Shown piece by piece: positions 1 through 64,000 of a stretch of DNA of 64,000 nucleotides. This stretch comes from Elusimicrobiaceae bacterium. Lineage in GTDB: Bacteria > Elusimicrobiota > Elusimicrobia > Elusimicrobiales > Elusimicrobiaceae. Below the pieces are notes generated by a model. That model was not told the DNA's origin and did no database searches. It saw only the letters and a list, made by a program, of their open reading frames with translations. The first letter of the stretch is position 1, and the number at the start of each line of letters is the position of its first letter. The stretch is taken from the NCBI GenBank assembly GCA_017534965.1, contig JAFXVA010000008.1, forward strand, positions 1-64,000, written 5' to 3'. The position numbers were made by a program, and so were the translations under genes.

Positions 1-56
1 GCGGTTCTATCCGAAGTCTTAAAAAAATAAAAAAGAGAAAAAAAGATGGCGCAAAA
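1..56. repeat. Edge of a palindromic intergenic repeat (subtype 2, truncated by window)
   Basis: The first bases contain a TATCCGAAGT block followed by an A-rich stretch and GGCGCAAAA. This resembles the right arm of the palindromic repeat at 15286-15433 (GTATCCGAAGTTTGAAA, then CCACCGCAAAA). Only this half is visible, so membership is inferred from about 15 well-matched bases plus similar spacing. It lies just downstream of the minus-strand tRNA-Phe gene, matching the 3'-flank position of the other copies. Confidence 0.4.
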
Positions 57-59
57 AAA

Positions 60-131
60 TGCCGAGGGACAGGATCGAACTGTCGACACCTGGTTTTTCA
101 GACCAGTGCTCTACCACTGAGCTACCTCGGC
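60..131 (-). tRNA. tRNA-Phe (GAA)
   Basis: Read on the minus strand, a 7-bp acceptor stem (GCCGAGG with CCTCGGC) closes a full cloverleaf. The anticodon stem TGGT/ACCA carries loop CTGAAAA, giving anticodon GAA (Phe), and the T loop is TTCGATC. The discriminator is A at position 60. The 3' CCA is not encoded, unlike in the tRNA-Trp gene at 44037. Confidence 0.97.
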
Positions 132-165
132 TTTAATTCAAAAGGTTTGAATTATCACTTAATAA

Positions 166-174
166 ATTATACCA
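166..174 (-). promoter_or_regulatory. Extended -10 promoter of tRNA-Phe
   Basis: The minus strand reads TGGTATAAT, an extended -10 element (TGn plus TATAAT), about 35 bp upstream of the mature tRNA 5' end. The same nine bases recur at 38812, 38895, 39533 and 63389, each upstream of a gene, so this looks like the organism's common housekeeping promoter form. No good -35 box is visible. Confidence 0.7.
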
Positions 175-231
175 AATATTTTTGTGTTTTTGCAGATTTA
201 ATTTAATACAATGGAGTTAATGGGGGATATT

Positions 232-1431
232 ATGAAAAAAACAGGTAAAGTTGTAATTTTGATGTTAGACTCTTTTGGTATCGGCGGTGCAAGTGATGCC
301 GCTAAATTTGGTGACGAAGGTGCAAATACTTTAAAACACATAATTGAAAAACGCGGTTTTTTAAAAATACCGAATATGACTTTTCTTGGTTTGCAAAGAG
401 CGGCCCAGGCAAGCGACGGATCTTTTAGAACAGAAAAACAAGAAAACACGCAAATAACTTTGCCAAGCAAATATGGCTTTATGCGCGAAAAGAGCCACGG
501 CAAAGATACCTCTTCGGGCCATTGGGAAATGGCGGGCGTGCCTGTTCTTTTTAATTGGGGTTATTTTAAACCGGAATATCCAAGTTTCCCTAAAGAATTA
601 ATTGATAATATTTGCAAGGAAGCAAAACTTGACGGCATACTTGGCAATAAAGCTGCCAGCGGAACAGAAATTATTAAAGAGTTAGGTGAAGAACATATAA
701 AAACCGGCAAACCAATTTGCTATACTTCTGCTGATAGCGTTTTTCAAATAGCAGCACACGAGGAAAGCTTTGGCCTTGAAAAGCTTTATAATCTTTGCGA
801 AATTGCTTTTAAATATGTTAAACCTTATAATATTGCGCGCGTAATTGCGCGCCCTTTTGTCGGGACTGCTGCCGATAATTTTACGCGCACAAAAAACCGC
901 CACGATTATTCTGTTAAACCGCCCGCACCAACTATTTTAGATAAAATTAAAAATGCCGGCGGAAATGTTATCGGTATCGGTAAAATAAGTGATATTTACG
1001 CCGGGCAAGGCATAACAAAAAAAGTTAAAGCAAGCGGACTAGAGGAACTTTTTAACACAACTTTAGCGGAAATTAAAACTGCAGAAAAAGGTTCACTTGT
1101 TTTTACAAACTTTGTTGATTTTGATATGGTCTGGGGCCATAGGCGCGATATTGAGGGCTATGCCACGGGACTAGAATATTTTGATAAACGTTTACCCGAA
1201 ATACAAAATGTTTTAGAAGATGATGATATTGTTTTTATTACCGCTGACCACGGCTGCGACCCAACTTATAAAGGCACCGACCACACACGCGAAAATGTGC
1301 CTGTTATGATGTTTGGTAAAAAAGTTTTAGGCCAATTTATCGGCGGAAGAGATACTTACGCAGATATTGCGCAAACTATTGCTGCTTATTTTGATTTAGA
1401 AGGTTTTGCCAACGCAAAAAGTTTTTTATAA
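232..1431 (+). CDS. deoB: Phosphopentomutase
   Basis: Interconverts ribose-1-phosphate and ribose-5-phosphate (or the deoxy forms) in nucleoside salvage; cytosolic alkaline-phosphatase-superfamily enzyme. The 399-aa protein begins with the metal motif [10 protein letters not shown], has the phosphorylated-Thr motif [12 protein letters not shown] near residue 93, and ends with the metal-binding [20 protein letters not shown] block. All catalytic motifs are present and the length is normal. I chose ATG 232 because GGGGG lies just upstream and the protein then aligns with known DeoB N-termini; an in-frame ATG at 211 would add seven residues. Monocistronic as far as can be seen. Confidence 0.96.
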
Positions 1432-1446
1432 GGAATAAAAACTTAA

Positions 1447-1452
1447 TATAAT
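1447..1452 (+). promoter_or_regulatory. Probable -10 box for the 1478 gene
   Basis: TATAAT sits 25 nt upstream of the ATG at 1478, followed by an AAGGAGA ribosome-binding site. No clear -35 is seen, so this is a moderate call based on the perfect hexamer and its position in a short intergenic gap. Confidence 0.45.
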
Positions 1453-1477
1453 TTAAAAAACAAATAAGGAGAAAAAA

Positions 1478-2056
1478 ATGTTTAAAATTCTTAATAAGAA
1501 TATAAATAAATTTATTCTTTTGATGTCGGCTTTACTGCTAGCCAGTCCTGTCTTTGCCGACGGATTTTTGCTTTTAGGCGGAACTTATATAATTGTATCA
1601 AAAGAAGCTATTCCTATCATTGATATGGTTGTTTTTATTGTTATTGACTTATTTATAACAATTTTCTTAGAAGCTATTGTAATGAAAATCTTTTGTTTTA
1701 AAAAAGATAGTTTTAAAAAACCTTTTAAAATAATGTTAAAAGCAAATATATACTCTACTATAGTTGCTATTATTACCTTATTTGCGTTATCATTAATTAG
1801 CAAAAACGTTATAAATGCTATTACAAATGTTTGGGGAGGAAGTTCTACTCCTCAAGATTTTAACCTTATTCTTATCTTAGGATTTTTATTATTTGTAGAA
1901 TTTTGTGTAGTAGAATATTTCTCTGTAAAAAAAGACTTAAAAAATTCCCTTATAACAGGGATAAAAATACCTATAATCATTGCAAATATTGTTTCGTATA
2001 TCATAACTCCTTTTATGGCTATATATATAGGATATATATTTATGGCACTTAAATAA
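1478..2056 (+). CDS. Membrane protein of unknown function
   Basis: I do not recognise this 192-aa protein. It starts with a hydrophobic segment ending in SPVFA-DG, which looks like a cleavable signal peptide (around residues 10-27). Roughly four membrane segments follow (about 48-75, 88-108, 130-148 and 168-190), separated by a Lys-rich cytosolic-type loop (CFKKDSFKKPFK). A strong AAGGAGA site precedes the ATG. It stands alone between deoB and a repeat-rich spacer. Base composition is more AT-rich than in the neighbouring enzymes. No catalytic motif is visible, so no function is proposed. Confidence 0.75.
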   Translation: MFKILNKNINKFILLMSALLLASPVFADGFLLLGGTYIIVSKEAIPIIDMVVFIVIDLFITIFLEAIVMKIFCFKKDSFKKPFKIMLKANIYSTIVAIITLFALSLISKNVINAITNVWGGSSTPQDFNLILILGFLLFVEFCVVEYFSVKKDLKNSLITGIKIPIIIANIVSYIITPFMAIYIGYIFMALK

Positions 2057-2100
2057 TTAAGCCAACCCAGCAAAACACGATATAATTTTGAGAAAATTTC

Positions 2101-2271
2101 TGCTCCAAATTTAACCAAGCAGAGCAAATTGTTTTGCAAGGATTTTGCGTTTTTTTATTTTGCCAAATAGAGCACATCAAGGCACAGGATTTTGGAGATA
2201 GTTTTAATTCCGATTTTCTGCTTCAAATAAATCCACAATAGAGCAAATGTTTTTGCAAGGATTTTGCGTTT
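2101..2271. repeat. Pair of ~52-bp direct repeats
   Basis: Two similar blocks, 2101-2152 and 2219-2270, both run TGCT(C/T)CAAAT, about 15 variable bases, AGAGCAAAT, then TTGCAAGGATTTTGCGTTT. The second runs straight into the left end of the palindromic element at 2262, so the first may be an orphan left end of the same family. Together with that element they fill the gene-free stretch 2057-2374; I see no ORF or RNA gene there. Confidence 0.6.
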
Positions 2272-2357
2272 AGAGAAGGCCTGCCGAGCGAAGTATATCA
2301 CGAGGGGGTGGCAACCCCGTATATATGAGCGAGGCATAACACACTATAAACGCAAAA
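2262..2357. repeat. 96-bp palindromic intergenic repeat, subtype 1, copy 1
   Basis: Bounded by perfect 11-bp terminal inverted repeats, TTTTGCGTTTA and TAAACGCAAAA. The centre carries GGGGGTGGCAACCCC, which forms a tight hairpin, flanked by ATAT-containing arms and GAGCGAGGCATAA. Copy 2 at 15104-15199 has exactly the same length and ends. No ORF and no obvious target-site duplication. It lies between the 3' ends of the 1478 gene and rlmI, so it may also serve as a structured transcript end. Confidence 0.85.
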
Positions 2358-2374
2358 GCAGACGCAAAAACAAA

Positions 2375-3547
2375 TTATAGCACTTGTAAAAGTGCAAAGT
2401 GGAGATACTCAGTTTCCGGCATTCCAATTAGTATAGGGTGATCTTTTGCCTGAGTGCGAAGTTCAATTAAACGCACTTCCTTGCCTGCTTTGGCAGAAGC
2501 CTGTTTTAAAATATCAATAAAAATTTCGCGTGTAATGTGGTGGGAGCAGGTGGAACTTGCCAAAAGTCCGCCCTTTTCAAGGCCTTCAAGAGCCATGCGG
2601 TTTAATTTGACATATAAATTTATTGCCTGGGGCAAACTTTTTCTATTCTTTACAAAAGCGGGCGGGTCAAGCAAAATAATATCAGGTTGGGTGGGCAGTT
2701 CTTTTTTCATGGCAGCACTGAGTAATCTTTCGGCGTCATCTCTTTGATATTGGCAAATTTCCTGCACGCCATTTAAAGCGGCATTTTTATTTGCAAGTTC
2801 AACGGCCGGTGCGCTTGAATCTGTTCCCCAGACGGCAACTGCGCCGTTTAAAGCGGCATTTATGCCAAAAGAACCGCTGTAAGAATATAAATCTAAAACA
2901 ACTTTATCTTTAAAATAAGGTTTTAAAAATGCGCGGTTTTCGCGTTGATCAAAATAAAAACCTGTTTTTTGCGAAGAGGTTAAATTGACAAGATATTTAA
3001 CGCCGTTTTCTTCAATTTGAATTTCTTCGGGAATATCCCCGATAACTTCGTTGGCTTGGGAAAGGCCTTCAAGCATTCTAAAATTGCTTTCGTTTTTAAA
3101 AACAATACCTTTTGGCTTGAAGATTTTTTTAACGGCAGCCAAAATATCTTCTTTAAGATTTTCCATACCGGCTGTTAGAATTTCTATAACAAGATAATCG
3201 CCGTAGCGGTCAATAATAAGGCCGGGCGCGCCGTCGGCCTCGCCATAACACATACGGCCATATTTGCGTAAGCCAAGATGTTTGCGGTATTCAAAAGCGC
3301 TGTCAATAGTTTCAAAAATAAAATTTTTGGTAGGAGGTTCTTCACTTTTTGTAATAAATCTAACTGCAATTAAACTGTGCGGATTAAAAAAACCATAGCC
3401 CAAAATATTATCACGACAATCTAGAATGCGGACAATTTCGCCCGGTTTAATAGTTTTGTCAATTTTTTCAAGCTCATTTGAAAAAAGCCAATAATGGCCT
3501 TTTTTTATGCGGTGTTCTTCTTTGGCTTTAACTCTTAATTCTTTCAT
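2375..3547 (-). CDS. rlmI: Class I SAM-dependent rRNA methyltransferase, RlmI family
   Basis: Predicted 23S rRNA 5-methylcytosine methyltransferase. The 390-aa protein has an N-terminal PUA domain (HRIKKGHYWLFSNEL, about residues 1-80), a linker domain, and a C-terminal Rossmann methyltransferase with the SAM loop VLDLYSYSGSFGINAAL and catalytic-type motif LLDPPAFVKNRKSL. Length and domain order match RlmI/YccW. It has a GGGGAAG site and its start overlaps the end of the preceding pyrE-like gene by 4 nt, so it is translationally coupled as the last gene of the long minus-strand run. The exact target base is inferred from family membership. Confidence 0.9.
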   Translation of the reverse strand: MKELRVKAKEEHRIKKGHYWLFSNELEKIDKTIKPGEIVRILDCRDNILGYGFFNPHSLIAVRFITKSEEPPTKNFIFETIDSAFEYRKHLGLRKYGRMCYGEADGAPGLIIDRYGDYLVIEILTAGMENLKEDILAAVKKIFKPKGIVFKNESNFRMLEGLSQANEVIGDIPEEIQIEENGVKYLVNLTSSQKTGFYFDQRENRAFLKPYFKDKVVLDLYSYSGSFGINAALNGAVAVWGTDSSAPAVELANKNAALNGVQEICQYQRDDAERLLSAAMKKELPTQPDIILLDPPAFVKNRKSLPQAINLYVKLNRMALEGLEKGGLLASSTCSHHITREIFIDILKQASAKAGKEVRLIELRTQAKDHPILIGMPETEYLHFALLQVL

Positions 3548-4116
3548 AAATCTTCCCCTGTTTTTTTAAGGGGTAAACCTTCTTTACACATAGGGCAATC
3601 GCCTGCGTAATAAGTTTGTAAAGGATAATTTAAAAGAGAGCGTAAAGGAATATTATCAACAGCGCCGCTATCAGAGCGGTCAACAATAACGGCTATTCCG
3701 ATTGTATCGGCCTGGTGCATAGCAACAAGCGCGGCTGCCTGCCTTGAGGTTCTGCCTGTCATAGAAACATTATCAACAATTAAAACTTTTTGGCCGGGTT
3801 CAATTTTCACATGGCCTTTCAATCGCATTTTGCCATTAACACAAATGGCAGTTAAAGCACGCGCCCCTTTAACGCGGGCGACTTCTTGTGCGATAATTGC
3901 ATTGTGTGCTGTGGGAGCCAAAACAACATCTATTTTTCTATCAAACAAATCTGCTAAACCTTGGGCAATTTTTGTTGTAAGCCCGGGGTATTGAAAAAGC
4001 ACATCAGTATCAATATAATTTTGAATATGTAAGCTGTTTGGAAGTTCAAAATGGCCTTCAATAATGGCCTCATTTTCCTGTAAAATACTCATCATATCAA
4101 TTTTCTGTTTTCTCAT
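3544..4116 (-). CDS. pyrE: Orotate phosphoribosyltransferase-like protein
   Basis: A type I phosphoribosyltransferase, most like orotate PRTase, which makes orotidine-5'-phosphate from orotate and PRPP in pyrimidine synthesis. The 190-aa protein has GHFELPNSLH near the N-terminus (substrate hood typical of PyrE) and a PRPP-binding loop VLIVDNVSMTGRTS. It ends with CPMCKEGLPLKKTG, the Cys-containing tail seen in some thermophile-type PyrE proteins. The PRPP loop has DNVSMTG where EDVxTTG is usual, so substrate choice is not certain. An AGGAG site precedes the ATG at 4116. It overlaps the AsmA-like gene upstream by 20 nt. Confidence 0.8.
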   Translation of the reverse strand: MRKQKIDMMSILQENEAIIEGHFELPNSLHIQNYIDTDVLFQYPGLTTKIAQGLADLFDRKIDVVLAPTAHNAIIAQEVARVKGARALTAICVNGKMRLKGHVKIEPGQKVLIVDNVSMTGRTSRQAAALVAMHQADTIGIAVIVDRSDSGAVDNIPLRSLLNYPLQTYYAGDCPMCKEGLPLKKTGEDL

Positions 4117-6385
4117 TTTTGACTCCTATAAATTCCTTTATTTGTTTAAAATCTGTTTCAAGCCCTTTGGCGTGGGCTTCTTTTATTTTTGACCCCGTCT
4201 TTTTGGGGCTTTTCATTTGTAAAGACGGATCTTTCATGGTTTTATATGTTCTAAAAGCTAAAGCCGGCTCGCCGCTTTCATCGGTTAGGTTTTCTGAAAG
4301 GACACCACGCTTAGAAGTGTTCTTAAACATTGTATAAATATCTAAATCAAAATCTTCCTTATGCCAATCAACCCAACCGCTAATTGTAGCTGCAATAACA
4401 TTGCCATCCAAATAGAAATTATTTATATTCATTTTACCATTTGTAAAACCGGTTGAAGCATTCATAATTTCAACAGGGGTATCTTTTAGAACTTTACTCA
4501 TTTTAAAAGAACCGGCACGCTCCATATTATTCATTATAACAAATGGCTGAAATGCAATACCAAGCGCCTGTTGGCGTTCGGCCGCCTCTTGAAGTTTATA
4601 AATAATACCTTCTTTTAAAGAAGCATCAATTTTGCCGTTTAATTTATCCATACCAGGAAGGAGGTTTTCCAAACTAAACTCGGCATAAAAATCTTTGCCG
4701 TAAACAATAGGCGTTTTAAATTCTTCGCCGTAAAGTGAGCCACTAAAGTTTGGCATAAACTTCGGAATATTATTTTTGAAATTATGCAACCACGCAAGAG
4801 AGCCCTCCTCTTTTGACGGATGTTTTGTTCCGTCTGAAAGAGCTTCCACAAAATCTTGGGTTAAATCAAAAATTTCAAGAGGTTCAAAAACACTTGTATA
4901 AATCAAAGTTTTTATGCGCCTTTTTTGAGCATTTGCCACATTAGAGATAGCAACGCTCATTTTCATTTTCTTATCATTAAGCATAGTATCATAAACTTGG
5001 GCATAGAAATTTTGTTTAGAATATTCTAAAGTCGTTGTGCCTTTGATTTCGGAAATAACCTGACGCCCGACTTTAAAAATACCATCTTGCACTGTCGCTG
5101 TCATATAATCGAAATTATCGCGCGCTTCAAAAGTGCCTTTTACCTGCTCTATAGTAAAATTGCTGATAAAGGCATCAACTTTATTTAAAGTTGCCTTTAA
5201 AGAAGGCCAACGAAGTTTGCCCTGATTATAATTTATTACGCCTTGCAAAGTTAAATTACCCTTTAGTTCATAAGGTTTAAGAAAAGTTAAAAAGGTTTGC
5301 TTTGTTATATCAAATTCTTTGGTTTTATAGTTTAATTTACCGCTCTTGGAAGTAAAATCAAAATTGCCTTGTGCCTGAATATTAAGATTATTGTTTTTTA
5401 ATTGTAAATTATTAAGCACAAGTTTTGAAAAATTATCTTCCAAAGAAGCTTGTATATTTGCGGCAAAAGCAGGATATTTTGTTTTAAAGGATTTATCATA
5501 AAACAAGGAAACATCTTCATAACCAAAAGAAGGAATATCAAAGGAGGCCTCTATTTTAGGTGTTGTGAAATCTTTAAGATTAAACTTGAAATTTAGCGGT
5601 TTTTTAAAAAGATCTATAGTGCCTGTTGTATCCGTAAAACTCATTTCTTTGGCATTAAAATCAGCAAAGTTTACTTTACCTTTTAGCGAAATGCCTGTTT
5701 CAATAATTCTATCTTCCATGCGGTTGCGAACAATAAAATCAGAAGTAAAGTCAGTAAAATCGTTAAATTTTAAATTAAGAAAACGCGCATTAAAACCACT
5801 TAAAGAATGAGCAACTTTCGTTTGTAAATCTTTATAAGCGAAAGTTCCGTTTTTAATTGTCCAATCTTCTACAACAACTTCTATATTTTGGCCGGAAAAA
5901 GATTTAACATTAAATTTTTGGCCTTCCTGACTTTGCTGGGAAGAGATTAGTAAAGGTTGTATATTATAAAGGCCGTTTTCGTCTTTGACAATATGAATTA
6001 AAGGGCTGTTTAAAATAATTTCTTCTATAATAACCTGATTACTTAAAAGAGAGGTTAAATCATAATGAATGGTTAAATCTTCTACAGAAATAAACTCTTC
6101 ATATTCTTCTTGCTTATCATCAATAATTTTAAGACCTTTTATTTCCACACTGCTTAAAGAAGCAAGTTTAATTTCATCAATAACTACCGGCTTGCCGAAA
6201 TATTCCTGCACTCCGTTTACAACTATTTGCCCGAAATTATGGGCATTAAAATATTTAACAAGGACAAACCAACTTATACAACCTAAAACAACAAGAATCA
6301 AACAGATAAAAAATAAAGAACGTATTACATTTTTTATAGTAAATTTTGCGGCTTTAAAAATGTTCTTTAAAATTATCTTACTCAT
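4097..6385 (-). CDS. AsmA-like inner-membrane/periplasmic protein
   Basis: 762 aa. One N-terminal transmembrane helix (about residues 18-42, FFICLILVVLGCISWFVLV) anchors a very large periplasmic part. It is built of the beta-rich repeats typical of AsmA/TamB/YhdP-family proteins, which help move phospholipid or assemble the outer membrane. The opening QEYFGKPVVIDEIKL followed by a VEIKGLKI strand is characteristic of the AsmA N-terminal domain. The C-terminus (FKMSKVLKDTPVEIMNASTGF, then NNFYLDGNVIAATISGWVDW) resembles the AsmA C-terminal repeat. It overlaps the M50-like gene upstream by 4 nt. The precise role is inferred from family only. Confidence 0.8.
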   Translation of the reverse strand: MSKIILKNIFKAAKFTIKNVIRSLFFICLILVVLGCISWFVLVKYFNAHNFGQIVVNGVQEYFGKPVVIDEIKLASLSSVEIKGLKIIDDKQEEYEEFISVEDLTIHYDLTSLLSNQVIIEEIILNSPLIHIVKDENGLYNIQPLLISSQQSQEGQKFNVKSFSGQNIEVVVEDWTIKNGTFAYKDLQTKVAHSLSGFNARFLNLKFNDFTDFTSDFIVRNRMEDRIIETGISLKGKVNFADFNAKEMSFTDTTGTIDLFKKPLNFKFNLKDFTTPKIEASFDIPSFGYEDVSLFYDKSFKTKYPAFAANIQASLEDNFSKLVLNNLQLKNNNLNIQAQGNFDFTSKSGKLNYKTKEFDITKQTFLTFLKPYELKGNLTLQGVINYNQGKLRWPSLKATLNKVDAFISNFTIEQVKGTFEARDNFDYMTATVQDGIFKVGRQVISEIKGTTTLEYSKQNFYAQVYDTMLNDKKMKMSVAISNVANAQKRRIKTLIYTSVFEPLEIFDLTQDFVEALSDGTKHPSKEEGSLAWLHNFKNNIPKFMPNFSGSLYGEEFKTPIVYGKDFYAEFSLENLLPGMDKLNGKIDASLKEGIIYKLQEAAERQQALGIAFQPFVIMNNMERAGSFKMSKVLKDTPVEIMNASTGFTNGKMNINNFYLDGNVIAATISGWVDWHKEDFDLDIYTMFKNTSKRGVLSENLTDESGEPALAFRTYKTMKDPSLQMKSPKKTGSKIKEAHAKGLETDFKQIKEFIGVKNEKTEN

Positions 6386-7080
6386 TTAGAACTTGCCCCA
6401 TTTACTAAATTATATAGCCAGCCAAAAATTGTGCGCCAAAATAAAAGAGTATTTGAAATAACCTGTTTAAATAAACTAAACAAAGGTAATATCCCCGGGA
6501 AGCACAATTCCAAAAGACCAAAAATTATTAAAACATTTGATAATACAATTATTGTAACAGAAAAGATATTACCGCCGGCCTGCAAAAGATCGCTTTGCTG
6601 GGCTTCTTGAAGGGTATTAACCGTATGCATAACATGAAGCATTATAAAGAAACCAAAGAGAAAAAGGAAAATATCTTTATATCTAAAAGCCGTATCCGGG
6701 CTGAAAAGATGCCAAAAAAAGTAAATTAACAAAAGTATAACAGCATACAAAGGCAGGCAATACGGCGCAAGAAAAATGAAAATATTTGTTCCGCTTACTT
6801 TAACTTGCCCGTTTTCCTCGCCGACTTTTAAATCTTGGGCTTTATAACCGCAACACATAGCACTTAAGGCGTGGGTAATTTCGTGGGCAAAAACATAAGG
6901 GCGCGAAAAATTATAAAGATATTTATGAACTAAAACATAAAGGGCAAGGCCTATTACAAACCAAAGAGTTATATCATAAGATTTAACAATAGAATAAAAC
7001 CCTTGGAAAAAAGCCGCTATTGTAAACAATGCTGTAGGAGCGAGCAAAATTCCTATTAAAAATTTTGTAACTTTTGACAT
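6382..7080 (-). CDS. M50-like membrane metalloprotease-type protein
   Basis: 232-aa polytopic membrane protein with about five or six hydrophobic helices. The motif FAHEITHALSAMCCGYKA contains HExxH at the end of a membrane segment, as in site-2-protease and M50B-like families. I do not see a convincing second zinc motif (NxxPxxxxDG type), so it may be a distant or inactive member. A good AGAGGAAG site precedes the ATG. It lies between the lipoate ligase and the AsmA-like gene in the same run, with 4-nt coupling to the latter. The substrate is unknown. Confidence 0.65.
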   Translation of the reverse strand: MSKVTKFLIGILLAPTALFTIAAFFQGFYSIVKSYDITLWFVIGLALYVLVHKYLYNFSRPYVFAHEITHALSAMCCGYKAQDLKVGEENGQVKVSGTNIFIFLAPYCLPLYAVILLLIYFFWHLFSPDTAFRYKDIFLFLFGFFIMLHVMHTVNTLQEAQQSDLLQAGGNIFSVTIIVLSNVLIIFGLLELCFPGILPLFSLFKQVISNTLLFWRTIFGWLYNLVNGASSK

Positions 7081-7088
7081 ATCTTCCT

Positions 7089-7769
7089 CTAATATTTATT
7101 TATCCAAGCAGAACTTTTATAAACTTGTTTAGCTTGATTATAAACCCTAGCCAAAAAATCTTGCGAAACTTCTTTAACAGAAGAATCTTCCTTAAAATAA
7201 TTTTCTAAAGCGGTTTTTATAGCTTCTTTATATTCTTCTTTACTGCGCGCACCTGTAATTTGCAAAGTGCCTTGATATAAAACTCTACTGCCAAAACGTC
7301 TGATCGCTCCGCCTAAAATCTTCTGTCCGTCCACCATTAAGTCATCTAAAACAGGGTTAGCAAAGCAACTTTTACTTTGTCCGTTTTCTACCGGTTTAAA
7401 AATATTTTTTTGATCGTAATTCTGCACCTTATTAATATATTTTTTTAATTCAGCCGCAATAGCCGTATGCAATTTTTTATAAATTTCTTCCACACGTTCT
7501 TCGCTAGTAAAAACAATAGAAAAAGTTAAATCCCCATCGTGATAAACAATACCGCCGCCACTTGGGCGCCTGGTTATTTGATAGCCCGCTTCAAATTGCT
7601 CTTTTAAAGATTTGCTCCTTTGGGCATAACCAAAAGTTATAGCTTTTTGCTCTTGCCAATTAAAAAATCTTAGAAAGTTTTTATTTTCCAAAGTTTTATC
7701 GCAGGCAACAAGTTCATCTATTGCCATTTGGCTAAAAACATCCAGCGGTGGTGTTTGTAAAATTACCAT
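7089..7769 (-). CDS. Lipoate-protein ligase / lipoyltransferase family
   Basis: 226-aa BPL/LplA/LipB-fold protein expected to attach lipoate or octanoate to GcvH, encoded four genes upstream. Seen in sequence: RRPSGGGIVYHDGDLTFSI (lipoyl-AMP binding GGG motif) and the catalytic-lysine region VDGQKILGGAIRRF. It lacks the long C-terminal accessory domain of E. coli LplA, so it could instead be an LplA-like octanoyl or lipoyl transferase. Its start overlaps the gcvPB stop by 7 nt, with no Shine-Dalgarno of its own, indicating translational coupling. Placement inside the glycine cleavage run suggests a dedicated role. Confidence 0.85.
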   Translation of the reverse strand: MVILQTPPLDVFSQMAIDELVACDKTLENKNFLRFFNWQEQKAITFGYAQRSKSLKEQFEAGYQITRRPSGGGIVYHDGDLTFSIVFTSEERVEEIYKKLHTAIAAELKKYINKVQNYDQKNIFKPVENGQSKSCFANPVLDDLMVDGQKILGGAIRRFGSRVLYQGTLQITGARSKEEYKEAIKTALENYFKEDSSVKEVSQDFLARVYNQAKQVYKSSAWINKY

Positions 7770-9178
7770 TTTAAATTTGGCTCGCGTGCGGCCAAAACCT
7801 CATCTATAACCCCGATTTCTGTTTTATGGGGCGCGTGTTCCAAGATAGAAATATCTTTTTTAGCTTCTTCAAAAATTTGTTTCATTGCGCGAGTAAAAGC
7901 ATCTAAAGTTTGCTTACTTTCCGTTTCCGTCGGCTCTACCATAAGAGCTTGCGGAACAATTAACGGAAAGTAAATTGTCGGTGCATGAAAACCTAAATCA
8001 AGCAAGCGTTTTGCCACGTAAAGAGCTTTTAAACTTGGCATATCTTTAGGCGTTGTAAAAACACACTCGTGCATGCAAACTTCGTCAAAGAAAGCAGGGA
8101 AATAATCTTTAAGTTTAACTCTTATATAATTTGCATTTAAGACGGCATTTTTAGCAATTTCACCAAGAGTTTTACCATCAAACTGCCTTAAATAAGCATA
8201 AGCCCTAATGATAATTGCTACATTGCCCCAGAAACTTTTAACTTGGCCTATACTCTTTTTGTTTTTAATTTCAAGGGAATATTTTTTGCCGTCAAAAGAA
8301 ACTCTGCCTAGCGGTAAAAGATCTTTTAACTCTTCTCTTACACCAACACCACCTGCTCCAGGTCCACCGCCACCATGCGGAGCGGCAAAAGTTTTATGCA
8401 AATTAATATGCATAATATCAACGCCCATATCAGCAGGTTTAACAAGACCAATTAAAGCATTTAAGTTTGCGCCGTCCATATAAAGTAAAGCACCTGCTGC
8501 GTGAACGAGTTTTGAAATTTCTAAAATATCATATTCAAAAAGACCGGCCGTATTTGGCAAAGTAAGCATAACCATAGCAGTTTTTGGTCCTAAAACTTTT
8601 TTAAGTTCTTCAAGATCCACACGCCCGCGCGCATTTGATTTGATATTTACAACTTTAAAACCGCACATTGCTGCTGTTGCCGGATTTGTGCCGTGGGCCG
8701 TATCGGGAACGATAATTTCCGTTCTGTTTTTATCTTTAGCGTGGTATGCCCTTGCAATTAAAGCGCCCGTAAACTCGCCGTGAGCACCGGCTGCAGGTTG
8801 TAAAGTCCAAGCATTAAGGCCTGTAATTTCTTTTAAAAGTTTTTCAAAATTATAAATAATCTCTAAAGTTCCTTGGGTATAATCTGCCGGTGTTAAAGGA
8901 TGGATAGAAGTAAAATTTTCAAGAGAACACAAAACATCATAAGACTTTGGATTATATTTCATTGTGCAGGAACCAAGCGGGTAAAAATGGGTATCTAAAC
9001 AAAAGTTTAATCTTGATAAATTAGTAAAATGACGCACAATATCAAGCTCGCTTAATTCTGGAAGTTTTGGGCTGTTTTTGCGTAGATATTTTTTATCTAA
9101 AAAAGTCTCGGGGGTTTTTGCGCCGTTAAAAACAACTGCTCTTGCTCCGTTAGATTTTTCTATAATAAGTTTTTCCAT
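7763..9178 (-). CDS. gcvPB: Glycine dehydrogenase (decarboxylating) subunit 2
   Basis: C-terminal half of the P-protein, split into two genes. With GcvPA it decarboxylates glycine and loads aminomethyl onto lipoyl-GcvH. The 471-aa sequence carries the PLP-binding lysine in HINLHKTFAAPHGGGGPGAG (Lys262), plus PLGSCTMKYNPK and PDTAHGTNPATAA typical of P-proteins. A GGGGAT site precedes the ATG, and the gcvPA stop lies 3 nt upstream. Length is normal for the split form. Confidence 0.97.
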   Translation of the reverse strand: MEKLIIEKSNGARAVVFNGAKTPETFLDKKYLRKNSPKLPELSELDIVRHFTNLSRLNFCLDTHFYPLGSCTMKYNPKSYDVLCSLENFTSIHPLTPADYTQGTLEIIYNFEKLLKEITGLNAWTLQPAAGAHGEFTGALIARAYHAKDKNRTEIIVPDTAHGTNPATAAMCGFKVVNIKSNARGRVDLEELKKVLGPKTAMVMLTLPNTAGLFEYDILEISKLVHAAGALLYMDGANLNALIGLVKPADMGVDIMHINLHKTFAAPHGGGGPGAGGVGVREELKDLLPLGRVSFDGKKYSLEIKNKKSIGQVKSFWGNVAIIIRAYAYLRQFDGKTLGEIAKNAVLNANYIRVKLKDYFPAFFDEVCMHECVFTTPKDMPSLKALYVAKRLLDLGFHAPTIYFPLIVPQALMVEPTETESKQTLDAFTRAMKQIFEEAKKDISILEHAPHKTEIGVIDEVLAAREPNLKW

Positions 9179-9181
9179 AAG

Positions 9182-10507
9182 TTAAATCCCCCTCAAGCAA
9201 GAAACAAATTTTTCAATATCTGCTTCGGTCTTTGTTTCCGTTACGCAAATAAGCAAACAATTTTTTAAATCTTTATCAACTTGCCCTAAATCATAACCGG
9301 CTAAAATACCTTTTTTGGCAAGTTTACTAATAACTTGTTTGGCAGGAATAGGACAATTTATAACAAATTCATTAAAGAAAGGTTTTTGATATTTTATGCT
9401 AAAGCCATCTATTTTGCTTATTTCCTTTGCCAAATTATGCGCTTTTTCTAAGTTTAGAGAAGCAACTTCTTTTACACCTTTAGGACCAAGCAAACTTAAA
9501 TAAATAAGAGCATTTAAAGCACATAAGGCCTGGTTAGAACAAATATTTGAAGCGGCCCTTTCACGTCTGATATGCTGCTCGCGCGCTTGCAAAGTTAAAA
9601 CAAAACATCTGTTGCCTTTATCATCTTTTGTAATACCGCACAAACGCCCCGGCATATAACGCACATATTGTTTTTTACAAGTAAAAATACCAAGGCCCGG
9701 TCCGCCAAAACTCATAGCATTACCAAGGCACTGGCCTTCTGCTACGGCAAAATCACTATCGTAAAAACCGGGTGTTTCTAAAATACCAAGACTGATAGGA
9801 TTAACAACAGAAATTAGCAAAGCATTTGCATTGTGAACTATTTGTGAAATTTTGCTAGCTTCTTCAAGACAGCCAAAAAAGTTTGGCGTTGCAAGGACAA
9901 AAGCCGCACGCGGTGTTTGAAGTTTTGTTTTTAAATCTTCTAAATCAAGAGTGCCGTTATTTAAAGATACTTCGGTAAATTTAATTTCTCTTGTGCCTTT
10001 AAAATAAGTTTTTAAAACTTGTTTATATTGGGGGTTAAGTCCGGCAGAAATAAGAACATTGCTAAGGCCTTTAATTTGACAGGCAGAATAAACGGCCTCC
10101 GCTAGAGCAGTTGCGCCGTCGTAATGGGAAGCATTGGAAACTTCCATATCCATTAAAGCACAAATACTGCTTTGATATTCATAAATTGCCTGAAGAGTGC
10201 CTTGGCTAGCTTGCGCTTGATAAGGAGTATAGGCAGTTAAAAATTCCCCACGGGAAGAAATAGCATTAACAACAGCAGGTATAAAATGCTCGTAAATACC
10301 GGCACCGGCAAAATTTAAAAGCGGTTTATTTTTTGAAGCAAGCTCTTTAATATGTTTTGTTAAAGATTGTTCATCAAGCGCATTTGGCAAATTAAATTTT
10401 GCTGTTTTTAAAGAAGATGGTATATCTTTAAAAAGTTCCTCAACACTTGTTATGCCGATTTCGCCAAGCATTTGGCCCTGATTTTCTTTACTGCTGCCGT
10501 TAAACAT
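9182..10507 (-). CDS. gcvPA: Glycine dehydrogenase (decarboxylating) subunit 1
   Basis: N-terminal half of the split P-protein, 441 aa. Recognisable blocks include AGAGIYEHFIPAVV, TAYTPYQAQASQGTLQAIYEYQ, YDGATALAEA and MPGRLCGITKDDKGNRCFVLTLQAREQHIRRERA. It has no PLP lysine of its own, as expected, and forms the heterotetramer with GcvPB. A GGGGGGAG site precedes the start. It follows gcvH by 17 nt. Confidence 0.97.
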   Translation of the reverse strand: MFNGSSKENQGQMLGEIGITSVEELFKDIPSSLKTAKFNLPNALDEQSLTKHIKELASKNKPLLNFAGAGIYEHFIPAVVNAISSRGEFLTAYTPYQAQASQGTLQAIYEYQSSICALMDMEVSNASHYDGATALAEAVYSACQIKGLSNVLISAGLNPQYKQVLKTYFKGTREIKFTEVSLNNGTLDLEDLKTKLQTPRAAFVLATPNFFGCLEEASKISQIVHNANALLISVVNPISLGILETPGFYDSDFAVAEGQCLGNAMSFGGPGLGIFTCKKQYVRYMPGRLCGITKDDKGNRCFVLTLQAREQHIRRERAASNICSNQALCALNALIYLSLLGPKGVKEVASLNLEKAHNLAKEISKIDGFSIKYQKPFFNEFVINCPIPAKQVISKLAKKGILAGYDLGQVDKDLKNCLLICVTETKTEADIEKFVSCLRGI

Positions 10508-10524
10508 TTTACTCCCCCCAAAAA

Positions 10525-10899
10525 TTATAAAGTTGCTTTGTAAGCGTCAAAGGAAAGGAGGTTTTCTTCTTCTTTTGCGTTTGAAATTTTAATTTTAAAA
10601 ATCCAGCCATCCCCGTGCGGTGCTTGATTGATAAGAGCAGGATTACCATTTAAATTTTCATTAACTTGGATAACTTCACCTGAAAGCGGAGCATAAAAAT
10701 CAGCGGCTGATTTAACAGATTCAATAACCGCGCAAGATTTACCTGCTTCAACTTTTGCCCCGACTTTTGGAAGTTCCACAAAGACGATATCGCTGATTTC
10801 GTGCTGGGCGTGATCGCTGATACCGCAAACAGCGGTGTCGCCTTCAACAAAGGCCCATTCGTGAGTTTTACTAAATTTACATTTTTCTTGATTATACAT
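10525..10899 (-). CDS. gcvH: Glycine cleavage system H protein
   Basis: 124-aa lipoyl carrier that shuttles the aminomethyl intermediate between P, T and L proteins. The lipoylated lysine is Lys63 in AVIESVKSAADFYAP, within the normal lipoyl hairpin, and HEWAFVEGD near the N-terminus is typical. AAGGAG precedes the ATG. It sits between gcvT and gcvPA. No lpd (L protein) is found in the window, so the dihydrolipoyl dehydrogenase must be supplied from elsewhere. Confidence 0.97.
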   Translation of the reverse strand: MYNQEKCKFSKTHEWAFVEGDTAVCGISDHAQHEISDIVFVELPKVGAKVEAGKSCAVIESVKSAADFYAPLSGEVIQVNENLNGNPALINQAPHGDGWIFKIKISNAKEEENLLSFDAYKATL

Positions 10900-10911
10900 T
10901 TTGTTTTCTCC

Positions 10912-11988
10912 TTATATTTTATCTTGGTAAAAAGGCATTTTTATTTTTTTTGCTTTTATTTTGCGCCCACGCACTTCTATTTCCACTTCAGAACCTTCTG
11001 CAAGGTTGCTGGGCGCATAACCTGCACAAATTGCTTTATATACAGGTGAGAAAGTGGCACTTGTTAAATAACCGATTTCTTTATCATTTTGATAAATTTT
11101 ACAACCTTCGCGGGCAATACCGGGCTGGGTTAAAATAAAACCGCTCCACACTTGGCTAACACCTGTTTCTTTTTGTTTTGCTAAAGCGGCTTTACCGATA
11201 AAATCTTCTTTATTTAACTTTACAACCCAACCGCAAGAGGCCTCATACGGAGTTTTCGTTTCATCCATATCATTGCCGCTTAAAAGATAGCCGGATTCAA
11301 GACGGAGTAAATCCCTTGCGCCTAGTCCGCAAGGTTTTATATTATGCGTTAAACCCCAAGCAAAAAGTTTATTTATAGTATCGGCTGAACCCATAATTTC
11401 AACGCCGTCTTCGCCGGTATAACCGGTGCGGGTAATAAGAACTTCTCCGCCAAACATTGTGGCTTTTTTAATATAAAATCTTTTTAAATTTTTAATATCT
11501 TTATCAAGTTCTCCAAGAATATCTAAAACTTTTGGCCCTTGTAAAGCAAGCATACTATACTTAGCGGAAACATTTGAAACTTCTACCTTAAAGTTTTTGG
11601 CTTTTTCTTTGAACCAGGCATAATCTTTTTGGCAGGTAGCGGAATTTACTACTACAAAAAATTCCTGCTCGTTAATACAGAAAGCAATAATATCATCAAT
11701 AACACCGCCGTTTTCATTAACAATATGACTATAAGCACCGCGGCCTGTTTCCACTTTAAAATTATTTGTTGCTACATATTGCAAAAACTTATAAGCATCA
11801 GGCCCTTTAAATATTATTTGCCCCATGTGCGAAACATCAAACATACCGGCAGAAGACCTAACGGCATTATGTTCGGCAATAATACTTTCAAATTGGACCG
11901 GCAAAAGCCAGCCGTGAAAATCAACCATTTTCCCGCCTGCTTTTACACAGGCCTCATAGAGAGATGTTTTTTGTAAATTCTGTTCCAT
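10912..11988 (-). CDS. gcvT: Aminomethyltransferase (glycine cleavage T protein)
   Basis: Transfers the methylene from aminomethyl-GcvH to tetrahydrofolate, releasing ammonia. 358 aa from ATG 11988; sequence shows SLYEACVKAGGKMVDFHGWLLPVQF, GMFDVSHMGQI, TRTGYTGEDGVEI and GARDLLRLESGYLLSGNDMDE, all standard GcvT blocks. A longer GTG-start form (12015) would overlap the amidase stop. I prefer the internal ATG because it matches the family N-terminus, although neither start has a strong Shine-Dalgarno. First gene of the gcv set, directly behind the amidase gene. No glycine riboswitch is visible upstream. Confidence 0.95.
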   Translation of the reverse strand: MEQNLQKTSLYEACVKAGGKMVDFHGWLLPVQFESIIAEHNAVRSSAGMFDVSHMGQIIFKGPDAYKFLQYVATNNFKVETGRGAYSHIVNENGGVIDDIIAFCINEQEFFVVVNSATCQKDYAWFKEKAKNFKVEVSNVSAKYSMLALQGPKVLDILGELDKDIKNLKRFYIKKATMFGGEVLITRTGYTGEDGVEIMGSADTINKLFAWGLTHNIKPCGLGARDLLRLESGYLLSGNDMDETKTPYEASCGWVVKLNKEDFIGKAALAKQKETGVSQVWSGFILTQPGIAREGCKIYQNDKEIGYLTSATFSPVYKAICAGYAPSNLAEGSEVEIEVRGRKIKAKKIKMPFYQDKI

Positions 11989-12005
11989 AAAATAATTATA
12001 TAAAA

Positions 12006-13715
12006 TTACTTCCACCCTTCTTCTTTGGCATAGGCAAGAATACCTTTTGCAATATTTTTTGCTATATATGCCTGGGAATTTTTATTATTAAGATATTTCC
12101 TATCCGAAGCATTACTGATATAACCCATTTCAACCAATACTGCCGGGCAGGAAACACCCCTTAATACATAGAAGTTCGCTTGTTTAATAGCACTATTATT
12201 AAAAACTTTTATTCCTGTTTTACCGGATTCTTTCGAAGCAAGCAAGCGAATATGCCCTGCAAGTTTTGAACTTTGATTTATATTCTCATTTGTGGCAAGA
12301 GATTGTAAAAGTAAATCAGCAAAACTAAGTCCGCTGGAAGTTTTACCTTCATATTGCAAGGCCTCGTTTTCAAGGGCTGCTGTTTGGGCAGCTTCCGCAT
12401 CAGAAGCTTTATCTGAACGGAAATACACTTCAAACCCGCTTGCCGCTGCGCGCTTTGCTGCGTTAGTGTGAATAGAAACAAAGATATCTGATTCATATTT
12501 GGTAGAAAGACGGGCTCTTTCCCCTAAAGAAATAAAAGTATCATCATTTCTTGTCATTTTTACTTCTACATTTTTTTCTTTCTTTAAAATATCATAAACT
12601 TGTTTTGCTACTTTCAAATTTAAATCTTTTTCACGCAAACTATTTTTTCTAACGGCACCGGGGTCTTTGCCGCCATGGCCCGGATCTATAAGAACTTTCA
12701 ATTTACCTTTCTTTTGTGTAGCGGGCAAAATTGTAGGAACCGGTAAAGCCGCAGCGGGTTTTTGTTCTTCCACAGAAACGACGGGTTCTTGTTTTTCTGT
12801 AGGTTGGGGGCTTGCTTCGGCAAAAAAATCATCTCCTAATTCTATAGCATCTCCCTCTGCTTTTGATTCTATAGTTGGCTCAATTTTTTGAACTTCTTTA
12901 TTTTCCTCAATATTAGGTGTTTCTACTTCCTGTTCTTGTAAAACAGAGGGGCGGACTAATTCTAAAGAAGCATTTTTCTTTTCTTCCTGTTCCTTAAAAT
13001 TGCGTTTAATTTGCTTGGAAGAAGCTTCAAAAATAAATTCTTTTCCGTTAAAATACAAATCCCAATTCTTTGTAGCTTTTTTAAGCAAAGCCACCAACTC
13101 CACCCCTTTTGATTTTTGGGTTACTCTCATACGATATATGAAATCATTTTTGGAAGAAATAATTTCATCGCGTTTAACTATCGCACCGGGCAAAAATATT
13201 TGGGCTTTATCTTGGCTGGATTTTATAACTTCAAAAGGAAAATTAATTTTAGAATCAAAAATTATTTGTGAAAAATCTGGCTTGTCTATCAATTTTGATA
13301 CGGATAGATTATAACGCCTTTCAGCAATAAGTTTACCTTCTTGATAAGAAACTGAATAAGAGGAAAAAGTATTAAAAAAACTTAAAGGAACATACAAAAT
13401 ATCTTCTTGAATAAAAGGAGCTTGAGATAATTTGCTTTTACGTTTATTAATAAACGCATAGTTTTGTTTATTTGTTAAAAAGGCCTTATTGGCACCTTCT
13501 ACAAGTTCAAGACGGCCGGAAGCAGCAAAATAAGTGGAACGCATGCCTAAAGCACTGCCTAAAGAACGTGCCGCAACAAAAGGTTCTTCCTGTCTTAAAA
13601 GAACTTTTATTTTGCCCTTACTTTTACCAACAATTTCAAGAGGTGCTTTTATTTGGGCAAAACATAAAGTGAATAAATTTAAAATAATACAAATTAAAAA
13701 AATTTTTTTAAACAT
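12006..13715 (-). CDS. N-acetylmuramoyl-L-alanine amidase with AMIN/copper-amine-oxidase-like N-domain
   Basis: 569-aa periplasmic cell-wall hydrolase cleaving the glycan-to-peptide bond. It has a signal peptide (about 1-20, ending CFAQ), a copper-amine-oxidase-N-like fold (residues about 30-130), an AMIN-like beta domain (about 130-240) and a Pro/Glu-rich linker (about 250-340). A C-terminal Amidase_3 domain carries the zinc motifs VLIDPGHGGKDPGA, VSIHTNAA and VEMGYISNASD. This is the AmiC type of arrangement, which acts at division sites in Gram-negatives. It overlaps the preceding YgjP-like gene by 8 nt and the gcvT upstream region, starting the long run with no obvious terminator between. 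Confidence 0.93.
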   Translation of the reverse strand: MFKKIFLICIILNLFTLCFAQIKAPLEIVGKSKGKIKVLLRQEEPFVAARSLGSALGMRSTYFAASGRLELVEGANKAFLTNKQNYAFINKRKSKLSQAPFIQEDILYVPLSFFNTFSSYSVSYQEGKLIAERRYNLSVSKLIDKPDFSQIIFDSKINFPFEVIKSSQDKAQIFLPGAIVKRDEIISSKNDFIYRMRVTQKSKGVELVALLKKATKNWDLYFNGKEFIFEASSKQIKRNFKEQEEKKNASLELVRPSVLQEQEVETPNIEENKEVQKIEPTIESKAEGDAIELGDDFFAEASPQPTEKQEPVVSVEEQKPAAALPVPTILPATQKKGKLKVLIDPGHGGKDPGAVRKNSLREKDLNLKVAKQVYDILKKEKNVEVKMTRNDDTFISLGERARLSTKYESDIFVSIHTNAAKRAAASGFEVYFRSDKASDAEAAQTAALENEALQYEGKTSSGLSFADLLLQSLATNENINQSSKLAGHIRLLASKESGKTGIKVFNNSAIKQANFYVLRGVSCPAVLVEMGYISNASDRKYLNNKNSQAYIAKNIAKGILAYAKEEGWK

Positions 13716-14358
13716 TTTCTTTTGGTATAAATTTTATATTACAAGGCGCCATAACTGCATAGCGGTTTGTATTTAACCACTTGCGCGCCTCTTTATAGTT
13801 AGGGATATATCCCTCAACACAAGACCAAAACTCTGGGCTGTGGTCAAAATGGATTAAGTGGGCAAGCTCGTGAACTATCAGATAATCTATGATACTGACA
13901 GGCATTTTAATAAGACGATAAGAAAAATTAAGATTCTTTTTTTGCGAGCAACTTCCCCACAAAGTTTTTTGGTCCTTTATAACAATATTATTATATTCAA
14001 CACCCATCTTTTGCGCCCAAGCAGAAACCTTTTGAGGCAAAATTTGTTGAGCTTGCGCCCGGGACCATTCTTCCACCAAAGCAGGTAAATCTTGTGAGGA
14101 ATTATTTATTTTAATAGTTAAAACCCCTTCCTCTAAAGAAAAAGTCGGCTCTTTTAAAGTTTCCTCAAGTATAACTTCACAAGGCAAAAGCTGCCCCTCA
14201 TAAAGAACTTTGCCGCTAGGAGTTTCTTTAGCAAGTTGTTCTTCTTCAGGGGAGTTTTCTTCTTTATCTTTAGAAAAAACTTCCGGTAAATCCGTCTTTA
14301 ATTTTTCAATAAAAAGTTTAATATCGCTTACTACTGTTTCAATATCAATATCTGCCAT
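13708..14358 (-). CDS. YgjP-like zinc metallopeptidase-type protein (DUF45)
   Basis: 216 aa. Contains WGSCSQKKNLNFSYRLI followed by the zinc motif YLIVHELAHLIHFDHSPEFW, which is the signature of the YgjP/WLM-like (SprT-related) family. Residues 1-60 are acidic and less conserved. The biochemical role of the family is poorly known. The ATG is preceded 6 nt upstream by TAAAAT with no Shine-Dalgarno, so the mRNA is probably leaderless. First gene of the minus-strand run into the amidase and gcv genes, divergent from the ankyrin gene. Confidence 0.88.
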   Translation of the reverse strand: MADIDIETVVSDIKLFIEKLKTDLPEVFSKDKEENSPEEEQLAKETPSGKVLYEGQLLPCEVILEETLKEPTFSLEEGVLTIKINNSSQDLPALVEEWSRAQAQQILPQKVSAWAQKMGVEYNNIVIKDQKTLWGSCSQKKNLNFSYRLIKMPVSIIDYLIVHELAHLIHFDHSPEFWSCVEGYIPNYKEARKWLNTNRYAVMAPCNIKFIPKENV

Positions 14359-14416
14359 ACTTATATTTTATAAAAAACAAGAGATAAAAACACCTGTTTT
14401 TTTGTAAAATATCTTT
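14359..14416. promoter_or_regulatory. Divergent leaderless promoter pair
   Basis: On the minus strand, TAAAAT (14365-14370) is followed by six bases and ATG 14358. On the plus strand, TAAAAT (14405-14410) is followed by six bases and ATG 14417. With initiation about 7 nt after the -10, both transcripts would start at the A of the ATG. Neither gene has a Shine-Dalgarno. -35 boxes are not evident. Confidence 0.55.
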
Positions 14417-15016
14417 ATGGGAAAAATATTATTCTTTTTAGCCCTTTTGGGCGTTGTGTTTTTTTACTATTTCAAACCCGTTTCCGTTGAAACCCAACAA
14501 CCGGTTCAGCAGGAAGCGCCAAAACCTGTCGTAAAAAAGGTTAAACCCGCACCGAAACCGGAACCGGAACAGACTATTGATGTGGATCAAACGACAATAG
14601 CAAAACCTTTACCGGAACTTTCTACAATAATTACAGCCGGCGAAAATCATCCTTATGCCGACCCTGATAAATACCCCTTGCATTATGCTATTTGCAAAGG
14701 AGATTTTGAACTCGTAAAAAAAGTTTTAAAGAGAGAATCTTTAGCCAATGAACAGGGCGAAGTCGTTATCGGAACAAAAGAATGTTATTGCGAAGAAAAT
14801 AAATATGAAATTTGCCACTGCCCTGCAACTTTGATTATGCCGCCTTTAAATTTGGCTGTTTTACAAAGAAATGAAACTATTCTTAAATATCTTTTGAAAA
14901 AGAAGGCAAACCCTCTTATAAAAGATGCCCTTGGCAGAAACTCCCTTGATATAGCACAAAAACAAAGCATGGCTCCGACTTTAGATTTACTTGCCAAATA
15001 CGCACAAAACAAATAA
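14417..15016 (+). CDS. Membrane-anchored ankyrin-repeat protein
   Basis: 199 aa. An N-terminal hydrophobic segment (residues 4-20, ILFFLALLGVVFFYYF) probably anchors or exports it. A Pro/Lys/Glu-rich linker follows (about 25-60, with QQPVQQEAPKPVV), then two or three ankyrin-type repeats (YPLHYAICKGDFELVKKVLKR; NLAVLQRNETILKYLLKKKANPLIKDALGRNSLDIAQ). Between repeats is a Cys-rich insertion (ECYCEENKYEICHCPA) that could form disulfides outside the cytoplasm. Probably a protein-protein interaction module of unknown partner. Leaderless start inferred. A strong terminator follows. Confidence 0.8.
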   Translation: MGKILFFLALLGVVFFYYFKPVSVETQQPVQQEAPKPVVKKVKPAPKPEPEQTIDVDQTTIAKPLPELSTIITAGENHPYADPDKYPLHYAICKGDFELVKKVLKRESLANEQGEVVIGTKECYCEENKYEICHCPATLIMPPLNLAVLQRNETILKYLLKKKANPLIKDALGRNSLDIAQKQSMAPTLDLLAKYAQNK

Positions 15017-15032
15017 GCGTTTTGTTAAAAAG

Positions 15033-15062
15033 AAAACCCCTTATCTTAGGATAAGGGGTTTT
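15033..15062 (+). terminator. Intrinsic terminator after the ankyrin gene
   Basis: Perfect 13-bp stem AAAACCCCTTATC / GATAAGGGGTTTT with a 4-nt loop, followed by further Ts, 17 bp after the stop codon. Its A-rich left arm means it could work on both strands. Confidence 0.9.
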
Positions 15063-15103
15063 TACTTTTTGTAAGTTTAAATTTCATTAATTAGAGCACA
15101 AGA

Positions 15104-15199
15104 TTTTGCGTTTAGAGCAGACTTGTCTAGTGAGGCATATCCCGAGCGGGTGGCAACCCCGTATATGTGAGCGAGGCATAATGCACTATAAACGCAAAA
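15104..15199. repeat. 96-bp palindromic intergenic repeat, subtype 1, copy 2
   Basis: Same 11-bp ends (TTTTGCGTTTA and TAAACGCAAAA), same length and same core (GAGCGGGTGGCAACCCCG, GTGAGCGAGGCATAA) as copy 1 at 2262-2357. The region between 15017 and 15433 has no ORF. It holds in order a terminator, this repeat, a bidirectional terminator and a subtype-2 repeat. Confidence 0.85.
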
Positions 15200-15208
15200 G
15201 CTGAAGCC

Positions 15209-15245
15209 GTAAAAAACCCCGTCTATTTAAGACGGGGTTTTTTAC
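15209..15245. terminator. Bidirectional intrinsic terminator
   Basis: Perfect 15-bp stem GTAAAAAACCCCGTC / GACGGGGTTTTTTAC with loop TATTTAA. It has a T-run on both strands and sits between the ankyrin gene and the end of the RNase E/G run. Confidence 0.9.
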
Positions 15246-15285
15246 TTGTTTTTCAACTTAAAATTTTACTAAACAACGCGCAAAG

Positions 15286-15433
15286 TTTTGTGGCGGATTT
15301 TTGAGGAAATTTTAATTAACTTTTTCTATCAGAAAAAGAGTTTCTTTCAAACGAGGTATACCTAGAGCGGGTGGCAACCCCGCGTATCCGAAGTTTGAAA
15401 AAAATTAAAATTTACCAAAAAGCCACCGCAAAA
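15286..15433. repeat. 148-bp palindromic intergenic repeat, subtype 2
   Basis: Long imperfect inverted repeat. The left arm TTTTGTGGCGGATTTTTGAG, then AAATTTTAATT, matches the complement of the right arm (TTTTGCGGTGGCTTTTTGG, then AAATTTTAATT). Inside are TTTCAAAC/GTTTGAAA (15345-15352 and 15393-15400) and the core GAGCGGGTGGCAACCCCG shared with subtype 1. The right end abuts the stop codon of the RNase gene (15434), so it would be transcribed as the mRNA 3' end. Confidence 0.75.
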
Positions 15434-16882
15434 TTATTCTAAAACAATTTTGTAATCTTCCCAAGCTAGCTGGGCATCCGCTTGGATTTTTACGCTTCTG
15501 TGAACGTTTTGTTCCATAGCAGCTATTTTAGAGCGTAAATGCTCGGCAAGTAAAGGATGCAAGCAAACTTTTAAATTGCCACCCGGACGACCTTGGGTAA
15601 GATCGTAAATTTCGCGTTGGATTTTAATACGCATACTTTCGGCTGATAAAACTCTGCCGCTACCATGACATTGAGGGCACTCCTCTGTAATAAGACTGCC
15701 GGTGCTTTCTTTTTTGCGTTCTCTTGTCATTTCAACAAGGCCAAGGCGAGTAATTGGTAAAATACGAATCTTTGCTCTATCACGCTTTACGGCATCATTT
15801 AAAGCATCAACAACTTTATGGCGGTTAGAGGCCTTTTTCATATCAATAAAGTCAATAACAATAATACCACCGATATTGCGAAGTCTAAGTTGGTGAGCGA
15901 TAGCATAAGCGGCTTCAATATTAGTTTGGGTTACGGTTTCTTCCTGAGATTTTGAACCGGTAAATTTACCTGTGTTAACATCTATAGCGCATAAAGATTC
16001 CGCTTCCTGAATAATGATACTTCCGCCGTTTTCCAAAGGTAATTTAATGCGGCGTAATTTTTCAATTTCCGGATCAATATTGAAAGCTTCAAAAATAGGT
16101 GTTTTACCTTTGTAAAGTTTAATTCTGTCTTTAAGTTCCGGAGAAATTTTATTAACAAATTCCAAAACTTTATCATAATCTTTTTCATTATCAAGCAAAT
16201 AAAGTTTAACTTCTTCGGATAAAATATCTCTTGAAACTTGTAAAACGCCATCCATATCTTCATGCAAAATGGAAGGAGAAGGCACTTTTTCAAATTTGGT
16301 GATAATGCTTTTCCATTGGCGGTAAAGGTATTTAATTTCTTTTTCAAGTTCATCCGGGGTGGCTTCTTCCGCTTCGGTTCTAACAATGCAGCCCATGCCG
16401 TCTAAATGTTTTTGGGCAAGCTGGCTTACGAGATCATTTAATTCTTGGCGTTTTTGAGAATCAAGATTTTTTGAAACACCGACAAAATGTTGATTCGGCG
16501 TAAGCACTAAATATCTGCCCGGCAAAGTAACATCCATTGTTACTTTCATACCTTTTGTGCCGATAGCATCTTTAACCACTTGCACCATTATTTCTTGACC
16601 TTTATATAAGAGTTTATCTATGGGTTTTTTATCCCCTTCAATAACATCGGAAATATAAAGGTAAGCATTTTTTTCATAACCAATATTTAAAAATGCGCTG
16701 GAAATACCGGGCAAAACATTTTCTACTACGGCTTTATAAATATTACCGACAATGTTTAAGGCGCCCCGTCTTTCCCACATAAGTTCGCTAAGAACGCCAT
16801 CTTCCAAAATAGCAATTCTTGTTTCTTCAAAAGAAGTATTAACTAAAACTTCAACTTCAGGATTATCTGAAATTTTTTTCAT
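15434..16882 (-). CDS. rng: Ribonuclease E/G family protein
   Basis: 482-aa endoribonuclease acting in rRNA processing and mRNA decay. It has an N-terminal S1/RNase-H-like region (VEVLVNTSFEETRIAILEDG; GNIYKAVVENVLPGISSAFLNIG), the catalytic DNase I-like region with AIDVNTG and GGIIVIDFIDMKK, and the Zn-link CPQCHGSGRV near the C-terminus. It is short and lacks the RNase E scaffold tail, so it is closer to RNase G. I chose ATG 16882 because GGGAG lies just upstream; a longer frame to 16930 has no such support. Last gene of the mre/mrd run. No rplU follows. Confidence 0.93.
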   Translation of the reverse strand: MKKISDNPEVEVLVNTSFEETRIAILEDGVLSELMWERRGALNIVGNIYKAVVENVLPGISSAFLNIGYEKNAYLYISDVIEGDKKPIDKLLYKGQEIMVQVVKDAIGTKGMKVTMDVTLPGRYLVLTPNQHFVGVSKNLDSQKRQELNDLVSQLAQKHLDGMGCIVRTEAEEATPDELEKEIKYLYRQWKSIITKFEKVPSPSILHEDMDGVLQVSRDILSEEVKLYLLDNEKDYDKVLEFVNKISPELKDRIKLYKGKTPIFEAFNIDPEIEKLRRIKLPLENGGSIIIQEAESLCAIDVNTGKFTGSKSQEETVTQTNIEAAYAIAHQLRLRNIGGIIVIDFIDMKKASNRHKVVDALNDAVKRDRAKIRILPITRLGLVEMTRERKKESTGSLITEECPQCHGSGRVLSAESMRIKIQREIYDLTQGRPGGNLKVCLHPLLAEHLRSKIAAMEQNVHRSVKIQADAQLAWEDYKIVLE

Positions 16883-16893
16883 TTTTTTCTCCC

Positions 16894-17523
16894 TTAAATT
16901 TGCCTGAGCGCACCTTGGGAATCTTCCCACAAAAGAGCTTTGCGTTCAAGCAGTAAACTTGTGCTTTGTACTTCCAGGCAAGGCAACTTCATTAACATCT
17001 GCTCTATACCAATACTTCTTAAAGCACTAAGTTCAGTTATTATTTCAATTTTACTATCTCCAAGCGCTTTTAACTGCTTAATTAAAGGCCTGAGATTTAC
17101 AACTTTATCATTAACCTGCACCAAGAGTTCGCCGGGCAAATCCCCTTTTAAAACAATAGGGCTTGCCTCATAGCAAACATATTTTGCCAAAGATTCAACA
17201 GAGCATAAATTATGTGGTATTTGCTCAATTTGAGCAATTTCATAACCCGAATCTTTTAGCAAAGGATTTAACTCCTGGTTAATCAAATGCTTGCTTATAT
17301 CCCGAGTAAAATAAATATCCGCATACTGACACAGATTCTGGATATTTACCTGCTTTTCCCCAGGGCCAAGCACTAAATGCGGGCCGCTTTTTGTCCACTC
17401 AAAAGGAAGTTTTGAATTAAGCAAAATTTCCTGCAATTTAACACGTAATTCATGAGTAGGCAATGCGCCTGCTTTTTTTATAAGTTTTATCCTATACTTA
17501 AAAATCTGCTCTCTTTCTATCAT
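16894..17523 (-). CDS. DUF2344-like protein (radical-SAM-linked type)
   Basis: About 209 aa. The opening FKYRIKLIKKAGALPTHELR, followed by LPFEWTKSGPHLVLGPGE, resembles DUF2344, a domain usually fused to or next to a B12-binding radical SAM protein and located before RNase E/G in many genomes. Here no radical SAM gene is adjacent, and the family's usual SHLD and FNPHP-type motifs are degraded. Only the link to the RNase gene is retained. Neither the ATG at 17523 nor the GTG at 17541 has a good ribosome site. It overlaps nothing downstream but lies 11 nt from the RNase start. Confidence 0.6.
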   Translation of the reverse strand: MIEREQIFKYRIKLIKKAGALPTHELRVKLQEILLNSKLPFEWTKSGPHLVLGPGEKQVNIQNLCQYADIYFTRDISKHLINQELNPLLKDSGYEIAQIEQIPHNLCSVESLAKYVCYEASPIVLKGDLPGELLVQVNDKVVNLRPLIKQLKALGDSKIEIITELSALRSIGIEQMLMKLPCLEVQSTSLLLERKALLWEDSQGALRQI

Positions 17524-17530
17524 AACATTT

Positions 17531-18877
17531 TTAAACCACACTTAAACGCCTGCGATAGACACTTTCAACTATTCCAAATGCCCACATGCTCGCAACTAGG
17601 TTAGATCCACCATAAGAAACAAAGGGTAAAGGTATCCCTGCCACAGGAACAAGACCGATAAGCATGCCAAAATTTATGATTAAATATGTAAAAAATATAC
17701 CAAAAATACCCATGCAAACAAAATAGCCGTATAAATCACTTGATAAAGTGGCTGTTATCGTTGTGCGCCAAAGTAAAAGTAAATATAAAAGCAAAACACC
17801 AAGCGTGCCAAAAAGGCCGGTTTCTTCACCTAAAACAGCTAAAATAAAATCGGTATGCCTTTCAGGCACAAAGCCAAGACGCGATTGCGTGCCGGAAAAT
17901 AAGCCCTTCCCCAAAACTCCACCGGATCCCATGGCAATTTGCGCTTGTAAAATATTATAACTTGCCCCTTTAGGATCAGATTTAGGAGCTAAAAAGGCCT
18001 CCACTCTTTTTCTTTGATAGGGCTTCATCTTTTTTTCTACAAATAAACCGCTAAAAAACCCTGCTAAAATAGCCCCGGATACAATTAAAGCAAGCGCTGT
18101 TGGTATTTCTATACGAAATTGCCTTAATAGTTGTTTAACTAACCAACAAGCTAAAACCACCAAAGCGCTAAAACCTAAAATATACCAAATATTAACTCTT
18201 AAATTTAAAATTAACTCTGCAATAAAACTATTTCGTGCAATTTCAGGATTTAAGCCCAAATAAGTCCATGCTATAGGAAAGAACCCCGCCGCTACGGCAA
18301 AAGCAAAAAGCAAGCCAAAATAATAAAGATCAACCCCGGCAGCAAAAAGTAAAATAATTAAAGCCGGCGCACTGACAACTATTGAAGAAAAATCCGGCTG
18401 TAACATTATTAATCCAAAAACAGGTAATAAGATTATTCCGAGTAAAAATATTGTTTTAAATTCTCTTATATTTCTTTTGTTCCTTTCTAAAAAAGAAGCA
18501 CTTATCAAAATAGTGGCAATACGGCAAATTTCAGAAGGTTGAAAAGAAAAAAGGCCAAATCTAAACCAAGAATGAGAACCCCTTTGTGTTACCCCAAAAA
18601 TCAAAACACCTATGAGCAAAGTAATAATAAACATATAAAGTTTTTTATATTGTTCATCATAAATCTGATAATTAAACAACCACCCAAAAACAAAAGCCCC
18701 TGCTGCAATAGGTAAAGCAATAAGATGGGTTCTAAAAACACTTTGCCCCAAAGGAGAAGTGCTTAAAGCCGAATAAACAATTGCAAAACCTATAAGAGCA
18801 AGTAAAGAAACACTTATAAGAATTACAAAATCTATAGGACCTCTTTTTAAACTATGGTTATTTTCTCTACTAAACAT
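17531..18877 (-). CDS. rodA: Rod-shape-determining SEDS glycosyltransferase RodA
   Basis: 448-aa polytopic inner-membrane peptidoglycan polymerase that works with PBP2 in lateral wall growth. About ten membrane helices are visible. SEDS hallmarks include GSHSWFRFGLFSFQPSEICRIATIL, LQPDFSSIVV and the C-terminal PLPFVSYGGSNLVASMWAFGI. The family length is slightly extended by a loop near residues 255-300 (KKMKPYQRKRVEAFLAP), which is also seen in RodA. It begins right at the mrdA stop, consistent with coupled translation. Confidence 0.96.
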   Translation of the reverse strand: MFSRENNHSLKRGPIDFVILISVSLLALIGFAIVYSALSTSPLGQSVFRTHLIALPIAAGAFVFGWLFNYQIYDEQYKKLYMFIITLLIGVLIFGVTQRGSHSWFRFGLFSFQPSEICRIATILISASFLERNKRNIREFKTIFLLGIILLPVFGLIMLQPDFSSIVVSAPALIILLFAAGVDLYYFGLLFAFAVAAGFFPIAWTYLGLNPEIARNSFIAELILNLRVNIWYILGFSALVVLACWLVKQLLRQFRIEIPTALALIVSGAILAGFFSGLFVEKKMKPYQRKRVEAFLAPKSDPKGASYNILQAQIAMGSGGVLGKGLFSGTQSRLGFVPERHTDFILAVLGEETGLFGTLGVLLLYLLLLWRTTITATLSSDLYGYFVCMGIFGIFFTYLIINFGMLIGLVPVAGIPLPFVSYGGSNLVASMWAFGIVESVYRRRLSVV

Positions 18878-20641
18878 TTATTTAACTCCGTAATAGGCCT
18901 TAATTATCTCTTTAGCAATAGGCGCAGCCGCTGAAGAACCACCCTTGCCAAACTCCACAAACACAGATAAAGCAATATCAGGTTCTTGTCCGGGAAGTCC
19001 AGCAAAAGCCAAAAACCAGCCATGGTCATCGCCATGAGGATTTTGGGCCGTTCCTGTTTTGCCGTAAACATCAACGCCTTCAACTTTTGCGGCTCTACCG
19101 GTTGCTCTATCTACAACACCTTTTAAGGCTTGATGTATAATTTCATAATGGCCTTCTTCAAGTTTTGCTCGGGCGATAATTTCAGGTTTATTTTCTTCTA
19201 AAACTTGCCCTTGGGGATCAACTACTTTTTGAATATAATAAGGTTTATAAATATTGCCTTTTGAAGCAAGGGCCGCTCCATAAACAGCCATCTGCAAAGG
19301 CGTTAAAAGCAGTTCTCCCTGACCGATAGAAAGATTTAAAGTGTCTCCGGCAAACCAATAGGTTCTGTTTCTAGCCCTTTTTGAAGGCCCGTAAATATTA
19401 CCGCTTTTTTCTCCGGGTAAATCTATACCTGTCTTTTGGCCTAAGTGAAATAATTTTTGAATTTTTTCAATAGAAGCGGAACCCGTTTTTAAAGCAAGTT
19501 CATAAAAATAAACATCACAAGATTGTGCCATACCTTCCATTAAGTCAATATTAGGGCCGTGCGTTTTCCAACACTTAAATTCTCTGCCGTTCATAAATAT
19601 TTTGCCTTTACAATTGCTATGATCGTGCAAATCAAGGCGGTTATTTTCCAAAGCTGCAATGGCTGTAATTGTTTTAAATGTAGATGCCGGCGGATACATG
19701 CCCTGAAGGGCTAAATTATATTCCGGTATTTTTTTAGAAGTAGAGGGTATTTCTTCATCACTATAAGAGATAAAAATATTAGGATCAAAATCAGGCGCAC
19801 TGACCATCGCAAGAACCGCACCGGTTTTGGCATCTAAAACAACTGCAGCACCACGACCTGTTATAGAATTTTTTATTCCTTTTTCTGCCGCTTTTTGAAC
19901 TTCTAAATTAAGCGTTGTCCAAACATCTGCCCCTTTGCCCCATTTATTATCTTTTAATTTCTGTTTAACGCGACCTCTGTAATCTACTTCTAAATAAAGA
20001 CCTCCGTCACGACCTTTCAACTGACTTTCATAGCGTTTTTCTATACCGCTTTTACCAATTTTAGAGTTTAAACGATAATCTGTATTTTCATCTTTTTTAT
20101 TCCAAAATTTATTATCCATAGTTCCCATATAACCAATTAAATGGGCGGCAAAAGCGCCGTAAGGATAATCTCTTTTTGTTTCTTCTAATAAATACAAACC
20201 GGAATAATAAACTTGAAGTTCGCTGAAAGCAAATGCTCTTTTAGGAGATATGTTTTGTGCTATTAAAATAGCTTTACCGCTTTTAGTCCCTTTATTTAGG
20301 AGTTTAAGAATTTTTTTTGAATCAACATCTAAAAAAGAGGCCACATCTGCACTGAGAGAAGAAAGATAAGCATCATCTACTTTTTGGGAGCCGGGCAAAT
20401 AATAAACACTAAAGGAAGGGACATTACCGGCAATAGTCTCCCCTTTAGCCGACAAAATACGACCGCGCGGTGCTGTCTGATATAAAATCTGCGTGCGGTT
20501 TTGCTCTGCTGCTAAAGCATATTTTTCGTGCGATATAAACTGAATATCTGTTAGTCTGATAGCTATAAGTGCAACAGCTAAATAAGCAGCATATTGTAAA
20601 ACACGCAACCTTTGAATATTAAAAAAATCTTTCTGCTTCAT
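18878..20641 (-). CDS. mrdA: Penicillin-binding protein 2 (elongasome transpeptidase)
   Basis: 587-aa class B PBP, single N-terminal membrane anchor (about residues 12-32), pedestal domain, then transpeptidase. Active-site motifs are PASTFK (Ser320), SCD (in AQSCDVYFYE) and KTGT (YGKTGTAQNP). It crosslinks new wall peptides with RodA in the MreBCD complex. Its start overlaps the mreD end by 23 nt. Confidence 0.96.
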   Translation of the reverse strand: MKQKDFFNIQRLRVLQYAAYLAVALIAIRLTDIQFISHEKYALAAEQNRTQILYQTAPRGRILSAKGETIAGNVPSFSVYYLPGSQKVDDAYLSSLSADVASFLDVDSKKILKLLNKGTKSGKAILIAQNISPKRAFAFSELQVYYSGLYLLEETKRDYPYGAFAAHLIGYMGTMDNKFWNKKDENTDYRLNSKIGKSGIEKRYESQLKGRDGGLYLEVDYRGRVKQKLKDNKWGKGADVWTTLNLEVQKAAEKGIKNSITGRGAAVVLDAKTGAVLAMVSAPDFDPNIFISYSDEEIPSTSKKIPEYNLALQGMYPPASTFKTITAIAALENNRLDLHDHSNCKGKIFMNGREFKCWKTHGPNIDLMEGMAQSCDVYFYELALKTGSASIEKIQKLFHLGQKTGIDLPGEKSGNIYGPSKRARNRTYWFAGDTLNLSIGQGELLLTPLQMAVYGAALASKGNIYKPYYIQKVVDPQGQVLEENKPEIIARAKLEEGHYEIIHQALKGVVDRATGRAAKVEGVDVYGKTGTAQNPHGDDHGWFLAFAGLPGQEPDIALSVFVEFGKGGSSAAAPIAKEIIKAYYGVK

Positions 20642-21131
20642 TTGTATCTTTTAATGAACCCCAACTTAGATACTTATTTATTACAAAATAAATTAGAGGT
20701 AAAAGTAATCCTGTTAAAAGGGATCCTATTATAAAACTAAACAAACTTTGACAAATAAACTCTCCGATAAAGAATTTACTTATTATGCCATAAAAAACAA
20801 GCAATAACATATTTAAAACCGTTGTTATTATTACTTGAGGCAAAAACTCCTTAAAATCTATTTTATCGTCAATAATATAAAAAATAAATAAAATCCAGGT
20901 AAAAGCTAAAGCATTTGCCCCAAATAAATTATTACCGAAGAAATCTAAAAATAGTCCACTAAAAAACCCAAAAATATAACCGCCAATTTCATTTAATTTA
21001 AAGGCCATTACCAAAGTAAAGGCGAGCATAACACCTAAAATTATTCCGTATTGACCAAAAATCTCTATGGCAATCCAATGGGCTATTGTTGCAATAATAA
21101 AAATTAGAAAAACATTTAAAAATTTCATCAT
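20619..21131 (-). CDS. mreD: Rod-shape-determining protein MreD
   Basis: 170-aa protein with five or six membrane helices. Sequence similarity in this family is weak, but the GGYIFGFFSGLFLDFFGNNLFGANALAFTW stretch (Gly/Asp-rich helix 3) and the position between mreC and mrdA identify it. It links MreC and the wall synthases in the membrane. Overlaps mreC by 4 nt. Confidence 0.9.
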   Translation of the reverse strand: MMKFLNVFLIFIIATIAHWIAIEIFGQYGIILGVMLAFTLVMAFKLNEIGGYIFGFFSGLFLDFFGNNLFGANALAFTWILFIFYIIDDKIDFKEFLPQVIITTVLNMLLLVFYGIISKFFIGEFICQSLFSFIIGSLLTGLLLPLIYFVINKYLSWGSLKDTNEAERFF

Positions 21132-21985
21132 TTATTTTTTTCTCCTAAAGGCAAATTAAGCGCAGGCATTATCAAAACCTCATTTACAGATAAACTATCA
21201 ACTGCGGGAATAATTTTTGCCGTAATAAAAGAATCTTCTATTTTTTGAGTATTCCTTGCGCCGACAAAACCAATTAAAATACCATCCGGAAAAATTGAAC
21301 TTGAAATGGAAGTATAGACCTTTTCTTTCTCTGTCAAATCTTGTCCTAAAGTAACATACTTAATAAACAAGCCACCTTTAGAATCACCTATCACAAGGCC
21401 TTCTTTTCTGCTTTCAGATAAAAAAGCTGCTACAGAAAAATCTTCATCACTGCTAAGTAAAATTTTACTTGTAGTTGGAGAAACTTCTATAACTTTGCCA
21501 ACAAGGCCAACGCGTCCGTCTTGAACCCCTATTACAGGAGAACGCAAAGATATTCCGTCTTGGCTACCTTTATCAACAATAATTGTTCCTCTTCTTGAAG
21601 GTTCCCTATAAGCAACTTTTGCCCAAATCCCTTTCCACTTTTCTTTCTTTGGAAGATCTAAAGATTCTGTAAGTCTTTTATTTTCTTCTAAAAGTGATTC
21701 TAACTGGGCATTTTCTAAAAGCAAACGGGAAACTTCTTCCTGTAATTTTAAATTTTTATCTGCAGTATTTAATAAGTCTTGCGTACTTGCAAGAGCATCC
21801 TTGGTATATTGGGTTATGCTGTGTGCTGTTCTTATTTGAGGTATAAAAATATAAGTTAAAATTGATCTTGTAGAAACTACTATACTTTCTAAAGGCAAAA
21901 TCATAATAAGCAAGGCAATAACAGAAAATATTGCCGGCAAAATTTTTGAATAACCCCTTTCCAAAGAATCATTTTTTTGTTTCAT
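21128..21985 (-). CDS. mreC: Rod-shape-determining protein MreC
   Basis: 285 aa: cytoplasmic tail, one membrane helix (about 12-32), a coiled coil (about 70-105, LQEEVSRLLLENAQLESLLEENKRL) and the periplasmic beta domain (GIWAKVAYREPSRRGTIIVDKGS; VGVQDGRVGLVGKV-type block). It activates PBP2-RodA. The start has only a distant AGGA upstream, and a terminator-like hairpin separates it from mreB. Confidence 0.95.
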   Translation of the reverse strand: MKQKNDSLERGYSKILPAIFSVIALLIMILPLESIVVSTRSILTYIFIPQIRTAHSITQYTKDALASTQDLLNTADKNLKLQEEVSRLLLENAQLESLLEENKRLTESLDLPKKEKWKGIWAKVAYREPSRRGTIIVDKGSQDGISLRSPVIGVQDGRVGLVGKVIEVSPTTSKILLSSDEDFSVAAFLSESRKEGLVIGDSKGGLFIKYVTLGQDLTEKEKVYTSISSSIFPDGILIGFVGARNTQKIEDSFITAKIIPAVDSLSVNEVLIMPALNLPLGEKNK

Positions 21986-22013
21986 TTTTTATTCTTTTTA
22001 TCCTAAAAAATAC

Positions 22014-22050
22014 AAAAGCGGGAACTCTCATTTAAGAGCACCCGCTTTAT
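22014..22050 (-). terminator. Terminator-like hairpin between mreB and mreC
   Basis: On the minus strand, AAAGCGGG and CCCGCTTT enclose a second small stem CTCT/AGAG and end in a T-run. It lies in the 82-bp mreB-mreC gap, so a fraction of transcripts would stop after mreB, giving more MreB than MreC/MreD/PBP2/RodA. Confidence 0.75.
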
Positions 22051-22067
22051 CTAAAAACGACCTTCAA

Positions 22068-23117
22068 TTATAGACTGTCTGTGTGAAGTTTACCGCCAGA
22101 GATATAATCAAAATATTTGATCGTTCCAAGAGCAACACAACTTAAAGGATCTTGTGCTTGTTGCACAGGAATTTCCGTTTCATTTTGTATGCGTTCAACT
22201 AAACCTCTAAGTAAGGCGCCTCCGCCGGCAATAGTTATGCCTCTATCAACGAGATCTGCTGCAAGTTCAGGGGGTGTTTTTTCAAGAGTTGTTTTAACAA
22301 CTTCAACAATCTCGCGAACGGGCTCTTCAATAGCTTGGCGTATTTCTTTAGAAGAAATTGTCATGGTGCGTGGTAAACCTTGACCTTGGTCACGGCCTCT
22401 AACCACCATGGTTTTTTCTTCTGAGTTATTATTATTGCCTTTTTTGTTAAGAAGAACTGATCCTATTTTGATTTTTACATCTTCTGCCGTGGTTTCGCCC
22501 ACGATAAGATTATGTGTCTTTTTAAAATATTGAGTAATACAATCGGTAATTTTATCACCAGCGACTTTGATTGATTCCTTAACAACCATACCGCCTAAAG
22601 ATATTACTGCGACCTCTGTTGTGCCACCACCAATATCAACAATCATACTGGCATGGGGTTCATTAACAGGCAAACCTGCACCAAGGGCAGAAGCCATTGG
22701 TTCTTCTACCAAGTAAACAGATCTGGCACCGGCCTTACGGGCGGCATCTTCAACTGTTCTTCTTTGAACTTGAGAACTGCCTGAAGGTATGCCTATTACA
22801 ATTCTAGGTCTGAATAACGTTTTTCTTGTATGGACACTTTTTATGAAATATCTTAACATTTCATAAGTTTTATCAAAATCGTCAATCACCCCATCTTTCA
22901 TAGGGCGACACGCTATAATATTTGCGGGTGTTCTGCCAAGCATTTGCTTGGCTTTGCTTCCTACTGCTTTTACTTCTCCGGTATCTGTATCTAAAGCCAC
23001 TACGGAAGGTTCCCTAAGCACAATACCTTGATCTTTGACACAAACAAGGCAATTTGCTGTGCCTAGGTCCATTCCCATGTCATTAGAAAAAAGTCCGCCT
23101 AAATAATCTAATATCAT
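22068..23117 (-). CDS. mreB: Rod-shape-determining actin homologue MreB
   Basis: 349 aa; forms membrane-associated filaments that orient the elongasome. Actin-fold ATPase motifs: DLGTANCLVCVKDQG (phosphate 1), DIGGGTTEVAVISLGG (phosphate 2) and GGGALLRGLVERIQ (adenosine). A short N-terminal hydrophobic stretch (MILDYLGGLFSNDM) may be the membrane-binding end. A Lys/Asn/Ser-rich insertion (LLNKKGNNNNSEEK, about residue 225) is longer than usual. It starts at the base next to the rplQ stop, so shape genes ride on the alpha-operon transcript. Confidence 0.97.
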   Translation of the reverse strand: MILDYLGGLFSNDMGMDLGTANCLVCVKDQGIVLREPSVVALDTDTGEVKAVGSKAKQMLGRTPANIIACRPMKDGVIDDFDKTYEMLRYFIKSVHTRKTLFRPRIVIGIPSGSSQVQRRTVEDAARKAGARSVYLVEEPMASALGAGLPVNEPHASMIVDIGGGTTEVAVISLGGMVVKESIKVAGDKITDCITQYFKKTHNLIVGETTAEDVKIKIGSVLLNKKGNNNNSEEKTMVVRGRDQGQGLPRTMTISSKEIRQAIEEPVREIVEVVKTTLEKTPPELAADLVDRGITIAGGGALLRGLVERIQNETEIPVQQAQDPLSCVALGTIKYFDYISGGKLHTDSL

Positions 23118-23462
23118 TTAGTCCACCAATTTAATTATTGCGACTTCGGCATTATCGCCTTTTCTAATACCTGCTCTGTAGATTTTTGTATAACCGCCGT
23201 TTCTGGCTGCATATTTTTCTGATAAAACTTCAACTAATTTTTTATAAGCGGTTTTATCTGCTACGGCATTTTTAAGAGCCAAATTATCTTTATCTTTTGC
23301 AAGAGTAATAAGGCCTTCAACTTCACGACGAAGCTCTTTTGCTTTTTGCAAAGTTGTTTTAATTTCTTCGTGCAAAACCAAGCTAATTGCCATATTGCTT
23401 AACATTGCTTTTCTGTGTGAAGTGGTTTTGCCTAATTTGCGGTATCCCGTATTTTTAATCAT
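23118..23462 (-). CDS. rplQ: 50S ribosomal protein L17
   Basis: 114 aa, with the typical GYRKLGKTTSHRKAMLSNMA opening and the ARNGGYTKIYR block. It lines the exit-tunnel region of the large subunit. Normal last gene of the alpha operon, 11 nt after rpoA with an AGGAG site. No insertion or truncation. Confidence 0.98.
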   Translation of the reverse strand: MIKNTGYRKLGKTTSHRKAMLSNMAISLVLHEEIKTTLQKAKELRREVEGLITLAKDKDNLALKNAVADKTAYKKLVEVLSEKYAARNGGYTKIYRAGIRKGDNAEVAIIKLVD

Positions 23463-23473
23463 TTCGAAAACTC

Positions 23474-24433
23474 CTATAATTTCATACCTAACTCAAGTTT
23501 CATTTTTGCGAGTTTTTCTTTTACCTCGTCAAATGACTTTGAGCCAAAGTTCTTTACCAATTTTAATTGGGCTTCAGTCTTTACCACTAAATCGCGAACG
23601 GTTTTGATACCTTCTGCTTTTAAGCAGTTAACAGATCTGGAAGTTAAATCCATATCTTCAATTGCTTGAGATAAGACTTCTTCAAGTTCTTCGCTTACAT
23701 TATTTTCTAAAGCAGGGGCGGCAACTTGTTCTTCTTCTACGACAGGTTCTTCGCCTTCAATAGTGAAAATGTGTAAAGATTGTGAAAGTAAAATTGCAGC
23801 TTTATGTAAAGCTTTGCGCGGTTCCAAAGTGCCGTCTGTGGTGATTTCAAGAATAAGTCTATCATAGTCGGTTTTTTGACCAACGCGGGCCGGCTCTACA
23901 TCATAATGCACTTTTAAAATAGGGGAGAAGATAGAATCTATCGGCATAAAACCTGCAGGTCTTGCACCTTTAGGTGTTTCTTCTGCATAACCCTTACCTT
24001 TGGAAATTTCAATTTCCATTCTAAGTGAACCACCTGCTTCAATTGTGGCAATAGGTAAATCTTTATTAATGATTTCTACGCCGTCAACTTCTTCAATATT
24101 AGCAGCAGTTACAACACCGGGCTTTTCGCTATGCAAAACTAAATATTCTCTGTTTTTACCTTCTAATTTAACGCGAAGTTTCTTAAGATTTAAGAGAATT
24201 TCAATAACATCTTCTCTAACGTTAGGAATGGTGCTATATTCGTGGGTTGTGCCTTCAACACGAACGGCTGAAACAGCTGCACCTTCCAAACCGGATAATA
24301 AGATTCTTCTTAAAGAATTACCAACAGTATGCCCCAAACCGGATTCGTAGGGTTCTGCTACGAATCTGCCGTAAGTTGCACTTTCTTCTTCTACTTTAAT
24401 AGATTTCGGTAAAACTAAATTTTCAAAAGCCAT
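23474..24433 (-). CDS. rpoA: RNA polymerase alpha subunit
   Basis: 319 aa. The N-terminal dimerisation domain shows GLGHTVGNSLRRILLSGLEGAAV. The C-terminal domain (about 250-319, LTSRSVNCLKAEGIKTVRDL) binds UP elements and activators. An acidic linker (VVEEEQVAAPALENNVSEEL) joins them. Canonical position after rpsD. An AGGAGC site precedes the ATG. Confidence 0.98.
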   Translation of the reverse strand: MAFENLVLPKSIKVEEESATYGRFVAEPYESGLGHTVGNSLRRILLSGLEGAAVSAVRVEGTTHEYSTIPNVREDVIEILLNLKKLRVKLEGKNREYLVLHSEKPGVVTAANIEEVDGVEIINKDLPIATIEAGGSLRMEIEISKGKGYAEETPKGARPAGFMPIDSIFSPILKVHYDVEPARVGQKTDYDRLILEITTDGTLEPRKALHKAAILLSQSLHIFTIEGEEPVVEEEQVAAPALENNVSEELEEVLSQAIEDMDLTSRSVNCLKAEGIKTVRDLVVKTEAQLKLVKNFGSKSFDEVKEKLAKMKLELGMKL

Positions 24434-24448
24434 TATTTTTTGCTCCTA

Positions 24449-25078
24449 TTACTTAGAATAGTGTTCTACTATCAACTGATCATTGACTGGGTAGCTGCTT
24501 TCGCTTCTATCCGGCCATCTGAGCAGGGTGGCTGTCTTTTTGGTGTCATCATATTCAAGGAAGCTGGGACGTAAAGATCTTTTTGTTGCTTCTTCTAAAC
24601 CTTGCTTAACCACAACGCCTTCGGTAATTTTACCGGTAATAGCGACCTTATCACCAATTTTTAATTGGTAAGAAGGGATATTGACGACTTTATCATTAAC
24701 TCTGATATGACCGTGTAAAACGAGTTGTCTTGCTGTTCTCAAAGAAGTTGCAAAACCTGCTCTTTTAACGATATTATCAAGTCTTGTTTCCAAATATCTA
24801 AGGAAGTGTTCACCTGTTTGACCGGTTGCTTTGCTGGCTTTATCAAACAAATTGGCAAAGGGAACTTCCGTCATGCCGGACATAAATCTGGCTTTTTGTT
24901 TTTCATACAAACGAACACCATATTCGGAAAGTTTTGCTCTTTTAACGCCACCTTTACCTTTCTTGGCGCTAGCAAGCTTATCCATTACACAATTGGTGTA
25001 GCATTTTGTTCCTTTTAAAAATAATTTGCAAGCTAATTTTCTGCATTTCTTGCAGCTAGGTCCTGTATATCTTGACAT
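24449..25078 (-). CDS. rpsD: 30S ribosomal protein S4, zinc-binding type
   Basis: 209 aa, a primary 16S rRNA binder. The N-terminus MSRYTGPSCKKCRKLACKLF has Cys at 9, 12, 26 and 30 (zinc-type S4). The S4 RNA-binding domain follows (TRLDNIVKRAGFATSLRTARQLVLHGHIRVN). I use ATG 25078, which has AGGAGA upstream and matches the family start; the frame extends back to 25111 inside rpsK. In many bacteria S4 represses its own operon; no S4 site is recognised here. Confidence 0.97.
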   Translation of the reverse strand: MSRYTGPSCKKCRKLACKLFLKGTKCYTNCVMDKLASAKKGKGGVKRAKLSEYGVRLYEKQKARFMSGMTEVPFANLFDKASKATGQTGEHFLRYLETRLDNIVKRAGFATSLRTARQLVLHGHIRVNDKVVNIPSYQLKIGDKVAITGKITEGVVVKQGLEEATKRSLRPSFLEYDDTKKTATLLRWPDRSESSYPVNDQLIVEHYSK

Positions 25079-25080
25079 TA

Positions 25081-25503
25081 TTATATTCTCCTGGCTTTCG
25101 GCGGTCTGCATCCGTTATGAGGTATGGGGGTTACGTCTTTAATAGAGGTTACGACCAAACCTGCTTGTTGTAAAGCTCTTACAGCGGTTTCTCTACCCTG
25201 ACCAGGGCCGCAAACTTTAACAGCAACTTCTTTCATGCCCATAGCAACGGCTTTTTCGCCGACTTTATTGCAAGTAATTTGGGCGGCAAACGGAGTGCCT
25301 TTTTTGGTGCCTTTAAATCCGTGTGATCCTGAAGTGGACCAAACCAAAGTTGAACCTTTATCATCAGTAACGGTTACAATGGTATTGTTAAATGAACAGC
25401 TGATGTGAACAACACCATGTGCAGGTGCTTTACCAGCTTTCTTTTTTGTTTTTGCTGCAGCCGGTGCTGCAGTTGTTGTTTCTTGTTTCTTTTCTTCTGC
25501 CAT
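25081..25503 (-). CDS. rpsK: 30S ribosomal protein S11
   Basis: 140 aa; platform protein of the small subunit. The core [30 protein letters not shown] and the C-terminal [13 protein letters not shown] are standard. An Ala/Lys-rich N-terminal tail of about 28 residues ([20 protein letters not shown]) precedes the core and is probably disordered. The ribosome site is a modest CAGGTAA. Confidence 0.98.
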
Positions 25504-25525
25504 TTTAATTTACCTGTTTTAAATT

Positions 25526-25906
25526 TTAATCAGCTTTAACTTTTGCGCCGACTGTTTTTCTGCGGCCGCGTCTTGTTCTGCTGTTTGTTTTTGTTCTTTG
25601 GCCGCGTGCGGGTAAATTGCGGCGATGGCGGTTGCCTCTGTAGGAACCGATTTCAATAAGTCTGTGGATGTTTTGGGAAACTTCTCTTCTAAGTTCACCT
25701 TCAACTTTATATTCTTTCTGCAAGAGAGTGTTAAGTAAACCGGCTTGTTGTTCGGTTAAATCTTTAACTCTTGTAGAGGCTTCAATTTGGCCGTTTAATT
25801 TGCTTAAGATTTCTGCTGCGACTTTAGGGCCAATACCATAGACATATTGTAATGCTATATCTATTCTTTTGTTCTTGGGTAAATCTATACCTGCGATTCT
25901 TGCCAT
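25526..25906 (-). CDS. rpsM: 30S ribosomal protein S13
   Basis: 126 aa; head protein contacting the P-site t[28 protein letters not shown] opens the helix-hairpin domain and the C-terminus ends in the basic [19 protein letters not shown] tail. GAGGAG lies 12 nt before the ATG, a little far. Normal length and position. Confidence 0.98.
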
Positions 25907-25927
25907 ATTCTAACAAATCTCCTCTAA

Positions 25928-26041
25928 TTAACCTTGGCGTTGTTTGTGTTTTGCGACTTTACACACAACACGGACGACGCCGTTTCTTTTTACGATTTTA
26001 CATTTTTGACATATCTTTTTTACGCTAGCTCTGACTTTCAT
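25928..26041 (-). CDS. rpmJ: 50S ribosomal protein L36, zinc type
   Basis: Small gene of 37 aa beginning [20 protein letters not shown]. Cys11, Cys14, Cys27 and a following His form the zinc site of the C+ form. It sits between infA and rpsM as in most bacteria, overlapping no other gene, with a GGGAG site. Confidence 0.96.
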
Positions 26042-26254
26042 TTATTTCTCCCGATAGATTATTCTGCCTTTGGTTAAGTCATACGGAGAAAGCTCCAATT
26101 TAACTTTATCACCAGGTAAGATCCTGATGTGGAACATTCTCATTTTACCTGAGATGTGCCCCAAAATAACTTTGCCGCCTGCAATTTCAACTTTAAACAT
26201 TGCGTTTGGTAAAGCTTCAAGTATTTTGCCTTCTACTTCTATCTTATCACTCAT
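26042..26254 (-). CDS. infA: Translation initiation factor IF-1
   Basis: 70-aa OB-fold protein that occupies the ribosomal A site during initiation ([38 protein letters not shown]). Stop and rpmJ start are adjacent. The ribosome site is unusual: GGAGG is 19 nt from the ATG, but a CGCC/GGCG hairpin in between brings it to an effective 6 nt. See the separate regulatory entry. Confidence 0.97.
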
Positions 26255-26280
26255 ACTCGCCTAAAAGGCGTTTCCTCCGT
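26255..26280 (-). promoter_or_regulatory. Hairpin-bridged Shine-Dalgarno of infA
   Basis: On the minus strand: ACGGAGG, AAA, CGCC, loop TTTTA, GGCG, AGT, then ATG. In linear distance GGAGG is 19 nt from the start, too far for normal initiation. Folding the 4-bp stem leaves AAA plus AGT, 6 nt, a normal spacing. There is no other purine-rich site nearer the ATG. Confidence 0.65.
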
Positions 26281-26291
26281 AATATTTAACT

Positions 26292-27038
26292 TTATGCCGT
26301 TAATATAAGGTGGCCGTTTGCGGTCACCGCGACACTATGTTCAAAATGGGCAGAATAACTGCCGTCTTTTGTTACGACTGTCCAGTCGTTGTCTAAAACT
26401 TCTACTTCATCCCCACCTAGGTTCAACATTGGTTCTATCGCAAGAACCATGCCTTCTCTTAAAATTGGGCCTTTACCTTTCGGTCCGTAATTTAAAACAC
26501 AGGGTTCTTCGTGTAGTTTGCGTCCAACGCCGTGGCCGCAATAGTCTCTGACTATACCAAGTTTACCAGCTGTGGCGTAAGTTTCAACCATATTGGATAT
26601 ATCACCAAGATGTATCCCCGGTTTTACAAGTTCTATTGCTTTGTTTAAAGACTTTTGAGTTTGTTCTAAAAGTCTTTGAGCCTCACTTGCAACTTTGCCC
26701 ACAGGTATGGTGAGGGCTGCGTCCGCATGAAAGCCGTCAAGATAAGCGCCAACATCAATACCAACTATGTCGCCTTCTCTTAATATTTTTGTTTTACTAG
26801 GTATTCCGTGAACGACTTCTTCATTTACGGAAGCACAAATGCTCCCCGGAAAACCGCCGTATCCCAAAAAGGACGGAACAGCGCCGCAGCTTCTTATAAC
26901 TTCTTCTGCTATTTTATCCAGATGCCAAGTGCTAACACCGGGCCTTACTTCCAGTTGCATCCTTTTTAAAACTTTAGATACAACTTTGCCTGATGCTTGC
27001 ATTTTCTTGATTTCTTCACTACTCTTTAATTCTATCAT
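26292..27038 (-). CDS. map: Type I methionine aminopeptidase
   Basis: 248 aa; removes initiator Met from new proteins. Metal ligands are seen in IDVGAYLDGFHADAALT (two Asp), YCGHGVGRKLHEEP (His) and AIEPMLNLGG (Glu), plus the final Glu in AHFEHSVAV. No N-terminal zinc-finger extension. Located between adk and infA as in many Gram-positives and deep-branching phyla. It overlaps the adk stop by 4 nt. Confidence 0.97.
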   Translation of the reverse strand: MIELKSSEEIKKMQASGKVVSKVLKRMQLEVRPGVSTWHLDKIAEEVIRSCGAVPSFLGYGGFPGSICASVNEEVVHGIPSKTKILREGDIVGIDVGAYLDGFHADAALTIPVGKVASEAQRLLEQTQKSLNKAIELVKPGIHLGDISNMVETYATAGKLGIVRDYCGHGVGRKLHEEPCVLNYGPKGKGPILREGMVLAIEPMLNLGGDEVEVLDNDWTVVTKDGSYSAHFEHSVAVTANGHLILTA

Positions 27039-27670
27039 TTTTTGAGACCTATTGCACGCAAAATTTCATTATGAACTTCGCGCGCCTCTTTACTGGCATC
27101 TAAACGCTTAACGCCAATAGAAGATTCATAATAATCTACTAAAGGACGTGTTTGCTTTTCAAACACCTCAAGACGATGTTTTGCACTTTCCAGGGTATCG
27201 TCGCTGCGGGTTATTAAATTTCCCCCGCAAGAACAACTGCCCGTAAAACTTTTATCGTATATGTTAAAAATCGCTCCGCATTTTGAACATACTCTTCTTG
27301 AGGTTAATCTTTTTATAACTTCTTCTTTACTTAACTCCAAGAAAAGCACGTAATCAATCTTTTGTCTAAGAACGCTCAAACTTATACGCAAACTTTCTGC
27401 TTGAGGTATTGTTCTGGGAAAGCCATCAAATATATGCGACTGCCTCCCCCTTTTTAAAACTTGTTCAACAAGTTTTATTATTTGTTCATCACGAACTAAA
27501 TTGCCTTGACTTATTCCTTTTTCAACTGCTTTACCAAGTGGGGTTGCAAGGGCAATTTCTTTTCTTATCATATCCCCTGTGGAAATATGTTCAAAATCAT
27601 ATTCTTTTACTAAAATCTCCGCTTGCGTGCCTTTGCCCGCACCAGGATATCCAAGTAAAATTATATTCAT
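27035..27670 (-). CDS. adk: Adenylate kinase, zinc-containing
   Basis: 211 aa; 2 ADP to ATP plus AMP. P-loop GYPGAGKGTQ at residues 8-17, AMP site STGDMIR, and a LID with Cys128, Cys131, Cys146 and Cys148 forming a structural zinc site (VCSKCGAIFN, then SCSCGG). The true start is ATG 27670 with GAGGAA upstream; the frame extends 17 codons further but without support. The spacer to secY carries a GC-rich inverted repeat. Confidence 0.96.
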   Translation of the reverse strand: MNIILLGYPGAGKGTQAEILVKEYDFEHISTGDMIRKEIALATPLGKAVEKGISQGNLVRDEQIIKLVEQVLKRGRQSHIFDGFPRTIPQAESLRISLSVLRQKIDYVLFLELSKEEVIKRLTSRRVCSKCGAIFNIYDKSFTGSCSCGGNLITRSDDTLESAKHRLEVFEKQTRPLVDYYESSIGVKRLDASKEAREVHNEILRAIGLKK

Positions 27671-27691
27671 ATTTCCTCTTGGCTTATGTCC

Positions 27692-27715
27692 GGCCGGCTC
27701 TAAAAGAACCGGCCG
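27692..27715 (-). promoter_or_regulatory. GC-rich hairpin between secY and adk
   Basis: GGCCGG and CCGGCC arms separated by an A/T-rich loop of about 10 nt, in the 53-bp gap between the secY stop and the adk start. There is no T-run after it, so it is more likely an mRNA-processing or stability element than a terminator. Confidence 0.5.
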
Positions 27716-27723
27716 AAACAAAT

Positions 27724-29070
27724 TTATTCGCCTACATTGAACCAGCGGCCTTTAATACCACGCCCTTTCATTAAGGGTTGATAATTGTGTGCAAGTAAAT
27801 GGGCTTGCACTTGGCCAACTGTGTCTAATGCAACACCTACTACGATGAGTAAGGATGTTCCGCCGAAATAGAAAGGAACATTAAATTTGAACCTTAAAAA
27901 GTCCGGCAAAACGGCAATTGCGGAAACAAATAAAGCTCCGCTTAAAGTTATTCTGTTCATAACCCACTCAATATAATGTTGAGTGGCATCGCCCGGTCTG
28001 ATACCAGGGATAAAGCCGCCCCATTTTTTCATATTTTCTGCTATATCTTTAGGATTGAAAGACATGGAGTTATAAAAATAACAGAAGAAGATAATTAAAG
28101 CGACATAGATTAAAGTATATGCCCAATTACCATGGCCGATATATTGCATTACTTTTTGAGCCCATGGAGATTCCGGCATAAATTGTGCTATTGTTAAAGG
28201 CATTGAAAGAACAGACATAGCAAAGATGACTGCGATAACACCGCTTTGGTCTATTTTTAAAGGCAAGTAGCTTGTTTGACCGCCATACATTTTATTGCCA
28301 ACCATTCTTTTTGCATATTGCACAGGTATTTGTCTTTGAGCAGTTTCTACCCAAACAACAAGACCCATAATAACAACCGCAGCACCCACAATAAGTATGG
28401 CTGTAAGTAATTGAATTTCTTCTGCACTTACTAAACCGATTAAACTGCTTATTGCGGAAGGCAATCTATCAACGATACCTGCAAAGATGATTAAAGAAAT
28501 ACCATTACCGATACCCTTTTCTGTCATCTGTTCACCAAGCCACATAAGGAACATTGTTCCTGTAGCAAGGGTTAAGGTCGTTGTTAAAATGAAAGACCAG
28601 GAAGGATCTACAACCATTTGCATATTGCCCGGAGCAGACATTTTTGTTAAAGCCAAAGTTAAACCAAAACCTTGAAGTAAAGACAAAACGAGAGCAAAAA
28701 CTCTTGTGATTTGGTTTTCTTTTCTGCGGCCATATTCCCCTTCTTTACTTAATTTTTCTAAAGCAGGGATTACATGGGCGCCCTTTATCAAGCTCATAAT
28801 AATTGAAGCATTGATATAGGGCATAATACCTAATGCCAGAACAGAAAACTTACCCAAAGCACCACCTGAAAATATATCCAAGAAACCAAGCATTCCTCCT
28901 TCATGTTGTTTGAAGAAGGAAGCAAGGGCTTCTGTATTAATACCAGGTATAGGTATTACTGCTGCGACACGGAAAACTGCTAAGGCAATTGCTACAAACA
29001 AAAGCCTTTTTTTGAGTTCCGGAGATTGAAATATATTCAATATATTTGCTGTTGGGTTATTTTCGTGCAT
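27724..29070 (-). CDS. secY: Preprotein translocase subunit SecY
   Basis: 448 aa, ten membrane helices; forms the protein-conducting channel with SecE (43825). The opening FQSPELKKRLLFVAIALAVFRV, the plug-region IFSGGALGKFSVLALGIMPYINASII and the C-terminal GTSLLIVVGVALDTV are characteristic. It overlaps the rplO stop by 1 nt, with an AAGG site. Confidence 0.98.
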   Translation of the reverse strand: MHENNPTANILNIFQSPELKKRLLFVAIALAVFRVAAVIPIPGINTEALASFFKQHEGGMLGFLDIFSGGALGKFSVLALGIMPYINASIIMSLIKGAHVIPALEKLSKEGEYGRRKENQITRVFALVLSLLQGFGLTLALTKMSAPGNMQMVVDPSWSFILTTTLTLATGTMFLMWLGEQMTEKGIGNGISLIIFAGIVDRLPSAISSLIGLVSAEEIQLLTAILIVGAAVVIMGLVVWVETAQRQIPVQYAKRMVGNKMYGGQTSYLPLKIDQSGVIAVIFAMSVLSMPLTIAQFMPESPWAQKVMQYIGHGNWAYTLIYVALIIFFCYFYNSMSFNPKDIAENMKKWGGFIPGIRPGDATQHYIEWVMNRITLSGALFVSAIAVLPDFLRFKFNVPFYFGGTSLLIVVGVALDTVGQVQAHLLAHNYQPLMKGRGIKGRWFNVGE

Positions 29071-29534
29071 TATTTTGCCTTTTTATTTTCAATAACTGTT
29101 GCTTTACCGCCGGCTTTTTCAATAGCTGCTTTGGCAGAAGCAGAAAAAGCATGTGCGGTAACGTTAAGAGCATGTTTAAGTTCGCCGTTAGCCAAAACTT
29201 TGATTTTTTTGGTATCTTTTACAAGATTTTTCTTTTTCAAAATTTCGGGGGTAACTTCTTCACCTGCTTTAAAAACTTTAGCAAGAGAACCTAAGTTTAC
29301 CCATTCGCCCTTAACTGCAAAAGAAGCATTAGAAAAACCGCTTTTCGGGATTCTTCTAACCAAAGGCATTTGACCGCCTTCTTTGCTTTCTTTACGGGTA
29401 TTACCGGAACGGGAAGTTTGACCTTTCATACCTTTTGTTGAGGAACGACCCATCCCTGAACCAATACCTAAACCAATTCTTCTTTTTGCTTTTCTGGAGC
29501 CGTGTTTAGGAAAAAGTGAACTTAATGTTGTCAT
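29070..29534 (-). CDS. rplO: 50S ribosomal protein L15
   Basis: 154 aa, late-assembly large-subunit protein. The Gly/Arg-rich N-terminus RRIGLGIGSGMGRSSTKGMKGQTSRSG is typical. It follows rpsE by 11 bp. The gene for L30 (rpmD), normally between these two, is absent. Strong TAGGAGG site. Confidence 0.97.
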   Translation of the reverse strand: MTTLSSLFPKHGSRKAKRRIGLGIGSGMGRSSTKGMKGQTSRSGNTRKESKEGGQMPLVRRIPKSGFSNASFAVKGEWVNLGSLAKVFKAGEEVTPEILKKKNLVKDTKKIKVLANGELKHALNVTAHAFSASAKAAIEKAGGKATVIENKKAK

Positions 29535-29545
29535 AAATTATCCTC

Positions 29546-30133
29546 CTATTTTGCGACTGCTGTTGTTTCTGCAGCAGGAACGTCTGCAGTAGCAGTTTGT
29601 TTGCCACGGCTGGTAAGAACAGCATCTTTGCTCTTTAACAATTTTAAAGCTTCCATTGTTGCATAAGCTAAATTGCAAGAGTTGGTGCTGCCAATACTCT
29701 TAGAAAGAATATTTTTAATACCGGCTGCTTCCAAGATTAAACGAACTGCAGCACCGGCGATAACACCGGTACCGGGAGCGGCTGGTTTCATCCAAACGCT
29801 GGAGGAACCGAACTTGCCCAAAACTTCGTGCGGAATAGTATCGTTTACAATAGGGAATTTAATGCTATTCTTTCTTGCTTGGAATTCTGCTTTAGACACG
29901 GCAAATTGAACTTGGTTTGCCTTGCCGATAGCTACGCCGACTTTACCATTGCCGTCACCGACAACAACTAAAGCTCTAAAACCAAAGCGTTTACCACCTT
30001 TTACAACTTTTGCAGTTCTTGCAACGTGGATAACGGTGGTTGTGCCTTCGGGTTTTGCGCGTAACTGAAACTCGGTCTTATGACCTTTCGCTTCTCTTTT
30101 ATTTTCGCTCTTTGGCGTTTCTTTATTTAACAT
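29546..30133 (-). CDS. rpsE: 30S ribosomal protein S5
   Basis: 195 aa. The conserved core (VVKGGKRFGFRALVVVGDGNGKVGVAIGKA; GAAVRLILEAAGIKNILSKSIGS) maintains decoding fidelity and helicase activity of the entry tunnel. There are about 30 extra N-terminal residues, and an Ala/Thr-rich C-terminal tail (ATADVPAAETTAVAK) that is longer than in most species. Confidence 0.97.
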   Translation of the reverse strand: MLNKETPKSENKREAKGHKTEFQLRAKPEGTTTVIHVARTAKVVKGGKRFGFRALVVVGDGNGKVGVAIGKANQVQFAVSKAEFQARKNSIKFPIVNDTIPHEVLGKFGSSSVWMKPAAPGTGVIAGAAVRLILEAAGIKNILSKSIGSTNSCNLAYATMEALKLLKSKDAVLTSRGKQTATADVPAAETTAVAK

Positions 30134-30148
30134 TTATTCACCTTAAAG

Positions 30149-30514
30149 TTAAAATTTTAAACCTGCTTTGCGGGCAGAATCTGCTAAAGCTTTTACTCTG
30201 CCGTGATAGATGCGGGCACCTCTGTCAAAGCGAACTTCTTTAACACCTTTTTCAAGGGCTTTTTTTGCAATAAGTTCACCAAGAGCGGTGGCTGCTTCTA
30301 TGCTTTTGCCGGAGGCTTTATATTTGCCTTCAAGTTCTTTAGAAGCGCTGGTTGCGCTTACAAGAACTTTGCCTTCCATATCATCTATTACGGAAGCATA
30401 AATATATTTTAAACTTCTGTAAACAGATAATCTGGGTCTTTCAAGACCGGCAGCTTGCAACTTTCTTTGTGTTCTTTCTTTTCTGTATTGATATCTTTCT
30501 TGCTTAGTTGCCAT
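30149..30514 (-). CDS. rplR: 50S ribosomal protein L18
   Basis: 121 aa; binds 5S r[23 protein letters not shown] and the C-terminal [32 protein letters not shown] are standard. AGGAGG precedes the ATG. It is 2 nt from rplF upstream. Confidence 0.98.
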
Positions 30515-30516
30515 AA

Positions 30517-31068
30517 TTATTTGCCTCCTGCAGCAGCTTTACCGGCTTTTCTGACGATATGTTCGTCTTGGTATTTAATACCGCTGCCTTTATAGGGTTC
30601 CGGCGGTCTGATTTTTCTGATTTTAGCAGCAAAATCGCCGACTAAAACTTTATCACTGCCTTGAATTTCCACTAAAGGATTTTTAGGGTCAGCAACAACT
30701 TTTAAACCGGCCGGGATATCTAAAATTACCGGGTGGGAGAAACCAAGTTCCATATTAAGTTTATTGCCGCTAACGACGACTTTATAACCAAGGCCGTTAA
30801 CTTCTAAAACTTTTTTGAAAGGTGTTTCAACACCGCTGACTAAATTTTGAACTCTTGCTCTGGTTGTTCCGTAAAGAGCATTAAGTTCAACTTCTCTGCC
30901 TTTTTCAACTTCAAAAGTTAAGGTAGAACCATCAAGTTTAGCGGTAATTCCTTGGGGAACGACATAATTTAAAGTAGCCAAAGGACCTTGAACTTTAATA
31001 TCATTGCCTTTAACTTCTACTTTAACTTTAGCGGGGATTTGGATTGGTTTTTTACCTATTCTGCTCAT
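30517..31068 (-). CDS. rplF: 50S ribosomal protein L6
   Basis: 183 aa, two L6 domains near the GTPase-associated centre. [19 protein letters not shown] opens and [25 protein letters not shown] ends the protein. ATG 31068 has GGGGGG just upstream and matches the family start; eight extra codons are open upstream inside rpsH. Confidence 0.97.
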
Positions 31069-31076
31069 ATTCCCCC

Positions 31077-31466
31077 CTACCAAACTTGGCACAAGACTTC
31101 GCCGCCAACTTTTTCTTCTTTGGCTTTGGCGTCGGTCATAATGCCTTTTGAGGTTGAAAGTATTGAAGTCCCAAAAGCACCGCGAACGCTGGGAATATTT
31201 TCATAAGAGCTATAAACTCTTTTACCCGGGCGGGAAACTCTTCTAAGACCTTGAATAACGCTTTGATTGTCGTTATATTTCAAAAATACTCTTACAAAAC
31301 CGCCTTTGGTTTCATTGTGGATGGCTTTATAGTTTGCTATATAGCCTTCTTCCTTCAAAACTCTGGCGATTTCGGTTTTGATTTTAGAGAAAGGAATATC
31401 TACTCTTTCTTTTCTCTTCATATTGGCATTTCTTATTCTTGTTAAGAAATCTGCTATTGGATCCAT
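31077..31466 (-). CDS. rpsH: 30S ribosomal protein S8
   Basis: 129 aa; primary 16S binder (central domain) and in E. coli the translational repressor of the spc operon. DPIADFLTRIRNANMKRKERVDIPFS and the C-terminal GTSILSTSKGIMTD and GGEVLCQVW blocks are normal. No Shine-Dalgarno lies near the ATG. The only strong one, AGGAGG, is 85 nt upstream, across a structured 94-nt gap (see next entry). Confidence 0.97.
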   Translation of the reverse strand: MDPIADFLTRIRNANMKRKERVDIPFSKIKTEIARVLKEEGYIANYKAIHNETKGGFVRVFLKYNDNQSVIQGLRRVSRPGKRVYSSYENIPSVRGAFGTSILSTSKGIMTDAKAKEEKVGGEVLCQVW

Positions 31467-31560
31467 AATTTAAACGCTAAAACAATTTTACTTTCCACTT
31501 GAGTTAAAGTGACGCAATTTCTTGCGGTGCGGAGTTAAAATCGTTTAAAGCTTTCCTCCT
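31467..31560 (-). promoter_or_regulatory. Structured rpsN-rpsH leader bridging the Shine-Dalgarno to the rpsH start
   Basis: Reading the minus strand from the rpsN stop: AGGAGG, AAAGC, then stem 1 left arm TTTAAACG and stem 2 left arm ATTTTAACT. Two hairpins follow, CGCAA-GAAA-TTGCG and CACTT-TAACTC-AAGTG. Then come stem 2 right arm AGTAAAAT, 8 unpaired nt, stem 1 right arm CGTTTAAA, TT and the ATG of rpsH. Stem 1 is a perfect 8 bp, and stem 2 is 8 bp with one bulged A. Folded, the Shine-Dalgarno to ATG distance is 7 nt. This could be a site where S8 or another protein controls translation. Confidence 0.7.
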
Positions 31561-31746
31561 TTACCAGCTTGATTTTTTTACACCAGGCAATAATCCCTGA
31601 TGGGCCATTTTTCTAAAGCAGATACGACAAAGACCGAAATCTCTGTAATATCCTCTTGATCTGCCGCAGATTTGGCATCTGTTATGATAGCGGACTGCAA
31701 ACTTCTGCGGTTTTGCCATTTTGGCAACCCATGCTTTTGTAGCCAT
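31561..31746 (-). CDS. rpsN: 30S ribosomal protein S14, zinc type
   Basis: 61 aa, the short C+ form with Cys24, Cys27, Cys40 and Cys43 ([27 protein letters not shown]). Sits in the head of the small subunit. Start preceded by GAGGAG. It is the last gene before the structured leader of rpsH. Confidence 0.97.
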
Positions 31747-31749
31747 AGT

Positions 31750-32346
31750 TTAGTTGCTCCTCTTTCTGAACGGAAAACCCATGAAGTCCATCAACATTTG
31801 GCCGTCTTTATCGTTCTTGGCGGTTGTTACAAATGTGATATTCATACCATGTGCTTTAGGAGATTTTTCTACATCAATTTCGGGGAACACATAGTGTTCT
31901 TTTAAACCGATATTAAGATTACCTCTCCCGTCAAAACCTCTATTGAAACCTTGGAAGTCTCTAATACGAGGGCAAACGATATTGATGAATCTATCCATAA
32001 ATTCATACATAATTGCGCCTCTTAAGGTTACTCTAACGCCGATGGGCATACCTTCTCTTAACTTAAAGTTAGAGATAGATTTTTTTGCTCTTCTTACTTG
32101 AGCAAGTTGCCCGGTAATAGCGGTTAAATCTTCTCTGGCGATATCTAAGAATTTAATATCTTCTTTTGCATCTGCCACGCCGATATTAACAACTATTTTT
32201 TCAAGTTTAGGCGCTGCCATAGGGCTTTTAACTTTCATTTCTTTTAGTAAAGCCGGCAACACTTTATCTTTGTAATAAGTTCTCAACCTGGGCTCATAAG
32301 CTTGGGTTTTGACTTCTTTTTTTGCTGTTTCTTTCTTTTCTGTCAT
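31750..32346 (-). CDS. rplE: 50S ribosomal protein L5
   Basis: 198 aa; binds 5S rRNA and contacts the P-site tRNA. The core LEKIVVNIGVADA and FRGAIMYEF-like RGAIMYEFMDRFINIVCPRIRDF blocks are standard. There is an extra basic N-terminal tail of about 15 residues (TEKKETAKKEVKTQAYEPRL). The ribosome site is a weak CAGGT. Confidence 0.97.
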   Translation of the reverse strand: MTEKKETAKKEVKTQAYEPRLRTYYKDKVLPALLKEMKVKSPMAAPKLEKIVVNIGVADAKEDIKFLDIAREDLTAITGQLAQVRRAKKSISNFKLREGMPIGVRVTLRGAIMYEFMDRFINIVCPRIRDFQGFNRGFDGRGNLNIGLKEHYVFPEIDVEKSPKAHGMNITFVTTAKNDKDGQMLMDFMGFPFRKRSN

Positions 32347-32348
32347 TT

Positions 32349-32657
32349 TTATTTACCTGCCGTGCTTACTAAAGCCGCATTACATTTGCGGCAAACTCTG
32401 CCTTCTTGAGTGTTCTTCGGTGTGCTGTGTTTACCGCATTTAGGGCAAACTACTGCTACGTTAGAAGCATCTAAAGGGGCTTCTTTCTTGATTATTCCGC
32501 CTTTGCTTTTTTGGCTGGGTTTGGTGTTTTTGGAAATCATATTGATTCCGGTAACAATAACTTTGTTTTTAGAAGGAATGATTTCTCTTACTTCACCAGT
32601 TTTACCTTTATCTTTACCGGCCAGAATAATAACTTTATCGTTCTTTTTTAAATTCAT
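32349..32657 (-). CDS. rplX: 50S ribosomal protein L24 with a zinc-ribbon-like C-terminus
   Basis: 102 aa; assembly initiator with an N-terminal KOW motif (KNDKVIILAGKDKGKTGEV). The C-terminal part has Cys71, Cys74, Cys89 and Cys92 (CPKCGKHSTP, then CRKCNAAL), a probable zinc site not found in the E. coli protein. Strong GGAGG site; adjacent to rplN. Confidence 0.96.
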   Translation of the reverse strand: MNLKKNDKVIILAGKDKGKTGEVREIIPSKNKVIVTGINMISKNTKPSQKSKGGIIKKEAPLDASNVAVVCPKCGKHSTPKNTQEGRVCRKCNAALVSTAGK

Positions 32658-32659
32658 AA

Positions 32660-33028
32660 TTATAGAACCTCCGGAGCTAAGGAAATGATTTTTAAGAAAT
32701 TCTTTTCTCTTAACTCTCTGGCGACGGGGCCGAACACGCGGGTGCCTTTAGGTTCGCCTGATTCGTTGATAAGGCAAACGGCATTATCGTCAAAGCGGAT
32801 ATAAGATCCGTCTTTTCTGCGTTTTTCGCGTGAAATTCTAACGACCACTGCTCTTACTACATCACCTTTTTTAACGTTTGATGTAGGAATTGCGTCCTTA
32901 ACGGAACACATAATGACATCTCCCAAGGAAGCGATATCTCTGTGATGACCGCCTCTGATTTTGAAGCATTGGACTTTTCTTGCACCGGAGTTGTCTGCGA
33001 CATTAAGAATAGATCTAAGTTGTATCAT
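32660..33028 (-). CDS. rplN: 50S ribosomal protein L14
   Basis: 122 aa; subunit-interface protein. [22 protein letters not shown] and the C-terminal [19 protein letters not shown] are diagnostic. Strong GAGGAG site and normal spc-operon position. Confidence 0.98.
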
Positions 33029-33046
33029 TTTATCTTCTCCTCAAGA

Positions 33047-33316
33047 TTAACCCAAGGCCTTTTCCGTAATCTTGGAAATACGCCATCTTTTAAGTTTAGA
33101 CAAAGGTCTTGTTGATGTAATCTCTACCTTGTCGCCAATTTTGCTTTCATTATTCTCATCATGAGCATGATAGCATTTGGAGGTTGTTATAACCTTGCCA
33201 TAAAAAGAATGCTTTTTGGTGGTAAGAACTTCAACCGTGCGGGTTTTATTCATTTTATCTGAAACTACCACGCCGTTAAGCACTTTTCTTTGTGCGCGAT
33301 TTACTTTATTTTCCAT
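33047..33316 (-). CDS. rpsQ: 30S ribosomal protein S17
   Basis: 89 aa OB-fold protein. RKVLNGVVVSDKMNKTRTVEVLTTK and IGDKVEITSTRPLSKLKRWRI are standard. AGAGGA site upstream. Follows rpmC by 12 nt. Confidence 0.98.
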   Translation of the reverse strand: MENKVNRAQRKVLNGVVVSDKMNKTRTVEVLTTKKHSFYGKVITTSKCYHAHDENNESKIGDKVEITSTRPLSKLKRWRISKITEKALG

Positions 33317-33328
33317 TTACAAATCCTC

Positions 33329-33532
33329 TTATTTGGACTGCCTTTTTTGCCTAATAATTGTGTTAAGCAAGGCGATTTCGCGTCTGACAACTCTAATTTC
33401 CAAAGGATTGGATAGCGGAGTTGTTGAGTGTTTGAAAAGAAGATTGAACTTCTTTTCTTTTGCCTTGGCTAATTGATCTTGCAATTCTTCAAGGCTTTTA
33501 TTTTTCAAGATTTCTTTTTCTTTGGTCTTCAT
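33329..33532 (-). CDS. rpmC: 50S ribosomal protein L29
   Basis: 67 aa, two-helix protein at the tunnel exit (KNKSLEELQDQLAKAKEKKFNLLF; LEIRVVRREIALLNTIIRQ). Normal length and placement, 3 nt after rplP, with an AGAAGG site. Confidence 0.97.
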   Translation of the reverse strand: MKTKEKEILKNKSLEELQDQLAKAKEKKFNLLFKHSTTPLSNPLEIRVVRREIALLNTIIRQKRQSK

Positions 33533-33535
33533 ATA

Positions 33536-33946
33536 TTACCTTCTTGTGACCAGTTTGGTCTTGATAGGCAATTTATCAGAAGCCAAGCGGAAAGCTCTTT
33601 TTGTTTCCTCAAGTTCTGTGCCTTCAATTTCAAACAAAATGCGACCTGGTTTTACGACACAAACCCAATGATCCGGTGCACCTTTACCTTTACCCATTCT
33701 GGTTTCTGCCGGGTGTTTGGTAATGGCTTTATCCGGGAAAATTCTGGTCCACATTTTACCTTTCTTTCTGATAAATCTGGAAAGGGAAACACGAGCCGCT
33801 TCAATTTGGCGGGCTGTAATCCATTTGGGTTCTAAGGCTTTCATGCCATATTCGCCAAAGGAAACTTCCGCACCTCTTTTTGCTTTGCCCTTAATACGAG
33901 GAGCAGAAAACGGCTTTCTATATTTAACTCTTTTTGGCATCAACAT
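33536..33946 (-). CDS. rplP: 50S ribosomal protein L16
   Basis: 136 aa; needed for peptidyl-transferase and A-site tRNA positioning. [23 protein letters not shown] opens the conserved region. Two ATGs (33946 and 33940) follow the AGGAGGAG site and either could be used; the family usually begins at the second. Confidence 0.97.
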
Positions 33947-33961
33947 AGTTTTTCTCCTCCT

Positions 33962-34804
33962 TTATTTAGTTTCTTCCTTTTTGGAATCTTTTTTAGCAGC
34001 TGCTTTTTTTGCAGTTGTTTTTTTAGCGGCAGTTTTCTTTGCCGGAGCTTTCTTTGTTGCTTCCGGTTTAATTAAATCTTTAGCTGCTGAAATAACTTCT
34101 TCTTTAACGCCTTCAACGCTGCTGCCTTCTTGCATTTCTCTATGTTTTCTAAGTTCGTTTAAGATTTCTTTTGGAGATTTTGCAAAGTGGGTTTTCTTGA
34201 AAATCCAAACTTTTATGCCGATTTTACCGCTGACGGTATTGGCTTCATAGGTGCCATAGTCAATATCTGCACAAAGGGTATGTAAAGGAACGCGACCTTC
34301 TCTTTTCCATTCGGTGCGGGCAATTTCTGCACCGCCGAGTCTGCCGCTGAGCATAATTTTAATACCCAAGGCTTTACCTGCTAAGGCCTTTTCAATAGCT
34401 TTCTTCATTGCTGCGCCGTAGTGGGCACGTTTTTCAATTTGGAAAGCGATTGATTGAGCAACGAGTCTTGCATCCGTTTCCGGATTTTTGATTTCAACAA
34501 CATTAACGAAGGTTTTGCTGCCTGTTAATTTTTCAAGGTCTTTTCTTAAAGTTTCAATATCAGCACCTTTTTTACCGATAACTACGCCCGGTCTTGCGGT
34601 GTGAATGTTGACTCTTAAGAAAGAACCAGCTCTTTCAATACCGACAGCGCTAACGGCTGCGAGTACGAATCTGGATTCCACAAGTTGTCTGATTTGGAAA
34701 TCTTCCATAATAAGGGCAGGCATATTTTTGGGGGCAAACCATCTTGACTGCCAATCTTGTGTGTATCCAAGTCTTAAACCTTTAGGGTGTATCTTATGTC
34801 CCAT
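33962..34804 (-). CDS. rpsC: 30S ribosomal protein S3 with long Lys/Ala tail
   Basis: 280 aa. KH domain with VVIGKKGADIETLRKDLEKL and the C-terminal S3 domain (GRLGGAEIARTEWKREGRVPLHTL) are normal. After about residue 225 there is a non-conserved tail. It ends in a histone-H1-like run of AKK, PAKK and AAKK repeats (about residues 250-280), likely disordered and RNA-binding. GGGAGG precedes the ATG, which overlaps the rplV stop. Confidence 0.97.
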   Translation of the reverse strand: MGHKIHPKGLRLGYTQDWQSRWFAPKNMPALIMEDFQIRQLVESRFVLAAVSAVGIERAGSFLRVNIHTARPGVVIGKKGADIETLRKDLEKLTGSKTFVNVVEIKNPETDARLVAQSIAFQIEKRAHYGAAMKKAIEKALAGKALGIKIMLSGRLGGAEIARTEWKREGRVPLHTLCADIDYGTYEANTVSGKIGIKVWIFKKTHFAKSPKEILNELRKHREMQEGSSVEGVKEEVISAAKDLIKPEATKKAPAKKTAAKKTTAKKAAAKKDSKKEETK

Positions 34805-35166
34805 TATTTAAGCCCTCCCTTCTTTTCGTCACTAACGATAACTGTTAAGTGGCAAACACTTTTCTTATAAGGCATTGCTCTGCCTTGCGGGCCGGGCTGC
34901 ACTCTTTTTAAGTGTTTCATAGGACCTATATTTGCATAGGCCTCTTTAATATAAACTTTGGAAAAATCAAGTTTTTTGCCTGATTTTACCTGAAGGTTTG
35001 AGGCTGCGGAATGAATAGTTTTTTGAACTAAGTCGCTGCAGCGAAGTCCGCTGAAATTAACAACATTTTCAGCATATTGGACATTTTTGCCGCGGACTAA
35101 GTCTAAGAGCAAACCAACTTTCCTGCTGCCATACCTTTGAAATTTAGCTTTTGAACAAGCTTCCAT
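34804..35166 (-). CDS. rplV: 50S ribosomal protein L22
   Basis: 120 aa; its hairpin lines the exit tunnel. [27 protein letters not shown] and the loop [25 protein letters not shown] are standard. AGAGGA site. Overlaps rpsC by 1 nt. Confidence 0.98.
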
Positions 35167-35187
35167 ATCAAATTATCCTCTTATCTC

Positions 35188-35469
35188 TTATTTAAGGGCC
35201 TTAGACTCTTTGGTCATTCCGCCGTGGCCTTTAAATGTTCTGGTAAATGCAAATTCACCAAGTTTATGACCGATCATTCTTTCGGACACATAGACAGGTA
35301 AAAACTTCCTGCCGTTATGGACTAAAAATGTATGTCCCACAAATGCGGGAACTATTGTGCATGCTCTAGCCCAAGTTTTAATCTGCTTTTTGTCGTTGGG
35401 GTTCATAGCTTCAACGGCTTCAAGCAAGTTATGGTCTACATAAGGACCTTTCTTTGTTGATCTTGACAT
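35188..35469 (-). CDS. rpsS: 30S ribosomal protein S19
   Basis: 93 aa; head protein at the subunit interface. [21 protein letters not shown] and [25 protein letters not shown] are diagnostic. GGGAG site; directly behind rplB. Confidence 0.98.
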
Positions 35470-35471
35470 TT

Positions 35472-36314
35472 CTAATTAGCTCCCGATTTAGATTTGCGTC
35501 TATCTTTAATGATCATCCAATCCCAGGTTTTGGCCGGTCTGGTCTTTAAACCTCTGGACATTTGGTTCCAGGGTGAGCGAGGTATGTTACCACCTTTAGA
35601 GTGACCTCTACCACCACCCATAGGGTGATCTACTGCGTTCATTGCATTACCGCGAACGGTAGGTCTGATACCGCGATGTCTGTTTCTGCCGGCATTACCG
35701 ATAACAACAGCATTGTGTTCTGTATTACCGACTTGGCCGATAGTGGCGCAGCAATTTTCCGGTATAAGTCTGATTTCGCCGGACGGCATTTTGATATGTG
35801 CATAACCGCCGTCATGGGCCATAATTTGAGCTTGGCTTCCGGCTGAGCGGGCAAGTTGTGCCCCTTTGCCGACTTTAAGTTCAATAGCATGGATAAAAGT
35901 ACCTTCAGGTATATTTTTGAGTGGAAGGCAATTACCCGTTTTAATCTCTGCTTTAGGACCGGACATTACTTCGTCGCCGACTTTAAGACCTAAAGGATGA
36001 AGCATATATTGCTTATCCCCGTCTGCATATTTTAAAAGGCAGATTCTGGCAGATCTGTTCGGGTCGTATTCAATAGAAACGACTTTTGCGGGAACGCCAA
36101 ATTTTGCTCTCTTAAAATCAATTTTTCTGTATAATTGTTTATGGCCACCACCAATGTGACGAACCATAACCATACCGGTATTATTTCTACCGCCGCTTTT
36201 CCTTAAACCCTTAGTCAACTTCTTTTCAGGAGTTGTCTTGGTGATTTCGGAAAAGTCTGCTACCGTAATAGTTCTCCTAGAAGGAGTATACGGTCTGAAT
36301 GTCTTTATAGGCAT
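35472..36314 (-). CDS. rplB: 50S ribosomal protein L2
   Basis: 280 aa; needed for subunit association and peptidyl transfer. [21 protein letters not shown] opens. The conserved [23 protein letters not shown] near residue 222 contains the universally conserved His. AGGAG is about 12 nt before the ATG. Confidence 0.98.
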
Positions 36315-36329
36315 AGTTTACTAATTCTC

Positions 36330-36626
36330 CTACTTAGATGCGCCTTCAACGGCATCTATTTTATCGCCTTTTTTCAATGTGACGAACGCTTTTTTAAGAT
36401 CAGGTCTTTTTCCGGCGAAACGTCCCATTCTTTTGACTTTGCCGCGTAAAGTGCTTGTGGCAATTTTTTCAACTTTAACTTTAAAAATTGTTTCCACAGC
36501 TTCGCGGATTTCGTGCTTGTTTGCTGTTTTTTCCACAACAAAGCAGTAGCAATTATCACTATCTCTTAAGATTAAGCTTTTTTCTGTTAAGAGGGGTTTT
36601 CTTAATGTTTCGTATGTTTTATTCAT
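36330..36626 (-). CDS. rplW: 50S ribosomal protein L23
   Basis: 98 aa; docking site for trigger factor and SRP at the tunnel exit. ETLRKPLLTEKSLIL and ANKHEIREAVETIFKVKVEKIAT are typical. AGGGAG site. Confidence 0.98.
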   Translation of the reverse strand: MNKTYETLRKPLLTEKSLILRDSDNCYCFVVEKTANKHEIREAVETIFKVKVEKIATSTLRGKVKRMGRFAGKRPDLKKAFVTLKKGDKIDAVEGASK

Positions 36627-36638
36627 TTTTTATCTCCC

Positions 36639-37247
36639 TTATTTGCTCATCTTTTCAAGTGCTTCTTTTGTGATAATAACTTTGGTGGAGTTCAAAACGG
36701 CATAAGCGTTTAAATCACTTGGAACCATTTTATTCAAACCGGCAATATTGCGGCTTGCTTGGTCAAGTTTTGCATCTTTTGAACTGACTATCAAAGGTTT
36801 TTTGCCGGCTTCTAATGTTTTTAAAACATCAGCAACCATTTTTGTTTTGGCTTCTTTGATATCAAAATTATCAAGAATTATAATGCTATCGCTATTATAT
36901 TTGCTGCTTAAAGCGTGAGCTAAAGCAAGGCGTCTTTTTGCGACGGGCAAATCAATTCTGAAAGAGTGCGGGGTAGGCCCAAAAGCCACACCGCCGTGGC
37001 GCCAGATAGGTGAGCGCATGCTACCATGTCTTGCGCGGCCTGTGCCTTTTTGTTTCCAGGGTTTTTTACCTGTTCCGCTGACTTCGGAGCGGGTTTTGAC
37101 ATCCGCTGTGCCTGATCTTTGGTTTGCTAAAAAGGCAGTGATGACTTCGTGTAAGAAAGTCGGATTGGGCTTTACGCCGAACAAGGCTTCCGGTAAATTA
37201 ATTTTACCTTGTTCTTTACCTTGGATATTTAAAAGTTTAGTTTCCAT
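36639..37247 (-). CDS. rplD: 50S ribosomal protein L4
   Basis: 202 aa. The extended tunnel loop is seen as RSGTADVKTRSEVSGTGKKPWKQKGTGRARHGSMRSP. In gammaproteobacteria L4 also represses the S10 operon by binding its leader; the long structured leader upstream of rpsJ here makes similar control possible but unproven. AGGAAGG site. Confidence 0.97.
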   Translation of the reverse strand: METKLLNIQGKEQGKINLPEALFGVKPNPTFLHEVITAFLANQRSGTADVKTRSEVSGTGKKPWKQKGTGRARHGSMRSPIWRHGGVAFGPTPHSFRIDLPVAKRRLALAHALSSKYNSDSIIILDNFDIKEAKTKMVADVLKTLEAGKKPLIVSSKDAKLDQASRNIAGLNKMVPSDLNAYAVLNSTKVIITKEALEKMSK

Positions 37248-37258
37248 TTTTCGCCTTC

Positions 37259-38035
37259 CTATTTCTTCTTGGTATTAGCAGCTTTGGAAGCAGAAATCTT
37301 CTGAACTTTAGCAGCTACTACGTGTTTTTTAGGTTTGGAAGTTTCCAATACGGACACGATCGTTCCTTTTGCACCGGGCACGGAACCTTTTAAGAAAATT
37401 AAATTATTTTCTGTGTCAACTTTAGCAACTTCAATTTTGGAAATTGTTGTTGTGGTAAAGCCATAGTGACCGGCCATTCTTTGACCGCTTAAAACTTTAC
37501 CTAAAGATCTTCTTGCGGCTAAACCACCGGGTGCTCTTTCTCTATCGCTGGCACCGTGTGATGCAGGTTGACCTGCAAAGCCATGGCGTTTCATTGCGCC
37601 GGCAAATCCGCGACCTTTAATTTTGCCTTGAACATCAACATAATCGCCGGGTTTAAAAATTTCACCGAGATTGATAACTTGGCCGACTTCAAAACCATTA
37701 ACATCGGCAAGGCGATATTCTTTAATATGTCTGACAGGGCTAATACCTAATTTTTTGAAATTGCCCAAATCGGGTTTATTAAGTTTGTTTTCTTTAACTT
37801 CGCCAAAACCCACAGCAACGGCATTGTAGCCATCTTTTTCTTGGGTTCTGACACGAACAACCTTGCACGGACCTGCGTGAACTACAGAAACGGCATTAAG
37901 GTTGCCTTTTTCGTCAAACAACTGGGTCATACCTAACTTTTCACCAATAACAAATCTTAAGGTTGACGGAGCTGTTTTAACTTCTGCTTTGGCATTTGTT
38001 GCCGGAGCAGTTTGGTTATTTGTTTCTTGTGTCAT
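37259..38035 (-). CDS. rplC: 50S ribosomal protein L3
   Basis: 258 aa. Core IGEKLGMTQLFDEKGNLNAVSVV and GFAGAMKRHGFAGQPASHGASDRERAPGG are normal. An extra N-terminal tail of about 24 residues (TQETNNQTAPATNAKAEVKT) and a Lys-rich C-terminal tail are present. It is separated from rpsJ by an unusual 212-bp gap with its own hairpin and promoter-like boxes. AAAGGA precedes the ATG. Confidence 0.97.
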   Translation of the reverse strand: MTQETNNQTAPATNAKAEVKTAPSTLRFVIGEKLGMTQLFDEKGNLNAVSVVHAGPCKVVRVRTQEKDGYNAVAVGFGEVKENKLNKPDLGNFKKLGISPVRHIKEYRLADVNGFEVGQVINLGEIFKPGDYVDVQGKIKGRGFAGAMKRHGFAGQPASHGASDRERAPGGLAARRSLGKVLSGQRMAGHYGFTTTTISKIEVAKVDTENNLIFLKGSVPGAKGTIVSVLETSKPKKHVVAAKVQKISASKAANTKKK

Positions 38036-38213
38036 TTATTTTCCTTTAACGGCCGCATCATAATTAGAAGGAAAGGTTTTTGTGCTGCCTTTGCCTTTTG
38101 TTGCCTCATGGCACTAACTACTGCGTCACCTAATTTTTACTGATGCAGAGTTCTTGTGTTTTCTGCACCCGATATTCCTTATATATATAAGTAATACCGC
38201 TATAAATCATTGT
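38036..38213 (-). promoter_or_regulatory. rpsJ-rplC intergenic leader with possible internal promoter
   Basis: Just after the rpsJ hairpin the minus strand has TTGACA (38211-38216) and, 22 nt on, TATATATA. The spacing is too long for a consensus promoter, so this is a weak call. The remaining 170 nt hold a small stem TGCAGA/TCTGCA and lead to the AAAGGA site of rplC. Ribosomal genes inside an operon are rarely separated by this much. Confidence 0.4.
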
Positions 38214-38254
38214 CAACTAAACCTTTTTGCTTTAGGCAAAAAGGTATTTAGTTG
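38214..38254 (-). terminator. 18-bp hairpin overlapping the rpsJ stop codon
   Basis: The arms CAACTAAA plus ACCTTTTTGC and GCAAAAAGGT plus TTAGTTG pair over about 17-18 bp with one bulged T and loop CTAAA. The stop codon of rpsJ lies inside the left arm. No long T-run follows, so it may be an attenuator or a translation-sensitive structure rather than a simple terminator. Confidence 0.65.
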
Positions 38255-38595
38255 CTCTTGATTGCCACATCAACACCGGCCGGTAAATCGAGTTTCATCA
38301 ATTCATCAACGGTTTTGGAAGTGGGACTCTTAAGATCAATTAATCTTTTGTGGATACGCATTTCAAATTGCTCTCTGGATTTTTTATCTGTATGGGGAGA
38401 GCGAAGAACTGTGTATTTGCGAATTTTGACCGGTAAAAGAACCGGACCGCAAACTAAGGCACCGGTTTTTCTGGCGGTTTCAACAATTCTTGAAACAGAG
38501 TTATCCAACATTCTGTAATCATAAGAGCGAAGTTTAATGCGGATTCTTTCTTGTCCGCTTAACTTTGCTGTTTTCTTTTCTGTTTTTTCTGCCAT
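38248..38595 (-). CDS. rpsJ: 30S ribosomal protein S10 (NusE)
   Basis: 115 aa; head protein and NusB-binding antitermination factor. [29 protein letters not shown] and [27 protein letters not shown] are diagnostic. A short Lys-rich N-terminal tail ([13 protein letters not shown]) is extra. First gene of the S10 block; rpsL-rpsG-fusA-tuf are not upstream. AGGAA is about 12 nt before the ATG. Confidence 0.98.
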
Positions 38596-38673
38596 TGTTT
38601 TTTATTCCTAATTTCTTTTAAAAAATATTCTTTTTTAAAATTTTTATTTATCGCTTGCCTGCTTTTCTCTGAC

Positions 38674-38786
38674 GGCAAAACTCCATTTTTTGCCTTTAGT
38701 TTTTTGAGAAAACAAAGCGTCTAAAAGACACCTCTATGGCCGTTGTGTTAACTTGCAACAACCATAGTCTTGAGATTTCTTTTAGA
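38674..38786 (-). promoter_or_regulatory. Structured leader of the S10 operon
   Basis: Read on the minus strand from the P2 start: TCTAAAAGA (38786-38778) pairs with TCTTTTAGA (38728-38720), enclosing CTATGG / CCATAG with a further TTGT/ACAA region. Downstream, GGCAAAA and TTTTGCC (38694-38674) form a second hairpin with loop AATGGAG. The total leader is about 200 nt to the rpsJ start. In E. coli the S10 leader binds L4; the resemblance is in layout only. No ORF lies in 38596-38972. Confidence 0.6.
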
Positions 38787-38811
38787 GGCGATACAATACA
38801 CCTACTCTTAT

Positions 38812-38833
38812 ATTATACCAAATAATTTGGTAT
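38812..38833 (-). promoter_or_regulatory. S10 operon promoter P2 with overlapping palindrome
   Basis: Minus strand TGGTATAAT (38820-38812), extended -10. The -10 upstream edge overlaps a perfect palindrome ATACCAAAT-A-ATTTGGTAT at 38815-38833, well placed for a repressor or activator. Confidence 0.6.
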
Positions 38834-38870
38834 TTTTAACATCTTTTAAAAAAATCTTCTTCAATTTTGT

Positions 38871-38903
38871 TAGGGCAAATTATGCCCTATTTATATTATA
38901 CCA
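38871..38903 (-). promoter_or_regulatory. S10 operon promoter P1 with downstream inverted repeat
   Basis: A second TGGTATAAT on the minus strand (38903-38895), starting right after the terminator of the upstream gene. Near its expected start site is TAGGGCA / TGCCCTA with loop TAATT (38871-38889). Two tandem extended -10 promoters would feed the S10 run. Confidence 0.6.
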
Positions 38904-38912
38904 TTTTTATAT

Positions 38913-38953
38913 AAAAAAATACCCGCTCCCTAAAAAAGAAACGGGTATTTTAA
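38913..38953 (-). terminator. Intrinsic terminator of the 38973 gene
   Basis: On the minus strand AAAATACCCG and CGGGTATTTT form a stem with a 16-nt loop, followed by a run of T. It separates the secreted-protein gene from the S10 promoters. Confidence 0.88.
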
Positions 38954-38972
38954 ATTTACGAACTAAACAAGT

Positions 38973-39485
38973 TTATTTGGCCATATTTTTCCAAGCATTA
39001 GCTTCTGCTTTAGCGGTATTTTTTACTTCTTTAGCAGTTTGCTTTGCTTGATTTTTTTGGCCTTTCAAATCTTGTTTCACTTGATTTTGAACATTTTTAA
39101 CATTTTGTTTTTCAGCGTGAAGTTTTTCTTTGTTCTCTTTTTTAAGTTGTTGTAAATCATTTTTTGCATTTTGTTTAACTTCTTTCACGTTTTGTTTTGC
39201 CTGATTTTTTTGATCTTGCCATTCTTTTTTGGCTTGAGCATTTTTGGCGGCACTTTCTTTTTGAGCATTGGCAACTTTGCTGGACCAATTCTTTTGTGCT
39301 TCTTTTACATTTTGCTTAGCGGCGTTTTTATCTGCTTGGAATTGGTTTTTAACTGCGATTGCAGTGTTTTTAGCGCAAGTATTTTGGCAAACTAAATCTT
39401 CTACATTGCAAGTGCAATTTTCTTCCGCAAAGGCAAATCCGGCACCAAATGCGGCAAAAACTACTAATACTAATAATTTTTTCAT
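38973..39485 (-). CDS. Secreted Lys/Gln/Ala-rich coiled-coil protein
   Basis: 170 aa. Signal peptide (about 1-20, FGAGFAFA-EE), then a short Cys-rich segment with four Cys (ENCTCNVEDLVCQNTCAKN). Then about 125 residues follow, dominated by Lys, Gln, Asn and Ala in degenerate 11-14-residue repeats such as DKNAAKQNVKEAQKNW, DQKNQAKQNVKEVKQNA and GQKNQAKQTAKEVKNTA. The composition recalls LEA-like or periplasmic stress/adhesin coiled coils, but I cannot name a family. Own promoter (TGGTATAAT at 39541-39533), strong AAGGAG site and own terminator: an independent, probably well-expressed gene. Confidence 0.8.
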   Translation of the reverse strand: MKKLLVLVVFAAFGAGFAFAEENCTCNVEDLVCQNTCAKNTAIAVKNQFQADKNAAKQNVKEAQKNWSSKVANAQKESAAKNAQAKKEWQDQKNQAKQNVKEVKQNAKNDLQQLKKENKEKLHAEKQNVKNVQNQVKQDLKGQKNQAKQTAKEVKNTAKAEANAWKNMAK

Positions 39486-39532
39486 TTTGTTTTCTCCTTA
39501 ACTATAAAATAGTTTTACATTTTATAAATAAA

Positions 39533-39541
39533 ATTATACCA
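39533..39541 (-). promoter_or_regulatory. Extended -10 promoter of the secreted coiled-coil gene
   Basis: Minus strand TGGTATAAT, 48 nt upstream of the ATG at 39485, same element as the tRNA-Phe and S10 promoters. It lies in the 85-bp divergent gap shared with rmuC. Confidence 0.65.
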
Positions 39542-39570
39542 TTATTTATTATAAGTTTTGGAGATTTTTT

Positions 39571-40803
39571 ATGGAAATTTTATTTATTTTTATTGCCCTT
39601 GCAACAGGCATTATTATTGGCAAATTTATTTTTGGTAAAACGGGCGAAACTCAAATTTTAAAAGAAGAACTTGCCAAAAAAGACACTCTTATTGCTGCAA
39701 AAGAACAGGAAAATAAAGATTTAACCGCCAAATGTGCCGGCGAACAAAAACAAAGAGAAATTGCCGAAAGTTTTAATAAGGAAAGGGAAAACGCTTTCAA
39801 AACTATCGCCCAAGAAGTTTTGGAAGAAAAAGTAAAAAATTTTAATGAGCAGGCAAAAACAAGTTTTACCCCCCTTCAACAAGATGTAAAAAACTTTAGA
39901 GAAAAACTTGAAAAACTTGAAGAAGCAAATAAAATGGGGCAAGTAGAGCTTAAAGAAGGAATCAAGGATGTTTTAAATCTAAACAACACGCTTCAGCAAC
40001 AAGCGCTTGATTTAACAAAAGCCATAAAAGGCGACCCAACCGCAAAAGGTGCCTGGGGCGAGGCAACGCTTTTTAATATTCTTGAAAATGCGGGCTTGCA
40101 AAAAAATATAGATTTTTTTGAACAATCAGTCCACGGCGAACATCGCTTTGATATTCTTTTGAAATTGCCAAATAACAACTATTTGATTATTGATTCAAAA
40201 ACAACTTTTGAACATTATATGAACTACACTGCTTGCCAAGATGAAGAACAAAAAAAGAAATTCTTAGAAAATCATATAAAGGATATAAAAGATACAATTA
40301 AAGATTTATCCGGCAAAGAATATCCAAAAGATATCAAAGATCCAAACGGGGAAACCTTCCGCCCGGATTTTACTTTGATGTTTGTTAATCCGCAAAGCGC
40401 GCTTGAGTGTGCTTTAAAGGCGGATAATACGCTGTTTAATTTCGCTTGGAAAAATAATATTTTACTTGTCTGCCACGATACTTTAATAAACACCATTGAG
40501 ATTGTTAAAAAACTTTGGAATATTGAAAACCAATACGCCCAAATGCAAGATACTATTGATTTAATTAAAAAAATGAATAGTGAGTTTACTTACTTTTTGA
40601 CAAGTTTTGCCAAAGTGGAAGAAAGCGCAAAAAATTGCCTTGAAACAATTAAAGTGGCTAGAGGTCATATTGACGGCGATAAAGGCGCCCTTTTACCTTT
40701 AGTTAATCAAATACAAAAAACTTATCATGCGCCGGAAATTAGCAAGGACAATGCGCGTATTATAGCTAAAGCTACCTATGATTACGACGGGAAGGGACAC
40801 TAG
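39571..40803 (+). CDS. rmuC: DNA recombination protein RmuC
   Basis: 410 aa. N-terminal membrane helix (1-20), long coiled coil (about 25-140, LKEELAKKDTLIAAKEQENKDL onward), then the PD-(D/E)XK-like RmuC domain. Blocks seen: KGDPTAKGAWGEATLFNILENAGL, FDILLKLPNNNYLIIDSKTTFEHY and ARGHIDGDKGALLPLVNQIQ. It limits inversions at short inverted repeats in E. coli. A GGAG site is about 8 nt upstream. The 3' end overlaps the convergent 40772 gene by 32 nt. Confidence 0.94.
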   Translation: MEILFIFIALATGIIIGKFIFGKTGETQILKEELAKKDTLIAAKEQENKDLTAKCAGEQKQREIAESFNKERENAFKTIAQEVLEEKVKNFNEQAKTSFTPLQQDVKNFREKLEKLEEANKMGQVELKEGIKDVLNLNNTLQQQALDLTKAIKGDPTAKGAWGEATLFNILENAGLQKNIDFFEQSVHGEHRFDILLKLPNNNYLIIDSKTTFEHYMNYTACQDEEQKKKFLENHIKDIKDTIKDLSGKEYPKDIKDPNGETFRPDFTLMFVNPQSALECALKADNTLFNFAWKNNILLVCHDTLINTIEIVKKLWNIENQYAQMQDTIDLIKKMNSEFTYFLTSFAKVEESAKNCLETIKVARGHIDGDKGALLPLVNQIQKTYHAPEISKDNARIIAKATYDYDGKGH

Positions 40804-41200
40804 TTTTTGTTTTTACTACTTTACTAACAGAACTTTTCTTTCCGGATGTTGATTTGGATTGTTTAGTATCTTCTTTTGTAAAACTATTTTTAATAGCATT
40901 TATCTTACAATCTATATCATGTCTTGGGCAAGTAAAGAAGGTATCTCCAAGGCCAAAAAAATTATAATAAACAATAATAAAACCTATAAGAAAGAGTAAA
41001 AAAAGAGTAAAAATTCTTTTTAAAAAATCCCATACCTTATTTATAAAAGATTTTCTTTTTGGTATATTCTCAAAAGGAGCAGGTGTAAAGTTTTCTTCGA
41101 CATTATATTTAGAATTATGCTTTTTGTATAAAATAACCAGCGGAGTAAATACAATTATTACTATCCAAAAAATTAAATAAACTTTAACTCTATATGGCAT
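40772..41200 (-). CDS. Membrane protein of unknown function
   Basis: 142 aa with two hydrophobic helices (about 6-24 and 62-86, FTLFLLFLIGFIIVYYNFF), separated by a basic loop. It ends in a Ser/Lys-rich tail (TKQSKSTSGKKSSVSKVVKTKT). A short Cys pair (FTCPRHDIDCK) follows the second helix. No family recognised. An AAGGA site precedes the start. The tail overlaps the rmuC end on the opposite strand, so the last 10 codons are constrained by both genes. Confidence 0.65.
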   Translation of the reverse strand: MPYRVKVYLIFWIVIIVFTPLVILYKKHNSKYNVEENFTPAPFENIPKRKSFINKVWDFLKRIFTLFLLFLIGFIIVYYNFFGLGDTFFTCPRHDIDCKINAIKNSFTKEDTKQSKSTSGKKSSVSKVVKTKTSVPSRRNHR

Positions 41201-41230
41201 TTGCGTGATCCTTTACTTATAAGATTACTC

Positions 41231-41260
41231 TTGTTTTAATTATACTAAAATATATACAAT
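41231..41260 (+). promoter_or_regulatory. Promoter of the 41281 gene
   Basis: TTGTTT (41231-41236), 18 bp, TACAAT (41255-41260), followed by AAAGGAGA and the ATG at 41281. On the minus strand TATAAT (41244-41239) overlaps it and could serve the divergent 40772 gene. Confidence 0.55.
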
Positions 41261-41280
41261 ATGTTTAAAGGAGACCCTAT

Positions 41281-41901
41281 ATGAAAAAATTATTATTAAC
41301 TGTTTTATTTTCTGCTTTAGTTTTGCCTGCTATGGCGGATACTTCAAAAAATTTAGAAAAAATTTTGGCAGATAAAAATCTTAGAAAAGAAGTTTCTTCT
41401 ACCTTAAAAAATGCTAAAGTGCAAAATGCAAAAGCAGACTATATTTCTTCCTATACAAAAGCAAATAATGCTTTAAACATTTTAATTAAAGAAAATACCG
41501 AGTTAAAACCTTTAATTGAAAAAGTTGCTTACACTCACACGAACTTAACAAGCTTTTTAAATCAAACAAAATACACCAGTGCCGAAGATTTCCAAATGAC
41601 TTGTAAAGATTTACTTTTTTATCTTGATGCTATGGCTTTAGATATTTTGGAAATAGGAAAAATTGATAAAGATTTGGCAAACACAATAGAAAAAATTGTT
41701 AATCACCAATATTATTTTAATGCCCTCACTATAGACGCAAATATAAGTGCTTTGCATTCTCTTGCTTTAAAATATTATAAACCTGCCTTCTATGATAATA
41801 TGGCAATTGCGGAATCTTCTTTAATTAAAGAAAGTGCCAAAACCGGTTATGATAAAAATTGGGAAGATTTTATAAATAAATTTTTAGCAAGCAAAAAATA
41901 A
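41281..41901 (+). CDS. Secreted helical protein of unknown function
   Basis: 206 aa with a clear signal peptide (MKKLLLTVLFSALVLPAMA-DT). The mature part is predicted mainly helical, Lys/Asn/Leu-rich, with only one Cys (FQMTCKDLLF), and shows no motif I recognise. TPR-like helix pairs (KADYISSYTKANNALNILIKEN) are conceivable. Strong AAAGGAG site, own promoter and terminator. Confidence 0.75.
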   Translation: MKKLLLTVLFSALVLPAMADTSKNLEKILADKNLRKEVSSTLKNAKVQNAKADYISSYTKANNALNILIKENTELKPLIEKVAYTHTNLTSFLNQTKYTSAEDFQMTCKDLLFYLDAMALDILEIGKIDKDLANTIEKIVNHQYYFNALTIDANISALHSLALKYYKPAFYDNMAIAESSLIKESAKTGYDKNWEDFINKFLASKK

Positions 41902-41919
41902 AAAATATTTTTCTTATTT

Positions 41920-41956
41920 AAAGCCCTGTTTTTTATAAAAGAACAGGGCTTTTTAT
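41920..41956 (+). terminator. Intrinsic terminator of the 41281 gene
   Basis: Stem AAAGCCCTGTT / AACAGGGCTTT with an 11-nt loop and a T-run, 19 nt after the stop. Confidence 0.92.
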
Positions 41957-41969
41957 TTGTAAATTAAAA

Positions 41970-42008
41970 ATAAAAAAGCCCCGAACTTCATTAAAGAAAT
42001 TCGGGGCG
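41970..42008 (-). terminator. Intrinsic terminator after rplA
   Basis: Minus-strand stem GCCCCGAA / TTCGGGGC followed by TTTTTT. It ends the rpmG-secE-nusG-rplK-rplA unit here, so rplJ, rplL and rpoBC are not part of this transcript. Confidence 0.92.
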
Positions 42009-42022
42009 GCAAAAGAGCGCGT

Positions 42023-42712
42023 TTATGCGTTTAATTTGTTAGTATCAACGTGTAAACCCGGGCCCATGGTGGAAGCAATACTTACGCTTCTAACATAGAC
42101 ACCTTTTGAGGTTGTCGGTTTAACTTTGTTGATTGTTTCTAAAACGGCTTTTGCATTGTCAAACAATTTGCCTTCGTCAAAGGAGGCCTTGCCTAACGGA
42201 ACGTGAACGATACCATAAGTATCTGCCTTGAATTCAATTCTACCGGCTTTTAATTCTTTAACAGCGGTAGCGATATCAAAGGTAACTGTTCCGGCTTTCG
42301 GGTTTGGCATAAGACCGCGAGGTCCTAAGATTTTAGCAGCTTTTGCCAAATCTTTCATAGTATCAGGGGTAGCGACTAAAACATCAAAGTCCATTTTACC
42401 TTTTACTATATCTTCTACCAAATCTTCTCCGCCGACGAGATCTGCGCCTGCTTTTTGAGCATCTTGGGCGTGTTCACCTTTGGCTAAAACGGCAACCCTT
42501 TTAGTTTTGCCGGTGCCATGAGGTAAAACAACCATGGTGCGAACTTGTTGATCAGACTTCTTGGTATCAATACCCAAGCGAACGTGGAGTTCAATAGTCT
42601 CATCAAACTTGGCTTTTGCATTTTGTTTGCTTAATGCCACAGCTTCTTTAAGGGTATATAATTTGCCCTTTTCAAGTGTTTCTTTAGCTGCTTTAAGTCT
42701 TTTTCCAATCAT
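42023..42712 (-). CDS. rplA: 50S ribosomal protein L1
   Basis: 229 aa; forms the mobile L1 stalk and in many bacteria represses the rplK-rplA m[26 protein letters not shown] and [15 protein letters not shown] are diagnostic. AAGGAG site. Preceded by a 55-nt gap containing a GGGTTTTT / AAAAAACCC hairpin. Confidence 0.98.
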
Positions 42713-42727
42713 TATTTTTACTCCTTA

Positions 42728-42757
42728 AGGTTTGCGGGTTTTTTAAAAACCCTCCCT
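42728..42757 (-). promoter_or_regulatory. Hairpin in the rplK-rplA gap
   Basis: The minus strand reads AGGGAGGGTTTTT then AAAAAACCCGCAAACCT, giving a GGGTTT/AAACCC stem with a possible AGG/CCT closing stem and internal loop. L1 is known to bind helix-plus-internal-loop structures in its own mRNA. Identity as an L1 site is inference. Confidence 0.4.
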
Positions 42758-42767
42758 AACTTCCTAT

Positions 42768-43202
42768 TTATTTTACGATATCAACACCCATGCTTCTTGC
42801 GGTGCCTTTTACCATTTCTGCTGCTTGCTTAATATCCTTTGTGTTTAAATCGGGCAATTTTTCTGCGGCGATTTCTTCACATTGTTTTTGAGTAAGCTTG
42901 CCTACTTTATCTTTATGCGGTGTGCCTGAACCTTTTTTAAGGTTAAGTTTCTTTACAATAAGAACTGCCATAGGCGGCATTTTGGTGATGAAGGAGAAAG
43001 ATCTATCTTCACAAACAGTTATGACGACAGGAATCTTAATCCCTTTTTCTAATTTTGCGGTTTTAGCATTAAACTGTTTGCAAAATTCCATAATGTTAAC
43101 GCCGTGTTGACCAAGTGCTGGACCAACTGGCGGTGCAGGATTTGCAGAACCTGCAGGAATTTGCAGTTTAATATAACCTTTTATTTTTTTCTCTTTTGCC
43201 AT
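42768..43202 (-). CDS. rplK: 50S ribosomal protein L11
   Basis: 144 aa; GTPase-associated centre and stringent-response contact. [32 protein letters not shown] is diagnostic. ATG 43202 has AAGGAG upstream and matches the family start; 16 more codons are open upstream without support. Confidence 0.98.
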
Positions 43203-43222
43203 TTTAATTATACTCCTTAAAT

Positions 43223-43245
43223 CTCCGTCTTTAAAAAAGACGAAG
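43223..43245 (-). promoter_or_regulatory. Hairpin in the rplK leader
   Basis: On the minus strand CTTCGTCTT and AAGACGGAG pair over 9 bp (one G-U) with loop TTTTA, ending 7 nt before AAGGAG of rplK. This position matches where L1 represses rplK-rplA in E. coli. No T-run, so it is not a terminator. Confidence 0.5.
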
Positions 43246-43252
43246 GACAAAT

Positions 43253-43825
43253 CTAGTTAATTTTTTCTACTTGTAAATAGTCCACTTCAACGGGGGTGGC
43301 TCTATCAAAAACGGTAACCATAACTTTAAGTTTGTTTTTGGTTTCGTTGACTTCTTCAATAACACCGATAAAGTGTTTGAAAGGCCCTTCTGTAATACGC
43401 ACTTGTTCGCCGTGGCTAAATTGAATTGCGTGTTTGGGTTTACCTTCGGTAGAAGTGGTAAGTTCAACTATACCGGCAATTTCTTCTTCCGGAAGAGGAA
43501 CGGGCACCGGATCACCTAAAAAGCCGGTGACACCGATAATATTGCGGATGAACCAATAAGATTCACTGGTTAAAATCATTTCAACCAAAATATAGCCGGG
43601 GAAGAATTTGCGTTTTCTTAAAGTTTTTTTATTTTGCTTAACTTCTAAAACGTTTTCGGTAGGTACTAAGACATTAAAGACTCTGTCAGCAAAATTTCTA
43701 ACTTTAATTTGAGTTAAAATTTTATCTTTTACTTTATCTTCATAGCCGGTTTGGGTATGAACTACATACCAAAATTTTTCACCGGCGGCTTCTTGCTTAG
43801 GGGTTTGTAAAGTTTCTTCGGACAT
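43253..43825 (-). CDS. nusG: Transcription termination/antitermination factor NusG
   Basis: 190 aa. NGN domain ([42 protein letters not shown]) and C-terminal KOW ([21 protein letters not shown]). Couples RNA polymerase to Rho or the ribosome. Overlaps the secE stop by 1 nt. Confidence 0.98.
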
Positions 43826-44013
43826 TAGTTCCCTCCGAGAATACGGCTAAGAATACCGGCAAGGCCCCAGTCAATAATAGCGATATAAAGGGTCACTATA
43901 CCGACAACGATAAAAACGAAAATCGTTGATTGAATCATTTGCTGTTTTGAAAGCCAAACGCTTTTCTTAAGTTCGCCGTAAGATTCTTTAAAAAAGTTTA
44001 TTATTTTTGTCAT
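43825..44013 (-). CDS. secE: Preprotein translocase subunit SecE
   Basis: 62 aa, short one-helix form: amphipathic INFFKESYGELKKSVWLSKQQMIQSTIFVFIV followed by a single membrane helix. Clamps SecY. AGGTAGG site, 23 nt after the tRNA-Trp 3' end on the same transcript. Confidence 0.95.
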   Translation of the reverse strand: MTKIINFFKESYGELKKSVWLSKQQMIQSTIFVFIVVGIVTLYIAIIDWGLAGILSRILGGN

Positions 44014-44036
44014 TATAACCTACCTGTTAAAAGTAA

Positions 44037-44111
44037 TGGCAGGAGCGGAAGGACTCGAACCTTCAGTCTTGGTTTTGGAGACCAATGGTTTGCCAGTTAA
44101 CCGACGCTCCC
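44037..44111 (-). tRNA. tRNA-Trp (CCA)
   Basis: Minus-strand cloverleaf: acceptor GGGAGCG / CGCTCCT, anticodon stem TTGGT/ACCAA with loop CTCCAAA, anticodon CCA. The discriminator G and 3' CCA are encoded (44040-44037). It lies between rpmG and secE, a conserved arrangement in many bacteria, so it must be cut out of the mRNA. Confidence 0.96.
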
Positions 44112-44140
44112 CTATTACTTCAAATTTTTAGACGGCGCTC

Positions 44141-44305
44141 TTATTTAGAGGCCTTGCTTTCTTTGTGAATTGTTTGTTTGCCACATTTCTTGCAGAATTT
44201 GTTTAATTCTACTTTATAATCTTTCTTTTTGCCTTTAGCAAAATAGTAGTTTTTATTTTTGCATTCTGTGCAAGAAAGAACAAAAGTTAATCTTTCATTT
44301 GCCAT
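44141..44305 (-). CDS. rpmG: 50S ribosomal protein L33, zinc type
   Basis: Small gene of 54 aa: ANERLTFVLSCTECKNKNYY and then KFCKKCGKQTIHKES. Cys12, Cys15, Cys38 and Cys41 form the zinc ribbon of the C+ form. First gene of the secE-nusG-rplKA unit with an AAGGTAAATAAA site. Confidence 0.95.
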   Translation of the reverse strand: MANERLTFVLSCTECKNKNYYFAKGKKKDYKVELNKFCKKCGKQTIHKESKASK

Positions 44306-44418
44306 TTTATTTACCTTACTTTACCGCTACATGCGGGATTTATTACTAAAAAACAAGCAAATCTCAGGCGTAAAAAATATTTGCGCCTAAAATTTTAACT
44401 TGCCGGTTAACACCGATT

Positions 44419-44454
44419 AAAAAGCCCCTACCATATGGGGCTAAATATATTATA
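44419..44454 (-). promoter_or_regulatory. rpmG operon promoter and start-proximal hairpin
   Basis: Minus strand TATAAT (44454-44449) preceded by TTTTG. About 7 nt after it the transcript folds AGCCCC / GGGGCT (44442-44423) with an 8-nt loop and then TTTTT. This could act as an attenuator or a 5' stabiliser. Further down, AGGCG/CGCCT and CCGC/GCGG hairpins fill the 140-nt leader. Confidence 0.55.
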
Positions 44455-44519
44455 CAAAAGTTTAAGAACTTTTTAAAGTCTTTTTTGCTTTCTTTTTGTT
44501 TATATAAGTATTATAGCAT

Positions 44520-44564
44520 TTTACACAAAACCCCTAAACAAAAAGTTTAGGGGTTTTGTGTAAA
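44520..44564. terminator. 20-bp perfect palindromic terminator of the RND operon
   Basis: The arms TTTACACAAAACCCCTAAAC and its exact complement are separated by a 5-nt loop (A on plus strand). It lies 12 nt after the efflux-pump stop codon. The core CCCCTAAAC/GTTTAGGGG with flanking T/A runs can stop transcription on either strand. Confidence 0.88.
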
Positions 44565-44575
44565 TAAAATATCGG

Positions 44576-47500
44576 TTAATACTCTTGCGGAACTTCGCTA
44601 TAAATTACTTCGGCGTCTTTATCTTCAGGTATTGGTGTGCCATACATCTTATTCTTAAACCAAGCACCGATAGAGTCCATAAGAATATAAGTTACAGGGG
44701 TCATCAAAAGCGTAATAAGCAAGGATAAGGCCTGACCGCCAACGATAACAATAGCAAGTGAGCGTCTTGAATCAGCGCCTTCCCCGTGGGAAATTAACAT
44801 CGGCAAAACACCCATAATCAAAGTTAAAGTTGTCATCAAAATAGGTCTTAAGCGCACTTTGTTTGCCTGTAAAATAGCATTTGTTCTGCCATAACCGCGC
44901 GCTCTTAACTGATTAGTATAATCCGTCTGCAAGATAGCGTTTTTACTAACCACGCCCACAAGCATAAACACACCAAGCATACTAAAAATATTAAGGTTTT
45001 GTTTGGTTATCCAAAGGGCAATTAAAGCAAAGGGCAAAGTTAAAGGCAAGCTGACGATAATTGCAACCGGGTGGGTATAACTTTCAAACTGGGCAGCAAG
45101 CACCATATATTTAAAAAGGAACGCAAGCACAAATGCTACAATAAAACTCATAAACATTTTGCCCATTTCTTGCGACATACCGCTTTCTGTTGCAGTATAT
45201 CCAGGTAAAGGACTGAGTTCATTAAAGAGTTTTTTCATCAAAATCGTAGCAGAGCGAACATCAAGGCCGTTTAAGTTCGCCTCAACAGAAACTTCTCTTT
45301 CTCTTTTAAAGCGGTTAATTTGGCTTGGGCCAACGCCTTCTTCAATAGCGGCAACGCTATCAAGACGCACAACACTATCTTTACCGCCAAAGGAAGCAGG
45401 TATCTGTAAGGCGGAAATTGTTTCTTTATTATTTCTATATTGCTCATCAACACGCACGCGGACTTCGTAAAGTTCGTCGCCTTCTTTATACTTTGTAATA
45501 TCATCATTTCCGCCGACCATGGTTCTTAAGGCACTTGCAATATCGGAAACTCTAACACCAAGATTGTTTGCTTTTGCCCTGTTAATTACAACTCTATATT
45601 CAGGTTTAGCGAGTTCCAAAGTTAAGTCAACATCTCTAAAGTGTCCGTCTTTTTCCATTTTGGCAATTAAGCCGTTTGCATATTCGGAAAGTTTATTAAT
45701 ATCCGGGCCGGAAATTCTTAACTGAACTTCTTTACCATTGGCGGGGCCGTCACTTAGCACAATAACACTTGTTTTAAGCCCTTCATACTTACTTAAAATA
45801 TCGCGCATTTTATCAATAAATTTTTTAGTATTTATTGTTTGGCGTTTTTCTCTATCTTCAAGTTCTATTTGCAAATAACCTTCGTTTGTCGGTTTTGAAT
45901 CGGAGAAAGAAGACATATTGCTACTACCGCGGCCTGCAATCTTTAAAACACTTTTTATATAAGGCAAACGGCGGATATCTTGTTCAATAGAAGTTAAAAT
46001 ATCTTTTGTTTCCGGATAACTTGTGCCGACAGGCGCTTTAACGGAAACTTTTATTTTACCGCTATCTTCCTGCGGGAAAAACTCACCCCCGAGACTACCT
46101 GCGATAAAAGGTATAGAAACAATACACAAAACAGCAAAAATAGTCATTATAAGTTTATGGCTAATAGACCATTTTAAAAACGGCATATACCAATTAACTA
46201 AACGCAAGTTAATGCTGTCAATAATTTTATCAAAGCGGGATTTTTCCGGCGCTTTTTTGAGCATTCTTGAACAAAGCATAGGTGTTAAAGTTAAAGCAAC
46301 CATACCGGATAAAGCAATAGCAAAAACAACCGTCCAACCATAACTGCTTAAAACACGACCGACCATACCGCTCATATAAGCAAGCGGCAAGAAAATAACC
46401 AAAATTGAAAGCGTTGTTGCAACAACCGTTGCGGTAATTTCTTTTGAGCCGTCAAGCGCTGCTTGCATTGGCGTTTTGTTATACTTTTCCATGTGTCTGT
46501 AAATATTTTCAAGCATAACGATAGCATCGTCAATAACAATACCCACGGCAACGGTTAAACCAAGCAAAGTGATATTGTTAATAGTAAAACCTTTCATATT
46601 CATAAACAAGAAAGCGCCGATAACAGATATAGGTATAGCCAAAAAGGCAATTAAAGTAGAACGCAGGGAACCCATAAACACAAGCACCATAACACCGGCC
46701 AAAAAACCACCCAAGAACAAGTGTTCAAGAACAGTGTGGACACTTGCTTTAATTGTGCCGCTTTGGTCTGCCATTAAAGTAATTTTAATATCACCGGGTA
46801 AAGTTTTTTGTATTTCAGTAAGTCTATCTTTTACCCCTTGAATAACAGCAAGAGTGTTTGAGCCACTTTGTTTTTTAACTTCTAGGGTGACAGAAGGGTT
46901 GCCATCTAAAATAGTGCTTTCTTCTTCAAACTCACCGCTATCTTCAACACGGGCCACATCGGAAACTTTTACCGGCACACCATTTTTAGTAGCAATAAAA
47001 ATATCTTCAAAACTTTTTACATCAGGTATGCGGCCCAAAATACGCAAGCTGTAAGATTGATGGGGTTGCTCCACTTTACCACCCGGGGTTTCAAAGTTTT
47101 GCTCTTTTAAAGCGCCGGTAAGTTTTGTAATAGGAAGACCAAGAGAATAAAGTTTGAAAGGATTGACAACAATGTGAATTTCTCTTTCTCTTCCGCCGAC
47201 AATATTAACAGCACCTACGCCGGAAACATTTTCAATACCTTCTTTAATTTTCTTTTTAGCAACTTCGGTAAGTTCAATAATATCTCTATCGCCGGAAACA
47301 ACAACGTTTAAGACAGCAATAGCATCCATATCAAGTTTCATAACTACAGGCGGCTGAGTGCCATCAGGAAAATCTTTTTTAACCTGGTCCACTTTATCGC
47401 GCACTTCTTGCGCACCGACAGAAGCATCCTTTTCCATTACGAACTTAACCGCAACTAAGGAAACTCCTTCCATACTAAAGGAAGAAACTTCGTCAACACC

Positions 47501-47812
47501 TTCAATTTGGTTAACGGCTTCTTCTACATATTTGGTAACGGAAGTTTCCATTTCTTCAGGGCTGGCACCGGGCAAAATTGTTTGCACCATAGCATAAGGT
47601 ATATCCATACTCGGATACAAACTGACACCCATATTGTTGTAAGACATTAAACCCACAACAACTAATGCAAGACTGAACATTATGGTTAAAACAGGTCTGT
47701 GAATAAAAAATGCCGTAAAGCCCGTTGCGTTTTTAATTTTCTTTGGGGCTTTTGGGGCAACCATTTTTTTATCTTGAGCGTTTATATCCTCTATTTCATT
47801 GATATCTTGCAT
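44576..47812 (-). CDS. RND-family efflux transporter (AcrB-like)
   Basis: 1078 aa proton-driven trimeric inner-membrane pump. Twelve membrane helices in two halves. The pattern is FFIHRPVLTIMFSLALVVVGLMSYNNMGVSLYPSMDIPYAMVQT at the start and VGIVIDDAIVMLENIYRH in helix 4, with the Asp-Asp proton relay. The large periplasmic loops contain PGASPEEMETSVTKYVEEAVNQIEGV. Closer to the HAE-1 drug/lipophile group than to CusA metal pumps, judging from these motifs. A 35-residue Lys/Asp-rich N-terminal extension precedes helix 1. Last gene of the tetR-tolC-mfp-rnd set; substrate unknown. Confidence 0.95.
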   Translation of the reverse strand: MQDINEIEDINAQDKKMVAPKAPKKIKNATGFTAFFIHRPVLTIMFSLALVVVGLMSYNNMGVSLYPSMDIPYAMVQTILPGASPEEMETSVTKYVEEAVNQIEGVDEVSSFSMEGVSLVAVKFVMEKDASVGAQEVRDKVDQVKKDFPDGTQPPVVMKLDMDAIAVLNVVVSGDRDIIELTEVAKKKIKEGIENVSGVGAVNIVGGREREIHIVVNPFKLYSLGLPITKLTGALKEQNFETPGGKVEQPHQSYSLRILGRIPDVKSFEDIFIATKNGVPVKVSDVARVEDSGEFEEESTILDGNPSVTLEVKKQSGSNTLAVIQGVKDRLTEIQKTLPGDIKITLMADQSGTIKASVHTVLEHLFLGGFLAGVMVLVFMGSLRSTLIAFLAIPISVIGAFLFMNMKGFTINNITLLGLTVAVGIVIDDAIVMLENIYRHMEKYNKTPMQAALDGSKEITATVVATTLSILVIFLPLAYMSGMVGRVLSSYGWTVVFAIALSGMVALTLTPMLCSRMLKKAPEKSRFDKIIDSINLRLVNWYMPFLKWSISHKLIMTIFAVLCIVSIPFIAGSLGGEFFPQEDSGKIKVSVKAPVGTSYPETKDILTSIEQDIRRLPYIKSVLKIAGRGSSNMSSFSDSKPTNEGYLQIELEDREKRQTINTKKFIDKMRDILSKYEGLKTSVIVLSDGPANGKEVQLRISGPDINKLSEYANGLIAKMEKDGHFRDVDLTLELAKPEYRVVINRAKANNLGVRVSDIASALRTMVGGNDDITKYKEGDELYEVRVRVDEQYRNNKETISALQIPASFGGKDSVVRLDSVAAIEEGVGPSQINRFKREREVSVEANLNGLDVRSATILMKKLFNELSPLPGYTATESGMSQEMGKMFMSFIVAFVLAFLFKYMVLAAQFESYTHPVAIIVSLPLTLPFALIALWITKQNLNIFSMLGVFMLVGVVSKNAILQTDYTNQLRARGYGRTNAILQANKVRLRPILMTTLTLIMGVLPMLISHGEGADSRRSLAIVIVGGQALSLLITLLMTPVTYILMDSIGAWFKNKMYGTPIPEDKDAEVIYSEVPQEY

Positions 47813-47814
47813 AG

Positions 47815-48747
47815 TTATTTGACCTCAATGCTGCTGCCTTCTTTAAGACCGAAAACAAAGTTTAACACCGGTTGATTTTCCGCTATACCGGAAATTTGCC
47901 AATGGTCATTATTTTTAAAACCGACTTGAATATTTTTCTTTACCGCAGTTTTTTTATCAGCAGAAGGCACTAAAACATAGTAAGAGCCGTCTTTGTTTTC
48001 AAGAATATTTTTCTTAGATAAAGATAAAGCATTTTTCTGTTCGGCAAGAGAAATATCAAGTTTTGCAAACATACCGGACATTAACTTTCCTTCTTTATTA
48101 TCTGCTTTAAATTCTACCGCAACGGAACGGCTTAAAGAATCCACCACCGGGCTAATAAGATCCAAAACTGCTTCAAATTTTTGGTTCGGCAAAGCCTCAA
48201 CCGTAAGCCAAGCCTTTTGGCCTTTGGAAATTTCTCCGATATATCTTTCAGGAATATCAACGGCAATTCTGATTGTATCTTGATTGACGACTAGAGCAAT
48301 CGGTGTAGAAGTTACCACATTTGCTCCGGGATCTAAATAAATTCTGCCGACAACACCATTAATTGTAGAAGGAACAACAACCGGTTCATATTTTGCGCCA
48401 ACTTCATCACGTTCAATTAAAGATATGGTTTGCCCCTTTTTAACTTTATCCCCTTCCCTTAAAATATTCTTTAAAAGTTTACCGGAAACACGCGGATAAA
48501 TTACCGCTTCTTCAAGGGCTTTTAAACTGCCTGAAGTTAAAAGCTGATGTTTTAAATCACGCATTTTTGGTTTTTCAACGGAAACAGAAAAAACTTCCGT
48601 ATTAACTTGGTCCAAAACTTTGGCCGGATCTTTCTTTATTACAAAATTATATACCAGTGCTCCTATAATTACTAAAGCAACTGCCCCAAGTATATAACCG
48701 GCAATTTTGCGTTCTTTTTCATTTCTATATTTTATTGTTTGTGTCAT
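47815..48747 (-). CDS. RND efflux periplasmic adaptor (membrane fusion protein)
   Basis: 310 aa. One N-terminal membrane helix (about 15-34), lipoyl-like halves (GSLKALEEAVIYPRVSGKLLKNILREGDKVKKGQTISLIERDEVGAKYEP; STINGVVGRIYLDPGANV), then a beta-barrel domain. Very short alpha-hairpin. Bridges the AcrB-like pump and the TolC-like channel. 2 nt from the pump gene. Confidence 0.93.
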   Translation of the reverse strand: MTQTIKYRNEKERKIAGYILGAVALVIIGALVYNFVIKKDPAKVLDQVNTEVFSVSVEKPKMRDLKHQLLTSGSLKALEEAVIYPRVSGKLLKNILREGDKVKKGQTISLIERDEVGAKYEPVVVPSTINGVVGRIYLDPGANVVTSTPIALVVNQDTIRIAVDIPERYIGEISKGQKAWLTVEALPNQKFEAVLDLISPVVDSLSRSVAVEFKADNKEGKLMSGMFAKLDISLAEQKNALSLSKKNILENKDGSYYVLVPSADKKTAVKKNIQVGFKNNDHWQISGIAENQPVLNFVFGLKEGSSIEVK

Positions 48748-48765
48748 TTTTATATTCTCCTAAAA

Positions 48766-50139
48766 TTATTTTACTGCAACATCTTTACCTACTGCATAAT
48801 TCAAATTGGAAAGAGCGACAAAGCCATCATGCACTGCCTGAACAAATTGAAGTTCGGCATCATGTAAAAGCAAAGCCGCATCATCAAGATCAAGACGGCT
48901 TGCAAGGCCGTTTCTATATCTTAAATTGGTGCTGTGTAAGTTTTTGCGGGCTTGGCCGATTGTTCCTTTTGTGGAAGCAATTCTTTCTTTTGCTTCGTTT
49001 AGGTTAAGCCAGGCGCGTTTAACTTCAATTTTGATATTTCTTTGAGTATCTTGGGCTTGAATAAGAGCTTGTTCGTAAGCAAGTTCTTTTTGGCGAACTT
49101 GAGAAGAGACTTTAAAACCTTCAAATAAAGGTATATTTAACCTCAAACCAACAGCCGTCCCCCAAGAAGAATTATAACTGCTCATAGGAATAATAACTTC
49201 ATCGGAAGACCCTGTATAAGTAGCATTAGCAAAAGCCGTTAAAGAACCATAATGCTCTGCTTTAGCAACATTAACCTGTTCTTTTGCCATTTCAGCGGCA
49301 AGTTGAGTGATTATAAGTTCCGGTCTATTGTTTTGGGCCATTTCAAAAAGGGTTTCCAAATCGGGTATTTGATAGTCCATTATATCTTTAAGTTCCCATT
49401 TTAAAGAAAGTTCATCTTGAGGATCTTTATTTAAAATTCTTCTTAAAGTTAAAAGCCCAATTTCATAACCATTTTTTGCCTGTATCAAAGCCGGCTCGGT
49501 GTTAGATACCTTTACTTTTTGATTAAGAACATCTAAATCGCTTGCAAGACCTTGTTTATACTTTTGCTGAATTTCTTTTAAATGGTCTTTTGCAATATCT
49601 AAGTTTTCTTGCTGCACTTGTATTAAAGCATGGGATAAAATAATACCATAACATAAAATATTAACATCATCTTTAATTAAGTTCTGGGTTTCATTAAGTT
49701 CTAAATAACCACTTTGAGAGTGATATTTCCCCATTCTAATACCTGCACTAACAGCGCCGCCTTTCCAAAGTAAAAGGGTGGCTTCTGCACTTGCGCTGGT
49801 GGCATTATCAAGCCCCATTCTAAATTTACCCATAGAAGTTAAAACTTCCTGTGGATGAATGGTGCGGGTATAAGAAGCACTTAAATTTACTTGCGGATAA
49901 ACATAAGACCAATATTGCTTAACTTGCTGGTCATAAATCTCCGCCGATTTTTTGGCAACTTGTATGTTGGAGTTGTTTTCCAAAGCAATATTAATTGCCT
50001 GTTCAATAGTGATAGCATTTGGATCTGCATTTTTTAAAGCAAACAAATCTACCCCGTCTTTTGAGTTTTGCGCTAATGCAAAAGAATTTGCCAAGCAAAA
50101 GGCAAAAACACAAAACAATAATTTACTTTTATTTATCAT
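48766..50139 (-). CDS. TolC-like outer-membrane efflux protein
   Basis: 457 aa with signal peptide (ending SFALA-QN). Two OEP repeats of long helices: ITIEQAINIALENNSNIQVAKKS, QENLDIAKDHLKEIQQKYKQGLASDLDVLNQKVKVSN and the mirrored LHSTNLRYRNGLASRLDLDDAALLL. Forms the exit duct. Its ATG overlaps the tetR stop by 4 nt, so regulator and pump are co-transcribed. Confidence 0.94.
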   Translation of the reverse strand: MINKSKLLFCVFAFCLANSFALAQNSKDGVDLFALKNADPNAITIEQAINIALENNSNIQVAKKSAEIYDQQVKQYWSYVYPQVNLSASYTRTIHPQEVLTSMGKFRMGLDNATSASAEATLLLWKGGAVSAGIRMGKYHSQSGYLELNETQNLIKDDVNILCYGIILSHALIQVQQENLDIAKDHLKEIQQKYKQGLASDLDVLNQKVKVSNTEPALIQAKNGYEIGLLTLRRILNKDPQDELSLKWELKDIMDYQIPDLETLFEMAQNNRPELIITQLAAEMAKEQVNVAKAEHYGSLTAFANATYTGSSDEVIIPMSSYNSSWGTAVGLRLNIPLFEGFKVSSQVRQKELAYEQALIQAQDTQRNIKIEVKRAWLNLNEAKERIASTKGTIGQARKNLHSTNLRYRNGLASRLDLDDAALLLHDAELQFVQAVHDGFVALSNLNYAVGKDVAVK

Positions 50140-50738
50140 TTATTCTCCCCTTTATAAGAAATTCCTTTTAAGATAACGCTTGTCATATCGCTTATTAAAT
50201 TTTTATCAATCTTTATACTTTTATCAACGGAACACATAGATAAAAAAGAAAAAACCGCTAAAATCAAATAATATCCTAACTCTTTATTTTTTTTGGTTAG
50301 ACGACCTTTTTTATACTGCAAATTTAAAATATCATAAATACTTTTATTTGCTTCTTTGCGAATATTCAAAAGTTTATTTTCCAAATTTTTATTCCCGCGG
50401 ACATAAACACTTAAGTGAATTAAAAAAGAGGAGGTTTCTTTAAAATCGCTTTTACCTAAAGAGTGAGAAAAGAACAAAGTTTCAAATAAATTCTGCAAAG
50501 ACAAATCTTTTTCAATACCAATATTTAAACTTTCATTTACCGCATCAATTCTTTCTTTTATCATCTGAAAAAGCAAATCATCTTTATCTTTAAAATAGTA
50601 ATAAAGCATGGGTTTGCTTACACCGCAAGCCAAAGCAATTTGGCGCATAGAAACGCTTTGCACGCCTTGCCTGGCCATTAGTTTAAAAGCTTTTAGCTTT
50701 ATTTCTTCTTTAGATGTTTTGTTTTCTTTTTTTGCCAT
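50136..50738 (-). CDS. TetR-family regulator of the efflux operon
   Basis: 200 aa. N-terminal helix-turn-helix GVQSVSMRQIALACGVSKPMLYYYFKDKDDLL (about residues 24-55) and a variable ligand-binding domain. As first gene of the operon with a palindromic site right over its own start point, it most likely represses the whole tetR-tolC-mfp-rnd unit until an inducer binds. The inducer is unknown. Confidence 0.93.
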   Translation of the reverse strand: MAKKENKTSKEEIKLKAFKLMARQGVQSVSMRQIALACGVSKPMLYYYFKDKDDLLFQMIKERIDAVNESLNIGIEKDLSLQNLFETLFFSHSLGKSDFKETSSFLIHLSVYVRGNKNLENKLLNIRKEANKSIYDILNLQYKKGRLTKKNKELGYYLILAVFSFLSMCSVDKSIKIDKNLISDMTSVILKGISYKGENK

Positions 50739-50746
50739 AAAAGTAT

Positions 50747-50796
50747 ATTTACCTACCGGTAAGTATATTTTACAAAATAGGTTTTATACCTGTCAA
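50747..50796 (-). promoter_or_regulatory. Promoter and operator of the tetR-efflux operon
   Basis: Minus strand: TTGACA (50796-50791), 18 bp, TAAAAT (50772-50767), then the near-palindrome ACTTACCGGTAGGT centred between 50757 and 50758. The half-sites match at 8 of 10 positions. The site overlaps the expected start of transcription, the classic location for TetR repression. AAGTATATTT occurs as a direct repeat on both sides. Confidence 0.75.
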
Positions 50797-50811
50797 ACAC
50801 AAGGGGTGTGT

Positions 50812-51666
50812 TTAAAATTTTTGTTTTAAAATTACTTCTAATTTTTTTAGAACTTTTTTATCTATTGATTTATTGTGGCTTGCCGTTAAATCCGGCATTT
50901 CTTTTTTACAAGCAGAGCAAAAAGTTTTCTTTGCGATTAAAGGAATTGCCGCTAAAATAAGTTTTTTTGCAGCGACTTCGTTATACTTCATTGTTTCATT
51001 TACTTTTGAAACACTTACCTCATCGCCTTCTTTCCAAGCATCAAAATCGGTAACCATACAAACTTGGGCAAAACGCAAACTCGCTTCACGGGCAAGTTTG
51101 GCTTCGGGGCAAGCTGTCATACCAATTAAATCCCAGCCCATTTTTTTGTGAAATAAACTTTCCGCCTTTGTTGAATAAGCAGGGCCTTCCATAGCTACTA
51201 AAGTTGCCTCTTTACCCGTTTTAATTTTAAGTTTTTTTGCTTCCTTATATAAAAGTTCTTGTAAACAATTACAAAAGGGATGGGCAAACGGAGTATGCAT
51301 AACCAAACCACCGCCGAAAAAAGTATTGGGGCGCAAAATTGTTTTGTCTATTAATTGATTAGGCATTACCAAAGTTTTAGGGGGAAATTTTTCTCTAAGA
51401 GAGCCCACCGCACTAAATGCAATTATAGTATTTGCCCCAAGTTTTTTAAGGGCATAAACATTTGCTCTGTAAGGCACTTCTGTCGGGGTTAAAAGATGTT
51501 CTCTGTTATGACGGGCAATAAACCCGATTTTGACACCCTTAATTTCGCCTGTAATAACTTTATCCGAAGGATTACCAAAAGGTGTTTTTACGGAAATTTC
51601 TTTTATGTTTTTCATGCCTTCAATATTATAAAGGCCACTACCACCAATTATGCCTATTTGTATCAT
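50812..51666 (-). CDS. mtnP: 5'-methylthioadenosine phosphorylase-like (PNP family)
   Basis: 284 aa; expected to split methylthioadenosine, a by-product of polyamine synthesis, into adenine and methylthioribose-1-phosphate. IGIIGGSGLYNIEGM, ARHNREHLLTPTEVPYRANVYALKKLG, AMEGPAYSTKAES and IGMTACPEAKLAREA are MTAP-type blocks. An extra C-terminal segment includes a CSACKKEMP Cys pair. Purine nucleoside phosphorylase activity is the alternative. It overlaps nothing, 1 nt after glyA. Confidence 0.85.
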   Translation of the reverse strand: MIQIGIIGGSGLYNIEGMKNIKEISVKTPFGNPSDKVITGEIKGVKIGFIARHNREHLLTPTEVPYRANVYALKKLGANTIIAFSAVGSLREKFPPKTLVMPNQLIDKTILRPNTFFGGGLVMHTPFAHPFCNCLQELLYKEAKKLKIKTGKEATLVAMEGPAYSTKAESLFHKKMGWDLIGMTACPEAKLAREASLRFAQVCMVTDFDAWKEGDEVSVSKVNETMKYNEVAAKKLILAAIPLIAKKTFCSACKKEMPDLTASHNKSIDKKVLKKLEVILKQKF

Positions 51667-51667
51667 A

Positions 51668-52915
51668 TTACATTAACTCCTTATATAAAGGATAAGCGGA
51701 TAAAAACTTTTCCACTTTTAAAGCTATTTCTTTAAGTTTTTCTTCGTTTGTATGATTATTTATAACTTCGTCAATAAAAGTAGCAATAGTTAGCATTTCT
51801 TTTTCCTTCATACCGCGTGTGGTTACAGCCGGTGTGCCAAGGCGGATACCGCTTGTAATCATTGGCTTTTGCGGGTCATAAGGAATGGTGTTTTTATTAC
51901 AGGTTATGCCTGCTTTATCAAGGGCAATTTCGGCCTCTCTGCCGGTTATATTTTTGGAACGCAAATCAACACAAAGCAAATGACAATCTGTTCCGCCGGC
52001 AACAATTTGATAACCTTTTTCTTGTAAAGTTTTGGCAAGCATTTTTGCATTGGCTTTAACTTGTTTTTGATAAGTTTTAAATTCCGGTTTTAAGGCCTCG
52101 CCAAAACAAACGGCTTTTGCTGCAATTATGTGCATCAAAGGACCGCCTTGATTACCGGGAAAAACAGAAGAGTTAACTTGCTTTAAATATTTTTCTTTGC
52201 ACAAAATTAAACCACCTCGAGGACCGCGCAAAGTTTTATGGGTTGTTGTAGTTACAAGATCGGCATAAGGAACAGGGCTTGGATATTCACCCGCCGCAAC
52301 GAGACCTGCATAATGGGCGATATCACAAACAAGATAAGCACCGACGCTATCAGCAATTTTTCTTAAAAAAGCCCAGTCAAAAATTCTTGAATAATTTGAA
52401 GCCCCTGCCATAATAAGTTTGGGACTAAATTCTTTTGCAATTTTTAAAGCTTCATCATAATCAATTTCATTTGTATCAGGGCGAACATTTATTGAAGCAA
52501 CTTTAAAATATTTACCGCTAAAATTTAAAGGATGGCCGTGGGATAAATGGCCGCCGTGCGATAGATTAAGGCCTAAAATTTTATCACCCGGATTTATTAA
52601 AGATAAATAGGCCGCCAAATTTGCTTGGGTGCCGCTGTGAGGTTGCACATTTGCGGCTTCTGCCTTAAAAAGTTCTTTTGCTCTTTCAATAGCAATAGTT
52701 TCAACTTTATCAACGAACTCGCAACCGCCGTAATATCTTTTGCCGGGGTAACCCTCGGCATATTTATTAGTTAAGATAGAACCTTGCGCCTGCATAACTG
52801 CAGGAGAGGCAAAATTTTCAGAAGCAATTAACTCTATGCGGTTTTTCTGTCTTTCATATTCCTGCATAATAGCTTCATAAACAGGTAAATCTTGGTTTTT
52901 AATAAAGTTATACAT
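51668..52915 (-). CDS. glyA: Serine hydroxymethyltransferase
   Basis: 415 aa; interconverts serine and glycine with tetrahydrofolate. PLP lysine Lys227 in [14 protein letters not shown]; also [14 protein letters not shown] and [11 protein letters not shown]. Together with the gcv genes at 7.7-12 kb this gives the one-carbon cycle of glycine. GGAGAA precedes the ATG; it forms a two-gene unit with mtnP. Confidence 0.98.
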
Positions 52916-53002
52916 AAATTCTCCAAAAAAGTATTTAAAAAAATTTATTATAATTATATAATAATTATATAAAACTTAATAGCAATTAGGAGGCCCCCAA
53001 AA

Positions 53003-54082
53003 ATGGCAAAATTGAAACAAAAAGATTTCCTTAAGGAAACAATCAAACACATTGATATTAAAAAACACAATGTTGTTAAACTCGTTGATGATATGGCTGA
53101 TATGGCTTATACTTCAAGAGACTTAAATAGAGCTGCAAATATTTATAACTCTATGCTTAAAGAAAAAGATTGTTGCGTCTTTTTGACAATTGCCGGTTCT
53201 CTTGTTTCCGCCGGACTTAAAAAAGTTCTTGTTGATATGATTCAAAATAATATGGTTGATGCCATTATTTCTAACGGCGCAAACATTGTTGACCAAGATT
53301 TCTTTGAGGCCTTAGGTTATAAACATTACAAAGGCGATCAACATTTTGCAGATGATAACTTGCTCCGCGATTTACACATTGACAGAATTTACGATACCTA
53401 CATCAATGAAGACGAACTTAAAGTTTGTGATGAAAGCGTCCACAAAATTTGCAATATGCTTGAACCTAGACCTTATTCTTCAAGAGAATTTATCTATGAG
53501 ATGGGTAAATGGCTTGAAAAACAAAAGAAAGGTAAAGATTCTATTATTTATAATGCTTATAAAAAAGGTGTGCCTATATTTGTGCCGGCTTTCTCCGATT
53601 GCTCCGCCGGTTTTGGTTTTGTAGCACATCAAACAGAAAATCCCGTTCACCATGTTTCCATTGACAGCGCAAAAGATTTCTTGGAACTTACCAAAATTAA
53701 AATGGCTGCAAAAGAAAGCGGTCTTATGATGTTCTGCGGTGGCGTGCCGAAGAACTTTGTTCAAGATACCGTAGTTGCTGCTGAAATTTTAGGGGCTGAT
53801 ATCCCTATGCATAAATATGCCGTTCAAATTACCGTTGCTGATGTTAGAGATGGTGCCTTATCCGGCTCTACTTTAAAAGAAGCTTCCAGCTGGGGTAAAG
53901 TTTCCACCTCTCAAGAACAAATGGTTTACAGCGAAGCTACTTTAGCTATCCCCTTAATCATTGGTTATGGCTATCACAAAAAATCTTGGAAGAACAGAAA
54001 AGCCCACAACTATCAAAAATTCTTACAAGAAGAAGATAGAAAAGCCAAAACAGCAAAAACAAAAAAATGTTCTTGCTGCTAA
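53003..54082 (+). CDS. Deoxyhypusine synthase-like protein
   Basis: 359 aa. Related to eukaryotic/archaeal deoxyhypusine synthase, whose bacterial members act in polyamine chemistry because bacteria lack eIF5A. Seen: DAIISNGANIVDQDFFEALGY, the NAD-type VPIFVPAFSDCSAGFGF, GGVPKNFVQD and SSWGKVS, where the catalytic lysine is expected. The C-terminus is Lys-rich and ends in CSCC. Strong AGGAGG site. It is divergent from glyA-mtnP, and mtnP removes a polyamine by-product, which fits a polyamine role. Confidence 0.85.
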   Translation: MAKLKQKDFLKETIKHIDIKKHNVVKLVDDMADMAYTSRDLNRAANIYNSMLKEKDCCVFLTIAGSLVSAGLKKVLVDMIQNNMVDAIISNGANIVDQDFFEALGYKHYKGDQHFADDNLLRDLHIDRIYDTYINEDELKVCDESVHKICNMLEPRPYSSREFIYEMGKWLEKQKKGKDSIIYNAYKKGVPIFVPAFSDCSAGFGFVAHQTENPVHHVSIDSAKDFLELTKIKMAAKESGLMMFCGGVPKNFVQDTVVAAEILGADIPMHKYAVQITVADVRDGALSGSTLKEASSWGKVSTSQEQMVYSEATLAIPLIIGYGYHKKSWKNRKAHNYQKFLQEEDRKAKTAKTKKCSCC

Positions 54083-54101
54083 AAAATAATAGAGGATTAA
54101 A

Positions 54102-54929
54102 ATGAAAAAATTACTCGTATTTTTACTTCTCTGCTTGCCCTTTGCAGCGGCTAATGCCCAGTTAAGTGCTGTGGGCGTTGTCGGCAATGATGGTTATAGC
54201 GTGCTTAGAGGTTCTTATAATATGGGCGTGCCTTTTGTGCCGGGCCTTAGCGTTGTTCCGCAAGCCGCGATGTATTCAAGAGATGGCATGGATACCATGT
54301 ATAAATATGGTCTTGGTCTTAATTGGCAAACACCTTTCTTGGATATTCTTGAGATTGGCGCAGACGGCTATTATACCCCTAAGAAAAATGGTTATTCCAA
54401 TTATGCTATCGGGGCTTATGCTTCTTTAGATATTTCCCACTTAATGATGGGCGTAATACCTATGGATTCTTTTAAAATCGGTGGCGGTGCAAGAAAAACT
54501 TATCATACTTTCTATGGTTCGCCGGATGTTGATATTAATGAAACAGATATCTATGCTTTTATCAGAGGTGCTAAAGGCGGACTTGACCTTGGGGCAACTT
54601 ACACTAAAGCTATTGATTATTCAGAAGATGTTGCAGGCCTTGCCCCCGCTTGGCTTGATATCCCGGGGCTTAGCGCTGTTTACGGCGGCTTCTTAGATTA
54701 TTCTTTATCTGTTGATGCCGGCTATACTTATAAAATTGTCAGACCTTATGCTTCTTATGGTTTAATAAAATTAAAAGAAATGAAGGAAACTGATGATTTA
54801 AGACTCGGTGCAACCGTAAACCTTTCCGTAGTAAATATCAATGCTGCGGTAGAGTGGTATAATTTCAGCAAAAAAGAAGGACAAGACAGAGAAAGATTTT
54901 ATACCCTTAATGCTTCTGTAGGATTCTAA
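54102..54929 (+). CDS. Predicted outer-membrane beta-barrel protein
   Basis: 275 aa with a signal peptide (ending AANAQ). The mature part is rich in alternating aromatic/Gly strands (YKYGLGLNWQTPF; YSLSVDAGYTYKIVRPYASYGLI; DDLRLGATVNLSVVNINAAVEWYNF) and ends in the terminal Phe signature (LNASVGF) recognised by the BAM machinery. About 10-12 strands seem possible. No family name recognised. It lies 19 nt after the deoxyhypusine-synthase-like gene and probably shares its transcript. Confidence 0.75.
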   Translation: MKKLLVFLLLCLPFAAANAQLSAVGVVGNDGYSVLRGSYNMGVPFVPGLSVVPQAAMYSRDGMDTMYKYGLGLNWQTPFLDILEIGADGYYTPKKNGYSNYAIGAYASLDISHLMMGVIPMDSFKIGGGARKTYHTFYGSPDVDINETDIYAFIRGAKGGLDLGATYTKAIDYSEDVAGLAPAWLDIPGLSAVYGGFLDYSLSVDAGYTYKIVRPYASYGLIKLKEMKETDDLRLGATVNLSVVNINAAVEWYNFSKKEGQDRERFYTLNASVGF

Positions 54930-54934
54930 CAATT

Positions 54935-55363
54935 ATGCAAAAAAGCAAAAGCCTTTCTTTAGTATTATTCGTGCAAAGAACTTTGCTAGGATTGGCTTTT
55001 GCTTTTTTAGCTTGCGGTGAAACTTTAAATTTAAAAATTCTTGTAGATAATGCAACAACTATCGGGCTACCTTATGCTTACCCTGTTTGTATTTGTGTTC
55101 TTGTTTTAACTTTTATTGCAAGCATAATGATTTTTATTGGCTTTAGAACACGCCTTGCTACCGTCGCAAACACTATTGCAACTTTATTTAGCGGATTTTT
55201 CTTTTTTGCGGGTGATTTTAACAGAGTAAATATCATTGGTGTTTTACTTGCACTTGCTTTACTCTTTGGTTTCTTTATCTTGGGCGGTGGCGATTTTTCC
55301 TTAGATGCCTATTTGCAAAGCAAAAAAGAAGAAGAAACTTCAGACAGAATCCCCTTTAGATAA
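54935..55363 (+). CDS. DoxX-like four-helix membrane protein
   Basis: 142 aa, four membrane helices (about 8-28, 46-70, 74-98, 100-122) and an acidic/basic tail. The LFVQRTLLGLAFAFLACGETLN start and RLATVANTIATLFSGFFFF loop are DoxX-like. 5 nt after the barrel gene, no clear Shine-Dalgarno. Its last 8 codons overlap the convergent comEC-like gene by 24 nt. Confidence 0.65.
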   Translation: MQKSKSLSLVLFVQRTLLGLAFAFLACGETLNLKILVDNATTIGLPYAYPVCICVLVLTFIASIMIFIGFRTRLATVANTIATLFSGFFFFAGDFNRVNIIGVLLALALLFGFFILGGGDFSLDAYLQSKKEEETSDRIPFR

Positions 55364-57187
55364 TTTTTTATCTTCTTTAAAATTTATTTCTCTATCTAAA
55401 ATTTTTATTTGTTTTAAATTATCGCGGACATTTATTTTTTCCGTTTGGAAAGATAAATTTAAGTTTTCGTCTTTTTCTATTTTAACCCCGCAATATTTTT
55501 GACTAGGCCAAATAAAATTTATTTTGGCTTTTGTATTTTCAAGCAGCTTTTCTGATTTATCATTTAGGGAATCTAGTTCTAAATAAATATTTCTAATATT
55601 AATATCTTCTAAATCTTTTAGAGCGTAAAGAGAACTAGCCGTTCCTTTAACAAAAAGGCAATCAATTTCTTTTGTGCCAAGCGTCAAAATTGCACTACGT
55701 AAAATATCGCCTTTAACCCCTGCACCGAAAACTCTTGTTATGCTTTTATCTTTTTCAATAACAGAAAAATTATAATGCCCTTTTAAAACTTCTATTCTAT
55801 TTGTCCCGCTATAAAAAGAACAACTAAACAAAATAATACTAAGAGTGCAAATAATAATTATAAAACGCTTTTTATTTTTTATTAAAGGGATATTCAGAAA
55901 AGCAAAAAATATCAAATAAAAAGCAATTATTACAAAGATCTTTAAAGAAGGAAAAACTATTTTGGAAATAGGCAAAGAAGCAAAACTCTCTACTAAAAAC
56001 TTAAATATTATAAGTAAAATATTTAAAACATATACAATGCTTTTTATAAGAAAACCAAAAGGCAAAAAATTAACAAGCCATAGAATAAAACCGCCACCCA
56101 TTATTAAAGCACTTAAAGGAATTAAAATAATATTTGAAAGCGGTGCCGTTAAAGAAATTTTATGAAAGTAATTACAAAAAACAGGCAGTAAAGAAAGTTG
56201 CGCAACAAGAGAAATCAAAAACATTTCTATTAAAATTTTTAAATATTTTGGCAAACTATCTTTAATTTTAAAATTGCTTACAAACAAAATTATTGCAAAG
56301 GTTGCAAGAAAGGACATTTGAAAGCCCGCTTCAAATAAACTTTGCGGATTATAAATTAAAATAAGCAACCCTGCCAAAATAAAACCTTGCAGTAGCCCAC
56401 TTTTGCGACCAAGCACAAAACCGATTGTAGAACAAAAAGCCATAAGATAGGCCCTAAGCAAAGGAGCATCCGCACCGGCAATTAGAGTATAAAACAAGGC
56501 AAGTATCAAAGCAAGACTTGCGCTTGATACTCTCTTAAAACCAAACAAAGAACAAATAAAATAAACTATTAAAGTAACAAAGCCCACATTTCCGCCGGAA
56601 GCAACAAGTAAATGCATAGCACCGCTATCTTGAAAATCTGCGTAAAGAGAACGGGAAATATCCCCCTTTTCTCCAAGGGTAATACCACTAATTATCGGCA
56701 AAACTTCTTTATCAAAATTATCTTCAAAAACGTTTAAAATATTTTTGCGAATTTTTGCAATATTTAACCAAAACAAATTTGCTTTTTCTATTTTATTTAT
56801 TTTTTCAATTCTCGTTTGGGCAGAAATATTTTTTCTTCTCAAAAACAAAGCAAAATCAAAAGAACCGAAATTATCGGTTTTAGGTAAACTTTCAAGTTTA
56901 CCTTCATAAGAAATAAAAGAACCCCTTAAGATATCTTTACACTCTTCTTTAAAACAATAAGCGTAAACTTTTTTATTATTATAAGTTTTATCAAGTTTTA
57001 AAATAAAATTTGTTTTGCCGTTTTTATGGGTTGGATAAGAAACAACTTCCCCTTGCAAAGAAAGAGGTGTGTTTTTTAAATCATCAAAAGAATTATCTGT
57101 TTTAGGGGCTTTTAAAAATAAGGCAAGAACAAGACAATAAATAATAAGCAAAATAACTAGAGGGCGTTTATAAAAAGATATATGCAT
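55340..57187 (-). CDS. comEC: ComEC/Rec2-like DNA-uptake channel protein
   Basis: 615 aa. N-terminal OB-like DUF4131 region (residues 30-130), then the Competence domain with GITLGEKGDISRSLYADFQDSGAMHLLVASGGNVGF and eight or nine helices. The C-terminal part (about 455-615) resembles the metallo-beta-lactamase-like domain by position. However, I see no HxHxDH motif, so the nuclease part appears degenerate. The length is shorter than full ComEC. Predicted to pass single-stranded DNA into the cell. Its start overlaps the recR stop. Confidence 0.85.
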   Translation of the reverse strand: MHISFYKRPLVILLIIYCLVLALFLKAPKTDNSFDDLKNTPLSLQGEVVSYPTHKNGKTNFILKLDKTYNNKKVYAYCFKEECKDILRGSFISYEGKLESLPKTDNFGSFDFALFLRRKNISAQTRIEKINKIEKANLFWLNIAKIRKNILNVFEDNFDKEVLPIISGITLGEKGDISRSLYADFQDSGAMHLLVASGGNVGFVTLIVYFICSLFGFKRVSSASLALILALFYTLIAGADAPLLRAYLMAFCSTIGFVLGRKSGLLQGFILAGLLILIYNPQSLFEAGFQMSFLATFAIILFVSNFKIKDSLPKYLKILIEMFLISLVAQLSLLPVFCNYFHKISLTAPLSNIILIPLSALIMGGGFILWLVNFLPFGFLIKSIVYVLNILLIIFKFLVESFASLPISKIVFPSLKIFVIIAFYLIFFAFLNIPLIKNKKRFIIIICTLSIILFSCSFYSGTNRIEVLKGHYNFSVIEKDKSITRVFGAGVKGDILRSAILTLGTKEIDCLFVKGTASSLYALKDLEDINIRNIYLELDSLNDKSEKLLENTKAKINFIWPSQKYCGVKIEKDENLNLSFQTEKINVRDNLKQIKILDREINFKEDKKLSKGDSV

Positions 57188-57783
57188 TATAGTTTTGTGC
57201 GACCTTTTAAGGCGTGAGAAAGGGTCATTTCGTCAATATAATCAATATTGCCGCCAAGGGGCATACCATAACCAAGACGCGTGATTTTAGGACCGATATC
57301 TCTAAGCATATCGGCAAGATATAAGGCCGTTGTTTGCCCTTCAGTATCCGGGTTGGTAGCAATAATAATTTCTTTAATAGTTTCTTTTTCTTCTTCCACT
57401 CGGTGCATCAATTCTTTTAATTTTAAACCATCGGCATTACGCCCTTCTATCGGGGAAATACTGCCATGTAAAACATGATAGTAGCCATTATAACTTTTTG
57501 TTTTTTCAAGGGCTTCAATATCCTTTGGTTCTTCAACAATACAAAGTAAAGAAGAATCCCTGGTATCGTCTTTGCAAATTTCACACAATGAAGAATTTTC
57601 GCTATAAGAAAAACATTTAGGACAACAGCCCACTTTTAAACGCATATCCAAAATTGCCTGAGTAAATTCTGCCGCTTGAGCTTCGCTTGCACGCAAAAGA
57701 TAGAGGGCAAATCTTTCCGCTTGGCGTGGACCGACCCCGGGTAATTTTCTAAAAGCATTTATTACTCTTTGCAAACTTTTCAT
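57187..57783 (-). CDS. recR: Recombination protein RecR
   Basis: 198 aa. Helix-hairpin-helix (KLPGVGPRQAERFALYLL), Cys4 zinc finger (CCPKCFSYSENSSLCEICKD) and Toprim (IIIATNPDTEGQTTALYLADML). Works with RecF/RecO to load RecA. Common partner of dnaX, with which it overlaps by 4 nt. Confidence 0.98.
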   Translation of the reverse strand: MKSLQRVINAFRKLPGVGPRQAERFALYLLRASEAQAAEFTQAILDMRLKVGCCPKCFSYSENSSLCEICKDDTRDSSLLCIVEEPKDIEALEKTKSYNGYYHVLHGSISPIEGRNADGLKLKELMHRVEEEKETIKEIIIATNPDTEGQTTALYLADMLRDIGPKITRLGYGMPLGGNIDYIDEMTLSHALKGRTKL

Positions 57784-59537
57784 AAGGAATCAACTACCTG
57801 TCCATCAAAAATATCTAAAATATTTTCTAATTCTTTACTTGTTTTAGGTTTTTCAACAAAAGAAGAAAAATCTTCTTTTGCAAAAGGTTTTTCTTTGCTA
57901 ATTAATACCTTTTCCGTTGGTTTTAATTGCTCTTGTTTTTTTATAACTTCTTTTTTTACTTCTGCAACAACCTGCTTTTTTACTTCTGTTTTAGGTTTTG
58001 AAATTGCATACAAAGTTTTTTTGGTTTTTTTAACGGCACTGGCAATCTTAGGAGCCGGCAAAAGTTTAAGTTCAAAATTTACCTGCTCACCAAATAATTT
58101 TTGAGATAAATTTTTAAAATCTTGCAGACGTTTTGTTAAAGTATCTTTTAAAAAAGTGTCATTATGCCTAAAACTTAAAATCCAATTTGTTTTATCTGTT
58201 AATTCCACTTTTGCACTTTGTAAAATTTCATATAAAAACGGATGTTTTGCGGAAATATTTTTTGTAAATAAAATCCATCTTTCCTGAGCGGAAAGTTCCG
58301 GCTTTTCTATTTTTATTTCTTCTTTTTGCGGGGGTTGAATTGAATTTTCTGTTTCAACCGGCTCATTTAGAGTTTTTTTTTCCGTATCAGCGGGAATAAT
58401 ACCTTTTTCAATATTTTCTAAACGGGTAATAAAACTATCCACATCAAAGGTGCTTTCCATTATAGTAAAAAGACCGACTTCGGCAATAAGGGCAGGAGTA
58501 TCGGAATATTTAACTTCATCAATAAGTTTGCCGATTTTGCGCGTTAACCCGGCAATATAAACAGGGCGTGTATCTTTTAATAAATCATCTGCCTCTTCAA
58601 ATGGAGCTGGTGAAGTTTTTAAAGAATAATAAAAAAGTTCACCAAGAGTAGTCTTTAAATCTTTAAGTAAACTTAGGGCTTCAAAACCTTCTTCTTTTAA
58701 AGAAGAAAAAACTTCGTGCATAGCAGTTGTATCTTTGGCGACTAGGGCTTTAGCGGCTTTAATTACCAAATCTTGCGGTAAGAGCCCAAGCATTGAGGAA
58801 ATTGTTTCCTTTGTAATTTTGCCTTGGCTAAAAGCAATAGCCCTATCCATAATTGTTAAGGCATCCCTAAGGGCGCCACCTGCTGCGTGAGCTATAACCT
58901 TTGCGCCTTCTTCTTCAAGTTCAAGGCCTTCTGCCTGCGCTAAATCCAGCAAGTGATTTGTTATATCTTGCTCGCTTATAGGTTTAAAACGATAAGTTTG
59001 GCAACGGGAAGTTATGGTTAAAGGAACTTTATTTAGTTCTGTTGTTGCCAAAATAAAAACAACGTGGGCGGGTGGTTCTTCAATAGTTTTTAAAAGAGCA
59101 TTAAAAGAAGAATCAGAAAGCATGTGGACTTCGTCAAGAATAAAAACTTTATATCTATCGCGCGCACTGGCAAGAGAAACGGTATCAATAATTGCCTGGC
59201 GGACTTTTTCCACCTGAGTATTACTTGCGGCATCAAGTTCTAAAACATCCATATCGCTTGAAGCGGCAATTTCCTTACATTGCGGACAATTACCGCAAGG
59301 CGTAGCTGTTGGGGCTGTATTGCCGTTGCCGGTGCAATTTAAGGCCTTTGCTAAAAGGCGCGCCGTTGTTGTTTTACCGCAACCCCTGGGACCATAAAAT
59401 AAATAAGCGTGCGAAATTCTGCCACTTTTTAAAGCATTTTTTAAAGTGGTAGAAACGCTTTCCTGCCCTACGACTTCTTCAAAAGTCTGCGGACGGTATT
59501 TTGAGGCCAAATTTATATATGGAGTTGTTTGACTCAT
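57780..59537 (-). CDS. dnaX: DNA polymerase III tau (and probably gamma) subunit
   Basis: 585 aa clamp-loader ATPase: YKYRPQTFEEVVGQ-type start, Walker A FYGPRGCGKTTTARLL (about 47-62), zinc Cys cluster (CTGNGNTAPTATPCGNCPQC), Walker B VFILDEVHML and SRC (ITSRCQTYRF). The AAA+ core and domain III end near residue 370. At codons 386-388 is GAA AAA AAA ACT, an A9 run likely to cause slippage to a short gamma form. The C-terminal part is Lys-rich. No Shine-Dalgarno; TATTAT lies 9 nt before the ATG, so the leader is near zero. Confidence 0.97.
   Translation of the reverse strand: MSQTTPYINLASKYRPQTFEEVVGQESVSTTLKNALKSGRISHAYLFYGPRGCGKTTTARLLAKALNCTGNGNTAPTATPCGNCPQCKEIAASSDMDVLELDAASNTQVEKVRQAIIDTVSLASARDRYKVFILDEVHMLSDSSFNALLKTIEEPPAHVVFILATTELNKVPLTITSRCQTYRFKPISEQDITNHLLDLAQAEGLELEEEGAKVIAHAAGGALRDALTIMDRAIAFSQGKITKETISSMLGLLPQDLVIKAAKALVAKDTTAMHEVFSSLKEEGFEALSLLKDLKTTLGELFYYSLKTSPAPFEEADDLLKDTRPVYIAGLTRKIGKLIDEVKYSDTPALIAEVGLFTIMESTFDVDSFITRLENIEKGIIPADTEKKTLNEPVETENSIQPPQKEEIKIEKPELSAQERWILFTKNISAKHPFLYEILQSAKVELTDKTNWILSFRHNDTFLKDTLTKRLQDFKNLSQKLFGEQVNFELKLLPAPKIASAVKKTKKTLYAISKPKTEVKKQVVAEVKKEVIKKQEQLKPTEKVLISKEKPFAKEDFSSFVEKPKTSKELENILDIFDGQVVDSL
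58373..58381 (-). other. Putative dnaX slippage site (A9)
   Basis: Nine consecutive A on the coding strand, read GAA AAA AAA ACT in frame 0. Gaining one A (or -1 slip) reads AAC TCT AAA TGA; losing one A (or +1 slip) reads CTC TAA. Both give stops within four codons, directly after domain III. Thermus thermophilus dnaX uses an A9 run in this way. Confidence 0.7.
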
Positions 59538-59573
59538 AACTATATGATAATAAATTAAAATCTTGCGCGCAAA

Positions 59574-60623
59574 TTACAAAGTTTTTAAGAAATAGCTAAA
59601 AGCGGATATTGCGCCGGCTGCCGGCATCGTTATAACCCAAGCCCAAACTATTCTTCTGGCAACGCCCCAGTGAACGGCGGAAAATCTTTTAAACATACCT
59701 GCGCCAACAATACCGCCTGTAATAATGTGTGTTGTGCTTACCGGAATACCAAACCAAGAGGATAAGAATAAAGAAAGAGAAGCACCTGTTTCCGCACAGA
59801 AACCGCCAATAGGTTTTAAATGGGTAATTTTTTGGCCCATAGTTTTAATAATACGCCAGCCGCCTGATAAAGTGCCAAGGGCTATTGCGCCGTAGCAGGC
59901 AAGTTTAACACTCCAGGGAACAAAAATTTCAGCACCGACATAAAATTGGGAATATTCGTGATTTGTCATAATTACGCGTGCAATTTTATCTGCCGTTTCA
60001 GGATCGGTGGCAAGAGCGCTAAATAAAATCATCATAATAATACCCATAGTTTTTTGAGCATCATTACCGCCATAACCTAAGCAGAAAGAAGCCGCAGAAA
60101 ATAATTCCGCTCTTTTAAAAAAAGCATCAACTTGGCGATATTTAAAAAATGCGCCTATCCTATAAACAATTATGGAAACGATAAAACTTAAAATCATACC
60201 TAAAATAGGAGCAACAACAATAAAAGCAACAATTTTTAAAATACCGCTTGTAATTAAAGAAGACGGCCCTGCCTTAACAAGTGCCGCACCGATAATACCG
60301 CCAATCAAAGCGTGCGAAGAACTTGAAGGAAGACCAAACCACCAGGTAATAAGATTCCACAAACAAGCACTAAGCAAAGCGGCAAAAACAAGATTAGTAT
60401 CAACTATAGAAATATCAACAATCCCGCCACCGATAGTTTTGGCAACGCCCATGTGGAAAATAAAGCATGCAAGAAAGTTAAAAGCAGTTGCCCACCAAAT
60501 TGCGACTCTGGGGGATAAAACTCTTGTGGAGATAATGGTTGATACGGAATTTGCCGCGTCGTGAAAGCCGTTTAAATAGTCAAAGGCCAAAGCCAAAAAT
60601 ATTAAAAATAAAACCCAAAACAT
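59574..60623 (-). CDS. pit: Inorganic phosphate transporter, PiT family
   Basis: 349 aa, about ten helices in two related halves. Signature DYLNGFHDAANSVSTIISTRVL (GANDxAN-like) and the second-half FCLGYGGNDAQKTMGIIMMIL; GIPVSTTHIITGGIVGAG is also typical. Symports phosphate with cations. 9 nt after the DUF47 gene, forming the usual accessory-plus-transporter pair. Confidence 0.95.
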   Translation of the reverse strand: MFWVLFLIFLALAFDYLNGFHDAANSVSTIISTRVLSPRVAIWWATAFNFLACFIFHMGVAKTIGGGIVDISIVDTNLVFAALLSACLWNLITWWFGLPSSSSHALIGGIIGAALVKAGPSSLITSGILKIVAFIVVAPILGMILSFIVSIIVYRIGAFFKYRQVDAFFKRAELFSAASFCLGYGGNDAQKTMGIIMMILFSALATDPETADKIARVIMTNHEYSQFYVGAEIFVPWSVKLACYGAIALGTLSGGWRIIKTMGQKITHLKPIGGFCAETGASLSLFLSSWFGIPVSTTHIITGGIVGAGMFKRFSAVHWGVARRIVWAWVITMPAAGAISAFSYFLKTL

Positions 60624-60632
60624 AGTTTTACC

Positions 60633-61256
60633 TTAGTTGTTCTTTACCAAAATGGAAGAAATTGTATTTGCGACATGTTCGCACATATCGGTAACGCCTT
60701 CGCTTTCTTCAAAAAGTTCTTTTTGCTTAATCGCCATTAAAGGATTAATCTTTTCATCGTTAAGTATGCGGGAAATGGCTTCATCGCGAATATCATCAGC
60801 CAAGTTTTCAAGACGGTTAATTTCAACACAATGTTTAGCGGTTTCTTTAATTTTCTTTTTGTGTCTCAAAGAAAGAACCGCTTGTGAAACTTCTATGGCA
60901 GATTTTTCTATAATCTCAGCAAGATGTTTTGATTCCTGCGAAGGTTCAAATATTTTAAAAAGATAAAAACGATTTGTGATAAGATAAATACCATCAATAA
61001 TATTATCCATTTGATTGGTAAGGTCTAAAATATCTTCTCTGTCAAAGGGGGTTATAAAACTTTCATTTAAAGTGTTTATGATATTGTGGCAAGATTCATC
61101 ACCATCGTGTTCAAGAGAGTGCATTTTGCTAACCATATCTCTTGTAATTTCCGGCGTGCAAACAATCTTTTTAAACAAAGAAGCACATTCCATAACAATA
61201 GCGGCCTGTGCGTCAAATAAATCAAAAAACTTTACTTCTTTTGGCATAAATAACAT
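60633..61256 (-). CDS. DUF47 / PhoU-like regulator of the phosphate transporter
   Basis: 207 aa, all-helical. Motifs EHDGDESCHNIINTLNESFITPFDREDILDLTNQMDNIID are the DUF47 signature with metal-binding acidic residues. Thought to regulate the neighbouring Pit transporter. Strong AGGAGG site. The leader upstream holds a terminator-like hairpin (61276-61307). Confidence 0.94.
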   Translation of the reverse strand: MLFMPKEVKFFDLFDAQAAIVMECASLFKKIVCTPEITRDMVSKMHSLEHDGDESCHNIINTLNESFITPFDREDILDLTNQMDNIIDGIYLITNRFYLFKIFEPSQESKHLAEIIEKSAIEVSQAVLSLRHKKKIKETAKHCVEINRLENLADDIRDEAISRILNDEKINPLMAIKQKELFEESEGVTDMCEHVANTISSILVKNN

Positions 61257-61275
61257 AAGGGGTTCCTCCTATAAT

Positions 61276-61307
61276 AAAAAAGCAGGCGCACAAAAGGGCC
61301 TGCCTGA
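61276..61307 (-). terminator. Terminator-like hairpin in the DUF47-pit leader
   Basis: On the minus strand GCAGGC and GCCTGC (61303-61298 and 61287-61282) enclose a 10-nt loop, with TTTTTT next and then AGGAGG of the DUF47 gene. Because the upstream gene is divergent, this hairpin can act only on the DUF47-pit transcript itself, i.e. as an attenuator. Confidence 0.75.
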
Positions 61308-61372
61308 TAATCAGCTAATTAGTGTATTAAGTGAAAAATTTATATTCTTTTCCATTACTTACATTATAGCAA

Positions 61373-61382
61373 TATTTTTAAG
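61373..61382 (-). promoter_or_regulatory. Extended -10 promoter of DUF47-pit
   Basis: Minus strand TTGCTATAAT, an extended -10 (TG-C-TATAAT). Transcription would begin near 61366, giving a leader of about 110 nt that contains the terminator-like hairpin. Confidence 0.6.
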
Positions 61383-61412
61383 ATTTGTTAAAAGGCCCAG
61401 TAAAAAATTTAA

Positions 61413-61425
61413 TATAATTTTTATT
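61413..61425 (+). promoter_or_regulatory. Leaderless promoter of the LMW phosphatase
   Basis: TATAAT (61413-61418) ends 7 nt before ATG 61426; no Shine-Dalgarno in between. TTAA precedes the hexamer and no clear -35 is seen. The start of transcription should coincide with the ATG. Confidence 0.5.
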
Positions 61426-61875
61426 ATGAAGAAAATTTGTTTCATTTGCCACGCTAATATTTGCAGAAGTTTTGGCGCAGAGTGCATTTTAAATAATCTT
61501 GCCGCTAAAGATAATAATAAGGAAATTATTGCAACTTCACGCGGTATTTACGCGCAAGATTTTTATGCCGTGCCGCAAAAACTTTGGGATTTTTTAAAAT
61601 CTAAAGACATTGAAAAAATAGAGCATAAGTCAACTCTTTTAACAAAAGAAGATTTACAAAACAATGACCTTATTTTAACAATGACAGACGACCAAAAAGA
61701 ATTTATTTTGGATAGATACGCCCAATTTACAGATAAAGTTTTTTTACTTCAGGAATATGTTTACGAAAAAGAAGAAGAAGTTAAAGACCCGATCTCTTTT
61801 AGTGGCTCAAGCTTTAATAAAGTGATGGAAAAAGTTTATCAGGCCGTAGTGGATTTATATAATAAGATAAAATAA
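61426..61875 (+). CDS. Low-molecular-weight protein-tyrosine phosphatase
   Basis: 149 aa. Catalytic CX5RS loop at the N-terminus: ICHANICRSFGAE (Cys8, Arg14), and the general-acid Asp in VKDPISFSGSSF near residue 122. Usual role is dephosphorylating tyrosine kinases or sugar/arginine-phosphate targets; arsenate reductase is a related alternative. The frame is open far upstream (to 61015) but this ATG is the family start. HANIC replaces the usual GNxC in the loop. Confidence 0.88.
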   Translation: MKKICFICHANICRSFGAECILNNLAAKDNNKEIIATSRGIYAQDFYAVPQKLWDFLKSKDIEKIEHKSTLLTKEDLQNNDLILTMTDDQKEFILDRYAQFTDKVFLLQEYVYEKEEEVKDPISFSGSSFNKVMEKVYQAVVDLYNKIK

Positions 61876-61892
61876 TTTTACCTCTTAAATAT

Positions 61893-61922
61893 TTGACACG
61901 AAACTTGGCTTATTGATATAAT
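61893..61922 (+). promoter_or_regulatory. Consensus promoter of tRNA-Arg
   Basis: Perfect TTGACA (61893-61898), 18 bp, perfect TATAAT (61917-61922), 24 bp upstream of the tRNA. The best sigma-70 type promoter in the window. Confidence 0.88.
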
Positions 61923-61945
61923 ATATTTATAGTTCTAAACTATTT

Positions 61946-62017
61946 GCCCCCATAGCTCAATGGATAGAGCACCTGCCTTCTAAGCAGGGGATATAAGTTC
62001 GATTCTTATTGGGGGTA
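61946..62017 (+). tRNA. tRNA-Arg (TCT)
   Basis: Acceptor GCCCCCA / TGGGGGT, D arm AGCTCAATGGATAGAGC, anticodon stem CCTGC/GCAGG with loop CTTCTAA (anticodon TCT, reads AGA/AGG), T arm ATAAG/CTTAT with TTCGATT. Discriminator A; CCA not encoded. Confidence 0.97.
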
Positions 62018-62030
62018 TTTTTATTTTGAG

Positions 62031-62228
62031 CTATTTTTTTATATCTTTTAAGCCGTTTTCCGTCATTAAAATTTTAATTTCAAGAAAATCTTTGCCAGCC
62101 CTTACGGCAACTTCTGCAGGTTTTAAATTTTTTGCTAATTCTTGCACTTGTTGATTTGAGTTAATAAAATCAAAAGTGTCTTTAAGTGTTGCGCCCTTAA
62201 GTTTTTCTATACTTATATTTTCTGGCAT
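62031..62228 (-). CDS. Small protein of unknown function
   Basis: 65 aa: ENISIEKLKGATLKDTFDFINSNQQVQELAKNLK, then PAEVAVRAGKDFLEIKILMT. No signal peptide or membrane segment, mildly basic, predicted helix followed by a strand. A good GGGGGA site 3 nt before the ATG supports translation. It lies 20 nt after nagA on the same strand and may be its co-transcribed partner. Confidence 0.65.
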   Translation of the reverse strand: MPENISIEKLKGATLKDTFDFINSNQQVQELAKNLKPAEVAVRAGKDFLEIKILMTENGLKDIKK

Positions 62229-62248
62229 ATTTCCCCCAAAAATATTTT

Positions 62249-63355
62249 TTAGATTTTTACTAAATTAAAGTTTTTATCAAAAATATTAAAAGATATTTTT
62301 TTACCTTTTTTAAAAACACCTTCGGAAGCATTAAAAAGTTTTGCCGGGTTTTGCGTAGCGCACAAGAAAGCAACTTCGGGCGCAATATTCCAAGCTATTA
62401 AATTTTTAACACCTTGCTGCATACTCAAAGCAGAGCCGGCAATAACACCATCTTCTTTGCGGACAAAAACGCCGTTTTTAAAAATGACTTTTTCGCCGTT
62501 GGCAAGGCCTTTTTTAAGTCCGCTTGGCGTTAAACTATCGGTAATAAGAACAATTTTATTTTTATCTTTTAAAGCAAAAACAAGTTTTAAAACCTCGGGC
62601 AAAATGTGGTGGCCGTCAGCTAAAAGTTCCAAAGAAAAATCTTTATTTATTAAGCCCGCACCCACAGCACCCGGTTCTCTGTGATGGAAACCTTTCATTG
62701 CTAAGAAAAAATGGGTTATATGTTTTGCACCTAAAGAAAAGGCTTTTTGCATATTTTTATAACTTGCGTTTGTGTGGCCAAGTTGCAAAAGAACTTTATT
62801 TTTTTTACACCAAGCAGCAAGTTTATTAAAGTTTTTTAACTCGGGAGCCGCGGTAATAGAAACAATTTTGCCGTTTGCTGCTTTATATAATTTTTCAATT
62901 AAAGAAATATCAATTTCTTTTATATCACTTGGCTTCATTACGCCCGGTTTTTGGGGCGATAAAAAAGGCCCTTCCAAATGAAACCCAATAATTCTTGCGC
63001 CCTTTTCTTTACCCATTACGCTAGAAAAACTTTTTAATTTTTTTATCATTTCACTCGGCGCACTTGGATATAAAGTCGGGCAGAAAGCCCCAACACCGAC
63101 TTTAAAAAGGGCCTTAGAAAGCTTTAGTAAATCTTCGGCACTACCATCCGCACCGAAGCCAAAAGCACCATGGATATGTGTTTCCACAAATTTTGGAATA
63201 AAATATTTATCTTTTAAATCAATAATTTTTTGGGCTTTATTTTTTTTAATTTCGCCAAAAATAAAATCTTCCAAAACCTCATTATTTAAGACGGCAGAAC
63301 CAAGTTTAAATTTGCCGTTAAAAAATATATTTGCGTTTTTATAAATTGTTCTCAT
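62249..63355 (-). CDS. nagA: N-acetylglucosamine-6-phosphate deacetylase
   Basis: 368 aa amidohydrolase that makes glucosamine-6-phosphate in amino-sugar recycling. Metal motifs: VETHIHGAFGFG (His60, His62), FHLEGPFLSP (Glu), LLQLGHTNASY and AKHITHFFLAMKGFHHREPG. Catalytic Asp in LITDSLTPSG. TATAAT lies 6 nt before the ATG with no Shine-Dalgarno, suggesting a leaderless mRNA. Divergent from the peptide-transporter leader. Confidence 0.94.
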   Translation of the reverse strand: MRTIYKNANIFFNGKFKLGSAVLNNEVLEDFIFGEIKKNKAQKIIDLKDKYFIPKFVETHIHGAFGFGADGSAEDLLKLSKALFKVGVGAFCPTLYPSAPSEMIKKLKSFSSVMGKEKGARIIGFHLEGPFLSPQKPGVMKPSDIKEIDISLIEKLYKAANGKIVSITAAPELKNFNKLAAWCKKNKVLLQLGHTNASYKNMQKAFSLGAKHITHFFLAMKGFHHREPGAVGAGLINKDFSLELLADGHHILPEVLKLVFALKDKNKIVLITDSLTPSGLKKGLANGEKVIFKNGVFVRKEDGVIAGSALSMQQGVKNLIAWNIAPEVAFLCATQNPAKLFNASEGVFKKGKKISFNIFDKNFNLVKI

Positions 63356-63361
63356 ATCTAA

Positions 63362-63397
63362 ATTATATAAAACTAATGCTTAAAATTTTGGTATAAT
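63362..63397. promoter_or_regulatory. Divergent leaderless promoters of nagA and the POT leader
   Basis: Minus strand: TATAAT (63367-63362), 6 nt, ATG 63355 of nagA. Plus strand: TGGTATAAT (63389-63397), 6 nt, ATG 63404 of the leader ORF. Both would start transcription at the start codon. Confidence 0.6.
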
Positions 63398-63403
63398 ATT
63401 TTT

Positions 63404-63475
63404 ATGATAAAAAACATTATTCACTCCCCCTTTATGATTTTGGCTATCTCAATTAAAGATAGTGCCGGGGTTTGA
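63404..63475 (+). CDS. Ile-rich leader peptide of the peptide transporter
   Basis: 23-codon ORF, starting MIKNIIHSPFMILAISIKDS and then AGV, with six Ile. It begins at the expected transcription start. Codons 8-9 contain CCCCC and codons 22-23 contain GGGG, and these bases take part in the attenuator fold described at 63426-63536. No Shine-Dalgarno, as for other leaderless starts here. Coding status is inferred from this arrangement. Confidence 0.55.
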   Translation: MIKNIIHSPFMILAISIKDSAGV

Positions 63476-63536
63476 TGTTTTTTAAAAAAGCTTTTTGTTA
63501 AAACCCCAAAATTTAAAAAAAGTTTTGGGGTTTTAA
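63426..63536 (+). promoter_or_regulatory. Four-segment transcription attenuator of the POT gene
   Basis: Segments: A CCCCC (63426-63430), B GGGGTTT (63467-63473), C TTAAAACCCCAAAA (63498-63511), D TTTTGGGGTTTTAA (63523-63536). A:B is backed by a GGC-TATCT / AGATA-GCC helix. C:D is a 14-bp terminator-like hairpin, and B:C (7 bp) excludes both. A ribosome paused over codons 5-7 would mask A, free B and prevent termination. Confidence 0.65.
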
Positions 63537-63626
63537 ATTTAAACAAAAAGAAAAAATTAAAAGTAAGATTATTTGTTTAAAATAAAAGATAAAGAAAAAA
63601 ACAAATAATTAGGATTGGAGGAATCC

Positions 63627-64000
63627 ATGCAAGACGCTGCTACACGTAATGTAACAAAAAGCGGCCACCCCAAAGGGCTTTATATGCTCTTTATGGTTGA
63701 AATGTGGGAAAGGTTCAATTATTATGGTATGAGAGCATTGCTTTCCCTCTTTATGATAAGTGCTGTTATTAACTTTTCTAAAGATGCCGCAAGTAAAGTG
63801 TATGGTATGTTTACCGCACTTGTTTATTTGACCCCTGTTTTAGGTGGTTATTTAGCTGATAGATTTATCGGCAAACGCCATTCTATTACAATTGGTGCCA
63901 CCCTTATGGCCCTTGGTCAATTTTCACTAGCATCTTATGAGATTATTAACCCGAGAGTTGCTTTAGTAATCGGTTTAACTTTAATTATTTTAGGTAATGG
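63627..64000 (+). CDS. POT/PTR2 family proton-dependent peptide transporter (partial)
   Basis: The first 124 codons are in the window. HPKGLYMLFMVEMWERFNYYGMRALLSLFM is the POT signature, with the ExxERFxYY-type motif in helix 1; YLTPVLGGYLADRFIGKR follows. Predicted to import di- and tripeptides with protons. Strong TGGAGG site 7 nt before ATG 63627. It is preceded by the attenuator leader, so expression likely responds to amino-acid or charged-tRNA status. Confidence 0.93.
   Translation, partial: MQDAATRNVTKSGHPKGLYMLFMVEMWERFNYYGMRALLSLFMISAVINFSKDAASKVYGMFTALVYLTPVLGGYLADRFIGKRHSITIGATLMALGQFSLASYEIINPRVALVIGLTLIILGN

Follow-up and report, generated by a model that had tools for sequence, protein, structure and literature searches.

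How is a phosphate transport operon expressed when an intrinsic terminator lies between its promoter and its first gene? This question is raised by the DUF47-pit operon of an Elusimicrobiaceae bacterium, identified on the minus strand of the window, the stretch of 64,000 nucleotides that was analysed here. The first gene (60633..61256, minus strand) codes for the DUF47/PhoU_div protein, a Pit accessory protein (PF01865, E 2.3e-19), and pit (59574..60623, minus strand), located 9 nt downstream, codes for the phosphate transporter (PF01384, E 1.6e-90). In an initial annotation, the terminator was interpreted as a site of premature termination control by a ligand, a protein or a small RNA.

Promoter and terminator of the DUF47-pit operon

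The promoter, TTAACA-17 nt-TATAAT at 61391..61363 (minus strand), matches the consensus at 11 of 12 positions and carries an extended -10 TG; the -35 hexamer TTAACA is located at 61386..61391 and the extended -10 sequence TGCTATAAT at 61363..61371. About 80 nt downstream, the hairpin GCAGGC-10 nt-GCCTGC was identified at 61303..61282 (minus strand), followed by the U-tract TTTTTT at 61276..61281 and the Shine-Dalgarno sequence AGGAGG of DUF47 at 61265..61270. All of these elements lie where they had been placed before. The description of the hairpin as a GC-rich stem of 6 bp holds for the exact GCAGGC/GCCTGC core, but the stem (GGCAGGC/GCCTGCT, 61281..61304) consists of 7 pairs when the outer G-U is counted, and the leader is about 100 nt rather than 110 nt long. 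The neighbouring gene, coding for an LMW phosphatase (61426..) with a tRNA-Arg gene beyond it, is indeed divergent from the promoter. This gene has a TATAAT 7 nt upstream of its own ATG (61413-61428, plus strand) and may itself be leaderless. In the window and its two closest leaders (L001-L003), the Shine-Dalgarno sequence of DUF47 could pair with a CCCC immediately downstream (AGGAGG..CCCC, 61256-61275), which would be a possible additional translational layer.

The hairpin of 30 nt folds with -12.8 kcal/mol (z -2.6), and 2 of 200 shuffled sequences folded equally well. For the whole leader of 118 nt in the window, structure was not above the usual (z -0.27). Allowing up to 2 mismatches, the hairpin pattern occurs at two sites in the window, compared to 0.96 expected, and the pit leader is the only exact match. 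A standard terminator scan limited to loops of at most 8 nt gave no site in the leader region. In a scan of the window that covered 250 nt of upstream sequence for each of 71 ORF calls, four terminator-like hairpins were identified, the strongest preceding a POT-family transporter gene, and none of the four ends less than 80 nt from the start codon; DUF47 is outside these 71 calls, having been displaced by a longer overlapping ORF.

For comparison, a genus set of 18 genomes was used, which yielded 15 readable leaders after two genomes without a DUF47 match and one cut at a contig end were left out. The order of promoter, short ORF, terminator and ribosome site is kept in all 15 leaders. Covariation in the terminator stem is modest but in its favour, with changes on both sides at 3 of the 6 core pairs. 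No credible promoter was identified between the hairpin and the ATG of DUF47 in any of the 15; this interval contains two TATAAT-like hexamers among all leaders, each 14 nt from the ATG and with at most 3 of 6 matches to a -35 hexamer. The presence of promoter and terminator in every leader, and of no usable promoter from the hairpin to the start codon, supports control by premature termination as first suggested.

A short open reading frame that ends at the terminator

A short ORF located downstream of the promoter and upstream of the hairpin had been overlooked in the leader. In the window, this ORF, coding for MEKNINFSLNTLIS (61311..61355, minus strand; stop codon TGA at 61313..61311), comprises 14 codons and fills the interval from promoter to hairpin. 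Its ATG is located 7 nt downstream of TATAAT, and the ORF is probably leaderless; the stem begins 6 nt downstream of its stop codon. In all 15 leaders of the genus, the first ATG downstream of TATAAT opens a frame of 14 to 28 codons. The ATG lies 6-7 nt from TATAAT in 8 of the 15, which places it at or adjoining the predicted first transcribed base, and the other 7 ORFs are not leaderless and were seen by eye to be mostly without an obvious Shine-Dalgarno sequence. Counted upstream from the stem, the stop codons are found between -10 and +13 nt, with 12 of the 15 between -1 and +9 and 14 between -10 and +9; the three outside -1 to +9 are L009 and L010, whose ORFs extend 10 nt into the stem, and L012, with its stop 13 nt upstream.

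The frame of the leader ORF is not open by chance. Over the 15 leaders it contains one stop in 280 codons, compared to 60 in 544 for the other two frames, and it is open in 14 of the leaders versus 2 and 0 for the others. Shuffling each leader separately gave P values of 0.018-0.136, which combine to 1e-7 (Fisher) if the leaders are taken as independent; since they are related, the preferred estimate is the one to which each of four sequence groups contributes a single value, which gave 0.003-0.009. Within the group of the window (L001-L003), the ORF has a constant length of 14 codons and a gap of 5-6 nt to the stem at a nucleotide identity of 52-76%.

The peptide is not conserved across the leaders, although the frame and the position of the stop hold. 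In the two groups tested for substitutions, no selection at the peptide level was detected (P 0.19 and 0.27), and no conserved residues near the stop codon were identified among the 15 peptides. For L008 and L010 an inner ATG was taken in the peptide comparison, giving shorter peptides than the rule of the first ATG. A variable peptide with a maintained length and stop speaks for a track on which a ribosome would travel, rather than for an arrest peptide or a small protein with a function of its own. The two features from which translation of the ORF is inferred are its openness and the position of its stop codon.

Leaderless starts look common in this genus, judging from the spacing of promoter motifs and start codons. 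The pattern TGNTATAAT-N6-7-ATG was identified at 308 sites summed over the 18 genomes, compared to 32 for reversed-pattern controls, and the looser TATAAT-N5-9-ATG is weakly enriched in this genome (171 versus 140 controls). Of the 14 leaderless-pattern sites of this genome, 11 open ORFs of at least 121 codons, two are the attenuator ORFs and one is a frame of 8 codons. In the window, 43 TATAAT sites are followed by an ATG after 5-37 nt, and exactly two of them, those of pit and of the POT transporter, lead into an ORF of 9-40 codons with a terminator-like hairpin. In mycobacteria, leaderless short ORFs are said to act as attenuators of the downstream operon with cysteine codons as the sensor, as Canestrari reportedly described in 2020. 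The pit leader is similar in its leaderless short ORF in front of an operon, but differs in that it has no codon run.

The comparison outside of the genus covered four named loci and 20 leaders that belong to other genera or families. In 18 of the 20, plain promoter-like sequence was recognized by eye together with a ribosome site, and no terminator was seen upstream of DUF47; three of the named loci gave the same picture. The remaining two leaders (L035, L036) and the named locus L084 have an ackA arrangement upstream of DUF47. This arrangement is present in the sister genus g6 (L014, L017-L030; also L035 and L036), where DUF47-pit is located directly behind ackA and the ackA terminator, with no obvious promoter between this terminator and DUF47-pit; for L014, the upstream gene was recognized as acetate kinase from its translation. 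At several g6-type loci, a conserved CCCGG..CCGGG hairpin was identified between ackA and DUF47-pit. In another family, TTTACAC-like direct repeats with a spacing of 11 bp precede DUF47 (L040, L041, L043, L061, L067, L070 and L073), which we take to resemble a Pho box. Matches were found in 3 of 14 and 4 of 17 leaders of that family; in the present genus, 4 of 15 leaders have matches, which are AT-rich. As a candidate for the ancestral control, the repeats are only a lead, the pattern having been picked after looking.

Proposed ribosome occlusion and its alternatives

We consider it rather probable that the DUF47-pit leader is a translation-coupled transcription attenuator, in which occlusion by a ribosome would act as the switch. 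Transcription would begin at the extended -10 promoter and end by default at the hairpin and its U-tract. If a ribosome is located at the stop codon of the leader ORF while the terminator is being transcribed, it would cover the 5' arm of this hairpin, the hairpin could not form, and the polymerase would continue into DUF47-pit. As the signal, we suspect a race of the ribosome against the polymerase whose outcome would depend on NTP and phosphate status: at low NTP or phosphate, the polymerase would be slow, the ribosome would catch up, and the importer would be made. In accordance with this model, the stop codon is found within about 10 nt of an intrinsic terminator or inside it in 14 of the 15 leaders, and no competing antiterminator, which occlusion would not need, was identified beyond shuffles in any of the 15 leaders. 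For E. coli, the available part of PMC4824070 describes an almost complete repression, by the ribosome, of terminators located a few nt downstream of a stop codon. The same text also states that at terminators this close to the promoter the ribosome usually arrives late unless the polymerase pauses. A candidate pause site, formed by a hairpin within the ORF and a T-rich stretch downstream of it, was identified by folding and by eye in L004-L007, and a shorter one in L011, L013, L015 and L016. In the group of the window (L001-L003) none was convincing. The closeness of the terminator to the promoter, with no clear pause hairpin seen in the leader of the window, counts against occlusion. Rho was identified above the cut-off in 16 of the 18 genomes, and effects of Rho are possible.

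Attenuators of this kind are already known. For the pil1 operon of Streptococcus gallolyticus, a leader ORF that stops in or near a terminator turns the operon on, and the accessible part of the report includes no antiterminator in the model (PMC3894217); there the ribosome prevents the hairpin, which for the pit leader is a proposal by analogy. In pil1, the length of the ORF is switched by the number of GCAGA repeats (phase variation) and a pilus is controlled (PMC3894217, in part), whereas in the pit leader the position of the stop is fixed and a phosphate importer lies downstream. The pyrBI leader of E. coli similarly has a short ORF running to the terminator, where a ribosome close behind the polymerase prevents termination and the nucleotide pool sets the race, as may be the case for pit (sections available of PMC4824070 and PMC3641672). 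In contrast to the pit leader, pyrBI comprises pyrimidine genes, a leader gene of 135 bp and defined pausing sites (PMC4824070, PMC3641672, same sections), and the pause hairpin seen in several pit leaders but absent from the group of the window weakens the analogy. The mgtM ORF in the mgtCBR leader of Salmonella is likewise short, codes for a non-conserved peptide and precedes a transport operon; it links the coupling of transcription and translation to the ATP level, which could also apply to pit, but alternative stem-loops are used and high ATP turns the operon on, unlike what is proposed for the pit leader (PMC3641672, as far as accessible).

The chief rival to occlusion is a partial terminator that acts constitutively, or else a small independent gene ending in a terminator of its own, in which case DUF47-pit would depend on unregulated readthrough and the ORF would have no regulatory role. 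Ordinary genes, too, often end shortly upstream of a terminator (PMC4824070, in its available part), and the g6 operon behind the ackA terminator points in the same direction. A frame and stop that are kept while the peptide changes would be unusual in a gene for a small protein and are what a ribosome track should show, and the 18 leaders of other genera and families with plain promoter-like sequence also speak against this reading, which we regard as possible but unlikely. The peptide bears equally on stalling of the TnaC type, in which a nascent peptide responding to a small molecule would hold the ribosome at the leader stop on the terminator arm. An aromatic pattern directly before the stop (FAF, FAY, IY or LY) is present in several leaders, but it is absent from the window, which ends in LIS, and from L004, L007, L009, L010 and L012; together with the absence of peptide-level selection, this makes such stalling improbable.

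The agents proposed in the initial annotation, and classical attenuation, were assessed from the RNA. A terminator that ends the leader immediately upstream of the ribosome site would suit control by a ligand, a protein or a small RNA. However, an ORF fills the leader as far as the hairpin, in the window the sequence of this ORF folds no better than shuffles, and Rfam at gathering scores gave only tRNAs in the window and the 15 leader loci. The conserved antiterminator pairing expected of homologous leaders was searched for as an upstream segment pairing with the 5' arm of the terminator better than shuffles, and was identified in none of the 15. As a positive control, the leader of the nearby POT transporter gene gave an antiterminator in 3 of 3 cases (-11.8 to -13.7 compared to about -4 kcal/mol). 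Control by such an agent is accordingly judged to have a small chance of being correct. An antiterminator of the trp/his kind is thus missing from the pit leader, which does have the ORF and the terminator. No run of one regulatory codon is shared by the 15 leader peptides, and the stop is too near the stem, compared to the more than 20 nt by which terminators of amino-acid attenuators are kept from the stop (PMC4824070, available part); a classical amino-acid attenuator is thus very improbable.

Phosphate transport in the genus and a second candidate attenuator

Pit is present in 16 of the 18 genomes, while matches to the PstA family above the cut-off were identified in three, all of less than 90% completeness. 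Pit as the sole phosphate carrier of the genus was rejected, since a homologue of the Na/Pi cotransporter is present in 11 of the 18 genomes, including this one; Pit is probably the main carrier, not necessarily the only one. As a second test case for nucleotide sensing, pyrB was dropped, being too rare in the genus (above the cut-off in 2 of 18 genomes and absent from all 11 near-complete ones).

A more speculative extension, which we hold to be doubtful, is that this gut genus, mostly without a recognisable Pst system, controls Pit without any RNA that binds a ligand, the race between the polymerase and a ribosome on a leaderless micro-ORF reading the status of NTP, and hence phosphate, or of magnesium. 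Leaderless initiation favours intact 70S ribosomes, and the micro-ORF could in this way couple the import of phosphate to ribosome assembly, which depends on Mg2+. If ribosome occlusion holds for the pit leader, phosphate uptake in an uncultured gut lineage would be set by the coupling of transcription and translation, a control best known, as far as the accessible sources go, from pyrBI in pyrimidine synthesis and from the pilus operon pil1. In the literature searched, mostly papers available without subscription, leader-peptide attenuators were found neither for a pit operon nor in Elusimicrobiota.

Leaderless micro-ORFs would then act as attenuators in Elusimicrobiota, a second, classical-looking one being located 2 kb away, before the POT-family peptide transporter (63389-63630, plus strand). 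Its ORF is leaderless, comprises 23 codons and codes for the Ile-rich peptide MIKNIIHSPFMILAISIKDSAGV. A GGGGTTT at the end of the ORF can pair with AAACCCC as an antiterminator; otherwise, AAACCCC forms the terminator. By eye, a POT-type leader ORF was not seen at the other loci of the genus that were inspected; in L088 and L089, both the ORF and the pairing are kept.

Follow-up and report, generated by a model that had tools for sequence, protein, structure and literature searches.

The sequence studied here (the window) covers the first 64 kb of a contig of 239 kb, part of the 1.32 Mb MAG of a gut-dwelling bacterium. This MAG was placed in the Elusimicrobiaceae because its nearest relatives are Elusimicrobiaceae MAGs, most of which are ruminant-derived. 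At the end of the window lies the start of a gene for a POT-family peptide:H+ symporter, the start codon of which was read directly at 63627, and its product matched both PF00854 (E = 9.5e-68) and the oligopeptide:H+ symporter profile TIGR00924 (E = 4e-98). The divergent gene nagA adjoins the leader at 63355 on the minus strand. A preliminary description of this DNA had reported a promoter, a 23-codon ORF with six Ile codons and four complementary RNA segments (A to D) ahead of the symporter gene, and direct reading found every one of them in place. The features of the leader, all on the plus strand, are as follows.

63389 to 63397, plus strand: extended -10 promoter TGGTATAAT, with the -10 hexamer TATAAT at 63392 to 63397 (direct reading)
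63404 to 63475, plus strand: leader ORF, 23 codons encoding MIKNIIHSPFMILAISIKDSAGV with six Ile, then a stop codon (direct reading)
63409 to 63419, plus strand: 5' arm of P1, AAAAAACATTA, the outer stem of the A:B hairpin, partner 63473 to 63483 (fold, alignment)
63426 to 63430, plus strand: segment A, CCCCC (direct reading, fold)
63443 to 63463, plus strand: P3, the inner hairpin of the A:B structure, GCTATCT/AGATAGT (fold; 6 of 7 pairs kept in three species)
63467 to 63473, plus strand: segment B, GGGGTTT, overlapping the ORF stop, with A or C as partner (invariant in three species)
63473 to 63483, plus strand: 3' arm of P1, TGATGTTTTTT (fold, alignment)
63491 to 63550, plus strand: basal stem round C:D, 63491 to 63499 with 63542 to 63550, CTTTTTGTT/AACAAAAAG (fold, alignment)
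63500 to 63511, plus strand: segment C, AAAACCCCAAAA, putative terminator 5' arm or antiterminator partner (invariant)
63523 to 63541, plus strand: segment D, TTTTGGGGTTTT (63523 to 63534), and tail AAATTTA, with the putative stop just after 63534 (invariant)
63567 to 63610, plus strand: A/U-rich hairpin, 12-bp stem, loop length differing among species (alignment, fold)
63612 to 63626, plus strand: small hairpin GGATT-GGAGG-AATCC, which holds the Shine-Dalgarno sequence in its loop (invariant in three species; fold)
63627 to 64000, continuing to position 4983 of record L004, plus strand: DtpA-like POT-family peptide:H+ symporter gene, 451 aa (profile matches)

The -10 element, with which no good -35 was found, is identical in both relatives that carry the leader, G016 (record L005) and G003 (record L006); the window genome is designated G000. 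Because the ATG of the leader ORF lies 6 nt downstream of the -10 hexamer, where the transcription start would be expected, the ORF is probably leaderless, with a transcript that, judging from this spacing, would start at or next to the AUG; no Shine-Dalgarno sequence precedes it. In scans covering 399 kb (G000, 239 kb; G016, 160 kb), ATG was found 19 times at 6 nt and 17 times at 7 nt downstream of TATAAT, versus roughly 7 times at other distances; for ATGs that open ORFs of at least 60 codons, the counts were 11 and 6, versus 2-3 elsewhere. Given this enrichment, leaderless genes are probably common in the lineage. nagA is also built with the leaderless spacing, and the leader ORF fits the enriched class.

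Counterparts of the ORF without any indel are found in G016 (MIKNIIHSPFIIGSILLKDSAGV) and G003 (MIKNIKHSPFMIWSILLKDSVGV), all three species having 23 codons and a TGA or TAA stop. As is expected of an attenuator, the ORF is thus short, lies between promoter and gene, and is conserved in frame in the three species, which share the peptide MIKNI-x-HSPF-x-I-x-x-I-x-x-KDS-x-GV. Ten of the 18 variable columns in the three-species ORF alignment are third codon positions, a bias that modestly favours a coding sequence.

Folding of the leader, a check proposed in the preliminary description, gave a clear result (z = -4.4, with none of 200 shuffles equally good). A:B forms a long hairpin composed of the outer stem P1, a C/G stem P2 and the inner stem P3. 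Segment B repeats part of D and does not vary among the species. A B-like partner for C (at least 7 bp, at least 4 of them G-C) arose in 3.8% of shuffles, so that B:C alone is only moderately surprising; the exact GGGGTTT appeared in 0.9%. The weight of evidence that the segments are real is carried by conservation more than by these chance odds.

When 18 genomes of the genus and 90 of the family were searched, the leader was present in three species only (G000, G016 and G003). In the 90 family genomes, the covariance model R1 gave strong matches to these three known leaders alone, and the leader was not found in more distant relatives; the weaker R1 matches that we examined mainly covered the hairpin part, many of them at gene ends or between converging genes. 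Likewise, BLASTN of the leader within the genus returned the three true loci and otherwise short A/T-rich matches, one of which, L100, was inspected and lacked segments B, C and D.

No change is seen among the three species in segments B, C and D, the loop or the tail. Of the 72 leader columns outside the ORF, at least 65 are the same in all three, compared with 95 of 168 four-fold sites (56%) of the POT gene (Fisher P = 1e-7); the alignment count is in fact 67 of 72, which makes the test conservative. Intergenic regions before divergent genes are fairly conserved among these species generally, mostly at 71-86%, and the leader region stands at the top of that range. P1 carries one compensatory change (columns 12/74, C-G to U-A in G003) and a one-sided change at pair 15/71 (U-G to U-A in G016), while one P2 and one P3 pair change from C-G to U-G in G016; the pairs P3 40/60 and basal stem 88/147 are not kept across species. 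The comparative alignment named in the preliminary description thus bore out the conserved ORF, nearly all paired positions and one covarying pair in A:B, but gave none in C:D, which never varies in the three species and therefore cannot be supported by covariation.

C:D is not a strong terminator by the standard hairpin and U-tract score, with d = -10 in the window and -9 in G016. A value of -10 falls short of the usual cut-off and of nearly every recognisable gene-end terminator on the contig, where 25 of 56 convergent gene ends and none of 53 coding stretches scored above 0. The U-tract of C:D is UUUUAAAUUU. Elsewhere in the family, hairpins flanked by AAAACCCC...GGGGUUUU and then A are found repeatedly between converging genes or after genes, with stronger upper stems. 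We consider termination at the putative C:D stop likely but partial.

Next to the start codon, the POT Shine-Dalgarno sequence GGAGG forms the loop of the perfect 5-bp hairpin at 63612-63626, invariant in the three species. In the A/U-rich hairpin at 63567-63610, between the proposed attenuator and the start codon, the stem hardly varies; UUUGUU/AACAAA is common to its arms and the C:D basal stem, so that an alternative pairing is possible.

These features bear on the best-surviving alternative, in which the leader would be a stable structured 5' UTR whose role is to protect or position the mRNA, with no regulated termination and with an ORF that is incidental or serves only to load ribosomes. 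The low score of C:D speaks for it, as do the two further conserved hairpins near the start codon and the conserved basal stem, the 3' arm of which is located past the putative stop; this stem closes only in read-through RNA, and a plain terminator needs none. Attenuation leaves the basal stem beyond the stop and the two hairpins before the start codon unexplained. A structured UTR, in turn, leaves unexplained an ORF kept in frame without indels and a segment B that is both an invariant copy of part of D and placed over the ORF stop, and we consider it unlikely.

The proposed attenuator was simulated in silico by a stall model, in which the RNA was treated as unavailable up to a point 13 nt downstream of the A-site codon's first base. 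For RNA ending at C, the probability of B:C was 0.93-1.0 with A-site codons 2-17, fell to about 0.7 at codon 18, and was zero from codon 19 on; beyond about codon 19, C:D was the sole possible fold. The stall scan in all three species reached the antiterminator under an early stall, as a fold exclusive of the others. The earlier claim that A:B plus C:D and B:C exclude each other, and that the position of the ribosome decides between them in the manner of trp/ilv attenuators, therefore held in these simulations. Once D had been made, C:D was the equilibrium winner at every ribosome position, and the switch would therefore be kinetic, like classical attenuators. At ribosome-free equilibrium, the A:B probability was 0.94 in the window sequence, compared with 0.23 and 0.27 in G016 and G003, and B:C was favoured in two of the three species, which counts against the attenuator reading; A:B would precede B:C in time of forming.

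To which shortage such a switch would respond was considered from the biosynthetic gene content. Ketol-acid reductoisomerase (KARI, IlvC), imidazoleglycerol-phosphate dehydratase (IGPD, HisB) and prephenate dehydratase were found in none of the 18 genus genomes, and neither an IlvD-type dehydratase nor a BrnQ-type carrier was found in the window genome, the carrier search being confined to the BrnQ type as distinct from ABC-type amino-acid transporters. As synthesis families for branched-chain amino acids, His and Phe are missing, the cell is probably auxotrophic for them, which makes the suggested coupling of peptide uptake to amino-acid shortage plausible.

A narrower idea, put forward in the preliminary description, is an isoleucine-specific attenuator with Ile5-Ile6-His7 as control codons. 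Six Ile in the 22 codons after Met exceed expectation from the contig Ile frequency (P = 0.007), four of the six are conserved in all three species, and Ile synthesis is probably absent. However, four conserved Ile are no more than chance could readily give (P = 0.10), G003 has AAA (Lys) at codon 6, the ORF has no run of codons for one amino acid, a stall at any of codons 2-17 was equally effective in silico, and the genes for His and Phe synthesis are lacking too. The Ile specificity was therefore not upheld: we rate this version as improbable, and a sensor of shortage of several essential amino acids fits better.

Slightly less probable still, in our judgement, is a nascent-peptide sensor, in which MIKNI-x-HSPF...KDS-x-GV would arrest the ribosome in response to a small molecule (for example, a free amino acid or a peptide) instead of to lack of charged tRNA. 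In its favour, His7, with a synonymous change, and Phe10 are conserved even where the model leaves their bases unpaired; but only three sequences bear on this, and elsewhere the conservation of the peptide is explained by pairing. A metabolite riboswitch or T-box containing an ORF by chance would account for a compact conserved fold preceding a transporter gene, but the ORF is conserved and there is no obvious conserved unpaired core like that of aptamers, so that we think it very unlikely. Searches for known Rfam leaders and riboswitches returned only tRNAs in the window at the gathering threshold and chance-level matches in a lax search of the leader, and the T-box (RF00230) was found neither in the 18 genus genomes nor in the window.

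Taken together, the best reading, which we hold with moderate confidence on the strength of sequence comparison and folding models, is that a transcription attenuator governed by ribosome position controls a peptide importer in an amino-acid auxotroph. Under this proposal, the transcript would begin at or next to the AUG of the leaderless 23-codon ORF. A ribosome stalled anywhere in codons 2-17, when charged tRNA is short, would keep segment A unpaired; with A unavailable, B:C would pair before D is made, the C:D stop hairpin would be prevented or delayed, and the importer would be transcribed. A ribosome that has reached the stop codon would cover B, allowing C:D to form and reducing expression, and if the ORF were untranslated, A:B would hold B, with the same formation of C:D and reduced expression. 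The signal would be a shortage of any of several imported amino acids (Ile, His, Phe and others in the ORF), and not of Ile alone. The sequence elements, their conservation, the mutually exclusive folds, the in-silico effect of ribosome position and the missing synthesis families were observed, whereas we infer where transcription starts, that the ORF is translated, that transcription ends at C:D, and what signal is sensed. The main doubts about attenuation are the weak terminator and the small sample. The fuller proposal, that a leaderless leader peptide acts as a multi-amino-acid hunger sensor and switches on the peptide importer by antitermination in an Elusimicrobiota auxotroph, is offered tentatively and may well not hold in its entirety.

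Other POT genes of the lineage have other leaders. Four other species of the genus (L012, L023, L027 and L035) carry a different terminator-like hairpin, AGTACTCGCAG...TTGCGGGTGC followed by a T-run, which starts at the likely POT transcription start, shows pair-preserving changes and contains no ATG-started ORF; more distant relatives have a short POT leader alone, beginning near GAGTACYC. The terminator-like hairpin in those four species speaks for the attenuator reading of the window leader. Because these species differ in this manner, premature termination before the POT importer may have had more than one origin, or undergone more than one change, within the genus. In L008, L015, L021, L024 and others, a near-palindromic GAGTACYC / GGGTACCC element directly follows the POT -10 and is possibly an operator or start-site element.

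Within the window, a strong terminator-like hairpin (d = 18) likewise lies between the -10 and the start codon of the DUF47/Pit phosphate-transport genes (60633-61256), and their leader (61282-61368, minus strand) contains a 14-codon ORF at leaderless spacing. This arrangement recurs in G016, where the peptide is not conserved. In the 399 kb scanned, the POT leader and the phosphate-transport operon were the only arrays of leaderless mini-ORF, hairpin and gene that recurred in both species, which also favours the attenuator reading.

Classical attenuators gauge one amino acid and control its synthesis. If the proposed reading is true, attenuator logic would control the import of mixed peptides in a cell apparently unable to make several amino acids, leader-peptide attenuation would reach a further phylum and take on a role in nutrient uptake, and one more example would join the few leaderless leader peptides. 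Searches of the available literature brought up neither a leader-peptide attenuator ahead of a POT transporter nor any attenuation in Elusimicrobiota, a negative that counts only weakly as a sign that none exists. A 2010 survey described leader-peptide systems as shown only in Proteobacteria and Actinobacteria, and itself added Firmicutes (PMC2965389).

The POT leader resembles the trp, his and ilv attenuators of Proteobacteria and Actinobacteria in its short ORF, a segment B over the ORF stop, exclusive folds and an outcome decided, in silico, by ribosome position, whereas it differs in preceding a peptide importer and not a biosynthesis operon, in having no run of control codons and a weak U-tract, and in belonging to Elusimicrobiota. 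T-box systems similarly tie amino-acid uptake to charged-tRNA shortage by antitermination, but do so by direct tRNA binding and have no leader ORF. In Sinorhizobium meliloti, the 5' end of the trpL transcript is the AUG of the leader ORF, which is thus leaderless (PMC7298713), as that of the POT leader probably is; the trpL ORF has consecutive Trp codons and serves Trp biosynthesis. The ilvL-ilvBNC leader of Corynebacterium glutamicum has an ORF start codon one nucleotide from the transcription start, mixed branched-chain codons, and terminator, antiterminator and anti-antiterminator hairpins, and has been experimentally tested (PMC11857589). The POT leader would likewise have a leaderless or near-leaderless ORF, with mixed branched-chain codons, and three alternative hairpins; the C. 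glutamicum leader differs in being an experimentally tested system that controls a biosynthesis operon in an actinobacterium.
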